From an uncultured Roseobacter sp. (GTDB lineage: Bacteria > Pseudomonadota > Alphaproteobacteria > Rhodobacterales > Rhodobacteraceae), in contig NZ_CANLNE010000003.1 of NCBI RefSeq assembly GCF_947492555.1, positions 682,001 to 746,000 of the forward strand: a DNA stretch of 64,000 bases. The letters run 5' to 3'. This document shows, piece by piece, positions 1 to 64,000 of this stretch. Position 1 is the first letter of the stretch. Each line of letters begins with the position of its first letter. The notes under the pieces were generated by a model. It saw only the letters and a list, made by a program, of their open reading frames with translations, made no database searches and was not told where the DNA came from. The position numbers were made by a program, and so were the translations under genes.

Positions 1-1119
1 CGAGGATCTATCAGCAGCCATGTGATTGAAGGGACATCGCAACTGGCCATCACTGCCGAAGCCGTTGATCCTGCCGAGGTGCCGACCGAACATCAGCGTG
101 CATTTTCTGATTTTTCAGGCCGGGTGATCGTATCGATGTTACCGGAACAGGTAGCACAGGTCAGCCAAATCGATCTGACCGAAAACCGGCGCGTGCATGT
201 CTACGCCGAGACCCGTCACGGCCCGGTTGTGATCAGTTTCGACCGGCGACGTGTTTCCGCATCCAACCCGCACCAGCTTTTCGTAAACATGCTGTTCTTC
301 GGTGGTTTGGTGACCGTCATCGCCATCCTCTACCTGCGGAACCAGCTGCGCCCTATCAAGCGGCTGGCGCGCGCGGCAGAAGCTTTCGGACGCGGGCGGC
401 ATGAACCATATACTCCCTCGGGAGCGGTGGAGGTGCGCGCGGCAGGCAATGCGTTTCTGGACATGCGCAATCGGATCGAACGTCAGATCGAACAGCGCAC
501 CTTGATGTTGTCAGGTGTCAGTCACGATCTGCGCACGCCACTGACCCGTATGCGGTTGAGCCTGTCGATGCTGGAGGATGAGGAGCGGGAGGCTCTGGAG
601 CAGGATGTTGATGACATGCAGCAGATGCTCGATGCATTCTTGAATTTCGTGAAGGGCGCAGGTGAAGGGGAGCCGGAGCCTGTCGACCCGCATGACCTTG
701 TTGCGCATGTCGTGGAAAACGCCCGCCGTGCAGGGCGGGACGTGACACTGATGCCGGCGGACGGTGAGGGCGACGGCACCGTACAACTTAATGTGCTTGC
801 CATGCGCCGGGCGCTCGACAATCTGATCTCAAACGCTGTGCGCTACGGCGCGATGGCGGAGGTTTCGGTGCTGTTGACGGAAAAAACCCTGCGCATTCGT
901 GTCGAGGATGACGGTCCCGGTATTCCAGAAAGTCGCAGGGCGGAAGCGACACGTGCATTTACGAGGCTGGACAGCGCCCGCAATCAGGACAAAGGCGGTG
1001 GTGTTGGTCTTGGCCTTGCCATCGCAACAGACATTGCCAGAGCGCATGGTGGTGTTTTGCGGCTGAGTTCCTCCGCACGTCTGGGGGGATTGCGCGCTGA
1101 TATCGTAATCGCGCGCTGA
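1..1119 (+). CDS. EnvZ-type sensor histidine kinase, 5' end outside window
   Basis: The reading frame is open to the window edge, so the true start lies upstream; the GTG at 22 is only the first possible start inside. What remains is a periplasmic segment, one membrane helix (about window residues 98-115), a HAMP-like linker, a HisKA domain with the phospho-acceptor His at window residue 175 in VSHDLRTPLTRM, and an HATPase domain with N box (NLISNAVRYG), G1 box (DDGPGIP) and G2 box (GVGLGLAIA). This order is that of EnvZ/OmpR-class membrane sensors. Its response regulator, if adjacent, would be left of the window. It converges with the next gene with a 15-base gap. Signal unknown. Confidence 0.85.
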   Translation, partial: RGSISSHVIEGTSQLAITAEAVDPAEVPTEHQRAFSDFSGRVIVSMLPEQVAQVSQIDLTENRRVHVYAETRHGPVVISFDRRRVSASNPHQLFVNMLFFGGLVTVIAILYLRNQLRPIKRLARAAEAFGRGRHEPYTPSGAVEVRAAGNAFLDMRNRIERQIEQRTLMLSGVSHDLRTPLTRMRLSLSMLEDEEREALEQDVDDMQQMLDAFLNFVKGAGEGEPEPVDPHDLVAHVVENARRAGRDVTLMPADGEGDGTVQLNVLAMRRALDNLISNAVRYGAMAEVSVLLTEKTLRIRVEDDGPGIPESRRAEATRAFTRLDSARNQDKGGGVGLGLAIATDIARAHGGVLRLSSSARLGGLRADIVIAR

Positions 1120-1134
1120 CTGGTCTGATCTGTT

Positions 1135-1938
1135 CTAGTGCTGTGCCCGGCGCAGCATGATGAGTCCAAGCAGCCCGCTGATCAGCATCCACAGACCAAG
1201 CGGCAAGGGAACGGGCGCTGGGATTGGGGTGCCGGTCCCGCTCGGATCCCCGCCGGTTTCCGGATCGCCTTCGGGATCGCCACCAAATGGTGGTGGTGGT
1301 GTCGGGCCGCCCGATGGGCCCGGGCCAAAGGACACCGGTGTTCCGAACCTTGGGCTGCCGCCTGTACGAGGAAAGAAAAAGCGCCGCGCTGTGCGGTCAA
1401 AGATATTCTCTCCACGCACCAATCGGCCTTGAACCACGCGGCCGCCCAAAATGGGCGCCCAGAATTCCGCTCTGGACACTGGTTCTTCTGCCACATCATC
1501 ATCAAAACTCACGACTTCTTTACGGCAGGCATCTGCGTAGCGTGAAAAATAGCGGTCCCATTCGGACGTTTGTGCCGGCCGTCCGATCAACTCGGCCAAT
1601 CGGAAGGGGGTCAAAGCTTGATTGCAGGGGTCGGGCAGGCAAGTGCGGGGTAGCCGCATGCCTTTGCCGGAGGCGAAAAATGCCAGATCAATATCGTCCT
1701 CGGTGATACACTCATCGCCCAGCGCGTCTTCGGTCAAAAGATCAGCCAGCGAGAATTCCCCCAGCGGTTCAGACGCCACCGAAGGCAGTTCGCGCACCGT
1801 GCTTGCGGTCGCAGCCGGGGCGAACGCCGCAGCGCAATACACTGCAGCTGCTGTAAACAAGCTTACTCGCACACAAAACACGGGCACTGCCCCTCGAATA
1901 CCAAAACAAATCGTCAACACACAGATGCGCCAACCCAA
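1135..1938 (-). CDS. Exported protein with VPLPA-type C-terminal sorting signal
   Basis: A 267-residue protein with an N-terminal hydrophobic signal sequence (cleavage plausible after AFAPAATA) and no recognised catalytic domain. The C terminus has the tripartite layout of the VPLPA/PEP-CTERM class: the motif VPLPLGLW, a hydrophobic helix, then the basic tail LRRAQH. It is preceded by a Pro/Gly/Asp-rich linker. Such proteins are normally processed by an exosortase-type system and linked to the cell surface or EPS, but no exosortase is in the window. The motif reads VPLPL rather than VPLPA. The annotated ATG may be too early; internal GTG codons near 1872-1881 would give a more usual signal-peptide length. 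Confidence 0.6.
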   Translation of the reverse strand: MGWRICVLTICFGIRGAVPVFCVRVSLFTAAAVYCAAAFAPAATASTVRELPSVASEPLGEFSLADLLTEDALGDECITEDDIDLAFFASGKGMRLPRTCLPDPCNQALTPFRLAELIGRPAQTSEWDRYFSRYADACRKEVVSFDDDVAEEPVSRAEFWAPILGGRVVQGRLVRGENIFDRTARRFFFPRTGGSPRFGTPVSFGPGPSGGPTPPPPFGGDPEGDPETGGDPSGTGTPIPAPVPLPLGLWMLISGLLGLIMLRRAQH

Positions 1939-2276
1939 CAGGGGTCAGTGCAATGAAATTTTTAGCACAAATTTTACGAAATGTGTCAATTTTGTGGAAG
2001 CATGGTAAACAAAAATAATGTTTTAAATCAGGTTGATAGGTATTTTCTAGCACCGGTTGCAGCCGTATTGTGGCTGTGGGCGCCACAAATTTGCCCGATT
2101 CGAACAGGTGAAAGCAGTGGTGAGTGATCGTGGGGCGTCTACACGATTTCCGCTCTTCCAAACGCAGGGAAAACCGCAGAATGAACAGCTACAGATGCAC
2201 CCTGACCTGGTAGCCCGACGACGCCGTTTCGAGTGAGGTTAATGCTGCGCCAGCCACAGGCTGAGCACATTCCACT
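1939..2276. other. AT-rich intergenic stretch
   Basis: This 338-base gap between two minus-strand genes is clearly richer in A+T than its surroundings, especially 1950-2060. Apart from the promoter at 1960-1989 I see no gene, RNA or strong terminator. The small frames crossing it have no recognisable product. Confidence 0.5.
1960..1989 (-). promoter_or_regulatory. Candidate sigma-70 promoter of the VPLPA-type gene
   Basis: On the minus strand TTGACA (1984-1989) is followed after 18 bases by CTAAAA (1960-1965); with a 17-base spacer the -10 would read GCTAAA. It lies about 20 bases before the annotated ATG, which is close and supports use of a start codon further in. Confidence 0.45.
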
Positions 2277-2630
2277 CTACCGTTGCCCCGCCACCCACCA
2301 GTCATGCATCTCGCGAAACATTTTTGTGAGCGCCATCGCCCGGTCTGTCGCCGTGTATTCCACCCGTGGCGGGACTTCGGGGTAGACCTTGCGCGAGACC
2401 AAACCGTCGGCTTCCAGCGCCCGAAGCTGGTTCGTGAGCATCGTTTGCGTCACACCGTCGATCATTCGCTTGAGTTCGCTGAAACGCTTGGTTCCGCGAA
2501 AAATCAAAATCTGCAGGATGATAAGTTTCCATTTCCCACCGATCAGTTTTGCGATGTCCGGCATTGGGCAAAGCTCTTTGCTATCAGCAGGTTCCTTCAC
2601 ATTCTTAACACGCGATTTATCCAGCGGCAT
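2277..2630 (-). CDS. HxlR-family winged-helix regulator
   Basis: A 117-residue protein made of a single HxlR domain: the CPMPDIAKLIGGKWKLIIL start with its conserved Cys, the LKRMIDGVTQTMLTNQLRALE recognition region, and the EVPPRVEYTATD wing. HxlR proteins bind DNA as dimers and often sense electrophiles or aldehydes through the conserved Cys. The gene is divergent from the GST-DUF899 pair, and an inverted repeat lies between them, so control of that pair and of itself is likely. The ligand is not known. Confidence 0.85.
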   Translation of the reverse strand: MPLDKSRVKNVKEPADSKELCPMPDIAKLIGGKWKLIILQILIFRGTKRFSELKRMIDGVTQTMLTNQLRALEADGLVSRKVYPEVPPRVEYTATDRAMALTKMFREMHDWWVAGQR

Positions 2631-2647
2631 CTGCTATCGCCCTCCCA

Positions 2648-2669
2648 ATAGTATCATTTTTTGTACTAT
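2648..2669. promoter_or_regulatory. Candidate HxlR operator
   Basis: A perfect inverted repeat ATAGTA-N10-TACTAT lies in the shared region between the divergent HxlR and GST genes. HxlR-family sites commonly have TACT/AGTA half-sites, so position and sequence both fit. It starts 18 bases before the HxlR start codon, so it should also control HxlR itself. Confidence 0.5.
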
Positions 2670-2744
2670 ATCCAAAAAAACTGCCTTCTTGCAAAGGCAT
2701 ACTGTCTTCGTATCTTCCTGACCACATGACATCAGGAGGATGCA

Positions 2745-3443
2745 ATGCAACGGACGCTCTTTCAAATCAGTGGTGCTCCGCCAAGCTGGCGGGTCCGTCT
2801 GGGGCTCGCCTTCAAGGGAATTCAGGTTGATATACGCACACTGACCGCGTCGGATCGCGAAGAGGGTGATTTTGATATCCGAAAGCTGAACATCAGAGGC
2901 ACACTGCCCGTTTTAATGGACAACGATGTCTCGGTGCACAACTCCATCGCAATTCTCGCCTGGTTGGACCGACAATATCCGCAAACCCCGCTATTCGGGG
3001 CCACACCCGATGATGCGCTTGAAATCTGGCAACTTGTCATGGCCTGCTACGATGATTTCAGAGAAGCAAACCGACAGCTTTTGACCGTGGCATTCGCGTC
3101 GCATGGTGAGCTTCCCGAGAAGGGGAGTTTCGAAGCGGACATGTTGGAAACCGGTGCGACGCAGGCGCATGTAGAATGCCGATACCTTGAGGCGCGCTTG
3201 TCGGATGGGCGTCCCTATCTGCGTGGTGATCACCTGTCTGCGGCAGAAGCTCTTGTCTACCCCGAGGTGCGTCTCATACAGCGGGCAGCCGCCACTAAAG
3301 CCAAGCTTATGGAGGCAGTCGGCTTGGGCGATATGCGCCAGCTTTACCCGTGTATTTCCACCTGGATGGACCGTCTGGAGGCGATGCCCGAGGTCGCAGG
3401 CACAATGCCCGAACACTGGGCGGAAACGCCGACCGTCAATTGA
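2745..3443 (+). CDS. Glutathione S-transferase family protein
   Basis: A 232-residue protein with an N-terminal thioredoxin-fold GST domain (RTLFQISGAPPSWRVRLGLAFKGI; the cis-Pro in GTLPVL, followed by VHNSIAILAWL) and an all-helical C-terminal domain. The length is usual for maleylacetoacetate isomerase/zeta-like or generic GSTs. An AGGAGG site (2734-2739) precedes the ATG. It is followed after 20 bases by the DUF899 gene and is divergent from an HxlR regulator, which suggests an inducible detoxification pair. The electrophilic substrate cannot be read from sequence. Confidence 0.8.
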   Translation: MQRTLFQISGAPPSWRVRLGLAFKGIQVDIRTLTASDREEGDFDIRKLNIRGTLPVLMDNDVSVHNSIAILAWLDRQYPQTPLFGATPDDALEIWQLVMACYDDFREANRQLLTVAFASHGELPEKGSFEADMLETGATQAHVECRYLEARLSDGRPYLRGDHLSAAEALVYPEVRLIQRAAATKAKLMEAVGLGDMRQLYPCISTWMDRLEAMPEVAGTMPEHWAETPTVN

Positions 3444-3463
3444 TCAATGAAAGGATAACGGAC

Positions 3464-4171
3464 ATGAAACCGCACAAAATTGCATCCCGTGAAGACTGGA
3501 TGGTCGCCCGCAAAGCCCTGCTCCTGCGAGAGAAGGAACACACGCGCCTCAAGGATGAAATCACCCAAGCGCGGCAGGCGCTGCCATGGGTGCGGGTCGA
3601 CAAGGACTACCGTTTTGAAACCGCTTCGGGGCAAAAGTCCCTGTCAGGATTGTTCGGCGGGCGATCTCAGTTGATCACCTATCATTTCATGTTCGGGCCG
3701 GACTGGCGCAATCCTTGCAAAAGCTGCTCGTTCTGGGCTGATACCTACGCGGGTCTTACGCCGCATCTGGGCGCGCAGGATATCGCCTTTGCCGTTGTAT
3801 CATCCGCGCCACTCGAAAGGGTGCTCCCGTTCAAAGAGCGGATGGGATGGGATTTCGAATGGGTTTCCTCGCACAACACAACCTTCAATTTTGACTACGA
3901 CGTTGGGTTTGGCCCCGGCCGCCCCGAGGACATGCACAACACCTACAATTTCGGAACGATGCAAGATCCGCCTCTGGATGAAATGCACGGCACATCCGTT
4001 TTCGCGAAAGACGCAGACGGCGTGGTCTACCACACCTACTCAATGTACGGTCGGGGGCTGGATGCGACCAATGCCGCCTACGCCTACATGGATCTGACCC
4101 CAAACGGGCGACGCTCCGAACCGGCGAAAGGCAATCCGATGGCCTGGCTCGAATATCGCGATTCATATTGA
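3464..4171 (+). CDS. DUF899 thioredoxin-fold protein
   Basis: The ATG at 3464 is chosen over an earlier in-frame start inside the GST gene because an AAAGGA site sits just before it and the family normally begins about here. The 235-residue product shows DUF899 hallmarks: LPWVRVDKDYRF, YHFMFGPDW, a CKSCSFWAD motif and the C-terminal MDLTPNGR. The family has a thioredoxin-like fold, but no activity is firmly established. Co-transcription with the GST and control by HxlR suggest a role in thiol or electrophile stress. Confidence 0.8.
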   Translation: MKPHKIASREDWMVARKALLLREKEHTRLKDEITQARQALPWVRVDKDYRFETASGQKSLSGLFGGRSQLITYHFMFGPDWRNPCKSCSFWADTYAGLTPHLGAQDIAFAVVSSAPLERVLPFKERMGWDFEWVSSHNTTFNFDYDVGFGPGRPEDMHNTYNFGTMQDPPLDEMHGTSVFAKDADGVVYHTYSMYGRGLDATNAAYAYMDLTPNGRRSEPAKGNPMAWLEYRDSY

Positions 4172-4266
4172 TCTGGTCGGCCAGAGAGACGTCAGATCTT
4201 GATTGTCACAGCCGTCGACATGTCACCATCTTGCGCGCGACGACAACTGCCCGTGGTGAAGACTAT

Positions 4267-4872
4267 TCAGGGGCGGCTGAACCTGTCGCGCGCTTGCCTT
4301 GCTTTTTCACGCAGGGCGCAACCCTCGCTGTGATCGTTGATCAGGCCCATCGCCTGCATGAATGCGAATACGGTTGTCGGCCCGACGAATTTCCAGCCCC
4401 GGCGCTTCAATTCCTTGGACAAGGCAATCGAACTGGGGCTTTTTGACTGCGATTGGGGTTTGGCAACCTCTTCCGGGTCGGGTTCGTAGCTCCAGAAAAA
4501 CTGTGCAAGAGACTGTCCGGTTTCGACCATCTCGACAGCGCGTGCGGCATTATTGATGACGGCTTCGATCTTTCCACGGTGGCGCACGATGCTTGCGTCC
4601 GCCAGCAATCGCGCGACTTCGGCATCCCCGTATCGCGCGACTTGGTGAAAATCGAACCCATCGAAGGCTGCGCGAAATCCTTCCCGCTTGTTCAAGATCG
4701 TCCGCCAACTGAGCCCGGATTGGAAGGATTCCAGGCACAGCTTTTCAAACAGTCGCTGGTCATCGGCGACAGGGTAGCCCCATTCGTTGTCGTGGTAGTC
4801 GAGAAATTCCGGCGCCGCACCGCACCAACGGCATCGGGCGACCCCGTCAGGTCCTTGGTAGAGGTCGGTCAT
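4267..4872 (-). CDS. tag: DNA-3-methyladenine glycosylase I
   Basis: A 201-residue Tag protein that removes 3-methyladenine from alkylated DNA. Visible features are the N-terminal CRWCG and DYHDNEWGYPV, the central FEKLCLESFQSGLSWRTIL and KREGFRAAF, and a C-terminal H-S-E-G-C pair, which together supply the family's zinc-binding Cys/His residues. It is the last gene of a minus-strand operon behind OYE, TetR and a YciI-like gene, with a gap of only 6 bases. That ties alkylation repair to an electrophile-responsive regulator. Confidence 0.92.
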   Translation of the reverse strand: MTDLYQGPDGVARCRWCGAAPEFLDYHDNEWGYPVADDQRLFEKLCLESFQSGLSWRTILNKREGFRAAFDGFDFHQVARYGDAEVARLLADASIVRHRGKIEAVINNAARAVEMVETGQSLAQFFWSYEPDPEEVAKPQSQSKSPSSIALSKELKRRGWKFVGPTTVFAFMQAMGLINDHSEGCALREKARQARDRFSRP

Positions 4873-4878
4873 TGGCGG

Positions 4879-5178
4879 TCACGCTGCTTGGTCGTCTTTG
4901 AGAAAGCGCATGCTTTCCGCTGTTGTGTTCACCGAAATTTCCAGGATTTCCGGCGTCACGACGTTCTCCTGAACGAAGGGGTCGGCAGCGACCCGCTGTT
5001 CAATCGCTTCGCGGTCTTCGGCATGAGCAATGATTGCGCCGCCCTGCTGCGGCTGCAAGCTGCCAACCACAAGGAAAACGCCGTCTGCCACACCTTTTGC
5101 AATCCACGCGTTGTGAGCTGCCATGTAATCCTTGGCGGCCGGTTTGTTGTCCGAAAAGCGGAGGAAGATAATGTACAT
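4879..5178 (-). CDS. YciI-like (YCII domain) protein
   Basis: A 99-residue single-domain protein with the ferredoxin-like YCII fold: MYIIFLRFSD start, AAHNAWI helix with the conserved His, the GGAIIAHAED strand, and DPFVQENV. Family members are small dehalogenase-like or dimeric enzymes, mostly of unknown substrate. An AAAAGGA site precedes the ATG. It lies 21 bases after TetR and 6 bases before tag in the same operon. Confidence 0.8.
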   Translation of the reverse strand: MYIIFLRFSDNKPAAKDYMAAHNAWIAKGVADGVFLVVGSLQPQQGGAIIAHAEDREAIEQRVAADPFVQENVVTPEILEISVNTTAESMRFLKDDQAA

Positions 5179-5199
5179 GCTGTCTGATCCTTTTACATG

Positions 5200-5781
5200 T
5201 CAGGTGTTGCCGGAGGCTTCGAGAGCCTCCAGCCAGGCAAGCATTTGCTGTACCTCGTTTTTCAAAAAGGGCTCGTTTGGATAGGCATTGGCGAGGGTTG
5301 CGACTCCTTGGCTTCGGGCCAGAATATGCATGCCCAGATCGTCTGCATCCCGCGTGTGGCCCATGAGTTCGAACTGTCGCTTCAGCCATATGCGAAAGAG
5401 GTCGAACAGCCGTCGTGCGCTGTCCTCTCCGGGATGATCCAGCTTGGATAGCTCTGTGAAAAGCGTCCCGATTGGACAGCCGTAGGCTTTGATCTTCGCC
5501 TCGTTCGTGAGCAGAATCCGGATGAACAGTGCAACACGCTGCCGAGGCGTTTCTTGTGACGAAGACCATTGGCTCATCATGGTGCGCCGATCTTCCAGCC
5601 GCTTTTCGATGACTGCATCAAGAATTTCGTCCTTTGTCTTGAAATGATAGTAGAAATTTCCTCTGGAAATCCCGACAACCTCGGCAACCTGTGCGAAAGA
5701 TGTGTGGTCGAAGCCATTTTCGTAGAACAGATCATCCGCTGCGGCGACAATGCTTTGACGTGTTTCTGATGCAGCCATCAT
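5200..5781 (-). CDS. TetR-family repressor of the OYE operon
   Basis: A 193-residue TetR protein: N-terminal HTH (TSFAQVAEVVGISRGNFYYHFKTKDEIL) and an alpha-helical ligand domain with one Cys in AYGCPIGTLF. Two ATGs are in tandem; the second (5778) is better spaced from the AAAGGAG site. It lies 26 bases downstream of the OYE gene, so it is probably autoregulated through the operators at 6942-6983. NemR-type repressors controlling OYE enzymes sense electrophiles through Cys residues, and a similar role is inferred here. Confidence 0.85.
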   Translation of the reverse strand: MMAASETRQSIVAAADDLFYENGFDHTSFAQVAEVVGISRGNFYYHFKTKDEILDAVIEKRLEDRRTMMSQWSSSQETPRQRVALFIRILLTNEAKIKAYGCPIGTLFTELSKLDHPGEDSARRLFDLFRIWLKRQFELMGHTRDADDLGMHILARSQGVATLANAYPNEPFLKNEVQQMLAWLEALEASGNT

Positions 5782-5807
5782 AAGCTCCTTTCTTGCCGGC
5801 GGCGGTG

Positions 5808-6917
5808 CTATGCCGCCGTAACCAGTCGTGGGGTTGCGAAAGGATAGTCCGTGTATCCTGTCGCGTCGCCACCATAAAAGGTGGATTTATCGACCTTGTT
5901 CAACGGCAGGTCTTCGCGAAATCGCCGGACCAAATCGGGGTTGGCCAGGAAGGGCGCGCCAAAGGCCACCAGATCCGCATGTCCGGACTGCAGGGCTTCT
6001 TCTGCGCGCGCCTTGGTGTATCCGTTGTTGGCGATGTAAGCGCCCGGAAAAAGCTTGCGCAGGTTTCGATAGTCGACCGTCTTGGGGGCTCCTTCGATGT
6101 GGCCGCCGATGTCCATGCTCGACTCCAGAATGTGAAGATATCCCAGGTCGCGCTCCGCCACAGTCTCAAGGATCCCCTCGAAATGCCCCTGTGGATCGGA
6201 GTCGGTCATGTCATTAAAACTGTTTTCCGGAGAGAGCCGCAGCCCGACCCGATCCGATGGGAATACCGCTGTGACCGCATCCAGAACATCCCGAAGGAAC
6301 CGGGTGCGGTTTTCAAGATTTCCGCCATAGGCATCGGTCCGCGTGTTCGTGCCATCGCGGAGGAATTGATCAATGAGATAGCCATTTGCGCCATGTACCT
6401 CGACGCCGTCAAATCCAGCATCGTGGGCGTTCTGTGCAGCCAGACGATATTGTTCCACCACCTCGGCGATTTCTGCTGTCTCAAGGGCACGTGGGGTCTC
6501 CAAATCCTGATACCCTTGTGCGGTGACCGCGAAGCCTTTTGGCCGGATCGCGGAAGGCGCCACCGGTGCCGCACCATCCTTCTGGTAAGAGCGGTGTGAA
6601 ATGCGCCCGCAATGCTGGAGTTGTGCGACAATCCGACCGCCTTGGGAATGCACTGCATTCACTACGCGCAACCATCCGGCGGTCTGCTGCGGCGTGAAAA
6701 GCCCGGGCGTATTGGGGTAGCCAACACCTTGCTGCGAAATCGGTGCGGATTCCGAAATGATCAACCCTGCAGTTGCGCGCTGCTTGTAGTGCTCGACCAT
6801 CAACGCGCCTGGGACACCGTCATTTGTCGCGCGGCTACGCGACATTGGCGCCATCACCATCCGGTTCGGCAGATCGATATCGCCCATCATAAAATTCGAA
6901 AAGAGATCATCTTTCAC
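5808..6917 (-). CDS. Old Yellow Enzyme family alkene reductase (NemA-like)
   Basis: A 369-residue FMN-dependent ene-reductase. It has the NRMVMAPMSRSRA start, the HGANGYLIDQFLRDGTN active-site block with the substrate-binding His175/Asn178 pair, the YGGNLENR motif and the C-terminal VAFGAPFLANPDL phosphate-binding region. Such enzymes reduce N-ethylmaleimide-like, nitro and enone compounds with NADPH. The start is GTG with AAGGA upstream. First gene of the OYE-TetR-YciI-tag operon, with two operators in its promoter. Confidence 0.9.
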   Translation of the reverse strand: MKDDLFSNFMMGDIDLPNRMVMAPMSRSRATNDGVPGALMVEHYKQRATAGLIISESAPISQQGVGYPNTPGLFTPQQTAGWLRVVNAVHSQGGRIVAQLQHCGRISHRSYQKDGAAPVAPSAIRPKGFAVTAQGYQDLETPRALETAEIAEVVEQYRLAAQNAHDAGFDGVEVHGANGYLIDQFLRDGTNTRTDAYGGNLENRTRFLRDVLDAVTAVFPSDRVGLRLSPENSFNDMTDSDPQGHFEGILETVAERDLGYLHILESSMDIGGHIEGAPKTVDYRNLRKLFPGAYIANNGYTKARAEEALQSGHADLVAFGAPFLANPDLVRRFREDLPLNKVDKSTFYGGDATGYTDYPFATPRLVTAA

Positions 6918-6941
6918 GGTAACATCCTTGTATCCAGATTT

Positions 6942-6992
6942 TAGGTCACTTGTCCTATTTCGGGAATTAGGTCGTGTGTCCTAAATTGTCAA
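6942..6992 (-). promoter_or_regulatory. OYE promoter with two TetR-type operators
   Basis: On the minus strand TTGACA (6987-6992) and TAATTC (6964-6969) are 17 bases apart, a good sigma-70 promoter. Two imperfect palindromes share the pattern TAGGTC-N4-GTCCTA: 6968-6983, filling the -35/-10 spacer, and 6942-6957, just downstream of the -10. Their centres are 26 bases apart. The arrangement would let the operon's TetR block both polymerase binding and escape. Confidence 0.7.
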
Positions 6993-7370
6993 TCCTTCAT
7001 CTTGAGTTTTCTTATCCCCGTTACTCTGTTCAAACTCGACAGCAGTCCGGCGTCAGGCGCGGACGGCGATATTGCAGGCAGTCCCGATCCACCCGACGCA
7101 CGAGGTGCGCGGCATGGAGAAGGGGAGGCGCGGCGGTGAGTGCGGGCCTTGGATCAGCCCCCGGAACTGCAAATGGTGATGCTGCATCGCTGGATGAGGG
7201 TGGCAATCAATGGGTGTTCCGGACGGAGGCCGCATCACAAAACTGTGGGAAAGGTTTATTCCGCGGTTTGCGTCTGATAAATTTCGTCGAGGTGATGCCA
7301 CATCAGGTTGGTTCACTTGCAATTCGTCCCAAGCACTCCAGATGTTGCAGATCAATCAGGAGAAATCCGA
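6993..7370. other. Intergenic stretch without recognisable genes
   Basis: About 380 bases between the OYE promoter and the Tat-signal gene. The frames crossing it give compositionally odd peptides without domains. A good ribosome-binding site (AGGAGA at 7359-7364) marks the start of the next gene. I see no RNA or repeat. Confidence 0.4.
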
Positions 7371-7859
7371 ATGACCAGAATACGTCTAACGCGGCGCAGT
7401 CTTATTGTTGCGGGCACTTCGGTGATGGCGACCGGTATCCCCGGGCTCTTGTCTCCTGCGCGCGCCAAGGGTCTCGAACCTACGCGATCGATGCGCGGCG
7501 GCTCAAACAACTACCGCCCCGATGCGCCCATCGTCGATAAAATCGGTGGTGGCGGGTTCTGGATGACCGGCACCGTGCGTCGGGCTGGTGATGAGGCGCC
7601 GCTTGAAGGTCAGCGCATCCAGATCTGGGCGCATACAACCGAGGGGCACGAGCGGGACCCGCAGAGCCACGGCGCCACGCTGACCAACGCACAAGGCGCG
7701 TTTCGCCTGGAGATGCCGCAGATCGTCCCGGCCTTTGGCCAGCCGCACGGCCATCTGGCCTATGACAGCGGTGACTTTGAAACCGTCTTCCTGCGCCCGG
7801 TAATGTCCAGCGCCTCGGACACCAGCCTTGAAGCGCATTTCGTTCTGGTCGCGGCCTGA
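7371..7859 (+). CDS. Tat-exported transthyretin-fold (intradiol dioxygenase-like) protein
   Basis: A 162-residue protein. The start is set at the ATG 7 bases after AGGAGA; longer in-frame starts lack such a site. A Tat signal (LTRRSLIV followed by a hydrophobic stretch and SPARA) is followed by a compact beta domain like the catalytic part of intradiol ring-cleavage dioxygenases (GFWMTGTVRRAG, EGQRIQIWAHT, TNAQGAFRLEMP, GHLAYDSGDFETVFLRP). The usual Tyr/Tyr/His/His iron ligands are not clearly complete, so enzymatic activity is doubtful. The ferric-reductase-like gene follows after 5 bases. Confidence 0.6.
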   Translation: MTRIRLTRRSLIVAGTSVMATGIPGLLSPARAKGLEPTRSMRGGSNNYRPDAPIVDKIGGGGFWMTGTVRRAGDEAPLEGQRIQIWAHTTEGHERDPQSHGATLTNAQGAFRLEMPQIVPAFGQPHGHLAYDSGDFETVFLRPVMSSASDTSLEAHFVLVAA

Positions 7860-7864
7860 GCCAA

Positions 7865-8494
7865 TTGGCGGGTCAATCTGTCAAACGATTTCATGCGGTG
7901 CTTGTGTGGAGTGCGGTTGCGGCCGCCATGGTCGTTCCGCTTGCCGCCGCTTCGACCAGCCCGCTGCTTGCATGGCGTGAACCGATTTACATCGTGGCGG
8001 GGTTTGCGGGCGTCATTGGCATGGCACTCATGCTCCTGCAGCCTCTGCTGATTGCCGGATACCTGCCTGGCTTTTCCGGGCTGGGCGGGCGGCGCATGCA
8101 TCAATGGATCGGTGGATGTCTGGCTGTTGCGGTGATCATCCACGTTGGCGGGCTCTGGATCACGAGCCCGCCAGATGTGGTTGATGCCCTTCTTTTTGTC
8201 TCGGCAACCCCCTTTTCCGCCTGGGGCGTGATTGCCATGTGGGCTGTCCTTGCCACCACGTTGCTGGCGATGTTTCGCAAACGGGTGCGTCTGCGACCGC
8301 GTGACTGGCGTCGTATCCATCTGGGGTTGGTCGTCGTCATCTTGATCGGTACTGTCGTGCACGCCGTGCTGATCGAAGGCACAATGGAAGAGGTCACCAA
8401 GGTCGTGCTCTCTGTGCTGGTCCTGGCGGCGGCCATCCCGGTGCTGATCCGCTTTGGAAGACTGACCCTCAGATCGACACCGCGCCGAGGCTGA
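7865..8494 (+). CDS. Ferric-reductase-like transmembrane protein
   Basis: A 209-residue integral membrane protein with about six helices and conserved His residues in helices (RMHQWIGGCLAVAVIIHVGG; RRIHLGLVVVILIGTVVHAV) spaced as for bis-haem b binding in the ferric reductase-like domain. The start appears to be TTG 5 bases after the preceding stop. It has no flavin or NAD domain, so it would pass electrons to a separate partner, perhaps the Tat-exported protein encoded just upstream. Confidence 0.65.
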   Translation: MAGQSVKRFHAVLVWSAVAAAMVVPLAAASTSPLLAWREPIYIVAGFAGVIGMALMLLQPLLIAGYLPGFSGLGGRRMHQWIGGCLAVAVIIHVGGLWITSPPDVVDALLFVSATPFSAWGVIAMWAVLATTLLAMFRKRVRLRPRDWRRIHLGLVVVILIGTVVHAVLIEGTMEEVTKVVLSVLVLAAAIPVLIRFGRLTLRSTPRRG

Positions 8495-8704
8495 TCCAAG
8501 AGACAACCGTAACGGCCTGAGTATGCGACCGCAAATGGTGGCTGACTGCAAAAGCATGCACGACATCAAATGTACCTACATGATCTTGCTTCGACTGATG
8601 CCGGGTAACATGGCGGTAACCAACCGGGCTTCTATAGGAACTCAATTCCGAATTTCTTTACGCTTTTCCAGCAAGAAGATGACGTTTTTGAGAGAGGATC
8701 AGAC

Positions 8705-9559
8705 ATGGTTTCCCGACTGTTTTTCGCTGCTTTGCTTTTCGTTGTCTGGAGTTTGACCGCGGCTGCAGAGGGTTGGGTGCTGCAGCGCACTGACGGGAAT
8801 GTCCGCATTTCAGTTGACGGAAAAACGTGGAGCCGGGCCAGGAACGGTGCTGATCTTGTCAGCGGGACATGGATCAGAACCGGTGCCCGCAGTCGGGCCA
8901 TCGTGGGACGGGGCGCGGAACGCATCATCTACCGCGCCAACACACTTGCCGCGGTGTCAGTGTCTCAACCAACGGGTCAAACCACGCAGGTCACACATCA
9001 ACGAGGCTCGGTTTTCCTTTCCGTTAAAACTCAGGACCGGAAACGCACCAGCGTTGTGACACCGCACCTCGCAGCTGTGATTAAGGGCACCGTTTTGGAA
9101 GTGATCACCGACGAGGAAAGCGCTTCGGTGCGCGTGGACAAGGGTGTCGTTGAGGTGCGTAGCGACGGGCGTAGTGTCGATGTCGATGCCGGGCGCCAGG
9201 CGGTTTCAAACGGTCGATCGCTGAACGTGTCCGCGGCGGATGTGACCAGCCGAGTTCCAGGCTCCCCGAATACTTTCAGTCTGGAGTTGCGCCAAGCACC
9301 CGCTGCGACGCGGAGTGCGGCCCGAAATGCGAGTGCGACAGGGCTTGCCAATGGCAACGCTTTTGGGGCGTCGGCCGCAAAAAACAAAGGAAACAATGGA
9401 AACGGCAACGGCGGCGGGAACGGCAACGGCGGCGGGAACGGTAACGGTGGTGGAAACGGCAACGGCGGCGGGAACGGCAACGGCGGCGGGAACGGTAACG
9501 GTGGTGGAAACGGCAACGGAAACAATGGGAACGGAAATGACAATGGAGGCGGAAACTGA
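8705..9559 (+). CDS. FecR-domain exported protein with Gly/Asn-rich tail
   Basis: A 284-residue protein: signal peptide (to about residue 21), a FecR domain (about 25-165; GTWIRTGARSRAIV, QRGSVFLSVKT, VVTPHLAAVIKGTVLEV, VRVDKGVVEVRS) and a long low-complexity tail of Gly and Asn built from tandem DNA repeats. Stand-alone periplasmic FecR proteins like this are often encoded beside CHASE2 cyclases or diguanylate enzymes. Here the next gene is CHASE2-GGDEF-EAL, starting at or over this gene's stop. It probably presents a periplasmic signal to that CHASE2 domain. Confidence 0.75.
   Translation: MVSRLFFAALLFVVWSLTAAAEGWVLQRTDGNVRISVDGKTWSRARNGADLVSGTWIRTGARSRAIVGRGAERIIYRANTLAAVSVSQPTGQTTQVTHQRGSVFLSVKTQDRKRTSVVTPHLAAVIKGTVLEVITDEESASVRVDKGVVEVRSDGRSVDVDAGRQAVSNGRSLNVSAADVTSRVPGSPNTFSLELRQAPAATRSAARNASATGLANGNAFGASAAKNKGNNGNGNGGGNGNGGGNGNGGGNGNGGGNGNGGGNGNGGGNGNGNNGNGNDNGGGN
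9410..9517 (+). repeat. Six 18-bp coding repeats arranged as two identical 54-bp units
   Basis: Units of 18 bp encode the hexapeptide GGGNGN. The six units form two identical 54-bp blocks (9410-9463 and 9464-9517), each with the same order of synonymous variants. That points to a recent block duplication rather than independent slippage of single units. In frame within the FecR-domain gene. Confidence 0.9.
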
Positions 9560-9585
9560 CTCGTCCTGCCGTCGTTCTACGCCAT

Positions 9586-12306
9586 GTGCTCGTCGCGCAT
9601 TTGATAGTCGCCGCAGTCTTTCTTGCTGACCGCGGAGACTATTTTTGGGTTTTGAACGACCGCCTGGAGGATTTCCGCGCTGCAAATACAGAGCGCACGG
9701 CCTCGGGTGATTTTATCTTTGTCGCCATCGATGCAGCGTCTATTCAGTCAATCGGAGCATGGCCTTGGTCACGTCAGGTGCACGCGGATATCCTCGACAA
9801 TCTGGCCGATGCCGGTGCCCTAGACGTTCTTTTTGATGTCGATTTCGCGTTCCCGTCCGATCCTGCAGGTGACCTGGCTTTTGCCAATGCTCTGGATCGA
9901 TCCGGAAGCGCATATCTGCCTGTGTTCCGACAAGCCGGACGCACGGGCGACAATGAACAAACGACGAACCGGCCACTGACACTTTTTGCAGAACGGAGTT
10001 GGCCCGCCTTGGTCAACGTGTTCAGTGACCGGCAAGGGGCGGTCCGCTTCTACCCCTTCGGTGACACGATTAACGGTGACTACATTCCCGCCGCCGCCGC
10101 CGTTCTCACGGGCACATTCTCGGAACGGTCGGGCAGTTTTCCCATCAATTTTGCGTTTCGACCTGACAGTGTACCGGCTGTTTCGGCAGCCGACGTCGCG
10201 ACAGGCCGGTTCGACCCGGGTATGATCGCGGGCCGATCCGTCGTCGTAGGCGCTTTCGCCATCGAATTGGGTGATCTTTTTGCTGTGCCGGTGCATGGGA
10301 TCATTCCGGGACCTCTTTTGCATATCCTTGCGGCAGAGACGCTGGCCGCCGGCGTGGTGCCCGTAACGCTGGCTGTGGAGTGGGTTTTGCTGGCTCTCTT
10401 GGCGTTTCTGTTGCTCTTGCAAACTCCCTTGCTTCGGAGACCTTCCACACTGATAACCGCAGCAATCCTCACGCTTGTTGGCACTGAGGCGGCGGCATTC
10501 GGGCTCTTCGCGACACGTGCTGTTGTCGTCCCAACCGGGGTCCTTTATCCGAGCCTGCTCGCTTTTTGCAGTTGGTCTCTTTTGTGGCGGCTGAAGCTGA
10601 ATGGTTGGATTATCAACCGCCAACGACAGGAAGTCGCAAACACCTCGGCGCTGTTGCGGCAAGTATTTGACGACAGCTTTGATGCCATTGCTGTCGTAGA
10701 CGAGACCGGTGCGGTTCAGATGCATAGTGATACTGCGGCCGGCCTCTTTGGCGTTGACGAGGGAGGTCAGCTCCGGCTGCCCGGTCGGCTCAAGGAGCAC
10801 GCGCTCGCCGCGATGGAAAAAGGCTGCGAGCAAACCGTTCGAAAGTACGAAAGTCTCTCCGGTGGCGTCTCGCTTCATCTGGAATACACCGTTGCCCCCT
10901 CACGGACAGTTTCTTTTGAAGGCGTGAAGGAAAGAACTCTGCGGATCGCTACCCTGTCGATGCGCGATGTCACGAAGTTAAAGGAACAGGAGCGTGAAAT
11001 CGCATATCTGTCCAGTTACGACGCGCTCACGGGCGCGCTGCGGCGCAGCGTCCTGCTGGATTTCATGAGCCTGCGCGCAGAGGCGGGAGAGCCCTTTGCT
11101 GTTTTCGTTTTCAACCTCAGTCGATTTAAAACGATCAACGTCGTGCTGGGCCGCGACGTGGGAGACGCACTTTTGCAGCACGTGGTGAAGCGCCTGGAGG
11201 AGGCCGGACTGAACATCTCGGCTCCCGCGCGGCTGGGCGGAGACACCTTCGCATGTTTCACTGAGTTTGAGACGGACGATGCGCTGGCCGCGACCTTTGC
11301 GCGCCGCCTTTGCGAGATTGTCGCAAGCCCCTATGCGTTGGAAAAGGCCAATGCGCGCATCGGCGTAAATCTCGGGTACTGTCAGGTGGTTCCGGACGCA
11401 AGCTTTGCTGCCACGGAGGCGTTGTCCCATGCGGAGGAGGCGCTCGACGCTGCGCGGCTTTCGGGCGACGGTGAGCCCCGATCCTATGATCCTGTCCTGT
11501 CTCGCACCCAGTTTCGCTCCAGGGAGATCGAGCGTGCCATGGGGCGGGCGCTCGACCGGGAAGAGTTCGAAGTTTGGTACCAGCCGCAGCATCGCCTAGA
11601 GGATCTGAAACTGGTTGGCTCCGAAGCGCTTTTGCGCTGGAAATCGGAACAGCTTGGCCAAGTATTCCCGGACGAATTCATCGAGATCGCGGAATCGACA
11701 GGTTTCATCAACGAACTTGGGGCATGGGTCCTGGAAAGGGCAATGCTGGATACTCTGGCGCTGCCTGGCGCTTTGGGCATCGCCGTCAATGTATCTGGTG
11801 TTCAGATAACCGGCGACAGTATTGTCGGTGACGTCAACAAGCTCCTCAAGGACACTGGCTTTCCAGCATCGCGTCTATGCCTGGAACTCACCGAAACCGT
11901 CCTGTTCGACGGGACGGGCGACTTGGTGGAAAAAATGCGCGACATCCAGTTTCGCGGCATAAGCTGGGCCTTGGATGATTTCGGAACGGGATACTCGTCC
12001 CTAGGATATCTTTCCAAGCTTCCAATCGACAAACTCAAGGTAGACAAGTCCTTTATGTTTGGTCTTGGCACCGACCCTTCGGCCGAACCAATCCTTTCGG
12101 CGATAAGCGATCTTTGCCGCGGCTTGGGGATGACACTCTTGTGCGAAGGCGTGGAGACCGAAGAACATCTCTCCTTTCTCAAAACGCATCACTACGCAGA
12201 AGCTCAAGGCTATCTCTTTGGAAAGCCAATGCCGTTTTCCGACTTTACCGGCTATGCGGGACGAGAAGAATTTGGCAAAGGAAGCGACCCGCAAACCGGT
12301 TCTTGA
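9586..12306 (+). CDS. CHASE2-GGDEF-EAL membrane protein, probable c-di-GMP phosphodiesterase
   Basis: About 906 residues: N-terminal helix, periplasmic CHASE2 sensor (about 20-245), three membrane helices, a PAS-like segment (about 350-460), a GGDEF domain and an EAL domain. The GGDEF signature reads GGDTF (551-555), so cyclase activity is doubtful. The EAL domain is intact: EALLRW (from Glu680), the DDFGTG loop and CEGVETEEH. The start is uncertain: GTG 9586 has no clear ribosome site, whereas a CTG at 9556 overlapping the FecR stop follows GGAGG and would add 10 residues. It forms a unit with the FecR-domain gene. Confidence 0.85.
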   Translation: MLVAHLIVAAVFLADRGDYFWVLNDRLEDFRAANTERTASGDFIFVAIDAASIQSIGAWPWSRQVHADILDNLADAGALDVLFDVDFAFPSDPAGDLAFANALDRSGSAYLPVFRQAGRTGDNEQTTNRPLTLFAERSWPALVNVFSDRQGAVRFYPFGDTINGDYIPAAAAVLTGTFSERSGSFPINFAFRPDSVPAVSAADVATGRFDPGMIAGRSVVVGAFAIELGDLFAVPVHGIIPGPLLHILAAETLAAGVVPVTLAVEWVLLALLAFLLLLQTPLLRRPSTLITAAILTLVGTEAAAFGLFATRAVVVPTGVLYPSLLAFCSWSLLWRLKLNGWIINRQRQEVANTSALLRQVFDDSFDAIAVVDETGAVQMHSDTAAGLFGVDEGGQLRLPGRLKEHALAAMEKGCEQTVRKYESLSGGVSLHLEYTVAPSRTVSFEGVKERTLRIATLSMRDVTKLKEQEREIAYLSSYDALTGALRRSVLLDFMSLRAEAGEPFAVFVFNLSRFKTINVVLGRDVGDALLQHVVKRLEEAGLNISAPARLGGDTFACFTEFETDDALAATFARRLCEIVASPYALEKANARIGVNLGYCQVVPDASFAATEALSHAEEALDAARLSGDGEPRSYDPVLSRTQFRSREIERAMGRALDREEFEVWYQPQHRLEDLKLVGSEALLRWKSEQLGQVFPDEFIEIAESTGFINELGAWVLERAMLDTLALPGALGIAVNVSGVQITGDSIVGDVNKLLKDTGFPASRLCLELTETVLFDGTGDLVEKMRDIQFRGISWALDDFGTGYSSLGYLSKLPIDKLKVDKSFMFGLGTDPSAEPILSAISDLCRGLGMTLLCEGVETEEHLSFLKTHHYAEAQGYLFGKPMPFSDFTGYAGREEFGKGSDPQTGS

Positions 12307-12568
12307 AATCCACACAGCAAAACCGCGTGAGAACTGGCGCACGCCGTCTGTGTTTTCGCAAATTCTGTTTTCTGCGCGTTCGGATGAATTTCGGTCCCGC
12401 AGTGGAATTTGTAGGTGAGTTCAACAGATGGACGAGTATTTGGAAGGCCCTGCAACACATGCCGGTGTTCCGACTGCGTGGACCTGGGAAAGATTCCTCG
12501 ACTGCCGATAGGTTTCACCGGAAAGAGAGTTTCCCACCTGGCGGATAAGTCATTGATTTCAAAAGATG

Positions 12569-12645
12569 TGGTAGGCCCGGCAGGACTTGAACCCGCAACC
12601 AAAGCGTTATGAGCGCTCTGCTCTAACCAATTGAGCTACAGGCCC
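12569..12645 (-). tRNA. tRNA-Ile2 (anticodon CAT, read as lysidine-AU)
   Basis: A 77-nt cloverleaf on the minus strand: acceptor GGGCCTG with CGGGCCT, discriminator A and encoded CCA; anticodon arm GAGCG-CTCATAA-CGCTT; T arm GCGGG-TTCAAGT-CCTGC. The CAT anticodon could be mistaken for Met. The anticodon stem-loop and the GAGCAG context resemble the minor isoleucine tRNA whose C34 is modified to lysidine by TilS, and it lacks initiator tRNA features. Small frames over it are artefacts. Confidence 0.9.
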
Positions 12646-12776
12646 GCCATGACCTCGTGGGTAAGCCGCACTGTTGCCCGCGTCAAGAGGCCGGATGGCG
12701 CGCTCCAGACATTGCATGCGCGCGGCGAATGCTCTAACCCCCGATGCATCAAATCAGCGGCGCAAGGGACCCTGTC

Positions 12777-13823
12777 ATGACACTGCCAAAAAACGGGATC
12801 ACCTATGCGGATGCAGGTGTGGACATTGATGCGGGCAACGCGCTTGTGGACCGTATCAAGCCGGCGGCAAAGCGCACGAACCGCCCAGGTGTGATGGCCG
12901 GGCTGGGCGGGTTTGGCGCGCTTTTCGATCTCAAGGGGGCGGGGTATCAGGACCCGATCCTTGTGGCGGCGACCGATGGGGTCGGGACCAAGCTGCGCAT
13001 TGCCATTGACACCGGCCACGTGGACGGTGTGGGTGTCGATCTGGTGGCAATGTGTGTAAACGATCTGGTCTGTCAGGGCGCGGAGCCATTGTTTTTCCTC
13101 GACTATTTCGCGACCGGCGCGCTGGACACCGATCAGGCGGCGCGCATCATCGAAGGTATCGCGCTTGGGTGTGAGCGGGCCGGCTGTGCCCTGATTGGCG
13201 GTGAAACGGCAGAAATGCCGGGCATGTATCCCGCCGGGGATTTCGATCTGGCAGGCTTTTCCGTAGGTGCCATGGAACGCGGGCAGGACCTGCCAATGGA
13301 GGTTGCTTCCGGCGATGTGCTGCTTGGCCTCGCCTCCGACGGTGTGCATTCCAATGGCTACAGTCTGGTGCGCAAGCTGGTCGATCTTTCCGGGCTCTCG
13401 TGGGAAGACGCCTGCCCGTGGGCGGATCGGTCCTTGGGGGCAGAGCTGCTGACACCAACGCGGCTTTACGTGCGGCCCGTGCTGATGGCGATCCGGGCAG
13501 GGGGCGTGCATGCGCTGGCGCATATCACGGGCGGCGGTCTGACCGAGAACCTGCCGCGGGTCTTGTCAGAGGATCTGGGCGCGCAGATTTATCTGAACAG
13601 CTGGAGCCTGCCGCCGGTTTTTGACTGGATGGCACGGACCGGCGGCATGGCTGAAGCGGAGATGCTCAAGACCTTCAATTGCGGGCTGGGCATGATCCTC
13701 GTGGTTGCACCCGAGCGCGCCGAGGACCTGACGGTCCTGCTGACCGAGCAGGGCGAAACGGTGACCCGTGTCGGTACGGTGACGGACAAAGCAGGCGTGC
13801 AGTATCAGGGCGCGTTGCTTTGA
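12777..13823 (+). CDS. purM: Phosphoribosylformylglycinamidine cyclo-ligase
   Basis: A 348-residue AIR synthetase, which closes the imidazole ring in de novo purine synthesis with ATP. It shows the family start [13 protein letters not shown], the DGVGTK and [19 protein letters not shown] blocks, [11 protein letters not shown] and the C-terminal FNCGLGM. The ATG at 12777 follows AAGGGA and matches the family start; an earlier in-frame ATG lacks this. Its stop overlaps the purN start by 4 bases, so the two are translationally coupled. Confidence 0.97.
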
Positions 13824-14413
13824 CCAAACGGGTGGCGATTTTCATTTCCGGCAGCGGCTCCAACATGGTCAAGCTGCTCGACAGTATGCACGGGGATCAC
13901 CCGGCGCGGCCCTGTGTTGTGCTGTCGAATGATCCCTCTGCCAAAGGGTTGGAACTGGCCGAGGCGCGCGGCGTGCCCACCGAAGTGGTGCGGCACCAGC
14001 CTTTCAAGGGCGACCGCGATGCCTTTGAACACGCCATTACCGGCGCGCTTGCCCATCACGCACCGGATATCATCTGTTTGGCCGGGTTCATGCGCAAGCT
14101 GACGGCAGGTTTTGTCGATCCCTGGCGCGGGCATATGCTGAACATCCATCCCTCGCTGCTGCCGAAGTACAAGGGGCTCCACACCCATGCCCGGGCGCTG
14201 GAAGCGGGCGACCATTTGCACGGATGCACGGTGCATGAGGTGACCCCGGCGCTGGATGACGGCCCGATCCTGGGGCAGGCGGAGGTGCCAGTGCAGCCGG
14301 GGGACACGATCGACACACTCTCTGCCCGTGTGCTGGTGCAGGAACACCGGCTCTACCCCGCGGTTCTGGAGCGCTTTGCCCGTGGCGATAAACGCCCGAT
14401 CCTGTTGCGCTAG
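13820..14413 (+). CDS. purN: Phosphoribosylglycinamide formyltransferase
   Basis: A 197-residue GAR transformylase using 10-formyl-THF. The TTG start at 13820 overlaps the purM stop and gives the usual start [15 protein letters not shown]. Catalytic features are present: [12 protein letters not shown] with the His, [20 protein letters not shown] with the catalytic Asp, and LAGFMRKL. Sits downstream of purM as in many proteobacteria. Confidence 0.97.
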
Positions 14414-14510
14414 GTGCCCGGATATGCGGTTCTGGTCAAAGTCCCGCGCCTCGTGTAACAGATTGGTGACTGGGTATTATTGACGATCATTAAGAAAAAG
14501 AAACGCCCGA

Positions 14511-15671
14511 ATGAAAACACTCACCACGACTGCGGAACTGGCGGCCTTTTGCACAGAGGCGGCCGGCCATGACTATGTGACCGTCGATACCGAGTTTTTG
14601 CGCGAACGCACTTACTACTCAAAGCTCTGCCTGATCCAGCTGGCCATGCCCGGCACGGATGACAGCACGGCGGTGCTGGTCGATCCGCTGGCCGAGGGGC
14701 TGTCGCTGGAGCCGCTCTACGCGCTCTTTCGGGATACCTCCGTGGTCAAGGTGTTTCACGCCGCACGTCAGGATCTGGAAATCTTCTATGTGGATGCGCA
14801 GGTCTTTCCGGAGCCGCTCTTTGACACGCAGGTGGCGGCCATGGTCTGCGGCTTTGGCGAGCAGGTGGGCTATGAAACGCTTGTCCGCCGGATTGCGAAA
14901 AAGCCGCTCGACAAGACATCGCGGTTTACCGACTGGTCCCGCCGTCCGCTGACGGCGGCGCAAAAGACCTATGCGTTGGCGGATGTGACCCATCTGCGCG
15001 AGATCTACGAGTTCCTTGCCGCCAAGCTGGAAGAAACCGGGCGTAGCCGTTGGGTCCAGGAGGAGCTGAAGGTTCTGACCAGCCCCGACACCTATATCGT
15101 GACCCCGGAAGAGGCCTGGCGGCGGGTGAAAACGCGGACGAATTCGCCCAAGTTTCTCGCTGTCGTGCGGGAACTGGCCGGTTTTCGCGAACGCCACGCG
15201 CAAGAGCGCAACATCCCCCGCAACCGCGTCTATAAAGACGATGCGCTGGTGGAGCTGGCCTCCAACAAGCCCAAAAACGCCGAAGAACTTGGCCGTGCGC
15301 GGTTGTTGCTGCGCGAGGCGCGGCGCGGAGATATCGCCGAAGGTATCCTCAACGCCGTGGCTGACGGGGTGAATTGTCCGCCCGACAAGATGCCCCAACC
15401 GGACCGGTCGCGGGAGAAGCTGCAGGTTAACCCGGCGTTGGCCGATCTGCTGCGCGTGCTGCTTAAGGCCAAGACAGAGAGCGCTGGCGTTGCGGCGAAA
15501 CTGATTGCTCCGGCCTCAGAGCTGGATGCCATTGCGGCGGGCCTGCGGGACGTCGCGGCCCTGCAAGGCTGGCGCAAGGAGGTGTTCGGCGCGGATGCCT
15601 TACGTCTCTGCGAGGGTAAGATCGCGCTGGCCGCCGACGGGTCCGACGTGCGGATCATAGCGCTCGACTGA
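14511..15671 (+). CDS. rnd: Ribonuclease D
   Basis: A 386-residue 3'-5' exoribonuclease involved in tRNA 3'-end trimming. The DEDDy active-site motifs are visible: VDTEFLRERTYY (Exo I), FHAARQDLEIF (Exo II) and YALADVTHLREIY (Exo III with Tyr). An HRDC domain follows (about 205-290). Length is typical. It has its own 97-base upstream gap after purN and converges on the lipoprotein gene. Confidence 0.95.
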   Translation: MKTLTTTAELAAFCTEAAGHDYVTVDTEFLRERTYYSKLCLIQLAMPGTDDSTAVLVDPLAEGLSLEPLYALFRDTSVVKVFHAARQDLEIFYVDAQVFPEPLFDTQVAAMVCGFGEQVGYETLVRRIAKKPLDKTSRFTDWSRRPLTAAQKTYALADVTHLREIYEFLAAKLEETGRSRWVQEELKVLTSPDTYIVTPEEAWRRVKTRTNSPKFLAVVRELAGFRERHAQERNIPRNRVYKDDALVELASNKPKNAEELGRARLLLREARRGDIAEGILNAVADGVNCPPDKMPQPDRSREKLQVNPALADLLRVLLKAKTESAGVAAKLIAPASELDAIAAGLRDVAALQGWRKEVFGADALRLCEGKIALAADGSDVRIIALD

Positions 15672-15677
15672 GCGGGG

Positions 15678-16205
15678 TTACCTGCGTGATTGTAGCGCGT
15701 TGCGGACAGCTTCGACCCGGATGGTGCGGGCGCCGGAAAGCGTCTGATTGGTGACCTTGCGGGCAACGGTTACTTCGCGTGTCACCGGGGCGCCCTGAGC
15801 GGTGCCACCCCGCTGCAGGCCCTGGAGACTGTAGGAGAGGACACCATCGACGACCGCCTCGTCCTCATTGGTCGGGATCAGCCGCACATCATAGACGCCC
15901 TGAACGGCGGCAACACCGGTTGCACGGATGATTGCACCACCCGGGACACGTTCAACGGTCAGATCGCTGACCGTATCAATCGGCTGGCCGGCATAGGATC
16001 TTTCTCTGTTCGAAGAGAAGAGACCCTCGCGTGTGGGGATGAGCGGGTTGGTGTTCTCGGCCGACGCGGCGACCGGCGCGGGTTCGCCGCGCCCGAACCA
16101 GTTGAACGGGTTGACCCGGCTGTCACGGATGCTGCCGCATGCGGAAAGGATCAGGGTCGAGACCAGAAGGACGGAAACTGTCTTGCGCATGGGGCCTGCC
16201 ATCAA
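15678..16205 (-). CDS. Small outer-membrane-type lipoprotein, function unknown
   Basis: Up to 175 residues with a lipoprotein signal: positive n-region, hydrophobic core and lipobox LSAC, giving a lipidated Cys after about 22 residues. The ATG at 16190 (MRKTVS) is an equally good start. The mature part has a variable linker and a beta-rich domain (DTVSDLTVERVPGGAIIRATGVAAVQGVYDVRL) without a recognised family. Divergent from sufE. No function inferred. Confidence 0.7.
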   Translation of the reverse strand: MMAGPMRKTVSVLLVSTLILSACGSIRDSRVNPFNWFGRGEPAPVAASAENTNPLIPTREGLFSSNRERSYAGQPIDTVSDLTVERVPGGAIIRATGVAAVQGVYDVRLIPTNEDEAVVDGVLSYSLQGLQRGGTAQGAPVTREVTVARKVTNQTLSGARTIRVEAVRNALQSRR

Positions 16206-16313
16206 TTCTTGTTCTTCCCCGATTATCTCATCTGATGCGCGTTGAAAAGCGCCAAGGCGGCTGGACCTTTGGCAATGCGCGCCTTACCTCAGGAACGATA
16301 AGCGAGGACGGTG

Positions 16314-16724
16314 ATGGCACAGGCAGAATTTGAAGAACTGGTCGAAGATTTCGAGTTCCTGGACGATTGGGAAGATCGCTACCGCCTGGTGATCGAAGAG
16401 GGCAAGGGGATGGCGCCGCTGGATGCGGCCCTGAAAGTGCCTGCGACCAAGGTGGAGGGCTGCGCCAGCCAGGTCTGGCTGCATGCGGTCACCGACGGCG
16501 GTGTGCTGCATTTCGACGGGGAGAGCGACGCGATGATCGTGAACGGGTTGATTGCCGTTCTGCGCAAGCTCTACAACGGGTTGCCGCTGGACGCCGTTCT
16601 GAGCGTGGATGCGCGCCAGGAAATGGAGCGTCTGGGGCTGAACGATCATCTCTCGGCGCAGAGATCGAATGGCTTGCGCGCGATGATCGAGCGCATTCGC
16701 AGCGTGTCTGCTGCTGCCTCCTGA
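16314..16724 (+). CDS. sufE: Cysteine-desulfurase sulfur acceptor SufE
   Basis: A 136-residue SufE protein, which takes persulfide sulfur from SufS for Fe-S cluster assembly. The sulfur-accepting Cys50 sits in VEGCASQVWL; the FLDDWEDRYRLVIEEG start and the C-terminal LSAQRSNGLRAMI are family hallmarks. ATG 16314 is preferred to the overlapping GTG because of its spacing from GAGG. The suf operon itself is not nearby. Confidence 0.95.
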   Translation: MAQAEFEELVEDFEFLDDWEDRYRLVIEEGKGMAPLDAALKVPATKVEGCASQVWLHAVTDGGVLHFDGESDAMIVNGLIAVLRKLYNGLPLDAVLSVDARQEMERLGLNDHLSAQRSNGLRAMIERIRSVSAAAS

Positions 16725-16783
16725 ACGCTGACAGAGCAGCCTTTCAGCAAAGGGGCGCGCCTGCGGCGTGTTACCCAAATAGA

Positions 16784-16810
16784 CGCACCTTCGGTGCGAC
16801 ACGATGTTTT
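16784..16810 (+). terminator. Hairpin after sufE, possible terminator
   Basis: CGCACC-TTC-GGTGCG (16784-16798) forms a 6-bp stem with a three-base loop. A T run follows only after an eight-base interval, so this is a weak terminator candidate for sufE. DUF1638 converges from the other side. Confidence 0.35.
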
Positions 16811-16841
16811 TCAAATTCCATCCGGAATTTGGCGGTGACAG

Positions 16842-17480
16842 TCAGAGATTGGCGAGACTCGTTTCCAACTCACCGTACCCTGTGAACCGGCGTTCGAAGG
16901 TCAGACCAAGTCTCTCGGCACAGGCGCGGGCCTTTTCGGTGAGCGCCGGATCGTCGGTCTGGGCCTGATAGACCAGTTTTTCGTAGTTGCCGAAATACAT
17001 GTCGCGCAGGTCCGGGTGTCGGTCGAGGCCCATGGGTTTGATGACAAAGGCGTCGAACTGGCGGACGAGAAAGTCGGTCAGGTAAAAGGTGGTGATTTCG
17101 GTTTCGCTCTGCTTCGCAAAACGATCATTGCCCTCGAAGAAGGCATAGCAATGCGGGCCTGCGACCATCTCCACGCCTATTTCGGCGCAGGCCGCTTCCA
17201 GCAACCCGCCGGTGCCGCAATCGGCATAGACCACGAAGATCGTGTCATAATCATCGGCATGTTTGGCCACCGTCTCGCGGACGGCCTGGGTGATTTTTTC
17301 GGGGTAGAGGTGGTATTTGGCGGGCAGGCAAGTGAGGTCCAGATGGGTCCAGCCGTTTGCCTGTTTCAGATCAAGGATTTCCCGCGCCAGGGCACCGCAG
17401 GCGATCAGCAGCACCTTGCCGCGCTGGTGCTCGAGCGGCAGTCCTGTTTCTGTCAGTTTGCTGTCACTCAGGTCCTGCAT
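16842..17480 (-). CDS. DUF1638 protein, corrinoid-methyltransferase associated
   Basis: A 212-residue soluble protein with the DUF1638 pattern: LLIACGALAREIL near the start, CLPAKYHLYPEKI, VVYADCGTGG with a conserved Cys, AGPHCYAFFEG and HPDLRDMYFGNY. The conserved Cys and acidic residues suggest metal or cofactor binding, but no activity is firmly assigned. It lies 68 bases downstream of a corrinoid-protein gene on the same strand. DUF1638 genes are recurrent neighbours of corrinoid methyl-transfer proteins, so a role in that chemistry is likely. Confidence 0.85.
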   Translation of the reverse strand: MQDLSDSKLTETGLPLEHQRGKVLLIACGALAREILDLKQANGWTHLDLTCLPAKYHLYPEKITQAVRETVAKHADDYDTIFVVYADCGTGGLLEAACAEIGVEMVAGPHCYAFFEGNDRFAKQSETEITTFYLTDFLVRQFDAFVIKPMGLDRHPDLRDMYFGNYEKLVYQAQTDDPALTEKARACAERLGLTFERRFTGYGELETSLANL

Positions 17481-17548
17481 GGTTGCCCTTCACGAAAACG
17501 GCCTGCACCGGGTTCCCGACGCAGGCCGCATGTCTCATGGTCCTGCGA

Positions 17549-18253
<705 letters not shown>

Positions 18254-18459
18254 TTCCTAATGCGTCGCAAGAGCTGCGGTTATGATCTTTCGTCTTTTGT
18301 GACAGATCGGATTGCACCGACTGTCCAGATTACGACACGAAGGTAACGGTGTGCGACTCTGTGACGCGAAATTTACCGCGCAAACAGAGGCCTGCACAAG
18401 CGTCAGGATGTCCGAAGCGTTCGAAATCTTTTCATAAAGATATAGTGGTTAAGCGCGGG

Positions 18460-21400
18460 TTACTCCGCCGCATGCACCAGATTGAGCGCAGGTTGCGCCT
18501 CGGCGCGACGCGTTTTCCGGCCGCCCCGCCGCGCATAGAGCAGCGCGAACATCGGTGGGGTGAAGTAGAACGACACCACGGTGGAGAGCAGCACGCCGCC
18601 CGCGACGGACATCGCGAAGGGTGGCCAGAAGCCACCGCCTGCGAGGATCAGTGGCAGGAAGCCCCCGAAGGTGGTGATCGTCGTGCTGATGATGTGGCGG
18701 CTGGAACCCATGAGCACCTTGACCATCGCCTCCACATCGCCCGCACGCGCACCGGGATCGTCCCGCAGTCCGGTCATGATGATGATGGCCGCGTTGATCG
18801 ACACGCCGATGGAGCCGATGACCCCGATGATCGCGTTGATGCCAAAGGGGTATTGGAGCACGGCCAGCGCCAGAATGCTGAGCCCGGCAGAGAGTACGCT
18901 GACCACAAGGGCGATGGCGGAGAGGCGGAAGGAGTTGAAGGTCATCACGATGGCGGCGATGGAGAGGGTCACGATCAGCCCCAGCGACGCCAGCAGATTG
19001 CCCATCGTCTCCGCACGCGCGTCGCTGTCGCCGCCGATCTCAAGCCGGTATCCGGCGGGCAGGGCAAAGCCTTCGGCCTCCAGCGCCGCCTGCACCTGCA
19101 CCAGCGCCTCTTCGGGCAGGACATCGCGTAGGATGAAGGCCTGGATGGTGTTCACCCGTTCCGCGTTGCGCCGGGTGATGATCGGCTCGCTTGGGGTCAG
19201 CGAGATGTCAGCGATGGCAGAGAGCGGCACGCCCGGAAAGCTGCCGTTTTGCGACAGGGTGGCGGCGTTAGATGGCAGAATTGTCATATCGGCAATCGCC
19301 GTCAGGTCGCCGCGTGTGGCATCGCCAAAACGAACACGCACGGGCAGCTCTTCGGGGCCTTCGAGCAGGGAGCCGCCCGCGACCCCTTCAAGACCTGCCT
19401 CAAGCTGCCGGGACACATTGGCAAGCTCCAGCCCGAGCTGGCGGGCCTTGGCCTCGTCAACGTCGATGCTGACCTCCGGCGCGCCGGTGGTCACCGTGCC
19501 CCGGGCAAGGGTGACCATATCCACATCCGCCACGATCCGGCGCATCTCCGCGCCGATTTCACGCAAACGATCCAGATCGGCGCCGACGATGCGCAGCTCG
19601 ACCGGTGCATCCACAGGCGGTCCCTGAACCAGCCCGCGCACCAGCACCTGTGCTTCGGGCGCGGTCCTGTCGATAGTGCGTTCCAGCCGCGCGATCAGCG
19701 TTTCAGTGGCCTCGGGCGAGGTGGTCGTCACCAGCGCTTCGGCAAAGCGCGCGGCGTTGTCGCGCCCGCCAGCCATGTTGTAGTAGAAGGCGGGGGCGGA
19801 TTTCCCGATGACCCAGGAGACCTGCCGGGTTTCCGGTGCGTCCCGCAACAGGGCATCAAGGCGGTCCACCACCTGCGCGGTCTGGCCGATGGCGGCACCG
19901 GGGCGCAGGTCCACTTCGATATGGAACTGATCGCGGTCCACGCCGGGGAAAAACTGTGCCGTCAGCAGCGGCATGGACATGAAGCCCAGCACCGGCAGCA
20001 CAAGGGCAAAAGCGACGGAGCGGACGGGGTTGCGCACGGCCCACCGCAGGGTTGCGGCGAAGGTATTGGAAAGCGCGGGGATTTTCAGGCCGGAGGACAG
20101 CAGGCTGCTTTTTTCGGCAGCAGGCATGGCCCATCCGGCAATCGCAGGGGTCAGGGTCACGGCCACGACAAAGGACCACAGCAGCATGGTGACAACGGCG
20201 ATGGCGATGGAGCCGACAAAGTCTCCAGCGGGGCCCGGCAGCAGGATCATCGGGGTGAAGGACAAGGCGGTCGTGACCGTGGAGGCAAAGAGAGGGGCAA
20301 AGAGGCGCCGCACGGCACCGCGGACGGCCACGATGCGTTTCTGGCCCTTGGCAATGCGCTGGCCGACCTCGTCGGTCATCACGATGCCCGCGTCGACCAG
20401 CAGACCCAGCGCCACGATCAGCCCGGTGACCGACATCTGGTGAATGGCCAGACCGATCACGTTCATCGTGGCCAGCGTGGCCAGCGACACCAGCGGCAGG
20501 ATCAGCGCCACGATCAACGCGGCGCGCACGCCCATGGTGATCAGCAGCACGCCCACCACCAGCGCGACCCCGATGGCCATATTACCGCCCACCTCGGCCA
20601 GACGGTCGGCGGTATAGCGGCTCTGATCAAAGATCAGTTCGGCGGTGATGCTGTCGGGCACGTCTTGCTGGAAGGCCTCCAAAGCGCCGACAACCCGCGC
20701 CATCCAGACGTCGACCTGCAACCCGTCTTCGAGCTTGGCGGCGACCAGCACGGCGGGCGCGCCATTGTGCAGCGCCTGTTCGGCCAGCGGCAGGCGGGGG
20801 CCCCGGCTGATCTCCGCGATATCGGCCACGCGCGTCACCTGGCCACCCGGGCCTTCGCGCACGATCATCTCGCGCACCCGGTCAAGCGCGGTAATGTCGC
20901 CCTCGATGTCGATGATCAGCTCGTTATCAAGGCTGCGCAACCGGCCCGCCTGACCCTTGCTGTCGGCCCGTGTGATCGCGGCGGACACATCATCGGCGCT
21001 CAACCCTAGGGCCGCGGACTTCACCGGGTCGAGGGTGACCAGCACCTCTTCTTCCGGGGCGCCGAAGGTTTCGACCTGTTTCGTGCCGGAGGTGCTGCGC
21101 AGCGCATCGGCCAGGGTCTCCGCATAGCGGCCCATGATGGTCAGGGGCACGTCTGCGTGGTCGGCGGAGAGGGCGATGATGGCTCCATATGTGCCCGCGC
21201 CATCCGAGGAAAACTCTGGGGTCAGAACGCCTTGCGGGAACTCGGCCTCGGCATCGCCGAGCGCATCCCGGATTTCCGACCAGACCTGCTCGATCCGGTC
21301 ATCCGCCAGCGTGTCCAGCAGATCGACCTGCACAATGGAGATGCCGGTGGCGGAGGTGGAGTTGATCTCGTCCACCTCCGGGATTTCACGCAGCTCATCC

Positions 21401-21597
21401 TCGATTTCCGCAGTGACGAGGGTTTCGACGCGGGCCGGATCCGCGCCGGGGTAGGCGGTGGTGATCGTGGCAAAGAGGTTGGTGATGGTCGGGTCCTCCT
21501 GCCGCCCGATCGCCAGCAACGCCGACAGACCGGCCGCAATGATCACCAGAAGGGCAAGGGCGACGACACGGGGTTCGCGAAAGGTGAGCGTTTCCAT
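18460..21597 (-). CDS. RND-family efflux transporter (inner-membrane pump)
   Basis: A 1045-residue RND permease with twelve predicted helices, two large periplasmic loops and the duplicated architecture of AcrB-like pumps. In the TM4 region the segment GLLVDAGIVMTDEVG has a single Asp where AcrB has an Asp pair, suggesting a variant proton-relay. Its start overlaps the stop of the upstream membrane-fusion gene by one base. No outer-membrane TolC is encoded nearby. The TetR divergent from the pair is the probable repressor. Substrate unknown. Confidence 0.93.
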   Translation of the reverse strand: METLTFREPRVVALALLVIIAAGLSALLAIGRQEDPTITNLFATITTAYPGADPARVETLVTAEIEDELREIPEVDEINSTSATGISIVQVDLLDTLADDRIEQVWSEIRDALGDAEAEFPQGVLTPEFSSDGAGTYGAIIALSADHADVPLTIMGRYAETLADALRSTSGTKQVETFGAPEEEVLVTLDPVKSAALGLSADDVSAAITRADSKGQAGRLRSLDNELIIDIEGDITALDRVREMIVREGPGGQVTRVADIAEISRGPRLPLAEQALHNGAPAVLVAAKLEDGLQVDVWMARVVGALEAFQQDVPDSITAELIFDQSRYTADRLAEVGGNMAIGVALVVGVLLITMGVRAALIVALILPLVSLATLATMNVIGLAIHQMSVTGLIVALGLLVDAGIVMTDEVGQRIAKGQKRIVAVRGAVRRLFAPLFASTVTTALSFTPMILLPGPAGDFVGSIAIAVVTMLLWSFVVAVTLTPAIAGWAMPAAEKSSLLSSGLKIPALSNTFAATLRWAVRNPVRSVAFALVLPVLGFMSMPLLTAQFFPGVDRDQFHIEVDLRPGAAIGQTAQVVDRLDALLRDAPETRQVSWVIGKSAPAFYYNMAGGRDNAARFAEALVTTTSPEATETLIARLERTIDRTAPEAQVLVRGLVQGPPVDAPVELRIVGADLDRLREIGAEMRRIVADVDMVTLARGTVTTGAPEVSIDVDEAKARQLGLELANVSRQLEAGLEGVAGGSLLEGPEELPVRVRFGDATRGDLTAIADMTILPSNAATLSQNGSFPGVPLSAIADISLTPSEPIITRRNAERVNTIQAFILRDVLPEEALVQVQAALEAEGFALPAGYRLEIGGDSDARAETMGNLLASLGLIVTLSIAAIVMTFNSFRLSAIALVVSVLSAGLSILALAVLQYPFGINAIIGVIGSIGVSINAAIIIMTGLRDDPGARAGDVEAMVKVLMGSSRHIISTTITTFGGFLPLILAGGGFWPPFAMSVAGGVLLSTVVSFYFTPPMFALLYARRGGRKTRRAEAQPALNLVHAAE

Positions 21598-22760
21598 CAG
21601 CCTGCCTCGCCGGCGATCTGGACGGTCTGGCCTTTGACCACGCGGTGCGGGCCATCGGTGACAAAGGCTGTGCCATCCTCGAAGGTGCCGCGCACATAGG
21701 CGCGTGCGCCGTCGGAGAAGAGCACTTCAACCGCTTCGCTGCCGACCTGCGTCGTGCCGTCGGCCTTCGGCAGCGTCAACAGCCGCCAGAGGCCGCGCGG
21801 CGCATCCTGCAGCGCCGAGAGCGGCACCCAGGCGCCGCGTTCGGCAACCTGCTGACGCAGCACAAGGGTGCCGGTGTCGCGCAGGGGGGGCAGATCGTCA
21901 CCGGTGAAGTTTAGCAATACCGTGCGCGTGCGCGTGGCGCTATCGAGTTCAGGCAGCACGGAATCGAGCACCAAAGGGTATTTCTCTCCGTCAAAGAGTG
22001 CCTCGAATTTCGTTGTTTGCGACAGGGCCCCGACGATATCCGGGGTCAGACCCACGCGGAACTGCTGCCCGCCTGTTTCGACCAGCGACAGGATCGCCTG
22101 ACCGGCCCCCACCGCGCCGCCGGTATCGACCATGCGTGCGGCAATGGTCGCCTCGAACGGCGCGCGCAACTCGGATTTTTCCAATTGCAGGGTCACCGAG
22201 ACGAGGCTTGCGTCAATTTCGGCGATGCGGGCCTCAAGCTCCGCCAGCTGCAGCGCCACATTGTCCACCGCCTGGGCGGAGGCGAACCCACGGTCGCGCA
22301 GTTCCGTCTGGCGGTTCGTGGTGCGTCGGGCCAGTTCGGCCTGCGCCTCCAGCGCGCGCCGGGTGGCCTGCAGCCGGGTTTGTTCCGCTTCTACCAGCCG
22401 CGTGTCCAGACGGGCGACCACGGTGCCGGGCGATACCCGGTCGCCTTCATCCACGGCCAGCAGGGCAACTGTGCCGCCCTGTTCAAAGGCCATGGTGGTG
22501 CGCTGGCCTGCCTCGATCTGTCCGGGGAAATGCCGCGCGACGCTGTAGCCGTCTTCCAGCTTCAGGCGCGCCGTTTGCACCTGCATGGGCGTTGTTGCCT
22601 CGGGCGGTGTGACAGCGGATGCACGATCCGCCAGTACGCCCTGACCCAGCACCATGAGGCCAATTGCGAGGCCGATCAGCAAAAGCGTGAAGACGAGGGT
22701 GATCCCGTGACGTAGAATGCGGCGCCAGACAGGTTTTTGCGGTACGGTGGTCACGGTCAT
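21597..22760 (-). CDS. RND periplasmic adaptor (membrane fusion protein)
   Basis: A 387-residue HlyD/AcrA-type adaptor: N-terminal membrane anchor (about 18-40), a lipoyl half-motif (GQIEAGQRTTMAFEQGGTV, VDEGDRVSPGTVVARLD), a helical hairpin (about 105-170), the second lipoyl half (LRAPFEATIAARMVDTGGAVGAGQAIL) and beta-barrel domains. It is the first gene of the efflux operon and is divergent from a TetR gene across a 79-base region. Confidence 0.92.
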   Translation of the reverse strand: MTVTTVPQKPVWRRILRHGITLVFTLLLIGLAIGLMVLGQGVLADRASAVTPPEATTPMQVQTARLKLEDGYSVARHFPGQIEAGQRTTMAFEQGGTVALLAVDEGDRVSPGTVVARLDTRLVEAEQTRLQATRRALEAQAELARRTTNRQTELRDRGFASAQAVDNVALQLAELEARIAEIDASLVSVTLQLEKSELRAPFEATIAARMVDTGGAVGAGQAILSLVETGGQQFRVGLTPDIVGALSQTTKFEALFDGEKYPLVLDSVLPELDSATRTRTVLLNFTGDDLPPLRDTGTLVLRQQVAERGAWVPLSALQDAPRGLWRLLTLPKADGTTQVGSEAVEVLFSDGARAYVRGTFEDGTAFVTDGPHRVVKGQTVQIAGEAG

Positions 22761-22780
22761 GCGATGTCCTCACTTGCGAA

Positions 22781-22795
22781 GTAAGTATCGCTTAC
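22781..22795. promoter_or_regulatory. Candidate TetR operator of the RND operon
   Basis: A perfect inverted repeat GTAAG-N5-CTTAC is centred in the 79-base region between the divergent adaptor and TetR genes. A minus-strand TTGATA about 17-18 bases before an ATATGT/TATGTA element (rest of the region to about 22822) could be the efflux promoter, with the repeat overlapping its start site. Confidence 0.55.
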
Positions 22796-22839
22796 ATATG
22801 TTATAGACTCTAACTTTATCAAGCTCAAAGGAGCGTTTT

Positions 22840-23469
22840 TTGTCAGATTCTCACGACACACTGCCGGATCAGCGCACGACATATCACCACGGCGACCTGC
22901 GCGAGCAGTTGCTGGTCGTGGTGCGCGATCTGGTGGAAGTGCATGGTCCGGAAGGATTTTCTGTCGCCGAGGCCGCACGGCGGGCCGGGGTCAGCACCGC
23001 TGCCCCCTACAAGCATTTCAAGGATCGGACCGATCTGCTGAATGCGCTGGTCTCCGACGCGATGGACCGGCTGGCGGTGCAGATGGCCCGGGGACGAGAC
23101 CAATATGCGGTCGGAACTTACGAGGCGGTTGCGGGAATCGGTCAGGCCTATATCGATTTTGCCAAGGCAGAACCGGGGATCTTCCGGCTGATGTTCGGCC
23201 TGACCGAGGGGCATGAGGACGACGATTGCATCCAGCGCAAGGGGCAGGACTGCCGCGAGATCGTGGAAACAGCCTGTGGTGCGTGCCTGGGAGAGGGGGC
23301 CTCGGAACAGGCGGCGGTGCTGTCAGCCTATATTCTGTGGACCAGCGTGCATGGTCACGCGTTCCTGAGCATCGACAAGAAGAACATCGATGAAGCGCAG
23401 GGCCTAGACGACTGGGATTTCCTGATGGCTGTTACAAGCGCGGTGCTGGACGCCTCGGCGCGCCCTTAA
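22840..23469 (+). CDS. TetR-family regulator of the RND efflux operon
   Basis: A 209-residue TetR protein. The TTG start at 22840 follows AAAGGAG by 7 bases. The HTH reads GFSVAEAARRAGVSTAAPYKHFKDRTDLL, preceded by the YHHGDLREQL segment seen in the WHG subgroup of TetR proteins; the C-terminal domain has the matching WTSVHG. Divergent from the pump genes with an inverted repeat between, so repression of the pump is inferred. It overlaps the convergent bmt gene by 4 bases. Confidence 0.88.
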   Translation: MSDSHDTLPDQRTTYHHGDLREQLLVVVRDLVEVHGPEGFSVAEAARRAGVSTAAPYKHFKDRTDLLNALVSDAMDRLAVQMARGRDQYAVGTYEAVAGIGQAYIDFAKAEPGIFRLMFGLTEGHEDDDCIQRKGQDCREIVETACGACLGEGASEQAAVLSAYILWTSVHGHAFLSIDKKNIDEAQGLDDWDFLMAVTSAVLDASARP

Positions 23470-24497
23470 CTGGCGGAGCTTGCCGCGCGGCGGCGGCGAG
23501 ACGTGCGGCGGGCCGGGGCTTCATCGTCACCGGTGCCATCGCTTTGCGAGGAAAAGGCCCCCAGACGATCTACGATCTCTTCGAGCGCGGGCGGGTGATC
23601 CATCGTGCGGGTGTCGAGCGCCTCGCGCATTTGGCGCAGGTGGTCCGGCATGGTGCCGCAGCACCCGCCGATGATGCTGGCCCCACAGGCCCGCGCCATT
23701 ACCGCGTAATCGGCCATCAGCTCCGGCGTGCCGTCGTAGTGGATGTGGCCATCGACGTATTTGGGGATGCCCGCGTTGCCCTTGGCGATCACAGGACGTT
23801 CCGGGCCCTGAGCGGCGAACCCGAGGATCGTGCGCAAAAGGTCAGAGGCGCCGGTGCCGCAATTGGCGCCAAAGGCCAGCGGCGCATGATCGCCCAGATC
23901 ATCCACCATTTTCACCATATCCGCGCTGGTCAGGCCCATCATGGTGCGCCCGGCGGTGTCAAAACTCATGGTGCCGGCCCAGTCGAGCCCGGCGAGGGCA
24001 AAGCCTTCGGCAGCGGCGCGGTATTCTTCCGGCGCGCTGATCGTTTCCAGCCAACCGAGGTCCGCGCCGCCGGACTTCAGCCCGTCTGCGGCCTCATGAA
24101 ACATTTCGACGGCCAGCGCGTGGCTGAGTGTGCCGACGGGCTCCATGATCTCGCCGGTGGGGCCCACGGACCCTGCGACAATCACCGTGCGCCCGGCGGT
24201 ATCTGCCACCTCACGCCCGATTTCGGCGGAGACGCGGGCCAGTTCGTGCACGCGCTTTTCCGCGCCGTGCAGTTTCAGGCGGGAGGCATTTGCGCCAAAG
24301 GAATTGGTCAGGAAAAGATCGCTGCCCGCATCGACCGCGCCTTTGTACAGCGTTTTGATCTTTTGTGGCTCATCCGTGTTCCAAAGCTCCGGCGCATCGC
24401 CGGACATCAGACCCATGTTGAAGAGATTGGTGCCCGTGGCGCCGTCGGCCAGCAGGGTGCATTTTTCGTGCAGCAGTTTCATCATGGGATTGGTCAT
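23466..24497 (-). CDS. bmt: Betaine-homocysteine S-methyltransferase
   Basis: A 343-residue homocysteine S-methyltransferase of the bacterial BHMT type, transferring a methyl group to homocysteine to give methionine. The barrel has the LADGATGTNLF start and LTNSFGANASRL. Zinc ligands are Cys213 (GANCGTG) and Cys279/Cys280 (GGCCGTMPDH). The last 25 residues are an unusual basic tail (RRTSRRRR). With dmdA, the corrinoid protein and a BCCT carrier in the window, glycine betaine or DMSP-type methyl donors are plausible. The ribosome site GAGG can pair with CCTC in a hairpin 10-30 bases before the ATG. Confidence 0.9.
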   Translation of the reverse strand: MTNPMMKLLHEKCTLLADGATGTNLFNMGLMSGDAPELWNTDEPQKIKTLYKGAVDAGSDLFLTNSFGANASRLKLHGAEKRVHELARVSAEIGREVADTAGRTVIVAGSVGPTGEIMEPVGTLSHALAVEMFHEAADGLKSGGADLGWLETISAPEEYRAAAEGFALAGLDWAGTMSFDTAGRTMMGLTSADMVKMVDDLGDHAPLAFGANCGTGASDLLRTILGFAAQGPERPVIAKGNAGIPKYVDGHIHYDGTPELMADYAVMARACGASIIGGCCGTMPDHLRQMREALDTRTMDHPPALEEIVDRLGAFSSQSDGTGDDEAPARRTSRRRRAASSAS

Positions 24498-24606
24498 GGC
24501 GCGCCTCGCGGATAGTCAGAGGCCTGCTGTGTCATGAACGCCATCTCAAGGCAAACTCATATTATTCATCTTGGTTATGAGGCTGCTAAGATGTCCGGGG
24601 TGGTTC

Positions 24607-24635
24607 CCTGACCGGGTGCTATGCCACCGGTCAGG
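24607..24635 (-). terminator. 9-bp inverted repeat after the ATPase-inhibitor gene
   Basis: CCTGACCGG and CCGGTCAGG form a perfect 9-bp stem around an 11-base loop. It lies 22 bases past the stop of the zeta-type gene on the minus strand and in the leader region of bmt. No T run follows, so termination would be weak; an attenuator-like or transcript-stabilising role for bmt is also possible. Confidence 0.4.
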
Positions 24636-24656
24636 AAGAAGGTGTTGAATTAAAAG

Positions 24657-24971
24657 TCAGATTTCCTGCATCAGCTGGGCTTTTGCCTCAGCCATCAGCT
24701 CGATCATCTTGGTACGGATCGTGGTTTCATCCGCCTTCGAGCCGAGATCGCCGGAGACTTTGCGATAGACGTCTTCGTCACCGGCCTCTTCGAAATCGGA
24801 TTTCACGACTTCCTTGGCGTATTCGGCGGCCTCGTCCCCGGATTTGCCCAGCAGCTCCGCCGCCCAGAGCCCGAGTAGTTTGTTGCGTCTGGCTTCCGCC
24901 TTGAACTGCATTTCCGCGTCATGGGCATATTTGTTTTCAAAAGCATTTTCGCGGTCGTCAAAGGTTGTCAT
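24657..24971 (-). CDS. F1-ATPase inhibitor subunit zeta (DUF1476)
   Basis: A 104-residue helical protein of the family of the Paracoccus zeta subunit, which blocks ATP hydrolysis by the F1F0-ATPase in alphaproteobacteria. The start is set at MTTFDDRENAFENK, the family N terminus; an upstream in-frame ATG adds 22 unrelated residues. The inhibitory N-terminal segment and the FKAEARRNKLLGLWAAELLG core are conserved. It is divergent from purC. Confidence 0.92.
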   Translation of the reverse strand: MTTFDDRENAFENKYAHDAEMQFKAEARRNKLLGLWAAELLGKSGDEAAEYAKEVVKSDFEEAGDEDVYRKVSGDLGSKADETTIRTKMIELMAEAKAQLMQEI

Positions 24972-25126
24972 GGGCCGGTCTCCTGATGAACGGGTTGGTG
25001 TTACGACAGATATGCGGGCTTGGCGCGCTTTGCGCAAGGGACGCTGGCTTGCAGCAACGCGGGGCTTCCACTAAGAGGGGCGCAACGAGGTCGTGATTGT
25101 CGCGGCCCGCGGGGGAAAGGACGCCC

Positions 25127-25888
25127 ATGGCCCGGCGCAAGAAAATCTACGAAGGCAAAGCAAAAATTCTATATGAAGGCCCGGAGCCCGGCACCATTGT
25201 GCAGTACTTCAAGGATGACGCCACCGCATTCAACGCAGAAAAGAAAGCGGTGATCGAAGGCAAGGGCGTGCTCAACAACCGCCTGTCGGAATTTTTCATG
25301 ACCGGCCTGGGCCAGATCGGCGTGCCCAATCACTTCATCAAGCGGCTAAATATGCGCGAGCAGCTGGTGCGCAGTGTCGAGATCGTGCCGTTGGAAATCA
25401 TCGTGCGTAACTATGCGGCAGGCACCATGTCGAAACGGCTGGGTATTGACGAAGGTACGCAGCTGCCGCGGCCGATTGTCGAATACTGCTACAAGGACGA
25501 TTCATTGGGCGATCCGCTGGTGACCGAGGAGCATATCGCAGCTTTTGGCTGGGCCAGCCAGCAGGACATGGATGATATCCTCAGCCTCGCGCTGCGGGTG
25601 AATGATTTCCTGTCGGGCGTAATGATGGCCGTGGGCATTCGGCTTGTGGACTTCAAGATCGAGGTCGGCCGTGTCTTTGACGGCGATTTTCAACGCCTGA
25701 TCGTGGCGGATGAGATCAGCCCGGACAGTTGCCGGCTGTGGGACATCGAGACCGGTGAGAAGCTGGACAAGGATGTGTTCCGCCGGGATCTGGGCGATCT
25801 CAAGGATGCCTACACGGAAGTGGCGCGGCGGCTTGGGGTCATGCCGAAGAACGCGCAACCCATCACGAAGCCGACCCTGATCAATTGA
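25127..25888 (+). CDS. purC: Phosphoribosylaminoimidazole-succinocarboxamide synthase
   Basis: A 253-residue SAICAR synthetase joining CAIR and aspartate with ATP in purine synthesis. Starts at [18 protein letters not shown], with GGAAAGG upstream; the earlier ATG would add 10 atypical residues. Motifs [27 protein letters not shown] and [10 protein letters not shown] are present. Followed 41 bases later by purS and purQ. Confidence 0.97.
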
Positions 25889-25899
25889 GCGTCGGGCAG

Positions 25900-25921
25900 G
25901 CATATTTGAAGAACAATGAAG
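25900..25921 (+). repeat. Intergenic repeat motif, copy 1 (purC-purS)
   Basis: A 22-base motif beginning GCATATTTG and ending GAACAATGAAG lies just after the purC stop and before purS. A copy differing at one base occurs at 49526-49547 between dmdA and acuI. In both cases it follows a stop codon and precedes a co-directional gene. Confidence 0.6.
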
Positions 25922-25929
25922 GGCAGATT

Positions 25930-26160
25930 ATGAAAGCAACCGTGCATATCATGCTGAAGAACGGCGTGCTGGATCCGCAGGGTGAAGCGGTGCGTCACGC
26001 GCTCGGGGCGTTGGGCTTTGACAGTGTTCAGGGGGTACGTCAGGGCAAGGTCATCGAGCTTGATCTCGATGAGGGTGCGACCGAGGCAGACGTGACGGCG
26101 ATGTGTGAAAAACTGCTCGCCAACACGGTGATCGAATCCTATTCGGTGGAGATGGGCTGA
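25930..26160 (+). CDS. purS: Phosphoribosylformylglycinamidine synthase subunit PurS
   Basis: A 76-residue PurS, the small bridging subunit of the PurSLQ FGAM synthase. The start at [18 protein letters not shown] matches the family. Characteristic are [10 protein letters not shown] and the C-terminal [13 protein letters not shown]. Its stop overlaps the purQ ATG by one base. purL is not in the window. Confidence 0.95.
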
Positions 26161-26828
26161 TGCACGCGGCGGTGATTGTCTTTCCGGGATCGAACTGTGA
26201 CCGCGATCTGGCCGTGGCTTTCGAGGCGGCGGGCGCCAGGGTCAGCATGGTCTGGCACAAGGACAGCAGCCTGCCGCAGGGCGTTGATATCGTCGGTATT
26301 CCGGGTGGGTTTTCCTTTGGGGATTACCTGCGGTGTGGCGCTATTGCGGCCAATTCGCCGATTTGCCGGTCGGTGGCGGCCCATGCCGAGCGCGGGGGGT
26401 ATGCGCTGGGCGTGTGCAACGGGTTCCAGGTCTTGACGGAGACCGGGTTGTTGCCGGGGGTGCTGTTGCGCAACGCGGGATTGAAGTACATCTGCCAAAC
26501 CGTTGGTCTGAAAGTGGAAACGTCGCAATCCGTCTATACCGAAGGTTACAATGCGGGGGACGTCATCGACATTCCGATTGCGCATCATGATGGCAATTAT
26601 TTTGCCGATGACGAGACGATTGCGCGGCTGCAGGGCGAGGGCCGCGTTGCGTTTTCCTATATGAATAATCCGAATGGCGCGCGCGCGGATATCGCCGGTA
26701 TCCTGTCGGAAAACCGGCGGGTGCTGGGCATGATGCCGCATCCGGAACGCGCCGCGGATGCGGGGCATGGCGGCACCGATGGGCAGGCGCTCTTCCGCGC
26801 ATTGGCCGGAGCGCTTGTCAAAGCGTGA
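26160..26828 (+). CDS. purQ: Phosphoribosylformylglycinamidine synthase subunit PurQ (glutaminase)
   Basis: A 222-residue class I glutamine amidotransferase that delivers ammonia to PurL. Triad residues are visible: the nucleophile Cys in [10 protein letters not shown] and the His/Glu in [11 protein letters not shown]-terminal [14 protein letters not shown] is typical of PurQ. Translationally coupled to purS. Confidence 0.97.
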
Positions 26829-26865
26829 CTTGAGCCGGTGTTGCGCTTTCGCGTAGTCTCGCTGC

Positions 26866-28626
26866 ATGGAAACTGCCACCGATCCTGATCCCCAGACCCG
26901 CGCCATCAACTGGCGTGTGCGCGTGGCGTTGGCCGTGCTGCTGCTGCTGGCCGTTGCCGTGGTTTCGGTCACCAACAAGCTGCTGACGGATCGCTTTACA
27001 GAAAGCACGCGGAACCGTGCCGAATTGCGGTTGGCGCTTTACAGCGGGAACCTGCTGTCGGAGCTTCGACAGAACGCGATTGTGCCGCAGTTGCTGGCGC
27101 GGGATGCGGAGCTGATCGGGGCGCTGAATTCCGCGGATTACACGGCATCGACCCGCCGGTTGATTTCCTTCGTGGAAGAGATCGGGGCGGCTTCTCTAAT
27201 GCTGCTCGATATCGACGGGCGCACGGTGGCGGCCACTGATCGCAACAGGTTGGGATCAAGTCACCGCCCGGAGGCCTATTTTGTCGATGCGATCCGGGCG
27301 AGCGCCACGATTTTCACGGTGGCTGAGCGTGAAACGGGCGGGTACGGGTTTTTCTATTCGCGCCGGGTGCAATCGGGGTCTGATGTGCTGGGCGTGATCG
27401 TGGTTGAGGTGGATTTGCAGAAATTCGGACGTGCCTGGGCCGGGATTTCGGATGCGGTGATCGTCACCGACAGCACCGGTACGATCATCCTGACGACGGA
27501 GCCGCGCTGGCAGGGGCGCACCGAGGAAGAAGCGCTGGTACGTCACACGCCGGAAAATGCAATTCAGCGCGCCATTCAGGCGACCGCGGACTGGACCCAG
27601 CTGCCGCCCGACGCCTATCTGCAGGGCGAGGCGGTGATGCGGCTGGAGACGCGCATTCCCTTCCGGGGATGGCGCATGGCGAGCTTCACCACCTATGCGA
27701 GCGTGCGCGAGCGGGTGAACGGCGTGCTGGCCTTGGAAATCATGGGATTTGCGATTCTTCTGGCGCTCAGCTTCTATGCACTGAGCCGTCGGACCGCATT
27801 GCGCATGGCGCTGTTTCAGCGGGAATCTGCCGAGTTGCGGACACTGAACGTGGCGCTGCAGCGGGAAATCGCCGAGCGAAAACGGGTGCAGGAAACGCTC
27901 GCCGTGGCTGAGCAGACGCTGGAACAATCGAGTAAACTCGCGGCCTTGGGCGAGATGTCCGCCGCCGTGAGCCATGAGCTCAATCAGCCTTTGGCGGCGA
28001 TGAAAACCTACCTCGCCGGGGCGCGGCTGCTCTTGCGACGTAACCGGCAGGAAGAGGCGCTTTCGTCTTTTGGACGCATTGACGATCTGATCGAGCGGAT
28101 GGGCGGAATCACCCGCCAGCTCAAGTCTTATGCGCGCAAGGGGCAAGAGGCGTTTTCCCCAGTGGACATGGGCGATGCGCTCGCCTCCGCCCTGTCGATG
28201 ATGGAGCCGCAGCTGCGCCAGCGGCACGTCCAGATTTCGCGCATCATCCCCGATACGCCCGTGCGGGTGATGGGCGACCGGTTGCGCATTGAGCAGGTCA
28301 TGGTGAACCTGTTGCGCAATGCTATTGACGCCACCAAGTCGGAGCAGAGTCCCAAGGTGGATATCCTGTTATCGGCGGGTGAGACGGCGACCCTGACCGT
28401 GCGCGATAACGGGCCCGGTATCGAAGACCTCGACCAATTGTTCGAACCCTTTTACACCACGAAACAGGCCGGAGATGGGGTGGGGCTGGGCCTTGCCATC
28501 TCGTCTGGTATCGTTAACGACCTAGGTGGAAGGTTAACAGCGCGGAACGGACAGGCCGGCGGCGCAGTTTTTGAAATGCAGCTACCAATATTAGGCAGCG
28601 ACCACAGTACACAAGCGGCGGAGTAA
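26866..28626 (+). CDS. dctB: C4-dicarboxylate-type sensor histidine kinase
   Basis: A 586-residue DctB-like kinase: N-terminal membrane helix (about 20-40), a double-PDC periplasmic sensor (about 45-285), a second helix, a coiled linker (QREIAERKRVQETL), HisKA with His370 in SHELNQPLAAMKTYLAGAR, and an HATPase domain (NLLRNAIDA, DNGPGI, GVGLGLAISSGIV). The length and the NQPLAAM box are those of DctB. It is followed after 3 bases by the response regulator. No dctA or dctPQM genes are nearby, so the controlled transporter lies elsewhere. Confidence 0.88.
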   Translation: METATDPDPQTRAINWRVRVALAVLLLLAVAVVSVTNKLLTDRFTESTRNRAELRLALYSGNLLSELRQNAIVPQLLARDAELIGALNSADYTASTRRLISFVEEIGAASLMLLDIDGRTVAATDRNRLGSSHRPEAYFVDAIRASATIFTVAERETGGYGFFYSRRVQSGSDVLGVIVVEVDLQKFGRAWAGISDAVIVTDSTGTIILTTEPRWQGRTEEEALVRHTPENAIQRAIQATADWTQLPPDAYLQGEAVMRLETRIPFRGWRMASFTTYASVRERVNGVLALEIMGFAILLALSFYALSRRTALRMALFQRESAELRTLNVALQREIAERKRVQETLAVAEQTLEQSSKLAALGEMSAAVSHELNQPLAAMKTYLAGARLLLRRNRQEEALSSFGRIDDLIERMGGITRQLKSYARKGQEAFSPVDMGDALASALSMMEPQLRQRHVQISRIIPDTPVRVMGDRLRIEQVMVNLLRNAIDATKSEQSPKVDILLSAGETATLTVRDNGPGIEDLDQLFEPFYTTKQAGDGVGLGLAISSGIVNDLGGRLTARNGQAGGAVFEMQLPILGSDHSTQAAE

Positions 28627-28629
28627 GCC

Positions 28630-29964
28630 ATGACACAAGCCATGAAAATCGCAATTGTGGATGATGAACAGGACATGCGGCAATCGATCAGCCAATGGCT
28701 GGCGTTATCCGGATATGATACCGAAACCTTTGGCAGCGCCGAGGATGCGCTCAAGGTTCTGGGCCCGGATTATCCCGGTATCGTGATCTCCGACATCAAG
28801 ATGCCGGGTATGGATGGGATGCAGTTCCTGAAAAAGCTGATGGGCAATGACAGTGCCTTGCCGGTAATTATGATCACAGGGCACGGGGATGTGCCGATGG
28901 CGGTGGAGGCGATGCGCGTGGGCGCGTTTGATTTCCTCGAAAAGCCGTTCAACCCTGACCGGATGAACGAGCTGGCCAAGAAGGCCACTGGTGCGCGGCG
29001 TCTGGTCATGGACAACCGCGCCTTGCGGCGTGAGTTGTCGGATGGCGGCCAGTTGATGAAAAAGCTCATCGGGCAGAGCCCGGTCATGGAGCGGCTGCGT
29101 GAGGATATTCTCGATCTGGGGCAGGCCGATGGTCATGTGCTGATCGACGGCGAAACCGGGACCGGCAAGACGCTGGTGGCCCATGCGCTGCATGCCGTTG
29201 GCAGTCGTGCGGGCAAGAAGTTCGTGCTGGTGAGCTGTGGCGCCTACGAGGAAGAGGCGCTGAGCAAACGGCTCTTTGGCCCCATGAACCCGGAAGACGC
29301 GCAGCTGCCCGCGATTGAAGAAGCGCGGGGCGGCACGCTGGTGCTGGAAGACATCGAAGCGCTGACCGAAACCCTGCAGGCGCGGTTGCTGAGCGTGATC
29401 AACGAGCAGGGGGCCCCGGCGGAAACGCGGATTGTGGCCATCTCCAACCTGCAGGAGGCAGGCCGTACGTCCGAGGATGCCTTGCGGGCCGATCTCTTTT
29501 ACCGTCTTGCGGCTTTGCGCATCACCGTGCCGCCGCTCAGGCAGCGTGGCGAGGATATTCTGACACTGTTCACGCGGCTTTCTGAGCAGTTTTCGGACGA
29601 ATATGGCTGTGATGCGCCGCAGGTCTCCGCACAGGAGGCCGCGCAACTGCTGCAGGCGCCGTGGCCGGGCAACGTACGCCAGCTGATCAACGTGGCGGAA
29701 CGCGCGGTGCTGCAATCGCGGCGTGGCTCCGGGACCATCGCGTCGCTGCTGATGAACGATCACGAGGACATGCAACCGGTGATGACCACCGAAGGCAAGC
29801 CACTGAAGGAATATGTTGAAGCCTTCGAGCGGATGCTGATCGACAATACCATGCGCCGCCACCGCGGCTCTATCGCCAGCGTGATGGAGGAATTATGCCT
29901 GCCACGCCGCACGTTGAACGAGAAAATGGCCAAATACGGGTTGCAGCGGTCCGACTATCTTTGA
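28630..29964 (+). CDS. dctD: DctD-like NtrC-family regulator lacking the GAFTGA motif
   Basis: A 444-residue regulator: receiver domain with phospho-acceptor Asp55 (SDIKMPG), AAA+ domain with Walker A GETGTGKT (174-181), and a C-terminal Fis-type HTH (GSIASVMEELCLPRRTLNEKM). The loop that normally carries GAFTGA, the sigma-54 contact, is missing: LFGPMNPEDAQLPAIEEARGG (216-235) runs straight on. Walker B is also altered (GGTLVLEDIEAL). It probably acts without sigma-54, as known for Rhodobacter NtrC. Pairs with dctB. Confidence 0.88.
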   Translation: MTQAMKIAIVDDEQDMRQSISQWLALSGYDTETFGSAEDALKVLGPDYPGIVISDIKMPGMDGMQFLKKLMGNDSALPVIMITGHGDVPMAVEAMRVGAFDFLEKPFNPDRMNELAKKATGARRLVMDNRALRRELSDGGQLMKKLIGQSPVMERLREDILDLGQADGHVLIDGETGTGKTLVAHALHAVGSRAGKKFVLVSCGAYEEEALSKRLFGPMNPEDAQLPAIEEARGGTLVLEDIEALTETLQARLLSVINEQGAPAETRIVAISNLQEAGRTSEDALRADLFYRLAALRITVPPLRQRGEDILTLFTRLSEQFSDEYGCDAPQVSAQEAAQLLQAPWPGNVRQLINVAERAVLQSRRGSGTIASLLMNDHEDMQPVMTTEGKPLKEYVEAFERMLIDNTMRRHRGSIASVMEELCLPRRTLNEKMAKYGLQRSDYL

Positions 29965-30443
29965 GGGCTGCCGTTTTCCGCTGATCTCGCGAAAAATTGC
30001 GTAGAATCTGCAGGCTAGGTTCGTTTTGCGGTCCGGCCTGTAGATTGCCCATTGTGTTTTATCGTACAGTCGCATTATCTAGAGTGACGAAGGTGCGCCG
30101 CGATACCGCGTGCAACCTTTGGATGAGATTCGCTGCAATGGACGCCTGTGTGGGACGTATCGCACCTCCGTTGCAGACCGATTGGGCCGGAAACGGCCAA
30201 CGAACCGCTGACGTGGTCAAGGCCAGAGGGCCCCAAACACGCAGTATATAATGGATACGAGGCCGCTTCGTCGTGCCCGTGTCGGAGAAGAAACGCGATG
30301 ACGCGCGCCGATGCATTGAGCAGAACCGCCTTGGCCCCACTGGGTCAGGCCCTGCACGCGTCCCTGATCGCCCTGACAAGACACATCCCATATCTCGCTG
30401 ATCCGCCTGGGTTGGCGCGGTCATGGCTGTGCAATTTGGAAAT
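29965..30443 (+). promoter_or_regulatory. Long leader region upstream of rne
   Basis: A 479-base gap without a recognisable gene. A TATAAT box lies at 30247-30252 (within GTATATAATGG), but the -35 position is poor. Transcription from here gives an rne leader of roughly 180 bases. RNase E genes commonly have long leaders used for autoregulation by cleavage. The small frames across the region have no family resemblance. Confidence 0.4.
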
Positions 30444-33164
30444 ATGGCTAAGAAAATGCTTATCGATGCCACCCACGCGGAGGAAACCCGCGTCGTGGTG
30501 GTGGACGGAAACAAGGTCGAGGAGTTCGATTTTGAATCCGAAAACAAGCGCCAGCTTGCTGGCAATATCTATCTCGCAAAAGTAACCCGGGTCGAGCCGT
30601 CGCTGCAGGCGGCCTTTGTCGACTATGGCGGCAATCGGCATGGTTTCCTGGCGTTCTCGGAAATTCACCCTGACTACTATCAGATCCCGGTCGCGGACCG
30701 TCAGGCGCTGATGGAAGAAGAACGCGCCTATGCCGAAGCGCAGAAGGCCAAGGAAGACGAAGACGACAAGCCCAAACGCCGCTCGCGCAGCCGGAGCCGG
30801 TCCAAGGCAAAGGCCGCTGAGGCCGTCAGCGATGACGCAACCGCGACCAAGGATGTGGAATCCGACCAGATCGACGGGATGCAGACCATTGATCTGGACG
30901 ACGAGGAAGGCACGTCTCCGATGGAGCGGGTGCCGGAAACGCCTGTTGAGGAACCCGAAGATACGCCCGAAGACGCCGTGTCCGCGGAAGCGGACGACGC
31001 GCCCGCCGAAGCAGACGGCGAGAACGCGGCGGAGAGCGCCGACGACAGTGATGATGACGAGGATGACGCGCCGAAACGTAAATCCGACGCCTCGGCCAAG
31101 GATGACAGCATCGAATCCGTGGCGGATGACGATGACCAGGAAGATATCAGGCCCGCGCGTAAACCGCGCCCGCGCCGCTACAAGATTCAGGAAGTCATCA
31201 AGGTCCGTCAGATTCTGCTGGTGCAGGTCGTCAAGGAAGAGCGCGGCAACAAGGGGGCAGCACTGACCACCTATCTGTCGCTGGCCGGTCGGTACTGTGT
31301 GCTGATGCCCAACACAGCGCGTGGGGGCGGGATTTCCCGCAAGATCACCAATGCCGCCGACCGCAAGAAGCTCAAGGAAATCGCCAATGAGATCGAGGTG
31401 CCGGAAGGCGCCGGGCTCATCGTGCGGACCGCCGGGGCGAAACGCACCAAGGCGGAGATCAAGCGCGACTATGAATATCTGCAACGGCTCTGGGAGCAGA
31501 TCCGCGAATTGACGCTGAAATCAATCGCGCCGGCGAAGATCTACGAAGAGGGCGACCTGATCAAACGCTCGATCCGCGATCTCTACAACCGCGAGATCGA
31601 CGAGGTCTTTGTCGAGGGCGAGCGCGGCTACCGCATCGCCAAGGACTTCATGAAGATGATCATGCCGTCCCACGCGAAGAACGTGAAGCTCTACACCGAG
31701 AGCCTGCCGCTCTTTGCGCGCTATCAGGTGGAAAGCTATCTGGCGGGCATGTTCAACCCGACTGTGCAATTGCCCTCGGGCGGCTATATCGTGATCGGCG
31801 TGACCGAGGCGCTGGTGGCCATAGACGTCAACTCTGGCCGGGCGACCAAGGAAGGCTCCATCGAGCAGACCGCGACCAAGACCAATCTGGAGGCCGCCGA
31901 CGAGGTAGCCCGCCAGCTGCGTCTGCGCGACCTTGCGGGGCTGATCGTCATCGACTTCATCGACATGGACGAGCGCAAGAACAACGCCGCCGTCGAAAAA
32001 CGCATGAAGGAAAAGCTCAAAACCGACCGCGCCCGCATTCAGGTAGGCCGCATCTCGGGCTTTGGGCTGATGGAGATGTCGCGCCAGCGTCTGCGCCCGG
32101 GGATGATCGAAGCCACCACGCAGCCCTGTCAGGCCTGCCACGGCACGGGTCTCATCCGGTCCGATGACAATCTGGCGCTGTCGATCCTGCGGCAGATTGA
32201 GGAAGAGGGCACGCGCAAGCGCTCCCGCGAGGTGCTGGTGCGTGCGCCCGTGGGCATCGCCAACTTCCTGATGAACCAGAAACGCGAACACATCGCCCAG
32301 ATCGAAGGGCGTTATGGTCTGTCTGTCCGCATCGAAGGCGACCCGGCGCTGGTCAGCCCCGATTTCAGCCTTGAGAAGTTCAAGACCGCGACCCGCATCG
32401 TCACGGCATCTGCCGCGCATGTGGTGTCGGTAGACACCTCGATCATGGATCAGGTGGATGCGGATGAGGACGAGGACGTGGTAACCGAGGAGGCTCCGGC
32501 CCCGCAGGGCGCCGAAGCGACCCGGAGCGAGGAGGGAGATGGCGAGGGCAAGCCCAAACGCCGCCGTCGTCGTCGGCGGCGCAGCCGAAACAAGTCGAAT
32601 GGCGGTGAAAACGGCCAGACATCTGAGGCGAACGAGGCATCCGGGACTCAAGACGACGCTGACACTACTGCGAAAAACGGCGCTGACACGACCGTAGAGA
32701 CCGTTGAAGCACCTGCGGAAGCTGAGGAAGCAACCCCGGAAGCAGCGGCGGAAAAACCCAAACCCAAGCGGCGCTCGCGGACATCCAAGGCAAAAGCCGA
32801 GGCCGAAGCCGCAGCGACCGAGGATGCGACGATCAGCGAAGAGGTTGCGGAACCGGCGGCGGAAGAGGCAAAACCAGCCGAGAAGCCCAAGCGCAAGCGC
32901 GCGAGCCGCGCCAAGAAGCCCAAAGCTGAGGAAGCGGTTGCAGAACCTGTTGAGGAGGTGACGGCGGCTGAGACGCCTGAACCCATCCCCGCACCCGAGC
33001 CTGTTGCGCCGGAACCGGTGGCTGCAACGCCGGAACCGGTGGCTGCAACGCCAGAACCGGAAGCTGCACCTGAACCGGAACCTGCTGCGGCTGCACCCGA
33101 GCCCGTCGAGGAACCGGCACCGGCCAAACCGAAACGCAAGGGATGGTGGTCGCTGGGCGGCTGA
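30444..33164 (+). CDS. rne: Ribonuclease E
   Basis: A 906-residue RNase E, the endonuclease and scaffold of the degradosome. The start is MAKKMLIDATHAEETRVVV; an earlier GTG adds 7 residues. S1 domain residues flank an acidic insert (about 95-245). Next come the RNase H-like and DNase I-like catalytic parts (VAIDVNSGRAT, VIDFIDMD) and the zinc-link Cys562-x2-Cys565. The C-terminal 220 residues are low-complexity, Pro/Ala/Glu-rich with basic patches (RRRRRRRSRNK), as expected for an RNA- and protein-binding scaffold. Confidence 0.96.
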   Translation: MAKKMLIDATHAEETRVVVVDGNKVEEFDFESENKRQLAGNIYLAKVTRVEPSLQAAFVDYGGNRHGFLAFSEIHPDYYQIPVADRQALMEEERAYAEAQKAKEDEDDKPKRRSRSRSRSKAKAAEAVSDDATATKDVESDQIDGMQTIDLDDEEGTSPMERVPETPVEEPEDTPEDAVSAEADDAPAEADGENAAESADDSDDDEDDAPKRKSDASAKDDSIESVADDDDQEDIRPARKPRPRRYKIQEVIKVRQILLVQVVKEERGNKGAALTTYLSLAGRYCVLMPNTARGGGISRKITNAADRKKLKEIANEIEVPEGAGLIVRTAGAKRTKAEIKRDYEYLQRLWEQIRELTLKSIAPAKIYEEGDLIKRSIRDLYNREIDEVFVEGERGYRIAKDFMKMIMPSHAKNVKLYTESLPLFARYQVESYLAGMFNPTVQLPSGGYIVIGVTEALVAIDVNSGRATKEGSIEQTATKTNLEAADEVARQLRLRDLAGLIVIDFIDMDERKNNAAVEKRMKEKLKTDRARIQVGRISGFGLMEMSRQRLRPGMIEATTQPCQACHGTGLIRSDDNLALSILRQIEEEGTRKRSREVLVRAPVGIANFLMNQKREHIAQIEGRYGLSVRIEGDPALVSPDFSLEKFKTATRIVTASAAHVVSVDTSIMDQVDADEDEDVVTEEAPAPQGAEATRSEEGDGEGKPKRRRRRRRRSRNKSNGGENGQTSEANEASGTQDDADTTAKNGADTTVETVEAPAEAEEATPEAAAEKPKPKRRSRTSKAKAEAEAAATEDATISEEVAEPAAEEAKPAEKPKRKRASRAKKPKAEEAVAEPVEEVTAAETPEPIPAPEPVAPEPVAATPEPVAATPEPEAAPEPEPAAAAPEPVEEPAPAKPKRKGWWSLGG

Positions 33165-33183
33165 GCCCTCTGCAGACAAGATC

Positions 33184-33211
33184 AAAGGCGCGTCTTCGGG
33201 CGCGCCTTTTT
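33184..33211 (+). terminator. Rho-independent terminator of rne
   Basis: AAAGGCGCG and CGCGCCTTT form a 9-bp stem with an eight-base loop, followed by further Ts. It lies 19 bases past the rne stop and just before the convergent tusA stop, so it may serve both. Confidence 0.85.
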
Positions 33212-33219
33212 CGCGTCTA

Positions 33220-33450
33220 TCAGGCTTTGCGGATCACGTAGACCTGCACCGCACCTTCATTCATGGCCGAGACCAGCTCGTGCCCCGCCTCGGCACAGAA
33301 ATGCGGCACGTCCACAATGGCTGCGGGATCATCCGCCCGCATCGTCAGCGTTTCACCAGCCGCCAGTGCCTGCAAGCGTTTACGCGCCTTCAGGACGGGC
33401 AGGGGGCACAACAGCCCGGTGGCGTCGAGATCATTCTTGGTTTCGCTCAT
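33220..33450 (-). CDS. TusA-family sulfurtransferase
   Basis: A 76-residue SirA/TusA protein with the CPxP motif: the sulfur-carrying Cys15 in ATGLLCPLPVLKARK. The start is at MSETKND, since the upstream ATG adds 12 atypical residues. It delivers persulfide sulfur to tRNA thiolation, molybdenum cofactor or other sulfur pathways. It is divergent from ccdA, also a thiol-redox gene, 92 bases away. Confidence 0.85.
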   Translation of the reverse strand: MSETKNDLDATGLLCPLPVLKARKRLQALAAGETLTMRADDPAAIVDVPHFCAEAGHELVSAMNEGAVQVYVIRKA

Positions 33451-33542
33451 AAGCCTCAGATAAGCGTGATGTTTCAGTCTGTCCACAAGGTTGTGACCGG
33501 CGCTGGCGTGACCTCTTAACGCTTATCCTTTAGGGGTGAGAC

Positions 33543-34295
33543 ATGTTTGGAATCGAAATCATCGACGCGGGCCTGCTCCCGGCCATGATCGTCGCCCTCT
33601 TTGCGGGCGTCATCAGCTTTTTGAGTCCCTGCGTGCTGCCCATCGTGCCGCCCTATCTGGCCTATATGAGCGGCGTTTCCATCAATGAAATGTCGGGTGA
33701 GACCGCCGCGCGCCGCCGCGCCGTGATTGCGGCGCTGTTCTTTGTGCTGGGGCTCAGTACGGTCTTCCTCATCCTCGGCTTCACGGCCTCGGCTTTCGGC
33801 GCGTTTTTTCTGCAAAACCAAGTGCTCTTTGCGCAGGTTTCCGGTCTTGTGGTGATTGTCTTTGGCCTGCATTTCGTGGGCCTTTTCCGTATTCCCTTCC
33901 TCGATCAGGAAGCGCGTCTGGATGCCGGGGATCAGGGCGGGTCGAGCTTTGGCGCCTATGTTCTGGGCCTCGCCTTTGCCTTTGGCTGGACCCCCTGCAT
34001 CGGCCCGCAATTGGGCGCAATCCTGTCGCTGGCCGCCTCTGAGGCCTCGGTCAGCAAGGGGACCTTGCTGCTGGGCATATATGCCGCCGGGCTGGGCATT
34101 CCGTTCCTGCTGGCCGCGATGTTCATGACCCGTGCTGTCGGCGTCATGAACAGGCTCAAACGCCACATGAAAACCATTGAACGCGCCATGGGCGGGCTGC
34201 TGATCCTCGTCGGGCTGGCCATGGTCACCGGCGCCTTCACCACTTTCTCCTACTGGCTGCTGGAGCAATTCCCGGCCTTGGCATTGTTGGGCTGA
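33543..34295 (+). CDS. ccdA: CcdA-type cytochrome c biogenesis thiol transporter
   Basis: A 250-residue inner-membrane protein with six helices that passes electrons from cytoplasmic thioredoxin to periplasmic thiol proteins. The two redox Cys residues are in FLSPCVLPIVPPYLAYMSG and FGWTPCIGPQLGAIL. It lacks the DsbD periplasmic domains, as CcdA does. Two genes further on is a P450, but there is no clear functional link. Confidence 0.92.
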   Translation: MFGIEIIDAGLLPAMIVALFAGVISFLSPCVLPIVPPYLAYMSGVSINEMSGETAARRRAVIAALFFVLGLSTVFLILGFTASAFGAFFLQNQVLFAQVSGLVVIVFGLHFVGLFRIPFLDQEARLDAGDQGGSSFGAYVLGLAFAFGWTPCIGPQLGAILSLAASEASVSKGTLLLGIYAAGLGIPFLLAAMFMTRAVGVMNRLKRHMKTIERAMGGLLILVGLAMVTGAFTTFSYWLLEQFPALALLG

Positions 34296-34351
34296 TCCCC
34301 TTAGACTGTGCATCACCCCAGCGATGCTGCCGGGATGCATAAGGTCTGGTC

Positions 34352-35614
34352 ATGGGCAGCACGTCTGACACTCGCGTATACCGCCGCAAGGTGTTTTACA
34401 TCCCGGGCTACGATCCGTTCCCGCCCCGTCGGTACCGCGAACTTTACCGTACCGAAGGCGCCGCGCAGGCGGCGATCACCGGCTACAGCCTGACCATGGG
34501 AGGCGGGTTGGACGGCGACCGATTTGGCTGGCGGGTTGAAGCGGAGATCGACGGTCAGCGTACGGATGCCGAGATTGAGGTGCTGGTCTGGTCCGATATC
34601 GTCAGGGACAGCCGAGTACAGTCCATCCCGGCGACCTATCTGTCTCTGGTGCGCACAGCGTGGATTTACATCTCCACCGGCGCTCTCTGGCGGTTGATGC
34701 GCCTGCGCAAGGGACCGGTCATCGCGGCTCTCTACCCGATTGCGATGCTGATTGCGCAACTGGTGACGGCGGTGTTGCTGGGGTGGCTCGTCTGGCGCGG
34801 TCTGGAAAGCCTGCTATGGTTGGTTCTGCCGGTGTCATTTACCGGGCAGACGGCCGCCGCTGTTCTAACCACCGTCGCGGCGGTGTTGGGCATGCTCTCT
34901 GCCATCTTCCTTCTACGCTGGTTCAGAGAGGCTGACGGCAAGTTTTTCGCCTACTACCTGATGCATGATTTTGCCCATAGCGCTGCGCTGAAGGGGGCGT
35001 ATCCCGCCTCTATTCGCCCTCGATTGAAGCAGTTTGGCGACGTCATTGCCGCCGCGTTGCACAGCGATGTGGACGAGGTGCTGGTGGTTGGCCACTCCTC
35101 CGGGGCGCATCTGGCGGTGACCGTGCTGTCTGACCTGTTGCGCGAAGAACGGGTGCCTGCCCGAAAGCCCGCATTGGGCCTGCTGTCTTTGGGGCATGTG
35201 GTCCCGATGCTGTCGTTCCTGCCAGACGCGCAGGGCCTGCGACGCGATCTGCGCAACCTCTCGACGCGGGAAGACCTGGCTTGGGTGGATGTGACGGCAC
35301 CAGGGGACGGTTGCTCTTTTGCGCTCTGCGATCCGGTGTCGGTCTCCGGCCAGAAAACTGACCAAAAACGCTGGCCCCTGGTGTTTTCAGCCGCCTTCAC
35401 CCAGAGCCTGTCTCCCGCGCGCTGGCGCGCCCTGCGCTGGCGGTTTTTCCGACTGCATTTCCAGTATCTCTGCGCCTTTGACCGTCCCAAGGACTATGAT
35501 TACTTCCAGATCACCGCCGGGCCTGTGTCCTTGCGGGATCGCTACGCCGGCCGTCCGGCATCGGCCTCGCGGATTGATCACAGCGTCAGCAAATTCACTT
35601 CTGTCGGCCCATGA
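34352..35614 (+). CDS. Membrane-anchored alpha/beta-hydrolase-like protein, unknown function
   Basis: A 420-residue protein with an N-terminal soluble part (KVFYIPGYDPFPPRRYRELYRTE), two to three membrane helices (about 125-195), and a C-terminal alpha/beta-hydrolase region with the nucleophile elbow VVGHSSGAHL. The FYIPGYDP segment would be the first strand and oxyanion loop of the same fold, so the helices appear inserted into a split hydrolase domain. I do not recognise a named family. Its stop overlaps the P450 start (ATGA), so the two are co-translated. Confidence 0.7.
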   Translation: MGSTSDTRVYRRKVFYIPGYDPFPPRRYRELYRTEGAAQAAITGYSLTMGGGLDGDRFGWRVEAEIDGQRTDAEIEVLVWSDIVRDSRVQSIPATYLSLVRTAWIYISTGALWRLMRLRKGPVIAALYPIAMLIAQLVTAVLLGWLVWRGLESLLWLVLPVSFTGQTAAAVLTTVAAVLGMLSAIFLLRWFREADGKFFAYYLMHDFAHSAALKGAYPASIRPRLKQFGDVIAAALHSDVDEVLVVGHSSGAHLAVTVLSDLLREERVPARKPALGLLSLGHVVPMLSFLPDAQGLRRDLRNLSTREDLAWVDVTAPGDGCSFALCDPVSVSGQKTDQKRWPLVFSAAFTQSLSPARWRALRWRFFRLHFQYLCAFDRPKDYDYFQITAGPVSLRDRYAGRPASASRIDHSVSKFTSVGP

Positions 35615-36963
35615 CACAGCCGCCGAAACCCCAAAGCCGTGCCGATAAGGTCAGCCTCTGGCAGTACATGCGGCTTTTTCGGCACGACATCCTCTCGGCG
35701 CAACCTGAAAGGCTCTACCGTGCATGGATGGCCGAGTTTCGCACTCCGTTTTTTCGCAGTTACATGGTCAATGACGCCGACCTGATCCAGGCCGTTTTGA
35801 AAGAACGTCCGAAGGATTTTCCGAAGTCTGATCGTGTGGGGTCCGGGCTGCGACCCTTGCTTGGCAACTCGGTTTTCCTGACCAATGGTGAGACCTGGGA
35901 GCGGCAACGCCGCATCATCGACCCGGCCTTCGAGGGGGGGCGCCTGCGCGATACCTTTCCGTCAATCCGTGACGCAGCAAGGGCAGCGACGGATCGCTTT
36001 ACTGCGCTGGCAGGTCAGGAAATCGATATCGAGCCCGAGACCAGCCACGCGGCGGCGGATGTGATCTTTCGCACGCTCTTTTCCATTCCCATTGAACACA
36101 AGATCGCGCGCGAGGTGTTCGAAGCATTTCACCGCTATCAGCGCAGTCAGCCCATTCTGAACCTCGCGGCCTTTCTGCCTGTGCCCGCATGGATGCCCCG
36201 CGGATACCGGAAATCCACCAAACAAAGTGCGCGCCACATACGCGCTCTGATCCATACGCTGACGCAGGCGCGGCAGACCGAGATAGACGCAGGCACCGCG
36301 CCACAGGATTTGGCGACAAAGATCATGATTACACCGGATCCGCAGACCGGTGCGCGGTTCGATGTGGATGAAATGGTGGATCAGGTCGCGATATTCTTCC
36401 TGGCAGGCCACGAGACCAGTGCCTCGGCAATGGCCTGGTCACTCTACCTGCTCGCGTTGTTCCCTGACTGGCAGGACCGGGTCGCAGAGGAGGCGCGCGC
36501 AGCCGATCTGGATGATTTCAGCCAGATGTCGAAACTAAAGATCACCCGCGATGTCTTTCGCGAGACGCTGCGGCTCTATCCCCCCGTGCCCATGATGGTG
36601 CGTGAGACGACGCGCCCGGAGATTTTCCGCAAGCGCGCGGTCAAACCGGGTGCACAGGTGGTGATCAGCCAATGGCACCTGCACCGACAAAACCGCCTGT
36701 GGGAGGCACCCGATGACTTTGACCCGGCCCGCTGGGAGACAGAGAATGGTCGCAGCTGCGCGCGCGACGCTTATCTGCCCTTCAGCGCGGGCACGCGGGT
36801 TTGCCCCGGGGCAGGGTTCGCGATGATTGAAGGGGTGATGATGCTGGCCTGCATCCTGCGCGATCTGAGGGTCGAACTGGCGAACGCACCGCCACCGGTG
36901 CCTGTTGCACATCTGACCGTCCGCTCACGTGACGGCATCAGGTTGCGCATTGTCAGGCGCTAA
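35611..36963 (+). CDS. Cytochrome P450
   Basis: A 450-residue P450 monooxygenase. The oxygen-activating I-helix is FFLAGHETSASAM, the K-helix EXXR lies in RETLRLYPPVP, and the haem ligand is Cys398 in FSAGTRVCPGAG. The layout resembles CYP4/CYP102-like bacterial enzymes acting on fatty acids or terpenes, but substrate cannot be assigned. No ferredoxin or reductase is adjacent. Overlaps the upstream membrane hydrolase gene by 4 bases. Confidence 0.93.
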   Translation: MTQPPKPQSRADKVSLWQYMRLFRHDILSAQPERLYRAWMAEFRTPFFRSYMVNDADLIQAVLKERPKDFPKSDRVGSGLRPLLGNSVFLTNGETWERQRRIIDPAFEGGRLRDTFPSIRDAARAATDRFTALAGQEIDIEPETSHAAADVIFRTLFSIPIEHKIAREVFEAFHRYQRSQPILNLAAFLPVPAWMPRGYRKSTKQSARHIRALIHTLTQARQTEIDAGTAPQDLATKIMITPDPQTGARFDVDEMVDQVAIFFLAGHETSASAMAWSLYLLALFPDWQDRVAEEARAADLDDFSQMSKLKITRDVFRETLRLYPPVPMMVRETTRPEIFRKRAVKPGAQVVISQWHLHRQNRLWEAPDDFDPARWETENGRSCARDAYLPFSAGTRVCPGAGFAMIEGVMMLACILRDLRVELANAPPPVPVAHLTVRSRDGIRLRIVRR

Positions 36964-37032
36964 CATGTACCATCCCGCGCCGGTCTGTTCTATGGAAAGG
37001 CCAAGGGGCGGAATCAGAAGGAAATTTCGATC

Positions 37033-37923
37033 ATGTCAGACCAAAACGTGATGCGTGCGCAAATGAAATCCGGGGCAGGTTTTATCGCCGCCCTTGATCA
37101 ATCGGGGGGGTCCACCCCAAAGGCGCTTGGCCTCTACGGCGTTCAGCCCTCGGATTACTCAGGCGACGAAGAGATGTTCCGGGCCATGCACGACATGCGC
37201 GCGCGGATCATTCTGGCAGATGATTTCACCAAGGATAAGGTCATCGGTGCGATCCTGTTTGAGCGCACGATGCATGACACGATCAATGACACGCCCGTCG
37301 CCGAACTGCTCTGGCGGGACCGGGGCGTGGTGCCGTTTCTCAAGATCGACAAGGGGCTGGAAGATCAGGCAGATGGCGTGCAGCTGCTCAAACCCATGCC
37401 CGGTCTGGAAGAGACCTTGAAGGTCGCGAAGTCCAAGGGGATTTTCGGCACCAAGGAACGCTCGGTCATCCATGAAGCGAACGAGAAGGGCATCGCGGAG
37501 AATGTGGCGCAGCAGTTCGAGGTGGCGCGCACCGTCATCGCCGCCGGTCTGGTGCCGATCCTGGAGCCGGAGGTGAACATTCACTCCGAGACCAAGGGCG
37601 AGGCCGAGGTTCTGCTGGAGGCCGAGATCGCCAAGCACCTCGACACGCTCGATGAGGGCGCGGATGTCATGCTGAAACTGACATTGCCGAACGAGCCCTG
37701 GCGCTATGACAAGCTGGCCGCCCATCCGCGGGTGCTGCGCGTGGTGGCGCTGTCGGGCGGCTATTCGACCGATGAGGCCTGCCAGCGTCTGACGCAGTGC
37801 ACGAGCATGATTGCCAGCTTTAGCCGGGCGCTGACCGAAGGGTTGAACGTCAAGATGTCCGATGCCGAATTTAATGCGGCGCTCGGCAGCAACATTGACA
37901 AGATCTATCGGGCGTCCATCTGA
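37033..37923 (+). CDS. fba: Class I fructose-bisphosphate aldolase
   Basis: A 296-residue Schiff-base aldolase that splits fructose 1,6-bisphosphate in glycolysis and gluconeogenesis. The start ALDQSGGSTPKAL, the FLKIDKGLE strand, EPEVNIHS and the VMLKLTLPNEP strand with the probable Schiff-base Lys are those of the short bacterial class I family. It stands alone with its own promoter region and converges on a small RHH gene. Confidence 0.92.
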   Translation: MSDQNVMRAQMKSGAGFIAALDQSGGSTPKALGLYGVQPSDYSGDEEMFRAMHDMRARIILADDFTKDKVIGAILFERTMHDTINDTPVAELLWRDRGVVPFLKIDKGLEDQADGVQLLKPMPGLEETLKVAKSKGIFGTKERSVIHEANEKGIAENVAQQFEVARTVIAAGLVPILEPEVNIHSETKGEAEVLLEAEIAKHLDTLDEGADVMLKLTLPNEPWRYDKLAAHPRVLRVVALSGGYSTDEACQRLTQCTSMIASFSRALTEGLNVKMSDAEFNAALGSNIDKIYRASI

Positions 37924-37933
37924 CTGGTGTGCC

Positions 37934-38176
37934 TCAGGGCTCGATCTGATCCTGCGCAACGCGGGTTTGTAAATCGCGCAACACAAAAACACGGATCGCG
38001 GAGGCCAGCCCCATATCGGCCCCGCGATCCACATCAATTTCGGCCACCAGGGCATTGATTGGCTGAGATTTTCGTTCTGCGATTGCACGCAGAGCCTGCC
38101 AGAATTCCTCCTCCAGAGAAATCGATGTGCGGTGGCCTTTCAGGGTCACCGAATGCTTGACGGGCCGTCCGCTCAT
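37934..38176 (-). CDS. Ribbon-helix-helix domain protein
   Basis: An 80-residue protein with an RHH pattern: a basic strand (KHSVTLKGHRTSISLE) followed by two helices (EEFWQALRAIAERK, PINALVAEID). Likely a DNA-binding dimer. It is the third gene of fumC-DUF4169-RHH, overlapping the previous stop by ATGA, an arrangement seen widely in Rhodobacterales. Target unknown. Confidence 0.8.
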   Translation of the reverse strand: MSGRPVKHSVTLKGHRTSISLEEEFWQALRAIAERKSQPINALVAEIDVDRGADMGLASAIRVFVLRDLQTRVAQDQIEP

Positions 38177-38349
38177 GTCTCGCGCTTGTGGGCTTCCAGA
38201 TTGCGGGCGATCTTTTCGGCCTTGGCCTTGAGCAGGTCTTTCTGCGCCTTGGTCTGACCGAAATTGACCGCGTTTTCATCCGCACGGGCCTTGCGGGAGG
38301 CCCGGTTGCGCTCTTTGCGCACTTTGTTGAGGTTCACAGGGGTGCTCAT
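38173..38349 (-). CDS. DUF4169 small basic protein
   Basis: A 58-residue protein starting [19 protein letters not shown] and ending EAHKRET, very rich in Lys and Arg and predicted helical. It matches the DUF4169 family of short alphaproteobacterial proteins without known function. It overlaps both neighbours (fumC stop and RHH start) by 4 bases, so the three are translationally coupled. It is shorter than common ORF cut-offs and easy to miss. Confidence 0.8.
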
Positions 38350-39737
38350 TTCGGGCCAATCATGTTTTCCGGACGCACCACGCGCTCGAAGGTTTCAGCA
38401 TCCACAAATCCCAGGGCAATCGCTTCTTCCTTGAGGGTGGTGCCGTTTTTATGCGCGGTCTTGGCGACCTTGGTGGCGTTATCATAGCCGATTTCCGGCG
38501 CCAGTGCCGTCACCAGCATCAGGCTTTCGCGCATGAGTTTCTCTATTCGGTCCGCATCGGCCTTGAGACCGACAACCAGATTGTCGGTAAAGGCCGAGGC
38601 CGCATCGCCCAGCAGCTGCATCGACTGCAAGACGTTATAGGCCATCATCGGCTTGTAGACGTTCAGCTCAAAGTGACCCTGAGAGCCGGCAAAACCAACG
38701 GCGGCGTCGTTGCCAAAGACATGGGCACAGACCTGGGTGAGCGCCTCACATTGGGTAGGGTTCACCTTGCCGGGCATGATCGACGAGCCGGGTTCATTTT
38801 CGGGCAAGACCAACTCGCCCAAGCCACAGCGTGGGCCGGAGCCGAGCAGGCGAATGTCGTTGGCGATCTTGAAGAGGGAGGCCGCCACGGTCTTCAACGC
38901 GCCGGAAATCTCCACCATCGCGTCATGAGCCGCCAGCGCTTCGAACTTGTTGGGCGCGGTCACGAAGGGCAGGCCGGTGATCTCGGCCATGTTGGCGGCC
39001 ACGGTCACGTCCCAGCCCTTGGTGGTGTTCAGCCCGGTGCCCACAGCGGTGCCGCCCTGTGCCAGCTCGTAAATGCGACCCAGCGCGTCTTTCACCCGCT
39101 GGATGCCCATGGCAACCTGATGGGTATAGCCGGAAAACTCCTGGCTCAGCGTCAGCGGCGTCGCGTCCTGCGTATGGGTGCGCCCGATCTTGATGATGCC
39201 ATCGAATTCCTCAACCTTGGCCTGCAGGGCACCGTGCAGCTTTTCCAGCCCCGGCAGCAGCACGTCCCGCGCGGTCATCGCGGTGGAGATGTGCATGGCG
39301 GTGGGGAAGGTGTCGTTCGAGGATTGCCCCATGTTGCAGTGATCGTTCGGGTGCACCGGGTCCTTGGAGCCGATCTGCCCACCCAGAATTTCGATGGCGC
39401 GGTTGGCGATCACCTCATTGGCATTCATGTTCGACTGTGTACCCGAGCCCGTCTGCCAGACCACCAGCGGGAAGTTGTCGTCGAATTTGCCCGCGACCAC
39501 TTCGCCTGCCGCCTGCACAATCGCGTTGCCCCGATCTGCGTCCAGCTTGCCCAGCTCGATATTGGCCTGCGCGCAGGCCTTTTTGATCACCCCCAGCGCA
39601 CGTACCACGGCGACAGGCTGTTTCTCCCACCCGATGGGAAAATTCATGATCGACCGCTGCGTCTGTGCGCCCCAGTATTTGTCGGAAGGTACCTCCAAAG
39701 GGCCAAAACTGTCGGTTTCTGTGCGGGTCTGCGCCAT
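38346..39737 (-). CDS. fumC: Class II fumarate hydratase
   Basis: A 463-residue oxygen-stable fumarase of the TCA cycle, hydrating fumarate to malate. Diagnostic are [14 protein letters not shown], the catalytic [13 protein letters not shown] region, [20 protein letters not shown] and the signature [15 protein letters not shown]. First gene of a coupled operon with DUF4169 and an RHH protein. Confidence 0.97.
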
Positions 39738-39962
39738 GATATCTTCCCTGAAATTACGCTACATGCGGTGTAGCCTTGCCGGTGGCGCGGTGCAACGGGC
39801 AGATGCCGCCGCAGGGGGGGCTTGCGCAAATTCTTGTGATCGCTTTACCGCTCGCCCGACGCCGATGGCCGTTGAATAGACGCAGAAGAATGTTATCTAT
39901 TAAGGGGAAGTCGCGGCGTTTCTGCCGTATCGTCGCTGTGCGTTGACAAAAGGACTATCCTG

Positions 39963-40517
39963 ATGAGAGCTGTGTACCAACCGTCTTTGTGGCTTTGTGC
40001 GCGGTTCCTGGCAGCCTTGGTCCTGCTCAGCATGGCGGTGGCTGCACAGGCCGACATTGAACGGTTTGTCGGCAGCTACTATGGCTCTGCCAAAGTCTCC
40101 CTGGCGGACGGCAGCTCGCAAAAGCGCGATATGAGCGTCGAAATCTCGGAAACCAAGGCGGGTTTCTCTGTCGCCTGGACCTCCACGACATACCGGCCCG
40201 ACGGCTCCACCAAGGACAAGTCCTACAAGATCGAATTCGTGCCTTCGGATCGCGGTGACGTCTATGCCTCCGCCATGAAACGCAATGTCTTCGGCCATGA
40301 CGTGCAACTGGATCCAATGAAGGGCGAGCCTTACGTCTGGAGCCGGATCGACGGGGACACGCTGAGCGTCTATTCGCTTTTCGTCGCAGAGGACGGCGGC
40401 TATGAGATCCAGCAATTCAACCGTACGCTGGCGGTTGGCGGGCTCGATCTCGACTACAAAAGCGTGCGGAATGGAGAAATCCAGCGCACCGTGGCCACGT
40501 TTCTGGAAAAGCAGTAA
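39963..40517 (+). CDS. Exported protein of unknown function
   Basis: A 184-residue protein with a Sec signal peptide (LAALVLLSMAVAAQA) and a beta-rich mature part (FVGSYYGSAKVSLADG, AGFSVAWTSTTYRP, YKIEFVPSD, QFNRTLAVGGLDLDYKS) suggestive of a lipocalin-like or small barrel fold. No family recognised. Divergent from fumC across 225 bases; converges on sspB with a 3-base gap. Confidence 0.75.
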   Translation: MRAVYQPSLWLCARFLAALVLLSMAVAAQADIERFVGSYYGSAKVSLADGSSQKRDMSVEISETKAGFSVAWTSTTYRPDGSTKDKSYKIEFVPSDRGDVYASAMKRNVFGHDVQLDPMKGEPYVWSRIDGDTLSVYSLFVAEDGGYEIQQFNRTLAVGGLDLDYKSVRNGEIQRTVATFLEKQ

Positions 40518-40520
40518 CGC

Positions 40521-41030
40521 CTATTTACGGAAGCTGTCGAGAGAGACGATCTCCGCATCCTGCGGTTTCTTCTCGATTTTCTCTTCTTCAGCTTTCACCG
40601 GCAGCTTGTCGTCCGGCTTGACGGCGGGCAGGGGAGCCGCGGCCAGATCGGGCGCAGAGGGTGTGTCCTCCTCCTCGCCCTGGGTCTCGAAACGCAGGCC
40701 AAACTCGACCGACGGATCAACAAAGGTCTTGATCGCGTCATAGGGGATATAAAGCGGCTCCGGCGCATCTCCGAAGTTCAGCGTGACGGAAAACCCGTCA
40801 TCGGCCACGTCCAGCTTGTCATACCAGTGCTGCATCACCACGGTCATCTCACCGGGGTAGCGATCCGACAGCCAGTCGGCCAGTTCCGCATCTGGATGGC
40901 TGGTGTCGAAGGTGATGAAGAAATGATGCGCGCCGGGCAAGCCGTTGTCAGACACATCTTGCAGCACTTTACGGATGAGGCCGCGCATGGCCTCATGCAT
41001 CAGGTTGCCATAATCAATGCTGCGGCCCAT
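40521..41030 (-). CDS. sspB: SspB-like ClpXP adaptor
   Basis: A 169-residue alphaproteobacterial SspB: a folded domain (DYGNLMHEAMRGLIRKVL, HHFFITFDTSHPDAELADWL, MTVVMQHWYDKLDV, VTLNFGDAPEPLYIPYDAI) that binds SsrA-tagged proteins, a flexible acidic linker, and the C-terminal ClpX-binding tail EIVSLDSFRK. The tmRNA gene that makes the tag lies 3 kb away in this window. Confidence 0.9.
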   Translation of the reverse strand: MGRSIDYGNLMHEAMRGLIRKVLQDVSDNGLPGAHHFFITFDTSHPDAELADWLSDRYPGEMTVVMQHWYDKLDVADDGFSVTLNFGDAPEPLYIPYDAIKTFVDPSVEFGLRFETQGEEEDTPSAPDLAAAPLPAVKPDDKLPVKAEEEKIEKKPQDAEIVSLDSFRK

Positions 41031-41121
41031 CGTGATCCTCTGAGCTGTACGGGATGTTAACTTAAATCATAGCCGATTCCCGCGCAGAGGAAAGAGGGTG
41101 CATGCGGAATTAGGGCGCCGC

Positions 41122-42369
41122 TCAGAAAGCGCTGAAAAGAAGGCCTGCCAGCGCCATGAGTGCCAGCGTTTCGACCATTCCGCGTTTGAGACCGAGGAGC
41201 AGCCCCGCCGCCAGGATGGTCAGGATCAGAGCAGAGATGTTCAGGGAGGCAAATTCCGGCACCGGTGCTGCGTGCCAGTCCGACGTTCCGACCCCTTCAA
41301 ACAGCACGTGGATCGCAAACCAGACCGCGAGGTTCAGGATTACCCCGACGACGGCGGCGGTGATGGCGGCGAGCGCTGCGGAGAGGCGGGGCTTGGTTGC
41401 GATCAGGTCGAGATAGGGGCCCGCCAGGAAAATCCACAAAAAGCAGGGTGTGAAGGTGACCCAGAGCGTCAAGGCTCCGGCGGCGATGGCCATGCCGATC
41501 CCGCCCTGCGCGTATCCCGCCAGCAGCGCCACGAATTCGGTCACCAGAATCAATGGACCGGGTGTCGTTTCGGCAAGCCCGAGCGCGTCGATCATCTGCG
41601 GGGTGGTGATCCAGCCGTAGTCCTGCACCACGGTCTGTGTCATATAGGCCAGCACCGCATAGGCCCCGCCAAAGGTCACCACGGCCAGTTTCGAGAAAAA
41701 GAGCGCGATCTGCGTCAGGAATACCTGATCCGCGAGCCAGACCGCCAACACTGGCAGCGCCCAGAGGGTGCCCCAGATAGCAACTGTTTGCAGGCTGCGC
41801 GGCCGTGCAGAGGGCACCACCTCTGTCTCGGGTGGCGTGCCGTTTTGTGTCGCGGCACCGTAGAGGGCCGCCAGCAGGATGATCAGGGGAAAGGGCAGGC
41901 CGAGGGCAAAGAGGGCCAGAAACGCGGCCCCGGCGAGCACCATGGCGCTGCCTGTGGTCAGGGCCTTGCGCGCCACTTTAAGCAGGGCTTGCAGAACAAT
42001 GATGATGACGGCGGCCTTGATACCTGCAAAGGCCGCCTGCACCAGAGGCACCTGACCGTAGAGCGCATATCCCAGGGCGAGCAACAGGATCACCAGCGCG
42101 CCCGGCAGCACAAAGAGAAGCCCTGCGATCAGGCCCCCCAGCGTACCCCGCAATCGCCACCCTGCGTAGGTGGCAAGCTGCATCGCTTCCGGTCCCGGCA
42201 GCAGCATGCACAGAGACAGCGCCCGCAGGAATCCGTCTTCGGTCAGCCAGCCACGCTCTTCAACCAACTCCCGGTGCATCAGCGCAATTTGTGCGGCGGG
42301 GCCGCCGAAGGACAGCAGGCCGATGCGCCCGAAGGCGCGCAGCAACGCGCCCGTGTCGGGCGGGGTCAT
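41122..42369 (-). CDS. chrA: Chromate transporter ChrA
   Basis: A 415-residue long-form CHR protein made of two homologous membrane halves: the N-terminal copy starts FGRIGLLSFGGPAAQIALMHRELV, the C-terminal FFSKLAVVTFGGAYAVLAYM. Both contain the FGGP/FGGA motif and the PGP signature (LLPGPEAMQ, TTPGPLILV). It exports chromate. The upstream chrB-like gene overlaps it by 4 bases. Confidence 0.93.
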   Translation of the reverse strand: MTPPDTGALLRAFGRIGLLSFGGPAAQIALMHRELVEERGWLTEDGFLRALSLCMLLPGPEAMQLATYAGWRLRGTLGGLIAGLLFVLPGALVILLLALGYALYGQVPLVQAAFAGIKAAVIIIVLQALLKVARKALTTGSAMVLAGAAFLALFALGLPFPLIILLAALYGAATQNGTPPETEVVPSARPRSLQTVAIWGTLWALPVLAVWLADQVFLTQIALFFSKLAVVTFGGAYAVLAYMTQTVVQDYGWITTPQMIDALGLAETTPGPLILVTEFVALLAGYAQGGIGMAIAAGALTLWVTFTPCFLWIFLAGPYLDLIATKPRLSAALAAITAAVVGVILNLAVWFAIHVLFEGVGTSDWHAAPVPEFASLNISALILTILAAGLLLGLKRGMVETLALMALAGLLFSAF

Positions 42370-43175
42370 TGCGCCGCCTCTCGCTGCCAGTCGTGGGTTT
42401 CGCTCTGGCCATCGCGCGCCCAGCGGTAGAGCGCGTCATAAAGCGCCATGCCTGCCTCCAACTGCGCCAGATCATCGCGAAACCCGCGCGACAGACCGAT
42501 GGACAGGGCCAGCAGCCCGGCGGCCTCGGGCACCTGCGACAGCCTATTGGTGTCCGCCGCGCGTATGACCTCAGCCATCTTTTCCAGCGCGGGCGTGCTC
42601 AGGCCGAAGCCTGTGCACATCATATCGAAGGTGCAGCGCGGGCCGTCATGGCTCCAGCGCGCGCCGACAATGTCGAAGGCGGTGGCCTCGAATTTCTCGG
42701 CGACGGCTGTGACCTCGGACGGGGGCACAAAGAGAAATTCGGCCTGCGGGTCGACAAAACGGCGGATCAGCCAGGGGCAGGCGATGCGGTCGATCTTGGG
42801 ACGCCAGCGGGTGACCCAGCGACTGCCCGTGCTGAGCGTGGGGAGGGCCGCAGCGGGCACCCGTGGCAACCCCGCAGCGTGCCAGCCCTGGTTACCGCCT
42901 TCCAGCACTTGGGCGGGGACGCCCCGCGAACGCAGGACGGCGGCGGCCCCATGGCTGAGCTTGAGGCCTTTCTGGCAGATCACAATCACCCGTTTGCCGA
43001 TGAGATCCGGCGCCAGTGCGTCCACCTCCTTGTGCGGACACCGCCGCGCCGTGGGCACCAGATACGGGTCGTCCTGAAAATCGTCATCGATGCAGACGTC
43101 GATCACGACAGGGGCCTGCGGTGTGCCGATGAGACGCATGAGAGAAGTCGGGGAAATAGAGGCGAATTGCGCCAT
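42366..43175 (-). CDS. Rhodanese / ChrB-type chromate resistance protein
   Basis: A 269-residue two-domain protein. An N-terminal rhodanese domain (about 1-105; active-site Cys in VIVICQKGLKLSHG) is fused to a ChrB C-terminal domain (RWRPKIDRIACPWLIRRFVDPQAEFLFV, FDMMCTGFGL). The ATG at 43175 is preferred because the one at 43184 is jammed against the AAAAGG site. ChrB proteins are needed for chromate-inducible chrA expression. Here the HTH region of classical ChrB is replaced by rhodanese, so the role may be reduction or handling of chromium rather than DNA binding. Confidence 0.85.
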   Translation of the reverse strand: MAQFASISPTSLMRLIGTPQAPVVIDVCIDDDFQDDPYLVPTARRCPHKEVDALAPDLIGKRVIVICQKGLKLSHGAAAVLRSRGVPAQVLEGGNQGWHAAGLPRVPAAALPTLSTGSRWVTRWRPKIDRIACPWLIRRFVDPQAEFLFVPPSEVTAVAEKFEATAFDIVGARWSHDGPRCTFDMMCTGFGLSTPALEKMAEVIRAADTNRLSQVPEAAGLLALSIGLSRGFRDDLAQLEAGMALYDALYRWARDGQSETHDWQREAAQ

Positions 43176-43298
43176 GAAAAGCATCCTTTTGGTACGTCAA
43201 CAGGATGCGATACTTGGGCCTGAGCCTCACGGGGCGATCGCGAACTCCCCATATCGCAGGGGTGCCACGGATCAAGATGTCAGGTCAATGTGGAATTT

Positions 43299-43724
43299 TC
43301 AGCGTAGAACAGTGCCACCCAGCAACAGTGCATGGGTGTTTTCCGGCAATTGTCCGAGCTGTTCAAAGAAGCGGATGAAGTCGAAGCAGGGATAGCTTTC
43401 CGCTTTGCGATCACCGTCGAACCGCAGCATGATCTGCTGATAGACCTTGACAGGTTTGTGGGTTGCAACGGTGCGGCAGTTGATCTCCAGCATGGCGCTG
43501 AGCCAATCGCCTTCCTCAATAGAATGCACCATGTCGACCCGGATGTCGGTCACGAAACTGCGCAGCACAGAGACCCATTCGCGAATTTCCGACGGCTCTA
43601 TCCCGAGGTTCTGGACGATGTACTGGTCGTGCGACTCCTGCACGAAATAGTCGTCGACAACATCGAACTGACCCTCTTCCCAGACGGCCTTGTACCAGTT
43701 TTTCAGAATGTCGGCTTTGGTCAC
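43299..43724 (-). CDS. SnoaL/NTF2-like protein
   Basis: A 141-residue single-domain alpha+beta-barrel protein (ILKNWYKAVWEEGQFDVVDDYFVQESHDQY start, EGDWLSAMLEINCRTVAT, CFDFIRFFEQLGQLPE). The SnoaL-like family includes cyclases, isomerases and ligand-binding proteins; no substrate can be assigned. It lies between chrAB and ssrA on the same strand, with separate spacing. Confidence 0.75.
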   Translation of the reverse strand: MTKADILKNWYKAVWEEGQFDVVDDYFVQESHDQYIVQNLGIEPSEIREWVSVLRSFVTDIRVDMVHSIEEGDWLSAMLEINCRTVATHKPVKVYQQIMLRFDGDRKAESYPCFDFIRFFEQLGQLPENTHALLLGGTVLR

Positions 43725-43822
43725 GACATGGCCTCGAGTTCTTCTGATACCAATGTACCCATCGCGCGTTGAGGAACCCTTAACGCTTGGCGAAACCCAG
43801 TGAATTGAGAGAGAAGAGTAGT

Positions 43823-44145
43823 GCAGGCTTCTGTTGCCAGGTGCCTGCGAACCCCGCCTTACGTCGCTAAACGCAAGGAGTTAGGTTTCAGTATCTCAGG
43901 TCGCTTACGCGGCCATTGCTACTGGAGCACGATTGTCATTTGCAATTGTACATGTTTCGCCGATAACGGTGGCAGACAGCCGAGACAAAGCAAACCCCTT
44001 TAGACGTTCGTCGATCCTGTTTCGACCCCATGATCCCCAAATGAAGGATGGTGGTGGAGTCGCCGGGTACCGCCCCCGGGTCCGATCCGCTTATTACGAG
44101 CGCGTTTATGTCCATAGTCCCGAGGGACATCGCAGATATAGGCGT
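43823..44145 (-). ncRNA. ssrA: Two-piece (permuted) tmRNA, tag ANDNRAPVAMAA
   Basis: Minus strand, acceptor piece first. Its 3' end CGACTCC-A-CCA (44052-44062) is preceded by a T arm CCGGG-GGCGGTA-CCCGG (44063-44079). After a 23-nt intervening segment the coding piece begins GGGGTCG (44029-44023), which pairs over all 7 bp with CGACTCC. The D-region AAACAGGATCGACG follows. The tag frame begins at GCA (43943) and encodes ANDNRAPVAMAA, stop TAA 43905-43907. A GCAGGC/GCCTGC hairpin near 43823-43848 marks the approximate 3' end. The acceptor-piece 5' end is uncertain by tens of bases. tmRNA rescues stalled ribosomes and tags the peptide for ClpXP/SspB. Confidence 0.95.
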
Positions 44146-44323
44146 ATTGACGGCAAATCTCAAGAGGCAAGCCGTAGGGTTGGAAGATGGCAGCCTTGCC
44201 GCGCAAACGGTCAATTTTTAAATAAATTCAGAAGGTCATGCCCGCTTTCTAAAGTTAGTCGTAAATCCCACATCAAGTGATTTGCGGTCTGCAATCGAAC
44301 GGCAGGCGCCTGTCTGCGCAATC

Positions 44324-44677
44324 TCAGATCGGATTGGCGAGCAGGAAGGCCACGGCAAGAGCGACCTCGATCCCGCCAAAGACCAGCACCTTGCGGCGCG
44401 GTGGGTCGTCAAAGATCAGCGACAGGCCGCGCCCGATAGCGGCACCGAGGAAAGCGAAACCGATCGTCGCGTAGGCCACCGGGTCATCCAGCCAGAGTGC
44501 TGCAAGTCCCGCCACCACAAAGAGTCCGCCCACGGAGGCACGCATCTCGCTCAGCCCCATGGTGCTGGTGGTCGGTGCGAGGTCAAGCGCGGCGGCGGTG
44601 TAGCGCGGGGCGACAAATCCAAAGAGCCCGAAGGCAATCGTCAGCAAGCTGGCAGTGATGTTCACGATATCGGTCAT
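44324..44677 (-). CDS. DUF4345 membrane protein
   Basis: A 117-residue protein with four hydrophobic helices and the DUF4345 pattern (FGLFGFVAPRYTAAALDL, GLSEMRASVGGLFVVAGLAAL, GFAFLGAAIGRGLSLIFDD, VFGGIEVALAVAFLL). Function unknown. Independent of its neighbours apart from orientation. Confidence 0.75.
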   Translation of the reverse strand: MTDIVNITASLLTIAFGLFGFVAPRYTAAALDLAPTTSTMGLSEMRASVGGLFVVAGLAALWLDDPVAYATIGFAFLGAAIGRGLSLIFDDPPRRKVLVFGGIEVALAVAFLLANPI

Positions 44678-44716
44678 GATGCCAGACCTAGCGGGGCACG
44701 GCCCCTTGGCAAGATG

Positions 44717-45451
44717 TTACGGCAGCACCACCGGCTCCGGGCGTCCCATGCGACAGAGATCGCAGATGCGCACGGCTTCGGTGATCCCCATCTCGGCCAG
44801 GGCACGGAAATCGGGCAGGGTGTAGGCGTCGGCGGCGCTGAGGTCGACGTCGTAGCCCAGATCCTGGAAGGAGGCGATGGAGAGGCGGCTGATCGGACGC
44901 TGAGCGCCAGAGAGAAAACCAGTCAGCAATTCATCGCCAAACACCAGCTCGCGCCAGTGGCCTTCGCGGGTGCCTGCACCGCCAGTATTGGCAATGGGCA
45001 CGGCCGCACCCGTGCCGCCAAGCGTCTGGTACTCGCGGATCGCCTCGGACCCGGTGAATCGTGGGTCATTTGTGCCGCTGGCCTCCACCAGTCCCGCGCG
45101 CGTCCAGAGCGTGCCGAACCCAAGCACATGTGCCATCTCATGCAGCACCACGTCCTCGAAACTGGCGTTTGTCTCAAGCCGTTCGACGTCGGCGGTGTCG
45201 AACTGCATGATGCCTGCCACCGGCAGTTCCGATCCCGGACGCAGGGCGGTCGGCCCGGCCTGACCCAGCACGCCTTCCGGCCCGTCGATGGGGGCGATGG
45301 AGACTTCTATGAGCAAACCGTCGAGTTGGCGGCCCTCAAACTGGATGGGTTCGAAGGCAGTGTCGATGATCGCGTCCCAGCGGTCGGCGGCACGGGCAAA
45401 GGCGCTGCGCCTTGGGTCTGAAATCGGGGTGGTGAAGTCGAGTGTGATCAT
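44717..45451 (-). CDS. Leishmanolysin-like zinc metallopeptidase
   Basis: A 244-residue protein starting MITLDFTTPISDPRRSAFARAADRWD; a longer TTG start adds 15 unrelated residues. The zinc motif HEMAHVLGFGTLW is followed, after an insert, by a third candidate His in EGHWRELVFGDELLTG and by SIASFQDLGYDVDLSAAD, the pattern of M8-like bacterial proteins. There is no signal peptide; such proteins are usually exported by type I secretion or act as calcium-rich adhesin-linked proteases, but no RTX repeats are seen. Activity is predicted, substrate unknown. Confidence 0.75.
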   Translation of the reverse strand: MITLDFTTPISDPRRSAFARAADRWDAIIDTAFEPIQFEGRQLDGLLIEVSIAPIDGPEGVLGQAGPTALRPGSELPVAGIMQFDTADVERLETNASFEDVVLHEMAHVLGFGTLWTRAGLVEASGTNDPRFTGSEAIREYQTLGGTGAAVPIANTGGAGTREGHWRELVFGDELLTGFLSGAQRPISRLSIASFQDLGYDVDLSAADAYTLPDFRALAEMGITEAVRICDLCRMGRPEPVVLP

Positions 45452-45599
45452 CTGTGCACCTGTCTCAATTACGGCGGCCGCGGGGGCGGCGTTCAATCAC
45501 AGGTAGGGTCAGATATACCTGTTTGAAACAGGCTGGCGTGGCGGCGGCGTAAATCTGCGGGCTTGACGTATCCGAGCGGCGGGTTCCGGCGTATCGGCG

Positions 45600-46331
45600 T
45601 CAGCTGCGTGCCGCGCGGGCCGCAAAGACGCTTTGCGCCAGGTCCTGGGTTTCGGTTTCCAGTGCGGTCAGGGCGGCCAGCGTTGTCGCGCCGTCACCAG
45701 CTTCAACTGCATCGGCGATGTCGGTGTGCAGTGCGATGATACGGGCGCGGTCGCGGGCGGTGAAGGTGATCATGTTCATCAGCGGCTGCATCGCCTCGAC
45801 CGCACCTGCCAGTTGATACGACAACACCGGGTTGCCCGCGCCATCGACCAGCGCGCGGTGAAAGGCCACATCAGAGGCACAGAAGGCTTCATCCGTCAGG
45901 CCCGGTTGTGATTGGCGGTGAATCTCGGCGCGCATAGTCGCCAGATGGTCAGGGGTGCGGCGCGCGGCGGCGAGCGGCGCACAGGCGCGCTCCAGCGCAT
46001 AGCGCGCCTCGCAGGCGGTCTCGAAGCTGACCGCGTTCATGCTGAGCAGCAGCGTCGAGGTGGTGATCTGCTGAGGCTGTGCTGCCTCAAAGCTCAGCCG
46101 GTTCACAAACGCGCCACCCGTGGCCCCCCTCTGGGTCCGGATCAGCGACTGCGCCGCCAGCCGTTTCAGCGCCTCGCGCACCGTCGGGCGGGAGACGTCG
46201 AATTGCTCGGCCAGCTCTGCCTCTGAGGGCAGGCGTTCATCAACGATCAACCCGCCCGAAATGATCGCATCGCGGATTGCGGCGGCGATCTGCGCGGAGA
46301 GGTCGGCGGGGTTATCGGGATCGATTTTCAT
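45600..46331 (-). CDS. GntR/FadR-family regulator next to the dmdA operon
   Basis: A 243-residue protein with a GntR winged-helix (LPSEAELAEQFDVSRPTVREALKRL) and a C-terminal FCD ligand domain with metal-binding His residues (DVAFHRALVDGAGN). The start is placed at MKIDPDNPADLSAQ, not the upstream frame start. It is divergent from DUF2182-DUF1326-DinB-dmdA-acuI across 71 bases, and a palindrome abuts its start codon. In Ruegeria a GntR gene is next to dmdA, so control of DMSP demethylation is a reasonable inference. Confidence 0.88.
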   Translation of the reverse strand: MKIDPDNPADLSAQIAAAIRDAIISGGLIVDERLPSEAELAEQFDVSRPTVREALKRLAAQSLIRTQRGATGGAFVNRLSFEAAQPQQITTSTLLLSMNAVSFETACEARYALERACAPLAAARRTPDHLATMRAEIHRQSQPGLTDEAFCASDVAFHRALVDGAGNPVLSYQLAGAVEAMQPLMNMITFTARDRARIIALHTDIADAVEAGDGATTLAALTALETETQDLAQSVFAARAARS

Positions 46332-46342
46332 ATGTCTTACAT
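46332..46342. promoter_or_regulatory. Candidate GntR operator
   Basis: The palindrome ATGT-N3-ACAT (perfect 4-bp arms) lies immediately next to the GntR start codon in the 71-base divergent region. FCD-type regulators bind short palindromes of the form TGT-N3-ACA, so this is a good candidate for autorepression and control of the dmdA-containing run. Confidence 0.5.
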
Positions 46343-46402
46343 TTAATGTTTGCCCGGGTTCTAATTGTCTGGCATTTGAATCGCAAGGAGACAAGACGAC
46401 TC

Positions 46403-47176
46403 ATGCACGCCACCCTGCGCACCACCCTCTGGCTGGGCTTTTTCGCCGCCATTCTGGCGGCGTGGTGGGTGATGTACTTGATGAGCGTCGATATGGATCT
46501 GGACCTGCTGGGCCGTCCGGGGCCGCAGGGGCAGGCGATGGCCGCGATGGATCCGCGGATGCCCATGTATATGCCGATGGCGAATTTCGGGCCGCTCTTT
46601 TGGATGTGGGCGATCATGATGGCGGCGATGATGCTGCCGACGCTGGTGCCGACGCTGCGGGCCTATGAGGACCTGATGGTCAGTGCCAATGGAACGCGCG
46701 CGGGCTGGCTGGGCGTGCTGTTGGGGTATTTCATTGTCTGGGTCGTCTTTGCCGCCGTGATCACCGGCGCGCAACTGGTGCTGCTCTTTGGCGGTGTGGT
46801 GGACATGCTGGGCATCGCGCGCAGCCCGTGGGTCGCCGGCGGATTGCTGCTGGCCGTGGGGGCGTTCCAGTTCACGCGGGCCAAGGAAATCTGCCATGGA
46901 GTGTGCCATGCACCGGCGATGTACTTCCTCGGACATTGGCGCACCGGGTTTGCGGGCGGGTTGCGCATGGGACTGGGGCTGGGCGCGTTTTGCGTCGGCT
47001 GCTGCTGGGGGTTCATGTCGCTGGGGTTTGTCGGCGGCGTGATGAACCTGGCGTGGATGGGGCTGGCGACCCTGTTCATGGTGATCGAGAAGCTGCCTCA
47101 GATCGGGCATTATGTAACAAAACCCATGGGTGTGCTGCTCTGTGCGGCAGGTTTTTGGGTGATCGTGGGAGGATAG
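46403..47176 (+). CDS. DUF2182 predicted metal-binding membrane protein
   Basis: A 257-residue membrane protein with about six helices. Metal-ligand-rich features are visible: repeated Met residues (DPRMPMYMPMANF, MWAIMMAAMMLPTLVPTLRAYE), conserved KEICHGVCHAPAMYF and FCVGCCWGFM. The ATG at 46403 follows AAGGAG; the frame extends further upstream without a ribosome site. DUF2182 proteins are commonly encoded next to DUF1326, as here (3-base gap). Copper or other metal handling is suspected but unproven. Confidence 0.8.
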   Translation: MHATLRTTLWLGFFAAILAAWWVMYLMSVDMDLDLLGRPGPQGQAMAAMDPRMPMYMPMANFGPLFWMWAIMMAAMMLPTLVPTLRAYEDLMVSANGTRAGWLGVLLGYFIVWVVFAAVITGAQLVLLFGGVVDMLGIARSPWVAGGLLLAVGAFQFTRAKEICHGVCHAPAMYFLGHWRTGFAGGLRMGLGLGAFCVGCCWGFMSLGFVGGVMNLAWMGLATLFMVIEKLPQIGHYVTKPMGVLLCAAGFWVIVGG

Positions 47177-47179
47177 AGA

Positions 47180-47887
47180 ATGGCCAAGAACAGGAAGGCG
47201 GATGCGGATCGTTTGCCGATTTCGCAGCGCATCGACCAGCGGATGCCGAACCCAAAGCGACGGCAGACCAGCCCCACCGAATGGGCGATCAAGGGCGAGC
47301 TGTTTCTGAACTGCTCCTGCACGGTGTTTTGCCCCTGCGTGGTCAGCCTGGGTGCACATCCGCCCACCGAAGGGCATTGCCACGCCTGGATGGCGATTGC
47401 CATTGATGAAGGGCACTATGAGGGTGAGGACCTTGGCGGGCTGAACATCGGGCTGCTCGTGGACATACCGGGGCGTATGGGCGAGGGGAACTGGAAAGTG
47501 GCCGCCTATGTCGATGAGCGGGCGACCGGCAAGGCGTACAATGGGATTCTGCAGATTTTCTCGGGTGCGGCGGGCGGCACCACGGGGCTCTTTACGATGC
47601 TGGTGAGCGAGATCATCGGCGCGGAACGCGCGCCCGTCGAGATCGTGCGCGAGGGCAATCGCCGGTCGATCATGATCGGGCGCAAGATACAGGGCGAGAT
47701 CGAGATGGTGGCCGGCAAGGACCCGGAACATCCGGTGATGGTGAGCAATTCGAAGTACTGGATGGGTCCCGACATCATCGCGGCCACAGGGCTGAAAAGC
47801 CGGGTGCGCGATTATGGCCGGGTGTGGGATTTCGGCGGAAAATCGGCCGAGATCTGCCCGATTGACTGGAAAGGCCCCAAGCCGTGA
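47180..47887 (+). CDS. DUF1326 protein with Cys-rich motif
   Basis: A 235-residue soluble protein with the DUF1326 pattern: ELFLNCSCTVFCPCVVSLGAHPPTEGHCHAWMAI, a four-Cys cluster plus His suited to metal or cluster binding, then FSGAAGGTTGLFTMLVSEI and SKYWMGPDIIAATG. No enzymatic role is established. It is sandwiched tightly between DUF2182 (3-base gap) and DinB (4-base overlap), implying a functional unit. Confidence 0.8.
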   Translation: MAKNRKADADRLPISQRIDQRMPNPKRRQTSPTEWAIKGELFLNCSCTVFCPCVVSLGAHPPTEGHCHAWMAIAIDEGHYEGEDLGGLNIGLLVDIPGRMGEGNWKVAAYVDERATGKAYNGILQIFSGAAGGTTGLFTMLVSEIIGAERAPVEIVREGNRRSIMIGRKIQGEIEMVAGKDPEHPVMVSNSKYWMGPDIIAATGLKSRVRDYGRVWDFGGKSAEICPIDWKGPKP

Positions 47888-48387
47888 TCGACCCGACCTA
47901 TGCGCAGATGATGGCGCGCTACAACGCCTGGCAGAACCGGTGGATGTTCGCGGCGGTCGAGTCGTTGAGCGATGAGGCGCGGGAGGCCGACCGGGGGCTG
48001 TTCTGGGGGTCGATCCGGGCCACGCTCAGCCATCTGATGTGGGGCGACTTGATGTGGATGTCGCGCTTTGATGGGGGTGAGGGGCCGTCAAAGCCCTTGA
48101 ATGAGACGGACAACGCCTATGCCTGGCCCGAACTCATGGCAGAGCGCCCTGCTGTGGATGCGCGTATCACCCGTTGGGCCGCGGGTGTCGCCGATGAGGC
48201 GTTCGATGGAGATCTGACCTGGTGGTCGGGTGCTGCGGGGCGTGAGATGTCGAAGTCTTATGCGCTCTGCGTGGTGCATTTCTTCAACCACCAGACCCAT
48301 CACCGTGGACAGGTGCACGGGGCCTTGACGGCACTTGGGGTGAAGACCGACGACACCGACATTCCCTTCATGCCAGAGGATGCCTGA
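47884..48387 (+). CDS. DinB-family protein
   Basis: A 167-residue four-helix-bundle protein of the DinB/YfiT type: MARYNAWQNRWMF with the first metal-ligand region, LSHLMWGDLMWMSR with His, and the C-terminal HFFNHQTHHRGQVHGAL supplying two more His ligands. Relatives include mycothiol- and bacillithiol-dependent transferases; for this subgroup the thiol or substrate is unknown. It overlaps DUF1326 and ends one base before dmdA. Confidence 0.82.
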   Translation: MIDPTYAQMMARYNAWQNRWMFAAVESLSDEAREADRGLFWGSIRATLSHLMWGDLMWMSRFDGGEGPSKPLNETDNAYAWPELMAERPAVDARITRWAAGVADEAFDGDLTWWSGAAGREMSKSYALCVVHFFNHQTHHRGQVHGALTALGVKTDDTDIPFMPEDA

Positions 48388-48388
48388 G

Positions 48389-49492
48389 ATGGCGCTGATC
48401 TCTCCGTCGCGGCGGCTGCGCCGTACGCCCTTTTCCGCCGGTGTCGAGGCGGCGGGCGTCAAGGCCTATACGATCTACAACCACATGCTGCTGCCCACGG
48501 TCTTCGAGAGCGTCGAGGCGGATTACCACCACCTGAAGAACAACGTGCAGGTCTGGGATGTCTCCGCCGAGCGGCAGGTGGAGTTGCGCGGGCCCGATGC
48601 GGCGCGGTTGATGCAGATGCTGACGCCGCGCGATCTGAGGGGCATGTTGCCGGGGCGGTGTTTTTACGTGCCGATTGTCGATGAGACGGGCGGCATGCTC
48701 AACGACCCGGTAGCGGTGAAACTGGCCGAGGACCGTTGGTGGATTTCCATTGCCGACAGTGATTTGCTGCTCTGGGTCAAAGGGATTGCCAATGGCTGGC
48801 GGCTGGATGTGCTGATCGACGAGCCGGATGTGAGCCCGCTGGCGGTGCAGGGGCCGAAGGCGGAGGATTTGATGGCGCGGGTCTTTGGCGAGAGCATCCG
48901 CGACGTGCGTTTCTTTCGCTTTGGCCTCTTTGAGTTTGAGGGGCGCGAACTGGCGATTGCGCGCTCGGGCTATTCGAAACAGGGGGGCTTCGAGATTTAC
49001 GTGGAGGGCGGCGATCTGGGCATGCCACTGTGGAACGCGCTTTTCAAGGCGGGCGAAGACCTGAACGTACGGGCGGGCTGCCCAAATGCCATCGAACGGA
49101 TCGAGGGCGGGCTTCTGAGCTATGGTAATGATATGACCGACGACAATACGCCGCATGAATGCGGGCTGGGGCGGTTCTGTGACACGCAGACGGCCATTGG
49201 CTGTATCGGCCGCGACGCGCTTTTGCGCGTGGCCAAAGAGGGGCCGGTGCAGCAGGTGCAGGCGATTGCCATTGAGGGTGATCCGGTGCCGGGCTGTGAC
49301 CGGGTCTGGCCGCTTTTTGGCGGTGGTCGGCGCGTGGGACAGGTCACCTCGGCCGCGTGGAGCCCGGATTTTGAGACCAATGTGGCCATTGGCATGGTGC
49401 GCATGACCCACTGGGACAGTGGCACGGAGCTGGAGGTGGAGACGCCGGATGGCATGCGCAAGGCCGTGGTGCAGCCCGGATTCTGGGCCTGA
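48389..49492 (+). CDS. dmdA: Dimethylsulfoniopropionate demethylase
   Basis: A 367-residue GcvT-fold enzyme that moves a methyl group from DMSP to tetrahydrofolate, giving methylmercaptopropionate. The start MALISPSRRLRRTPFSAGVEAAGVKAYTIYNHM and the blocks NDPVAVKLAEDRWW, SPLAVQGPKAEDLMARVFGE, SKQGGFEIYVEG and GLLSYGNDMT match roseobacter DmdA far better than GcvT or sarcosine dehydrogenase. It starts one base after the DinB stop and is followed by acuI, as in Ruegeria. Confidence 0.93.
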   Translation: MALISPSRRLRRTPFSAGVEAAGVKAYTIYNHMLLPTVFESVEADYHHLKNNVQVWDVSAERQVELRGPDAARLMQMLTPRDLRGMLPGRCFYVPIVDETGGMLNDPVAVKLAEDRWWISIADSDLLLWVKGIANGWRLDVLIDEPDVSPLAVQGPKAEDLMARVFGESIRDVRFFRFGLFEFEGRELAIARSGYSKQGGFEIYVEGGDLGMPLWNALFKAGEDLNVRAGCPNAIERIEGGLLSYGNDMTDDNTPHECGLGRFCDTQTAIGCIGRDALLRVAKEGPVQQVQAIAIEGDPVPGCDRVWPLFGGGRRVGQVTSAAWSPDFETNVAIGMVRMTHWDSGTELEVETPDGMRKAVVQPGFWA

Positions 49493-49525
49493 CGACAGGC
49501 ATGCGCTGGCGGATCGCTTGTGCAT

Positions 49526-49547
49526 GCATATTTGGAGAACAATGAAG
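49526..49547 (+). repeat. Intergenic repeat motif, copy 2 (dmdA-acuI)
   Basis: Matches the 22-base motif at 25900-25921 at 21 positions (G instead of A at the tenth base). It again sits just after a stop codon (dmdA) and before a co-directional start (acuI, 32 bases later). A function in transcript processing or translation coupling is possible. Confidence 0.6.
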
Positions 49548-49579
49548 CAGGGGCGTGCCCCCGGATTGGGAGATGTGAG

Positions 49580-50572
49580 ATGTTCAAGGCACTTGTGGTG
49601 AGCAAGGATGAGGAAAGCGGCAAGACATCGGCGGCTGTGCAGGAGATCGGTGAAGATCAACTGCCGGCGGGGGATGTGACGGTTGCCGTCGAATACTCGA
49701 CGGTGAACTACAAGGACGGGCTTTGCATCGGACCGGGGGGCGGGCTGGTGCGCAATTATCCGCATGTGCCGGGGATCGATTTTGCCGGGACCGTCGAGGC
49801 CTCGGACGATGATCGCTATGCGCCGGGTGACAAGGTGGTGCTGACTGGCTGGCGTGTCGGTGAGGCGCATTGGGGCGGCTACGCGCAAAAGGCGCGGGTC
49901 AGGGGGGACTGGCTGGTGCCGCTGCCTGATGGGCTGGATACACGCAAGGCCATGGCTGTGGGAACCGCCGGGTTTACTGCAATGCTCGCAGTGATGGCGT
50001 TGGAAGATCATGGGCTGACAGTGGGTGATGGCCCGGTGCTGGTGACGGGTGCCGCCGGGGGTGTCGGGTCGGTAGCTACGGCGATTCTGGCCTATCTGGG
50101 GCATGATGTCGCCGGTGTGACAGGGCGCCCTGAAACAGCCGATTACCTTAAGGAGCTAGGGGCAACGCAGATCGTGGCACGGGAAGAGATCAACGAGACC
50201 GTCAAACGACCGCTTGAGGCGGAAACCTGGGCGGGTTGTGTGGACGCGGTTGGAGGTGCGATGCTTGCACGGGTTCTGGGGCAGATGAAATACGGCACGT
50301 CCGTTTCGGCTGTGGGCCTGGCTGGCGGTGCTGGCCTGCCTGCGACAGTGATCCCTTTTCTGCTGCGTGGCGTAAACCTGCTCGGCATTGATTCCGTCAT
50401 GCAGCCTTATGAAAACAGGGTGCGGGCCTGGAAGCGCATCGCGTCTGATCTGCCCATGGACAAGCTGGAGGCCATGGTGCACCCGGCAACGCTTGGGGAT
50501 TTGCCGCAGCTGGGTGCGGATATCCTGAAAGGGCAGGTCAAGGGCCGGGTGGTTGTGGATGTAAACGCTTAA
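49580..50572 (+). CDS. acuI: Acryloyl-CoA reductase AcuI
   Basis: A 330-residue zinc-free MDR oxidoreductase that reduces acryloyl-CoA to propionyl-CoA with NADPH. The start MFKALVVSKDEESGKTSA is typical, with GGGAG upstream. Family features: YSTVNYKDGLCIGP, VPGIDFAGTV, GTAGFTAMLAVMALE and the Rossmann VTGAAGGVGSVA. It detoxifies acrylate from DMSP cleavage. Co-occurrence behind dmdA in one transcript is known from Ruegeria. Confidence 0.92.
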   Translation: MFKALVVSKDEESGKTSAAVQEIGEDQLPAGDVTVAVEYSTVNYKDGLCIGPGGGLVRNYPHVPGIDFAGTVEASDDDRYAPGDKVVLTGWRVGEAHWGGYAQKARVRGDWLVPLPDGLDTRKAMAVGTAGFTAMLAVMALEDHGLTVGDGPVLVTGAAGGVGSVATAILAYLGHDVAGVTGRPETADYLKELGATQIVAREEINETVKRPLEAETWAGCVDAVGGAMLARVLGQMKYGTSVSAVGLAGGAGLPATVIPFLLRGVNLLGIDSVMQPYENRVRAWKRIASDLPMDKLEAMVHPATLGDLPQLGADILKGQVKGRVVVDVNA

Positions 50573-50581
50573 GCAGGTTCC

Positions 50582-50620
50582 AAAAGGCAGGAGGTGGTCA
50601 CTGACCGTGCCACCTCTGCC
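50582..50620 (-). terminator. Terminator between acuI and the SnoaL genes
   Basis: An 11-bp stem with one bulged G (GGCAG-G-AGGTGG against CCACCT-CTGCC) lies between the convergent genes. On the minus strand it is followed by TTTT, fitting termination of the SnoaL pair; for acuI there is no T run. Confidence 0.55.
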
Positions 50621-50645
50621 GGATTGCCGGTGCACGGGTGCGGGT

Positions 50646-51089
50646 TTACTCTGTGTGCTGGTGCCACATGTCGGTGATAATTTTCCAGCCGTCGTCTTCG
50701 GGTTGCAGCACGAAGAGATAGGTGCCTGTTGCGTCCATCCCCGCAGTTTCAATCACGGCTTCGACTGATCCGATCATGACTGCGAGAGTTGCATCTTCGG
50801 AAACAAAAAGGTGGTCGATGGTGTGGGTGACCCTGCCTGCGTTCTCCGTCACAAAGTCAAAGAGTTCGCGTGGCCCGGCAAGGCCATGGCGGACGGGCGC
50901 ACCTTGCGCAATCCAGAGTGTGTCTTCTGCGTAGAGGCTGACCAGTGCGTCCGCATCAGAACTTGCGGCTGACGCGTTGAAGGTATTGTTGAGGGCTGTC
51001 AGGCTTGAGAGTGCCGAATCCGCAGGCGTTTCGGCAAGTGCCAGACCGGGTGCTATGCTCAATGCTGCAAGAAGGGTGATTTTCTTCAT
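50646..51089 (-). CDS. Exported SnoaL/DUF4440-like protein
   Basis: A 147-residue protein with a Sec signal peptide (MKKITLLAALSIAPGLALA) and an NTF2-like domain (FNASAASSDADALVSLYAEDTLWIAQGAPVRHG, YLFVLQPEDDGWKIITDMWHQH). The C-terminal WKIITDMWHQH strand is typical of ketosteroid isomerase-like folds. It lies 35 bases after a cytoplasmic SnoaL paralogue and both are divergent from a TetR gene. Confidence 0.78.
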   Translation of the reverse strand: MKKITLLAALSIAPGLALAETPADSALSSLTALNNTFNASAASSDADALVSLYAEDTLWIAQGAPVRHGLAGPRELFDFVTENAGRVTHTIDHLFVSEDATLAVMIGSVEAVIETAGMDATGTYLFVLQPEDDGWKIITDMWHQHTE

Positions 51090-51124
51090 CTGTTCTGTTC
51101 CTCGAGATGTTCGATCGGGCGTGA

Positions 51125-51532
51125 TCAGGCGGCGGCTGAGACGGGATCGGGACGGGCAAAAATGACCTCGCGGGTCACTTGCCAGCGATCATCCTCAAAC
51201 AAAAGATCAATGCTCAGCACAAGAATCCGGTCGGCGCCTCCGAGATCTACCTTGCGCGTGATCAGCACATGGCCGACGTTTCCCGACGCTTCGATATCGT
51301 GGTACTCGGCCCAGGTGTTCGGGTGTCCGGTGGCGTCGTCATTCATCGCTTTCAACATCGAGATGAACCCGTCTTTGTCGTGCTGAATCAGGTTGTTATC
51401 CGTATCTATCATGTGGATTTTCATGTCGTGGTGGTAAATTCTGTCCAATCCTCTCAGGTCGGATGTCGTGCCGGCGACGATCAGCGCCTCGATGGTTTCA
51501 CGGATGGCAGTGACTTTTGTGTCTTTGGTCAT
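51125..51532 (-). CDS. SnoaL-like protein, cytoplasmic
   Basis: A 135-residue NTF2-fold protein without signal peptide (IRETIEALIVAGTTSDLRGLDRIYHHDMKIHMID, GHVLITRKVDLGGADRILVLSIDLLFEDDRWQVTREVIFARPD). First gene of a two-gene operon with the exported homologue. Function unknown; regulated in all likelihood by the divergent TetR. Confidence 0.75.
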   Translation of the reverse strand: MTKDTKVTAIRETIEALIVAGTTSDLRGLDRIYHHDMKIHMIDTDNNLIQHDKDGFISMLKAMNDDATGHPNTWAEYHDIEASGNVGHVLITRKVDLGGADRILVLSIDLLFEDDRWQVTREVIFARPDPVSAAA

Positions 51533-51590
51533 GGCGTCTTTCTGTGCATTTAGGGAAGGCGGGATGAGGCCTTGCTTTGGAATTTATAAC

Positions 51591-51644
51591 GAACGATATA
51601 GATATATGAAAAGCAAACCGTCAAGAGTTATATTATGAACGATA
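51591..51644. promoter_or_regulatory. Direct repeats near the TetR start
   Basis: GAACGATA occurs at 51591-51598 and 51637-51644, the second overlapping the TetR start codon. The pair flanks the likely promoter in the 102-base divergent region and could be half-sites for TetR autoregulation, although the repeats are direct, not inverted. Confidence 0.3.
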
Positions 51645-52243
51645 CAAAAAGAATTGGACGACCGCGTGGCTTTGATGAAAACGACGCGCTTATGGCGGCG
51701 ATGAACGTATTCTGGGCAAAAGGGTATGACGGCGCGTCGATGAAAGACCTGACCAGGGCGATGGGGATCAGCGGGCCGAGCCTCTACGCGGCCTTCGGGG
51801 ACAAGCGCGCGCTCTATTTGAAGACGATAGATCGCTATGCGGACGTCGATGCCTGCGCGCCCATCGTTGCGTTCGAGGCGGAACCCGATATCGAAAAGGC
51901 GGTGCGTGGTTTTCTGACCAGCGTTATCTCCTCTGCCACGGATCCTGAGGACGGCACGCGCGGTTGCTTTCTTGCCTCTTGTGTCTCTACCAGTGTCGGG
52001 CAGGTGGAAGGCGTTGACGAGCGCATGGAAAAGGCGATCGACGGCACCGATCTTCGCCTTGCGCAGCGCTTTGATCTGGAAAAGCAAAGGGGCGTTCTAC
52101 CCGCGGATTTCCCGTCACGGCTGCGGGGACGGCTCATGTATGACATGCGGCAGGGATTCGTGTTTCGCGGGCGGGCCGGGTGGTCTGGCGAGAGCCTGAT
52201 GGAAGATATCGAAGATCGTGTTCAGATGATCCTTGCGATATAG
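51635..52243 (+). CDS. TetR-family regulator
   Basis: A 202-residue TetR protein: GRPRGFDENDALMAAMNVFWAKGYDGASMKDLTRAMGISGPSLYAAFGDKRALY is the HTH region of a subgroup common beside short-chain or SnoaL-type genes. The C-terminal domain has two Cys residues in GTRGCFLASCVST. Divergent from two SnoaL-like genes, which are its probable targets. Ends before a bidirectional terminator. Confidence 0.85.
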   Translation: MNDTKRIGRPRGFDENDALMAAMNVFWAKGYDGASMKDLTRAMGISGPSLYAAFGDKRALYLKTIDRYADVDACAPIVAFEAEPDIEKAVRGFLTSVISSATDPEDGTRGCFLASCVSTSVGQVEGVDERMEKAIDGTDLRLAQRFDLEKQRGVLPADFPSRLRGRLMYDMRQGFVFRGRAGWSGESLMEDIEDRVQMILAI

Positions 52244-52308
52244 GTTTCACAATTTTGGAATAGGTCGCCGAATGCCGTTAGTGCTCCGGTTCCCATCGAA
52301 CAGTAACT

Positions 52309-52338
52309 AAAAAAGGCGCCCGGGGTGGGCGCCTTTTC
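52309..52338. terminator. Bidirectional terminator
   Basis: AAAAAGGCGCCC and GGGCGCCTTTT form a strong stem with a five-base loop, with A and T runs on either side. It can end the TetR transcript from the left and the BCCT transcript from the right. Confidence 0.85.
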
Positions 52339-52354
52339 GTTGTTTTGTAGAGTT

Positions 52355-54199
52355 TTATTCTGCCGGTTGTGGATCCGGATCGCTTACGGCAATGCCAGCT
52401 TTCTCGCGACGGCCATCGTTAAAGAGCGCCTTGATTAGCGACAGCACCATCAGCACCATCACCATGGTAAAGGGCAGGGCGCCGATGATCATGGCGTTCT
52501 GCAAGGCGGAGAGACCGCCACCGCCCGCCAACAGCAGCGTGCCGATCACCAGCGTGAGGATCACACCCCAGATGATGCGGTGCTTGACACCGGTTTCCTC
52601 GGCGCCGCCAGACATGATGGTGTTCATCACCAGTATGCCGGAATCCGCAGAGGTCACTAGGAAAGTCATGATCAGAACCACGCACATGATCACCAGCCCC
52701 TGAAGTAGACCGCCCGAGAGCATCTGTTCCAGCGTCACGAAGAGTTTCGCGGAGTTGGAGGCGGCAATGATCGCGCCATCTGCGCCGCCGGTGATCTCCA
52801 GGTCAATGGCGGTGCCGCCCAGAATGGTCATCCAGGCAAAACACACCAGCGCAGGAGCAATCACCGCGCCGAGCACGAATTCACGCACTGTACGGCCCCG
52901 GGAGATGCGTGCGAGGAAGAGACCTACGAAGGGCGAGAAGGCGATCCACCAGGCCCAGTAGAAGGTGGTCCACCCGGCCTGCCAGCCGAAGAGGCGCCCC
53001 TGATCGCCTGCGTCATAGGCTGCGGCAAGGTCGGCAGCGGGCAGGCTGGCTGCTGCGCCCTCCAGACCGCCGGTGAAGCCGTCAAGGCTGCCCCAGGGGT
53101 TCGTGGCTCCGGCGTAGACCGCGCCCAGTTCCTCTGCAGGCAGGGCCTGCACGGAGGCAGGCGCAACGGCTGCAAAAGCCTCCTGGCTCAGCGGTGCGTA
53201 GGCCTCAAAACTGAGGTTCACGAAGGCGATCAGGTAGTCGATCAGCGCCGTGACATAGGTGGTCATCGCAAAGAGGAAGGAGCCGAAGATGATGAAGGTC
53301 AGCAGCAGGATCAGCGACAGCACGAGGTTCAGGTTCGACAGGTATTTCACCCCACGTCCGACTCCCGATACGGCTGAAATGATCGACATGCCCATGATCA
53401 CCACAAGCGCTGCAATCAGACCGGTCTTGGTGGCTTGCGGGGTCTCACCGCTTGTATCCATCATCCACTCCGCTCCGGTAATCGCATAGACACCGTCGAC
53501 AAGCTGACTGACACCGAAACCGATGGTCACAGACACGCCGAGGATCGTCGCAACCACGCCAAGAACGTCGATGATGTGCCCGAAGAATCCATTGGCAAAA
53601 CGCCCGATCAGAGGCGTCAGAGCGGAGCGGATTGTCAGCGGCATGCCGCGGGTGTAGGCGTAATAGGCAAGGCTCAACCCGGTGACCACGTAAATTGCCC
53701 AAGCGTGAAACCCGTAGTGCAGGAAGGTGTAACGGTAGGTGCTGGTCAGTGCCTCGGGCGTATTGCCGGATACGTCCCCTGCAACAACAACGGGGTTCGA
53801 TCCCCAGAGGCCAAGGGGTTCCGCCGTTGCAAAAGTCATCAGACCGACACCCAGACCGGCGCCGAACATCATCGAGAACCAGCTGAAGTTACTGAACTCG
53901 GGCTTCTGTCCCTGTATGCCAAGCACCCGGCTTCCGGTCGAGGGGATCAGCGCGATGATGATCAGGAAGAACGCGAAAGCACCGACCGAAATGATGTAGA
54001 AGGTGTTAAAGGAGTTCAGCAACGTGCCGTTGATCTGTGACAGCATCGCCCCCGCGCCCGCAGGAAAGACCAGGGCCCAGAGGACCAGAAGCACCATCCC
54101 GACTTTTGAGATCAATGCGATCGGAAGGCTGTAGCCTTCGTAGAAACCGGAGTCCTGAGTGTTGATCTCAAGCTCCGTAAACGGCGGTTTGACAGACAT
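52355..54199 (-). CDS. BCCT-family betaine/choline/DMSP-type transporter
   Basis: A 614-residue transporter with twelve predicted helices. BCCT hallmarks are the glycine stretch MMFGAGLGVGLM in TM3, the region PLGLWG, and the aromatic substrate-site segment GWTTFYWAWWIAFSPFVGLFLARISRGRTVREF. A periplasmic loop of about 60 residues (380-440) is unusually Ala-rich. BCCT proteins take up glycine betaine, choline, carnitine or DMSP, usually with Na+. dmdA nearby makes DMSP plausible, but the substrate cannot be fixed from sequence. Confidence 0.93.
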   Translation of the reverse strand: MSVKPPFTELEINTQDSGFYEGYSLPIALISKVGMVLLVLWALVFPAGAGAMLSQINGTLLNSFNTFYIISVGAFAFFLIIIALIPSTGSRVLGIQGQKPEFSNFSWFSMMFGAGLGVGLMTFATAEPLGLWGSNPVVVAGDVSGNTPEALTSTYRYTFLHYGFHAWAIYVVTGLSLAYYAYTRGMPLTIRSALTPLIGRFANGFFGHIIDVLGVVATILGVSVTIGFGVSQLVDGVYAITGAEWMMDTSGETPQATKTGLIAALVVIMGMSIISAVSGVGRGVKYLSNLNLVLSLILLLTFIIFGSFLFAMTTYVTALIDYLIAFVNLSFEAYAPLSQEAFAAVAPASVQALPAEELGAVYAGATNPWGSLDGFTGGLEGAAASLPAADLAAAYDAGDQGRLFGWQAGWTTFYWAWWIAFSPFVGLFLARISRGRTVREFVLGAVIAPALVCFAWMTILGGTAIDLEITGGADGAIIAASNSAKLFVTLEQMLSGGLLQGLVIMCVVLIMTFLVTSADSGILVMNTIMSGGAEETGVKHRIIWGVILTLVIGTLLLAGGGGLSALQNAMIIGALPFTMVMVLMVLSLIKALFNDGRREKAGIAVSDPDPQPAE

Positions 54200-54481
54200 A
54201 GGTTTTCTCTCTGTTGCGATCCGGCCGTCTGTGCGGGCCGGTATCGGGGTCAGACCAGCGGATGTCGAGAATGCGCCAAACGTTTCGTCAGGCGCAGTCG
54301 CCAGTCATTTGGTACGGGTGAGCATGCCACGCGTTCGGGGACTGTGACAAAGGAATAATGGGACCGGTGTCAATTCAGCGACACTTCTGGTTTGGAAACG
54401 ACCAATGCCCTGCTTGCTTGACGTGGCGTCCGGGCAATTTGGGTTCTTGACCTGCTGCGCTACAGGATGGACGGTGCGGGC

Positions 54482-55705
54482 ATGAAACTAGATACAGACT
54501 TCGTACGCAGCCAGTTTCCGGCCTTTGACGTGCCATCGCTTCAGGGGCAGGCCTTTTTCGAAAACGCGGGTGGGTCCTATACCTGTGCGCCGGTGATTGA
54601 CCGACTGACGCGTTTCTACACCGAACGCAAGGTGCAGCCCTATGCGCCCTATCCGGCCAGCCAGCTGGGCGGGGCGGAGATGGACGAGGCGCGCGCCCGT
54701 ATGGCCGCAATACTGGGCGTGGAGACAGACGAGCTGAGCTTTGGTCCCTCGACCACGCAAAACACTTACGTACTTGCGCAGGCCTTTGCCGAAATGATGC
54801 AGCCGGGCGAGGCGATCGTGGTTACCAATCAGGATCACGAGGCTAACTCCGGCCCGTGGCGCAGACTGTCTGCGCGGGGGATTGAAATCCGTGAATGGCA
54901 GCTGAACCCGGAGACCGGGCATCTGGACCCGGAGGATCTGGAGGATCTGCTGGATGACACCGTCCGGCTGGTCTGTTTTCCGCATTGTTCCAACGTGGTG
55001 GGAGAGATCAATCCGGTCACGGAGATCACTGCGCTGGCCCATGCCGCCGGGGCCTTTACCTGCGTGGACGGTGTGTCCTATGCACCGCATGGCTTCCCGG
55101 ATGTGGGCGCGCTGGGCCCCGATATTTATCTCTTTTCCGCGTACAAAACCTATGGGCCGCATCAAGGGCTGATGGTGATCCGACGGACATTGGGCGACTT
55201 GCTGCCCAATCAGGCGCACCACTTCAATGGCGATGCGCTGTACAAACGCTTCACGCCCGCCGGGCCTGATCATGCACAGATTGCCGCCTGTGTGGGCATG
55301 GCGGATTATGTAGATACGCTACATGCGCATCATTTCGCGACCGACGCGAACCCCAAGGAGCGGGGCCGAGCGGTGCACGATCTGATGCGTTCGCATGAAG
55401 AGGTGCTGCTGACGCCGCTGCTGGACGCTGTGAAGGCCCGCAATTCCGTGCGGCTGATCGGGCCGAAAGAGGCCTCCGGGCGTGCACCCACCGTTGCACT
55501 GGCGCTAACGCGTCCGGGGGAGGCCGTGGCAGAGGCGCTGGCCGCCCATGGCGTCATGGCGGGCGGTGGTGATTTCTACGCCGGGCGGGCTCTGGATGCC
55601 ATGGGTGTGGACAGCGAACTGGGTGTCCTGCGCCTCAGTTTCACCCATTATACAACCTCCGGTGAGGTCGATCAGCTTTTAAATGCGCTTGACGCGGTTC
55701 TGTGA
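54482..55705 (+). CDS. Class V aminotransferase / cysteine-desulfurase-like protein
   Basis: A 407-residue PLP enzyme. The ATG at 54482 precedes MKLDTDFVRSQFPAFD. Features: GGSYTCAPVIDRL start, SFGPSTTQNTYVLAQAF, TNQDHEANSGPW with His, CVDGVSYAPHG with the PLP Asp, and the Schiff-base Lys in FSAYKTYGPHQG. It resembles the VC1184-like branch of cysteine desulfurase-related proteins rather than IscS or SufS, and the desulfurase active-site Cys loop is not evident, so it may be an aminotransferase or lyase. Confidence 0.82.
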   Translation: MKLDTDFVRSQFPAFDVPSLQGQAFFENAGGSYTCAPVIDRLTRFYTERKVQPYAPYPASQLGGAEMDEARARMAAILGVETDELSFGPSTTQNTYVLAQAFAEMMQPGEAIVVTNQDHEANSGPWRRLSARGIEIREWQLNPETGHLDPEDLEDLLDDTVRLVCFPHCSNVVGEINPVTEITALAHAAGAFTCVDGVSYAPHGFPDVGALGPDIYLFSAYKTYGPHQGLMVIRRTLGDLLPNQAHHFNGDALYKRFTPAGPDHAQIAACVGMADYVDTLHAHHFATDANPKERGRAVHDLMRSHEEVLLTPLLDAVKARNSVRLIGPKEASGRAPTVALALTRPGEAVAEALAAHGVMAGGGDFYAGRALDAMGVDSELGVLRLSFTHYTTSGEVDQLLNALDAVL

Positions 55706-55715
55706 CCTTTGCCGG

Positions 55716-55741
55716 TGATCCAAAGCGAGGGGACTTGCGTA
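55716..55741 (+). promoter_or_regulatory. RpoE/ChrR-type (ECF11) promoter upstream of phr
   Basis: TGATCC (55716-55721), 16 bases, then CGTA (55738-55741), 32 bases before the phr GTG. This fits the TGATCC-N16-CGTA form of the singlet-oxygen sigma factor RpoE of Rhodobacter sphaeroides, whose known targets include a photolyase and a cyclopropane fatty acid synthase gene, the same two genes found downstream here. Confidence 0.7.
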
Positions 55742-55773
55742 GCTTTTGAAATGAATTGCAAAGGCTTCGCTCT

Positions 55774-57192
55774 GTGAGCTCATCTCCTGTTCTTGTCTGG
55801 TTTCGCCGGGATTTCCGGCTGAGCGATCACCCGGCCCTGCACGCAGCATGTTCCACCGGACGGCCCGTGATACCCGTTTTCATCCACGATGAAGCCGTTG
55901 CCGAGCTGGGCGCAGCCCCCAAGTGGCGTCTGGGGCTGGGTCTGGAGGCCTTCGGTCACGCGCTTGCCGACAAGGGCAGCCGGATGATCCTGCGGCGCGG
56001 CCCGGCGCTTGAGGCGCTGCAGGCGCTTTTCGAGGAGACGGGGGCCAGTGCGGTCTATTGGACGCGGCTTTACGATCCCGACGCGGTGGCGCGGGACACG
56101 CGCGTGAAATCCGCCCTGAAAGAGCAGGGGGTGGAGGCACGGTCATTCGGCGGCCACCTGATGTTCGAACCCTGGAGGGTCGAGACCAAGACAGGCGGTT
56201 TCTACAAGGTCTACACCCCGTTCTGGAACATGGTGAAAACCCGCGATGTGGAGCCGCCGCTGGAGGCCCCAGCACAGCTTGCCGCGCCAGAGAATTGGCC
56301 CGAAAGCGACGCCGTGGAGGATTGGGACCTGGGGGCGGCGATGAACCGTGGCGCCGATGTAGTTCGCCCGCATGTGCGGCTGGGCGAAGCCGCTGCACAA
56401 GAGCGGCTTGGCACCTTCATCGAGGATATCGTCGCCGACTATGACACCACCCGGAACCTGCCGGGTGTCGACGGCACCTCCGGGCTGTCGGAAAATCTCG
56501 CCCTGGGCGAGATCAGCCCGCATCAATGCTGGCATGCGGGCCTGCGCGCGCGGCAGGAGGGCAAGACCGGCGCGGAGACCTTCCTCAAGGAGCTGGTCTG
56601 GCGCGAGTTTGCCTATCACCTGATGCATCACACGCCCCGCATCCTGACGGACAATTGGAAAGAGGATTGGGATGCCTTTCCGTGGCGCGAAGACGCCGAC
56701 ACGGAGGCCGTTCAGCGCTGGAAACAGGGGCGCACCGGGCTGCGGTTCGTGGATGCGGCGATGCGGGAGATGTATGTGACGGGCCGCATGCACAACCGCG
56801 GGCGCATGATCGTGGCGAGTTACCTGACCAAGCACCTCATGACCCATTGGCGGATCGGCATGACGTGGTTCGAGGACTGCCTGATCGACTGGGACCCGGC
56901 CAGCAATGCGATGGGGTGGCAGTGGTCGGCGGGGTCGGGCCCGGACGCTACGCCCTACTTCCGCGTCTTCAACCCGGTCACCCAGCTGGACAAATTCGAC
57001 CCCAAGGAAGACTATACCCGCCGTTGGATTGCCGAAGGCCTGTCGCAGCCCTCGCCGGATGCCCTCTCGTATTTTGACGCAATCCCGCGCCGCTGGTCGT
57101 TGTCGCCCGAGGCGGCATATCCCGCACCGGTTGTAGCAGCCGATGAGGGCCGAAAAGTCGCACTTGATGCATATGAAAACAAAGGCTTCTGA
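55774..57192 (+). CDS. phr: Deoxyribodipyrimidine photolyase
   Basis: A 472-residue class I photolyase, repairing UV pyrimidine dimers with blue light. The GTG at 55774 (SSSPVLVWFRRDFRLSDHPAL) follows AAAGG at better spacing than the TTG at 55756. N-terminal antenna domain, then the FAD domain: GEISPHQCWHAGLRAR, FLKELVWREFAYHLMHH, GLRFVDAAMREMYVTGRMHNRGRMIVASYL and the electron-relay Trp region GWQWSAGSGPDATPYFRVFNP. First gene of a seven-gene co-directional run behind a sigma-E-type promoter. Confidence 0.95.
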   Translation: MSSSPVLVWFRRDFRLSDHPALHAACSTGRPVIPVFIHDEAVAELGAAPKWRLGLGLEAFGHALADKGSRMILRRGPALEALQALFEETGASAVYWTRLYDPDAVARDTRVKSALKEQGVEARSFGGHLMFEPWRVETKTGGFYKVYTPFWNMVKTRDVEPPLEAPAQLAAPENWPESDAVEDWDLGAAMNRGADVVRPHVRLGEAAAQERLGTFIEDIVADYDTTRNLPGVDGTSGLSENLALGEISPHQCWHAGLRARQEGKTGAETFLKELVWREFAYHLMHHTPRILTDNWKEDWDAFPWREDADTEAVQRWKQGRTGLRFVDAAMREMYVTGRMHNRGRMIVASYLTKHLMTHWRIGMTWFEDCLIDWDPASNAMGWQWSAGSGPDATPYFRVFNPVTQLDKFDPKEDYTRRWIAEGLSQPSPDALSYFDAIPRRWSLSPEAAYPAPVVAADEGRKVALDAYENKGF

Positions 57193-57244
57193 AACTCTTG
57201 ATCGCGCTTTTGCGTGTATCTTACAGTCAGGCACGAAAAGCGGA

Positions 57245-58459
57245 ATGACCATGATCCTCACCACGACCGACGGCCACAAAGACCTGCCGCGCTACTTCTC
57301 GCGTGTTTTTGCCATGGCGCAGCAGATGAACTACGGGCGCGTCGATTTCGTGCTGCCTGATGGGCGGCGGTTTCGGGCCGACGGCAAGGCGCCCGGGCCG
57401 ATTGCTGAACTGCAGGTGCACAATAACGATCTTTTCGCCCGATTGATCCGCGAGGGTGATCTTGGATTCTGCGATGCCTATCTCGATGAATGGTGGTCGA
57501 CACCGGATTTGCAGGCCTTCATGGATCTGGTGCACGCGGACAACGAAGACATCTACGACGGTTTCCCCGGCATGGCCCTGGTGCGCAACTTCGAAAAGCT
57601 GCGCTTTTGGCTGCAACGCAACCACAAGGCACAGGCGCGCCGCAACATCAGCCATCACTATGATCTGGGCAATGAATTCTACGGGCTCTGGCTGGATGAC
57701 ACGATGACCTATTCCTCGGCACTCTTTGAGACTGGGCAGGAGAGCACGGAAAAGGCGCAGATCGCCAAGTATAAATCCATGGTGGATGAAATGGGTGCGC
57801 AGCCCGGCGACCATATTCTGGAGATCGGCTGTGGCTGGGGTGGGTTCGCGGAATATGCCGCACGGGAACGCGGTCTGAAGGTGACCGGGCTAACCATCTC
57901 CGAAGAACAGTTTAAGTACGCCAAAGAACGCATTGAAAAAGCGGGACTTTCCGAGAGCGTGAATTTCAAGCTGCAGGATTATCGGGACGAAACCGGACTG
58001 TACGACGGGATTGCGAGCATCGAGATGTTCGAAGCCGTTGGCGAAAGATACTGGCCCACGTATTTCGAGGTGCTGCGCGACCGGCTGAAGCCGGGCCGCA
58101 ACGCGACCTTGCAGATCATCACCGTCGCGGACCGGCGCTGGACGGTCTACAAGCGAGGCGTCGATTTCATTCAGAAGTACATTTTTCCGGGGGGCATGCT
58201 GCCAAGCCCGTCGGCGCTGCGCGACCAGATTGGTCGGGCCGGTCTGGCGGTTGAGCAATCCATAGAGTTCGGCGGCAGCTATGCCATCACGCTGCGCCGC
58301 TGGCATGAAACCTTCAATGAAAAGTGGGATCAGGTCAGCACTTTAGGCTTTGACGACCGGTTCCGGCGATTGTGGAATTTTTACCTCACCTCTTGTGCTG
58401 CGACCTTTGAAAGTGCCAACTGTGATGTAACACAGATTACCGTGAAGCGGCCGGGATAG
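57245..58459 (+). CDS. cfa: Cyclopropane-fatty-acyl-phospholipid synthase
   Basis: A 404-residue SAM-dependent enzyme that adds a methylene to unsaturated membrane lipids. The start is set at the ATG 57245 (MTMILTTTDGHKDL); the reading frame extends back over the phr end without a good ribosome site. N-terminal lipid-binding domain, then the SAM motif LEIGCGWGGFAEYA and the active-site Cys/Glu/His region (ISHHYDLGNEFY, EMFEAVGERYW). CFA protects membranes from singlet oxygen and acid. Lies 52 bases behind phr, probably in the same transcript. Confidence 0.93.
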   Translation: MTMILTTTDGHKDLPRYFSRVFAMAQQMNYGRVDFVLPDGRRFRADGKAPGPIAELQVHNNDLFARLIREGDLGFCDAYLDEWWSTPDLQAFMDLVHADNEDIYDGFPGMALVRNFEKLRFWLQRNHKAQARRNISHHYDLGNEFYGLWLDDTMTYSSALFETGQESTEKAQIAKYKSMVDEMGAQPGDHILEIGCGWGGFAEYAARERGLKVTGLTISEEQFKYAKERIEKAGLSESVNFKLQDYRDETGLYDGIASIEMFEAVGERYWPTYFEVLRDRLKPGRNATLQIITVADRRWTVYKRGVDFIQKYIFPGGMLPSPSALRDQIGRAGLAVEQSIEFGGSYAITLRRWHETFNEKWDQVSTLGFDDRFRRLWNFYLTSCAATFESANCDVTQITVKRPG

Positions 58460-58487
58460 GGTCGCAGGACGTACGAAGGAACGATAA

Positions 58488-58928
58488 ATGCCCGACGCAG
58501 CCCGATTAGTTGCAGCCATCTGCATTAGCATTGTCGCCCTTATCGTTTCATTCCAGGTCATTCCGCTGATGCCGGAAAGTACTGATTTCGGGTGGTTTCT
58601 CTATGTGAACCCGGCGATTGGCGCCTTTGTGGGGTGGACAGTCATGGGCAAGCGCGCAGGGCGCGGTGTGGCATCCGCGATCAACAACGGTTTTGGCGGT
58701 GTGCTGGTGCTTGTCCTCTGGGGGTTGTTCATTCACTCCTCGGTGCAGATGTTCGACCGGGCCATGGCCAATTGGTACAACAACGCGTTTCAGGCGCTGT
58801 TGGCGATTGTGAAGTTCATGGCCGAATACGGGCTTGTTTTGATCAATCCGCTTGTGATCTTCACGATGGTCGCGGGCGGCGTTCTGTCGGGCCTCGCCAC
58901 CGAATACGCTTGGCGGACATGGCGCTGA
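58488..58928 (+). CDS. trgA: Tellurite-resistance protein TrgA family
   Basis: A 146-residue membrane protein with four helices, matching TrgA of the Rhodobacter tellurite-resistance locus (DAARLVAAICISIVALIVSFQVIPLMPE start, GFGGVLVLVLWGLFIHSSVQMFDRAMANWYNNAF). Gene order trgA-trgB-cysK is the same as in R. sphaeroides. Mechanism unknown. It follows cfa after 28 bases. Confidence 0.88.
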   Translation: MPDAARLVAAICISIVALIVSFQVIPLMPESTDFGWFLYVNPAIGAFVGWTVMGKRAGRGVASAINNGFGGVLVLVLWGLFIHSSVQMFDRAMANWYNNAFQALLAIVKFMAEYGLVLINPLVIFTMVAGGVLSGLATEYAWRTWR

Positions 58929-58944
58929 GCAGGATAACCACCCC

Positions 58945-60051
58945 ATGACACCGCTGTTCTTTTTTGGCACGCTGCGCCATCCGGCGTTGATTGAAGCGGT
59001 GGTCGGGGACACCAGCCATATCGACCTGAGCGGGGCGGCTCTGCCCGGATACTGCATTCATGCGGTTGCAGAAGGACCGTTCCCCACCATTGCCGAGGAT
59101 GCCGCGGGTGAGGCCGAAGGTGTGCTTGCCGACGGCGTGACGGAGGCCGACCTCGCACGGCTGGACTACTACGAGAAAGCCTTTGGCTATGTGCTGATCG
59201 ACGTCACTCTTGCAGATGGTCGTGCGGCGCGGGCTTATATGCCGCCCGTTGGTTTGTGGACAATGCGAGGGCCGTGGTCATTGGACGACTGGGCGCGCGA
59301 CTGGGGGCCGCTCAGCGTGATCGCGGCCCGCGAGGTCATGGGTTACTTTGGGGTCAAACCCCCCGAGGAGATCGCGGGAATGTTCCCGATGATCCGGGCG
59401 CGGGCCTGGTCGCAGGTGAATGCGGCAGCCGCTCGACATGGCGACGGCACACTGAAAGGCAAGATCGACGTGGCCGAGCGGCGACGGGTCTACGCCAACT
59501 ATTTTGCGATAGATGAATACGATCTCCGGCACCAACGGTTTGACGGTCATATGACCGAGACCGTGACGCGCGCGGTTTTCCTCGCGGCCGATGCGACGCT
59601 GGTGCTGCCCTACGACCCCGTCCGGGATCGGGTCTTGTTGGTGGAACAGATGCGCATGGGACCGCTGGCGCGGGCGGATGCATCCTGCTGGCAGCTGGAG
59701 CCTGTCGCCGGGCGCCTTGACCCCGGCGAGACGGCGGAACAGGCCGCCCGCCGGGAAGCCATGGAAGAGGCGGGGCTGTTGCTGGGAGATCTTCATGCCG
59801 TGGGCGAAACTTATGCCTCGCCGGGCAATTCCTCGGAGTTCTACTACAGTTTCGTTGGCATGGCAGATTTGCCCGACGATGTGGCCGGTGTCGGCGGGTT
59901 GGAAGAAGAACACGAAGACATCCGCGCGCACCTGATGTCTTTCGACATGCTCTTGGAACTCTGCGATACCCGTCAGGTTGCCAACACGCCCCTGGCACTG
60001 ATCGCCTACTGGCTGGCCCGGCACCGCGACCGATTGCGCGCCACCTCTTGA
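58945..60051 (+). CDS. trgB: TrgB: AIG2-like plus NUDIX fusion protein
   Basis: A 368-residue two-domain protein. The N-terminal gamma-glutamylcyclotransferase-like domain (about 1-120) opens FFFGTLRHPALIEAVVG and has the catalytic-type Glu region LDYYEKAFGYVL. The C-terminal NUDIX domain (about 205-350) has the box GRLDPGETAEQAARREAMEEAGLLLG, as in ADP-ribose pyrophosphatases. Length and partner genes match TrgB. Whether it acts on glutathione-related peptides or nucleotide sugars is unknown. Confidence 0.88.
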   Translation: MTPLFFFGTLRHPALIEAVVGDTSHIDLSGAALPGYCIHAVAEGPFPTIAEDAAGEAEGVLADGVTEADLARLDYYEKAFGYVLIDVTLADGRAARAYMPPVGLWTMRGPWSLDDWARDWGPLSVIAAREVMGYFGVKPPEEIAGMFPMIRARAWSQVNAAAARHGDGTLKGKIDVAERRRVYANYFAIDEYDLRHQRFDGHMTETVTRAVFLAADATLVLPYDPVRDRVLLVEQMRMGPLARADASCWQLEPVAGRLDPGETAEQAARREAMEEAGLLLGDLHAVGETYASPGNSSEFYYSFVGMADLPDDVAGVGGLEEEHEDIRAHLMSFDMLLELCDTRQVANTPLALIAYWLARHRDRLRATS

Positions 60052-60106
60052 GGTCGCGTCGGTGCGCGGCTAGGTGTTGAGGACATATATCAAAGGAACC
60101 GACCCG

Positions 60107-61144
60107 ATGCATGTTGCAAGCGATCTGGCTGCGGCCGTTGGAAACACCCCGCTGATCCGTCTCAATCAGGCGAGCGAGGCCACTGGTTGTGAAATCCTCG
60201 GCAAGGCGGAATTCATGAACCCCGGGCAGTCGGTCAAGGATCGCGCGGCGCTCTTCATCATCAAGGATGCGGTTGAAAAGGGGCTGCTGCGCCCCGGCGG
60301 CACGATTGTTGAAGGCACGGCGGGCAACACCGGCATCGGGTTGGCGCTGGTGGGTGCGTCCATGGGGTTCAAGACCGTGATCGTCATCCCCGAAACGCAG
60401 AGCCAGGAAAAGAAAGACATGCTGCGGCTGGCCGGTGCAGAACTGGTGCAGGTGCCGGCTGCGCCCTACCGCAACCCTAACAATTTTGTGCGCTATTCCG
60501 AACGGCTCGCCGTCGAGATGGCGCGGAATACGAATGAAGGGGTGATCTGGGCCAATCAGTTCGACAATGTCGCCAACCGGCAGGCGCATATCGAAACCAC
60601 CGGGCCGGAGATCTGGGAGCAGACGGGCGGTAAGGTTGATGGGTTCATCTGTGCAGTGGGCTCGGGTGGCACGCTGGCTGGCGTCTCGGAGGCGCTGAAG
60701 CCCAAGGGCGTGAAAATCGGTCTCGCCGATCCGGACGGGGCTTCGCTTTACAACTATTACACCAAGGGCGAGCTGGTGATGTCCGAAGGGTCATCAATCA
60801 ACGAAGGGATTGGCCAGATCCGCATTACCAAGAACCTGGAAGGCTTCACACCCGATTTCAGCTACAACATCCACGATAGCGAGGCCCTGCCCATCGTCTT
60901 TGATCTGCTGCAGCACGAGGGGCTGTGCCTGGGCGGCTCTTCCGGCGTCAATATCGCAGGCGCGATGCGCATGGCGCGCGACATGGGGCCGGGGCATACG
61001 ATTGTGACCATCCTTTGCGACTATGGCACCCGGTATCAGTCCAAGCTCTTCAATCCCGAGTTCCTGCGTGAAAAAGGGTTGCCTATTCCCGGCTGGCTGG
61101 ATCAAGCACCTGCCAGCATTCCCGGTGTCTTCGAAGACGTATGA
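60107..61144 (+). CDS. cysK: Cysteine synthase A
   Basis: A 345-residue PLP enzyme making cysteine from O-acetylserine and sulfide. The start is at MHVASDLAAAVGNTPLIRL; an earlier start adds 11 residues. The PLP Lys is in PGQSVKDRAALF, with the phosphate loop EGTAGNTGIGLA and GSGGTLAGVSEA. The residues around Lys differ from the enterobacterial PSFSVKDR, as in the alphaproteobacterial branch. Downstream of trgAB; its stop overlaps the mscS-like start. Confidence 0.94.
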   Translation: MHVASDLAAAVGNTPLIRLNQASEATGCEILGKAEFMNPGQSVKDRAALFIIKDAVEKGLLRPGGTIVEGTAGNTGIGLALVGASMGFKTVIVIPETQSQEKKDMLRLAGAELVQVPAAPYRNPNNFVRYSERLAVEMARNTNEGVIWANQFDNVANRQAHIETTGPEIWEQTGGKVDGFICAVGSGGTLAGVSEALKPKGVKIGLADPDGASLYNYYTKGELVMSEGSSINEGIGQIRITKNLEGFTPDFSYNIHDSEALPIVFDLLQHEGLCLGGSSGVNIAGAMRMARDMGPGHTIVTILCDYGTRYQSKLFNPEFLREKGLPIPGWLDQAPASIPGVFEDV

Positions 61145-63459
61145 GGGCGCTGACCCACAGCCTTCTGGCGCTGAGCCTCGTGCTCCTGACGCTCTGGGGC
61201 GATCCCGGGAGTGCACAGGAACCGGGCAGCGGACCAAACATCGAGGCATGGAACAGCGTCGCCACGCTGGCCGAAGAAGCCATTGAGCGGGATGAAGCCA
61301 GCAACGAACGTTTTGAACGTCTACGGGCCGAGATCGCGGAGTATCGGGCAGATTTCACCGCGGGCACCAAGATCAACGGAGAGCGGATTGCGACGCTGCG
61401 CACCCAGATCGAGGCGCTCGGGCCGGTGCCGGAAAGCGGCTCCGAGCCAGAGGATATCGCGGCGCGGCGCACGCAGTTGGAAACCCAGCTGGAGACCCTG
61501 CTGGCGCCGGTACGCGTCTCCGAGGAGGCGTTTCGGCGTGCCGATGGGCTGATCCGGGAGATCGACACGATCATCCGGGAACGGCAGGCGCGGCGGCTGC
61601 TGGCCCTGGGTCCATCTCCGCTGAACCCGACGCACTGGCCCACGGCCTTTGAAGACCTTGGGGGCATTCTGCTGGCCATCGGGCAGGAGGTCGAAACCCT
61701 CAGTGACCCGGATCGCCGAAAGAAGATGGCGGAAAACCTGCCGCTTGTGCTGTTCCTCATGGCCATCGCGCTGGCGCTGATCATCCGGGGGCGTGCCTGG
61801 GCCGGTATGGGGCTGACCTACCTGCGACGCTGGGGCGGGCGCGGCTCCGGTGTCTGGCGATTCCTTGTGTCGCTGTTGCGAATTTTCCTGCCGCTGACGG
61901 GGCTGTTGATCCTGACCCATGCGCTGCGTCTGACCGGCCTTGCCGGGACCCGCACCGACCAGATCCTCGAAGCGCTGCCAGCCTTCGGCTTCGTGCTGCT
62001 GGGTTTTCGCTGGCTGGCCGAACGGCTGTTTGCCCGTATCCCCGAAGACGCGCTGATCCCGCTGCCGGACACCAAGAGATCGGCGGCGCGGTTCTACATG
62101 CTGGTGCTCTCGCTGTTCTTTGTCTCGCGCGCGGTGGTGGAGCTTTTTGTCGGCTTTGATGACGTGGACCCGGCAACCGATGCGGTGCTGGCCTTCCCGA
62201 TTGTCGTGCTGATCGCGCTAGTGATGGCCCCCGTGGGGCTGATCCTGCGCAGTTTCTACGTGGAAAGCGATCCTGACAGCGAGGAGGTGCCTAGAGGATT
62301 GGGGCTCGCACGGGTGGTGCGTGTGGCCGGAACGGCGCTGGTCGTGGTGTCGATCGTCTCGCCGATCATGGCGGCCATCGGATATGCCGAAGCTGGCAAT
62401 GCACTGCTCTATCCGACGCTGGTCAGCCTGTTGATCCTCGGCTTCGTACTGACGTTGCAACGGTTTTCGGCCGACCTTTACGGCCTGATCACGGGCGATG
62501 AGGACAAGGCGCGCGACGCGCTCGTGCCCGTGCTGGTGGGCTTTGCGCTGGTGCTCTGCGCCATTCCGCTCCTCGCCCTAGCCTGGGGCGCGCGGGTGGC
62601 AGACCTCACCGAGGTCTGGGCCATCTTCAGCCGCGGCTTTGCCATCGGCGACACCCGCATCTCGCCCGGCGATTTCCTGACCTTCGCGATCATCTTCATC
62701 ATCGGCTACTCGGTGACCCGGCTGGTGCAGAGCACCCTGCGGGTCAACGTCCTGCCCAAGACCCGGATGGACATCGGCGGGCAAAACGCGATTGTGTCGG
62801 GCCTTGGATATGTCGGTATTTTTCTGGCGGCCATTCTGGCCATCACCGGCGCGGGGATTGATCTGTCGTCGCTCGCCATCGTTGCCGGTGCCCTGTCCGT
62901 CGGCATCGGGTTTGGCCTGCAGACCATCGTGTCAAATTTCGTCTCGGGCATCATCCTGCTGATCGAACGGCCGATTTCCGAAGGCGACTGGATCGAGGTC
63001 GGCGGGCAGATGGGCTATGTGCGCGACATCTCCGTGCGCTCCACCCGGATCGAGACCTTCGACCGCACGGATGTGATCGTGCCCAACGCTGATCTCGTTT
63101 CCGGCACCGTCACCAACTTCACCCGTGGCAACAAGGTGGGCCGCTTGATCGTCAACATCGGCGTGGCCTACGGGACGGATACGCGGCGGGTCGAAGGCAT
63201 CCTGACAGAGATCGCCGAAGCCCAGCCCATGGTGTTGCAGAACCCGCCGCCGATGATCCTTTTCAACAACTTCGGGGCGGATTCGCTGGAGTTTGAAATG
63301 CGCATGATCCTGCGGGATGTGAACTGGATTCTGAAGGTCAAGAACGACGTGAACCACGCCATTGCGGAACGGTTCGCCGAAGAGGAGATCGAGGTGCCCT
63401 TTGCGCAGCGCGACCTCTGGCTGCGTAATCCCGAGGTGCTCAAGGATACATCGTCATGA
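61141..63459 (+). CDS. MscS-family mechanosensitive channel with DUF3772 domain
   Basis: A 772-residue membrane protein: signal peptide, a periplasmic coiled-coil DUF3772 region (about 25-185), about ten or eleven helices, and a C-terminal MscS core (pore helix AIVAGALSVGIGFGLQTIVSNFVSG; beta domain EGDWIEVGGQMGYVRDISVRSTRIETFDRTDVIVPNADLVSG). Probably protects against osmotic downshift. Overlaps cysK by 4 bases (ATGA) and alaX by 4 bases. Confidence 0.92.
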   Translation: MRALTHSLLALSLVLLTLWGDPGSAQEPGSGPNIEAWNSVATLAEEAIERDEASNERFERLRAEIAEYRADFTAGTKINGERIATLRTQIEALGPVPESGSEPEDIAARRTQLETQLETLLAPVRVSEEAFRRADGLIREIDTIIRERQARRLLALGPSPLNPTHWPTAFEDLGGILLAIGQEVETLSDPDRRKKMAENLPLVLFLMAIALALIIRGRAWAGMGLTYLRRWGGRGSGVWRFLVSLLRIFLPLTGLLILTHALRLTGLAGTRTDQILEALPAFGFVLLGFRWLAERLFARIPEDALIPLPDTKRSAARFYMLVLSLFFVSRAVVELFVGFDDVDPATDAVLAFPIVVLIALVMAPVGLILRSFYVESDPDSEEVPRGLGLARVVRVAGTALVVVSIVSPIMAAIGYAEAGNALLYPTLVSLLILGFVLTLQRFSADLYGLITGDEDKARDALVPVLVGFALVLCAIPLLALAWGARVADLTEVWAIFSRGFAIGDTRISPGDFLTFAIIFIIGYSVTRLVQSTLRVNVLPKTRMDIGGQNAIVSGLGYVGIFLAAILAITGAGIDLSSLAIVAGALSVGIGFGLQTIVSNFVSGIILLIERPISEGDWIEVGGQMGYVRDISVRSTRIETFDRTDVIVPNADLVSGTVTNFTRGNKVGRLIVNIGVAYGTDTRRVEGILTEIAEAQPMVLQNPPPMILFNNFGADSLEFEMRMILRDVNWILKVKNDVNHAIAERFAEEEIEVPFAQRDLWLRNPEVLKDTSS

Positions 63460-64000
63460 CCCACATGCTCTTTCGCGAAGACCCTTATCTGCAGGAAGCG
63501 CATGCGAAGGTCGTGGCACATACCGACGAAGGCGGCATCGTGCTGGAGCGTACAATTTTTTACCCGACGGGCGGTGGCCAGCCCGGCGACAGCGGACATT
63601 TGACATGGTCAGGTGAACGTTTGGAAGTTGCCACCACCGTGAAAGGTGACGGTGACGCTATCGCGTTGGTGCCCGCAGATGCGCAGGCATTGCCGGAGGT
63701 GGGGACGGAGGTTGAGCAGGTGCTCGACTGGGAGCGCCGCTACCGTCACATGCGCGTGCATACGGCGCTGCATCTGCTGTCGGTCGCCATTCCTTTTGGC
63801 GTCACCGGTGGTGCTATCAGCGCGCAGCACGGGCGGCTGGACTTCGACATGCCCGAGCTGCCCGAGGACAAAGACGCGCTACAGGCACACTTGACCGACA
63901 TGATCGCGTCGGACGCGCAGGTCAGCGAGAGCTGGATCACCGACGCGGAACTCGACGCGCAGCCGGAACTGGTGAAAACGATGTCGGTGAAACCGCCGCG
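63456..64000 (+). CDS. AlaX-type alanyl-tRNA editing protein, cut at window end
   Basis: The ATG at 63456 overlaps the upstream stop. The 181 visible residues have the editing-domain signatures IFYPTGGGQPGDSG and RYRHMRVHTALHLLS with the first HxxxH zinc motif; the second Cys/His pair should lie beyond the window. The enzyme deacylates Ser- or Gly-mischarged tRNA-Ala. Linked to mscS and cysK by overlaps. Confidence 0.9.
   Translation, partial: MTHMLFREDPYLQEAHAKVVAHTDEGGIVLERTIFYPTGGGQPGDSGHLTWSGERLEVATTVKGDGDAIALVPADAQALPEVGTEVEQVLDWERRYRHMRVHTALHLLSVAIPFGVTGGAISAQHGRLDFDMPELPEDKDALQAHLTDMIASDAQVSESWITDAELDAQPELVKTMSVKPP

Follow-up and report, generated by a model that had tools for sequence, protein, structure and literature searches.

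A DUF2182-DUF1326 gene pair conserved upstream of dmdA and acuI in Roseobacter relatives, possibly a metal-handling part of a DMSP/acrylate regulon

The DNA analysed here, a stretch of 64,000 nucleotides from an uncultured Roseobacter sp. (the window), contains a GntR/FCD regulator gene and, divergent from it, five plus-strand genes (DUF2182, DUF1326, DinB, dmdA and acuI) with gaps of 3, -4, 1 and 87 bases; the gene order, families, gaps and abutting palindrome given in the initial annotation were all confirmed (Table 1). The regulator has both the GntR helix-turn-helix and the FCD domain, and the palindromic site beside its gene is the predicted operator. Its start, the ATG at 46331, is our choice, the open reading frame list having a longer frame from a TTG. 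The DUF2182 protein matches the PF09948 profile over its entire length (1-188 of 188; 196.3 bits, gathering score 28.7), while AcuI falls below the equivalog NF051456 (425.5 bits, cut-off 440) and passes the model of the broader YhdH/acrylyl-CoA reductase subfamily.

Table 1. Features of the dmdA locus in the window (positions are those of the window).
Feature	Position	Strand	Basis
GntR/FCD-type regulator	45600..46331	-	FCD 74.7 bits, GntR 68 bits
Predicted operator ATGTCTTACAT	46332..46342	.	Abuts GntR start codon; sequence
Degenerate second operator copy (predicted) TGTCTGGCA	46366..46374	.	33 bases downstream of first copy; sequence
DUF2182/PpoB2-type membrane protein	46403..47176	+	PF09948 profile match
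DUF1326 protein	47180..47887	+	PF07040 174 bits; CxCx3CxC motif
DinB-family protein, optional member	47884..48387	+	PF05163 87.6 bits vs 23; GTG start
dmdA, DMSP demethylase	48389..49492	+	NF009133 equivalog 695.4 bits, cut-off 410, passed
acuI, acrylyl-CoA reductase family	49580..50572	+	TIGR02823 446 bits, cut-off 297

In a sample of the window's bacterial family (64 genomes with dmdA, 85 without), the DUF2182-DUF1326 pair, hereafter the module, lies just upstream of dmdA and on the same strand in 48 of the 64 dmdA genomes; because the linkage is common to so many of them, the arrangement is more than chance, and adjacency is the rule rather than the rarity that the initial annotation had allowed for. 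GntR is divergent in 41 of these 48 loci and acuI follows the module in 42, while DinB, which had been taken as an essential part of the module, is downstream in only 29 and does not keep that status. The module is present in 53/64 dmdA genomes against 18/85 without dmdA (p = 4e-14, uncorrected for kinship), and DUF1326 is entirely absent from 11 of the 64. Among the 18 dmdA-less genomes that have the module, acuI is just downstream of it in 14, and an exclusive tie to demethylation is not supported.

Much of the genetics of dmdA comes from Ruegeria pomeroyi, where the GntR gene is presumably divergent from dmdA as in the window, and where, unlike in the window, we take it that no DUF2182-DUF1326-DinB genes stand between regulator and dmdA. 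This contrast with Ruegeria had been presented as special to the present genome, which finds no support: all 22 Ruegeria loci have the module and then dmdA, although these loci were picked by DUF1326 and the share of Ruegeria without the module is not readable from them. The dmdA-acuI order itself is that of R. pomeroyi (acuI = SPO1914); according to the available part of PMC3338564, only two of 26 roseobacters with dmdA depart from it. A fusion of the DUF2182 and DUF1326 genes, suspected from long open frames, was rejected, as the matches in G092 lie in different frames (one case, coordinates by hand); the high initial profile scores arose because ORF starts were over-long, and the profiles were rebuilt.

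An operator of the TGTCNGACA type is found in 44 of 46 regions separating GntR from the module (one region per genus) and in 75/75 named GntR-DUF2182 intergenic regions, and the commonest form in relatives is approximately TTTGTCWGACATTTAA. Paired copies elsewhere have two common spacings, 33 bases (12 cases) and 15 bases (16 cases). In the window's genome the pattern occurs at five places, namely the module locus, upstream of an SBP56/methanethiol-oxidase gene, upstream of an acyl-CoA ligase gene, and twice within open reading frames; ligase-gene sites are additionally present in L366, L374, L378 and L382, and 5 of the 30 fetched SBP56 genes have the operator upstream, two of these with weak flanks. 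Away from module and dmdA loci, 23 of 43 matches are, in our reading, without explanation. A scan of 46300-50700 gave no promoter-like match and seven terminator-like matches (2.9 expected), those on the plus strand all being intragenic; a separate promoter and terminator isolating dmdA from the module, as the initial annotation had considered, did not appear in it. One plus-strand match (47133-47159) falls within the extreme 3' end of DUF2182, where partial attenuation may occur.

The SBP56 protein of the window's genome scores 588 bits on PF05694 and contains the motifs GWNACS, HTIHC and GGDCS, which are those of cluster 1 oxidases (PMC10936201), although it fails the MtoX equivalog NF052453 (113 bits, cut-off 650). 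Among 80 named loci, 14 have gntR-SBP56 genes adjoining the module, divergent from it in 7/22 Ruegeria and 7/8 Tateyamaria loci; together with the operators before SBP56 genes, this upholds the link to methanethiol proposed earlier. Neither main SBP56 type was found in 18 of the 53 genomes with both dmdA and module (one of them, G031, with a weak match), and among dmdA genomes type 2 is not enriched with the module (24/53 vs 3/11, p = 0.33); on both grounds, a strict reading of the module as dedicated chaperone of the oxidase was ruled out as the whole answer. The 471-residue ligase fragment scores 270 bits on the DmdB equivalog NF005426 (cut-off 822), 657 bits on its best model NF006020 (cut-off 677) and 186 bits against structures 6ihk/6ijb, listed as AMP-binding domain protein and presumably R. 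lacuscaerulensis DmdB; the first two scores are under their cut-offs, and the name DmdB is not justified.

Conserved residues of the window's DUF2182 are M68, M72, M76, M77, C164, C168, C197, C200 and C201, and at 11 Met/Cys positions conservation is 96-100% among 70 module-type sequences and 100% among 32 others. The cysteines of DUF1326 (in the window C45-x-C47-x3-C51-x-C53 and C67) are conserved too, all five being kept in 71/71 module-type and in 98-100% of 48 other sequences, with the CxCx3CxC motif invariant in 35 aligned sequences. The predicted model of DUF2182 (pLDDT 86.3) has no PDB fold match at E 0.001 or better, and among PDB sequences there is no relative of DUF2182 or DinB, the best for DUF1326 having E 0.2. 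An acetoacetate decarboxylase fold for DUF1326 was rejected as too weak (E down to 1.9e-5 but TM of about 0.40, model pLDDT 65).

The Pfam name of PF09948, to which the window's DUF2182 belongs, is PpoB2 "copper chaperone". Among the closest described systems is PpoB1-PpoB2 of Marinomonas mediterranea, a tyrosinase with a COG5486 copper-transfer protein. As far as the available text of PMC2855505 goes, PpoB2 is membrane-bound, copper-linked and encoded in an operon, as proposed for the window's DUF2182, and it transfers copper to tyrosinase; it differs in this client and in that neither DUF1326 nor DinB appears there as a partner, and the likeness drawn is one of family membership. In the literature covered we found no copper experiment on the module's own DUF2182 subfamily. 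Judging from the ligands and from this analogy, DUF2182-DUF1326 is probably a soft-metal-handling pair, with Cu(I) as the likeliest metal; the metal handling suggested at the outset gains indirect support.

Outside the family, all seven DUF2182>DUF1326 loci of module type carry the same type of ligase (three were fetched after the rule was formed), with dmdA in two and SBP56 in one. The pair with ligase recurs in four other families, and dmdA is present in two of these, both alphaproteobacterial, which, along with the frequent linkage and the shared operator described above, bears out the coupling of the module to DMSP demethylation. In a wider sample of the class, DUF1326 is beside dmdA in only 1/17 dmdA genomes of other families, and no shared partner of the other-type DUF1326/DUF2182 pairs was evident by eye in 22 neighbourhoods.

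We favour, with a probability of roughly 0.45, the reading that the six genes are one functional unit, a GntR-controlled DMSP/acrylate regulon with a Cu(I)-handling module; membership of the module in the regulon is well supported by the sequence evidence. The GntR/FCD protein, probably an acrylate- or DMSP-responsive repressor, would bind the operator at its own start codon and control a DUF2182-DUF1326-(DinB)-dmdA-acuI operon, and in the window's genome it probably controls the acyl-CoA ligase and SBP56 genes too. The membrane protein DUF2182, with its Met/Cys residues, and DUF1326 would move or buffer the metal. The pair could either deliver it to methylthio-branch enzymes (in genomes that have it, the SBP56 oxidase) or hold it in check during production of methanethiol, a Cu(I)-binding thiol. 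It is rather doubtful, in our opinion, that the pair exists specifically to supply copper to the methylthio branch when DMSP is demethylated, which would be the first function for DUF1326 and would make copper availability a hidden control on methanethiol turnover versus release in roseobacters.

The module could instead serve acrylate/acryloyl-CoA handling with acuI, not demethylation, dmdA having entered a module-acuI locus by insertion or having repeatedly dropped out of it. We consider this unlikely, even if several results point towards it: of the 23 module loci that have no dmdA next to them, 16 have acuI downstream; on the AcuI tree the three locus states are intermixed, with 18 changes where shuffling gives a mean of 18.8, and the tree does not resolve gain from loss of dmdA; and the operator is retained with gntR and acuI in seven module-less genomes, five of which also lack an above-cut-off dmdA (G120 and G053 carry one elsewhere). 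Those same gntR-acuI loci, however, lack the module, and in six of the seven out-of-family loci the fetched 9-13 kb contain no match to AcuI, while all seven have the ligase, although the ligase could itself use acrylate. Also counting against it, we know of no chemistry that ties Met/Cys metal sites to acrylate. Induction in R. pomeroyi, where dmdA-acuI responds to acrylate and DMSP and not to MMPA (available part of PMC3338564), suits this alternative and also counts for the favoured reading with its acrylate- or DMSP-responsive regulator.

Somewhat less likely still is a general protection against thiol and metal stress, in which the module would export or buffer a soft metal (copper or another) that methanethiol mobilises, without serving any client enzyme. 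The conserved soft-metal ligands, the genomes having dmdA and module with neither SBP56 type, and the persistence of the module beside the ligase outside the family would fit it, but the sole COG5486 protein with a role in the literature covered delivers copper to an enzyme (PMC2855505, in its available part), and two genera show linkage of gntR-SBP56 to the module. That the module is an unrelated pair which vertical descent has kept in a syntenic position is very improbable: genes beyond acuI are partly syntenic too, but upstream flanks are, by eye, variable, the block has been remodelled around the module (DinB and ligase in or out, DinB placed after dmdA in L111 and L118), and pair and ligase recur together in the four other families.

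The enzyme encoded by dmdA is a main entry of DMSP sulfur into marine bacteria. Our results suggest an overlooked metal step in this important pathway of marine sulfur cycling, with an operon led by two or three uncharacterised, metal-handler-like genes in most sampled dmdA-bearing roseobacter relatives and a similar operator before a methanethiol-oxidase-type gene. Should the metal-handling pair head this same transcript in many other roseobacters, the pathway would contain a step that has escaped study, and the conserved operator offers a testable regulator and regulon joining demethylation, acryloyl-CoA detoxification and methanethiol oxidation. Among openly licensed PMC papers we found no published description of the module, with no mention of DUF2182, DUF1326 or COG5588, and none of SPO1912, a dmdA repressor or a dmdA regulator.

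Two further systems can be compared. The acuR-acuI-dddL operon of Rhodobacter sphaeroides is likewise an acrylate-responsive acuI operon, but with a TetR-type regulator and a lyase, and no module is described for it in the available part of PMC3338564. In the mtoX-SCO1/senC-mauG operons of the Cu-dependent methanethiol oxidase, a copper-chaperone gene is linked to the oxidase (PMC5739008, available part), as proposed here, whereas the SBP56 protein of the window's genome has the cluster 1 motifs with a score far under the MtoX cut-off, and its putative helper is PpoB2-like rather than SCO1.

The DUF2182-DUF1326 module (DinB being an optional third member) is, with a probability of about 0.9, a regular and conserved component of roseobacter dmdA operons, under a GntR operator that can be predicted. 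The positions and identities of the six genes in the initial annotation were confirmed with ORF coordinates and family models, and since the plus-strand gaps in the module-dmdA-acuI run are 3, -4, 1 and 87 bases, these genes are probably co-transcribed. A separate promoter, which would isolate dmdA from the module as the initial annotation had considered, was not seen in a weak scan of 46300-50700 (0 sigma-70-like matches vs. 1.2 expected); the same scan gave 7 terminator-like matches (2.9 expected), those on the plus strand all being intragenic, with one pair at the extreme end of DUF2182. The BCCT-family transporter gene 1.8 kb past acuI, with relatives in the gene clusters of 19 fetched loci (cluster c9), may be a DMSP importer. 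Of the flanking genes, the DUF4345 one belongs to cluster c12, with relatives at 16 of the fetched loci, where the other two have none.

Features of the locus in the window and of three compared loci
Feature	Position	Strand	Remark
GntR/FCD gene	46331 -> 45600	minus	
Palindrome ATGTCTTACAT	46332-46342		abuts GntR start codon
Degenerate second palindrome copy	46366-46374		33 bases beyond ATGTCTTACAT
Terminator-like pair	47133-47159	plus	
BCCT-family transporter gene	52355-54199		
Flanking DUF4345, leishmanolysin-like and DUF4440/SnoaL-like genes	44324-45496 and 50646-51089		
L147, locus in genome G066	G066:C1:183548-196639		
SBP56 in Ruegeria record L226	L226:3854-5287		
L371, locus in genome G003	G003:C1:1358000-1368000		

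To determine the prevalence, three family models were run against 149 genomes of the family Rhodobacteraceae, each with its own genus code, and the match coordinates were compared. As dmdA scored above its cut-off in 64 genomes, and DUF1326 was within 6 kb of it in 48 of them (all upstream and on the same strand), the adjacency search proposed in the initial annotation shows that the module is commonly beside dmdA; in the remaining dmdA genomes DUF1326 was elsewhere (5/64) or absent (11/64). At 94 DUF1326 genes, DUF2182 was upstream within 2 kb in 72 (one of these, L066, is of the other type and was later left out), reversed in 19, and there was no such neighbour in 3. Neighbours were counted with rebuilt profiles. 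All 48 dmdA-linked loci had DUF2182 upstream; GntR was divergent in 41, AcuI was downstream in 42, and so was DinB in 29, two of these having it between dmdA and acuI. Where the module has no dmdA next to it (23 loci, L066 excluded), AcuI was downstream in 16 and DinB in 10, and GntR was divergent in 5. In 18 of these 23 the genome has no dmdA above the cut-off, and AcuI is downstream in 14 of the 18; at the 20 dmdA places without the module, a divergent GntR and a downstream AcuI were each seen in 4. Per genome, the module was present in 53/64 with dmdA vs. 18/85 without (Fisher p 4e-14, uncorrected for kinship). The module persists at loci that have no dmdA, and the locus states are mixed on the AcuI tree. 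At L061-L131, many genera have a gene run 3' of acuI (clusters c5, c6, c7) which, read by eye, would code for a PLP enzyme, a photolyase and a cyclopropane-fatty-acid synthase.

The named relatives are the best 80 of at least 576 loci from a DUF1326-alignment search of genome contigs, and their titles include Roseobacter, Sulfitobacter, Ruegeria, Roseovarius, Tateyamaria and others; the top match is 100% identical to the window DUF1326 protein. The module is followed by dmdA in 72/80 (L267, among the other eight, stops at a contig end); being selected by DUF1326, this set is no measure of module absence. The initial annotation had contrasted the window with Ruegeria, where gntR would be directly next to dmdA; as a general contrast this fails, because all 22 Ruegeria loci in this DUF1326-selected set have the module and dmdA, and it is valid at most for strains like R. 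pomeroyi.

A TGTCNKACA/TGTMNGACA site, a pattern set post hoc from these same regions, was found in the GntR-DUF2182 gap in 44/46 one-per-genus and 75/75 named regions, and in 1.1% of their mononucleotide shuffles. The same site type lies between GntR and dmdA in 3/4 regions where the module is absent. In the window's genome, WWTGTCNKACAWW occurs at five distinct places (reversed control, 2 rows): at the module, 70 bases 5' of the SBP56 start, 83 bases 5' of the ATG of an acyl-CoA ligase (a chosen start; the listed TTG would coincide with the operator site), and twice inside ORFs. The stricter AWWTGTCNKACAWTT gave 87 distinct places in 60 of the 149 genomes (reversed control, 18 rows), 44 of them at the module or dmdA locus. 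The other 43 were inspected in 40 fetched stretches and sorted by reading: 12 (9 genomes) are beside gntR, with acuI at most three genes off in 7/9; five are no more than 100 bases from where a same-type ligase ORF starts; three are ahead of SBP56; and at 23 no DMSP-related neighbour was recognised (L349-L362, L364, L368, L369, L373, L375, L379, L381, L383, L385). Of these 23, L354 adjoins a more distant ligase relative; some may be chance matches and others further regulon members. Among 30 fetched SBP56 genes, a subset from the 52 genomes with an SBP56 match, five had a looser-pattern site within 300 bases upstream, with good flanks in three. What is new here is the operon and regulon, not the window's single genome. 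In the available parts of the cited articles, R. pomeroyi dmdA-acuI is 10-14 fold up by DMSP or acrylate, not by MMPA (PMC3338564), and 222 bp 5' of dmdA are enough for the response to DMSP and acrylate (PMC7181598); that of PMC4334477 gives locus names only.

As a mechanism, the best available proposal is that the module handles a soft metal, copper or another, in the service of the methylthio branch; gene context and family resemblance are its basis. The present Pfam name of the DUF2182 family is PpoB2, copper chaperone; PMC2855505 describes PpoB2 as taking part in the specific transfer of copper to tyrosinase, the first role given to a COG5486 protein. With gaps left out of the count at each column, DUF2182 M68, M72, M76, M77, C164, C168, C197, C200, C201, M205 and M214 are conserved in 96-100% of the module-type sequences (up to 70) and kept in 32/32 others, and DUF1326 C45, C47, C51, C53 and C67 in 71/71 module-type and 98-100% of 48 others; judged from sequence, this Met/Cys pattern suits a soft metal. 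The inference in the initial annotation, a metal- or thiol-handling module coupled to DMSP demethylation, finds support in part: the coupling is now conserved membership of the dmdA operon, and the soft-metal role keeps its basis in resemblance and context. For DUF2182, a structure model restricted to close relatives shows a helical bundle, and no PDB relative was found for it; the DUF1326 model is poor, and its decarboxylase-like match was set aside. Other-type pairs (L132-L140, many of L161-L200) are mostly DUF1326>DUF2182, the order at 19/94 family DUF1326 genes; by eye they have no constant neighbour, and their Met/Cys sites are the same.

A possible recipient of the metal is SBP56: an SBP56 methanethiol oxidase is copper-dependent, mtoX is often beside SCO1/senC and mauG (both PMC5739008, in part), and DMSP strongly induces mtoX in R. 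pomeroyi (PMC9769926, in part). SBP56 follows gntR on the minus strand in 14/80 named loci (7/22 Ruegeria, 7/8 Tateyamaria), so gntR-SBP56 and module-dmdA-acuI diverge there from one operator region. Motifs of the cluster 1 oxidases described in PMC10936201 are present in the SBP56 of the window's genome, which scores far under the NCBIfam MtoX cut-off. Neither SBP56 type was found in 18/53 genomes with dmdA and module (including G031, with a weak match), and type 2 was not enriched with the module, either with dmdA (24/53 vs. 3/11, p 0.33) or without (3/18 vs. 4/67, p 0.16); types were set by bit score, four genomes with fragments or broken copies only being in the 'any' class and in neither type, and three low-scoring ones in no class. 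Since 11 dmdA genomes lack DUF1326, 18/53 have neither SBP56 type and the module outlives dmdA, the module is neither strictly required by DmdA nor reserved for SBP56. At L147, in another genome of the family, SBP56 is immediately 3' of dmdA (72 bases by match coordinates); that genome has no DUF1326 match. In L226, SBP56 by gntR is two adjacent matches, perhaps from a frameshift or sequencing error. L371 comes from a genome without module or dmdA above the cut-off. There, SBP56 is downstream of gntR with two ORFs between, and two copies of the operator separate gntR from a divergent run of an acyl-CoA dehydrogenase-like gene, DinB and acuI; oxidase and regulator are kept together with DinB and acuI, the demethylase being missing.

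When 385 genomes of the class were searched with the module-type DUF1326 profile, nine from other families matched. Seven have DUF2182>DUF1326, all with the ligase type in the same gene run (L176, L177, L179, L185, and L386-L388, which were fetched later as a test and held to the rule in 3/3); four of the seven are in one genus, which makes four families and not seven independent cases. The remaining two (L164, L183) have no DUF2182>DUF1326, ligase, dmdA or SBP56. In an earlier class-wide sample, DUF1326 matched beside dmdA in 1/17 out-of-family dmdA genomes (G340 only), so linkage to dmdA characterises mainly the family to which the window belongs. L386 reads GntR, DUF2182, DUF1326, dmdA, ligase, acuI; L176 has dmdA in a genome 64% complete; and L177 has SBP56 3' of the ligase. 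The own-genome ligase is not close to the NCBIfam MMPA-ligase model or PDB entries 6ihk/6ijb; it belongs to the PRK08162 subfamily, and acrylate is a possible substrate.
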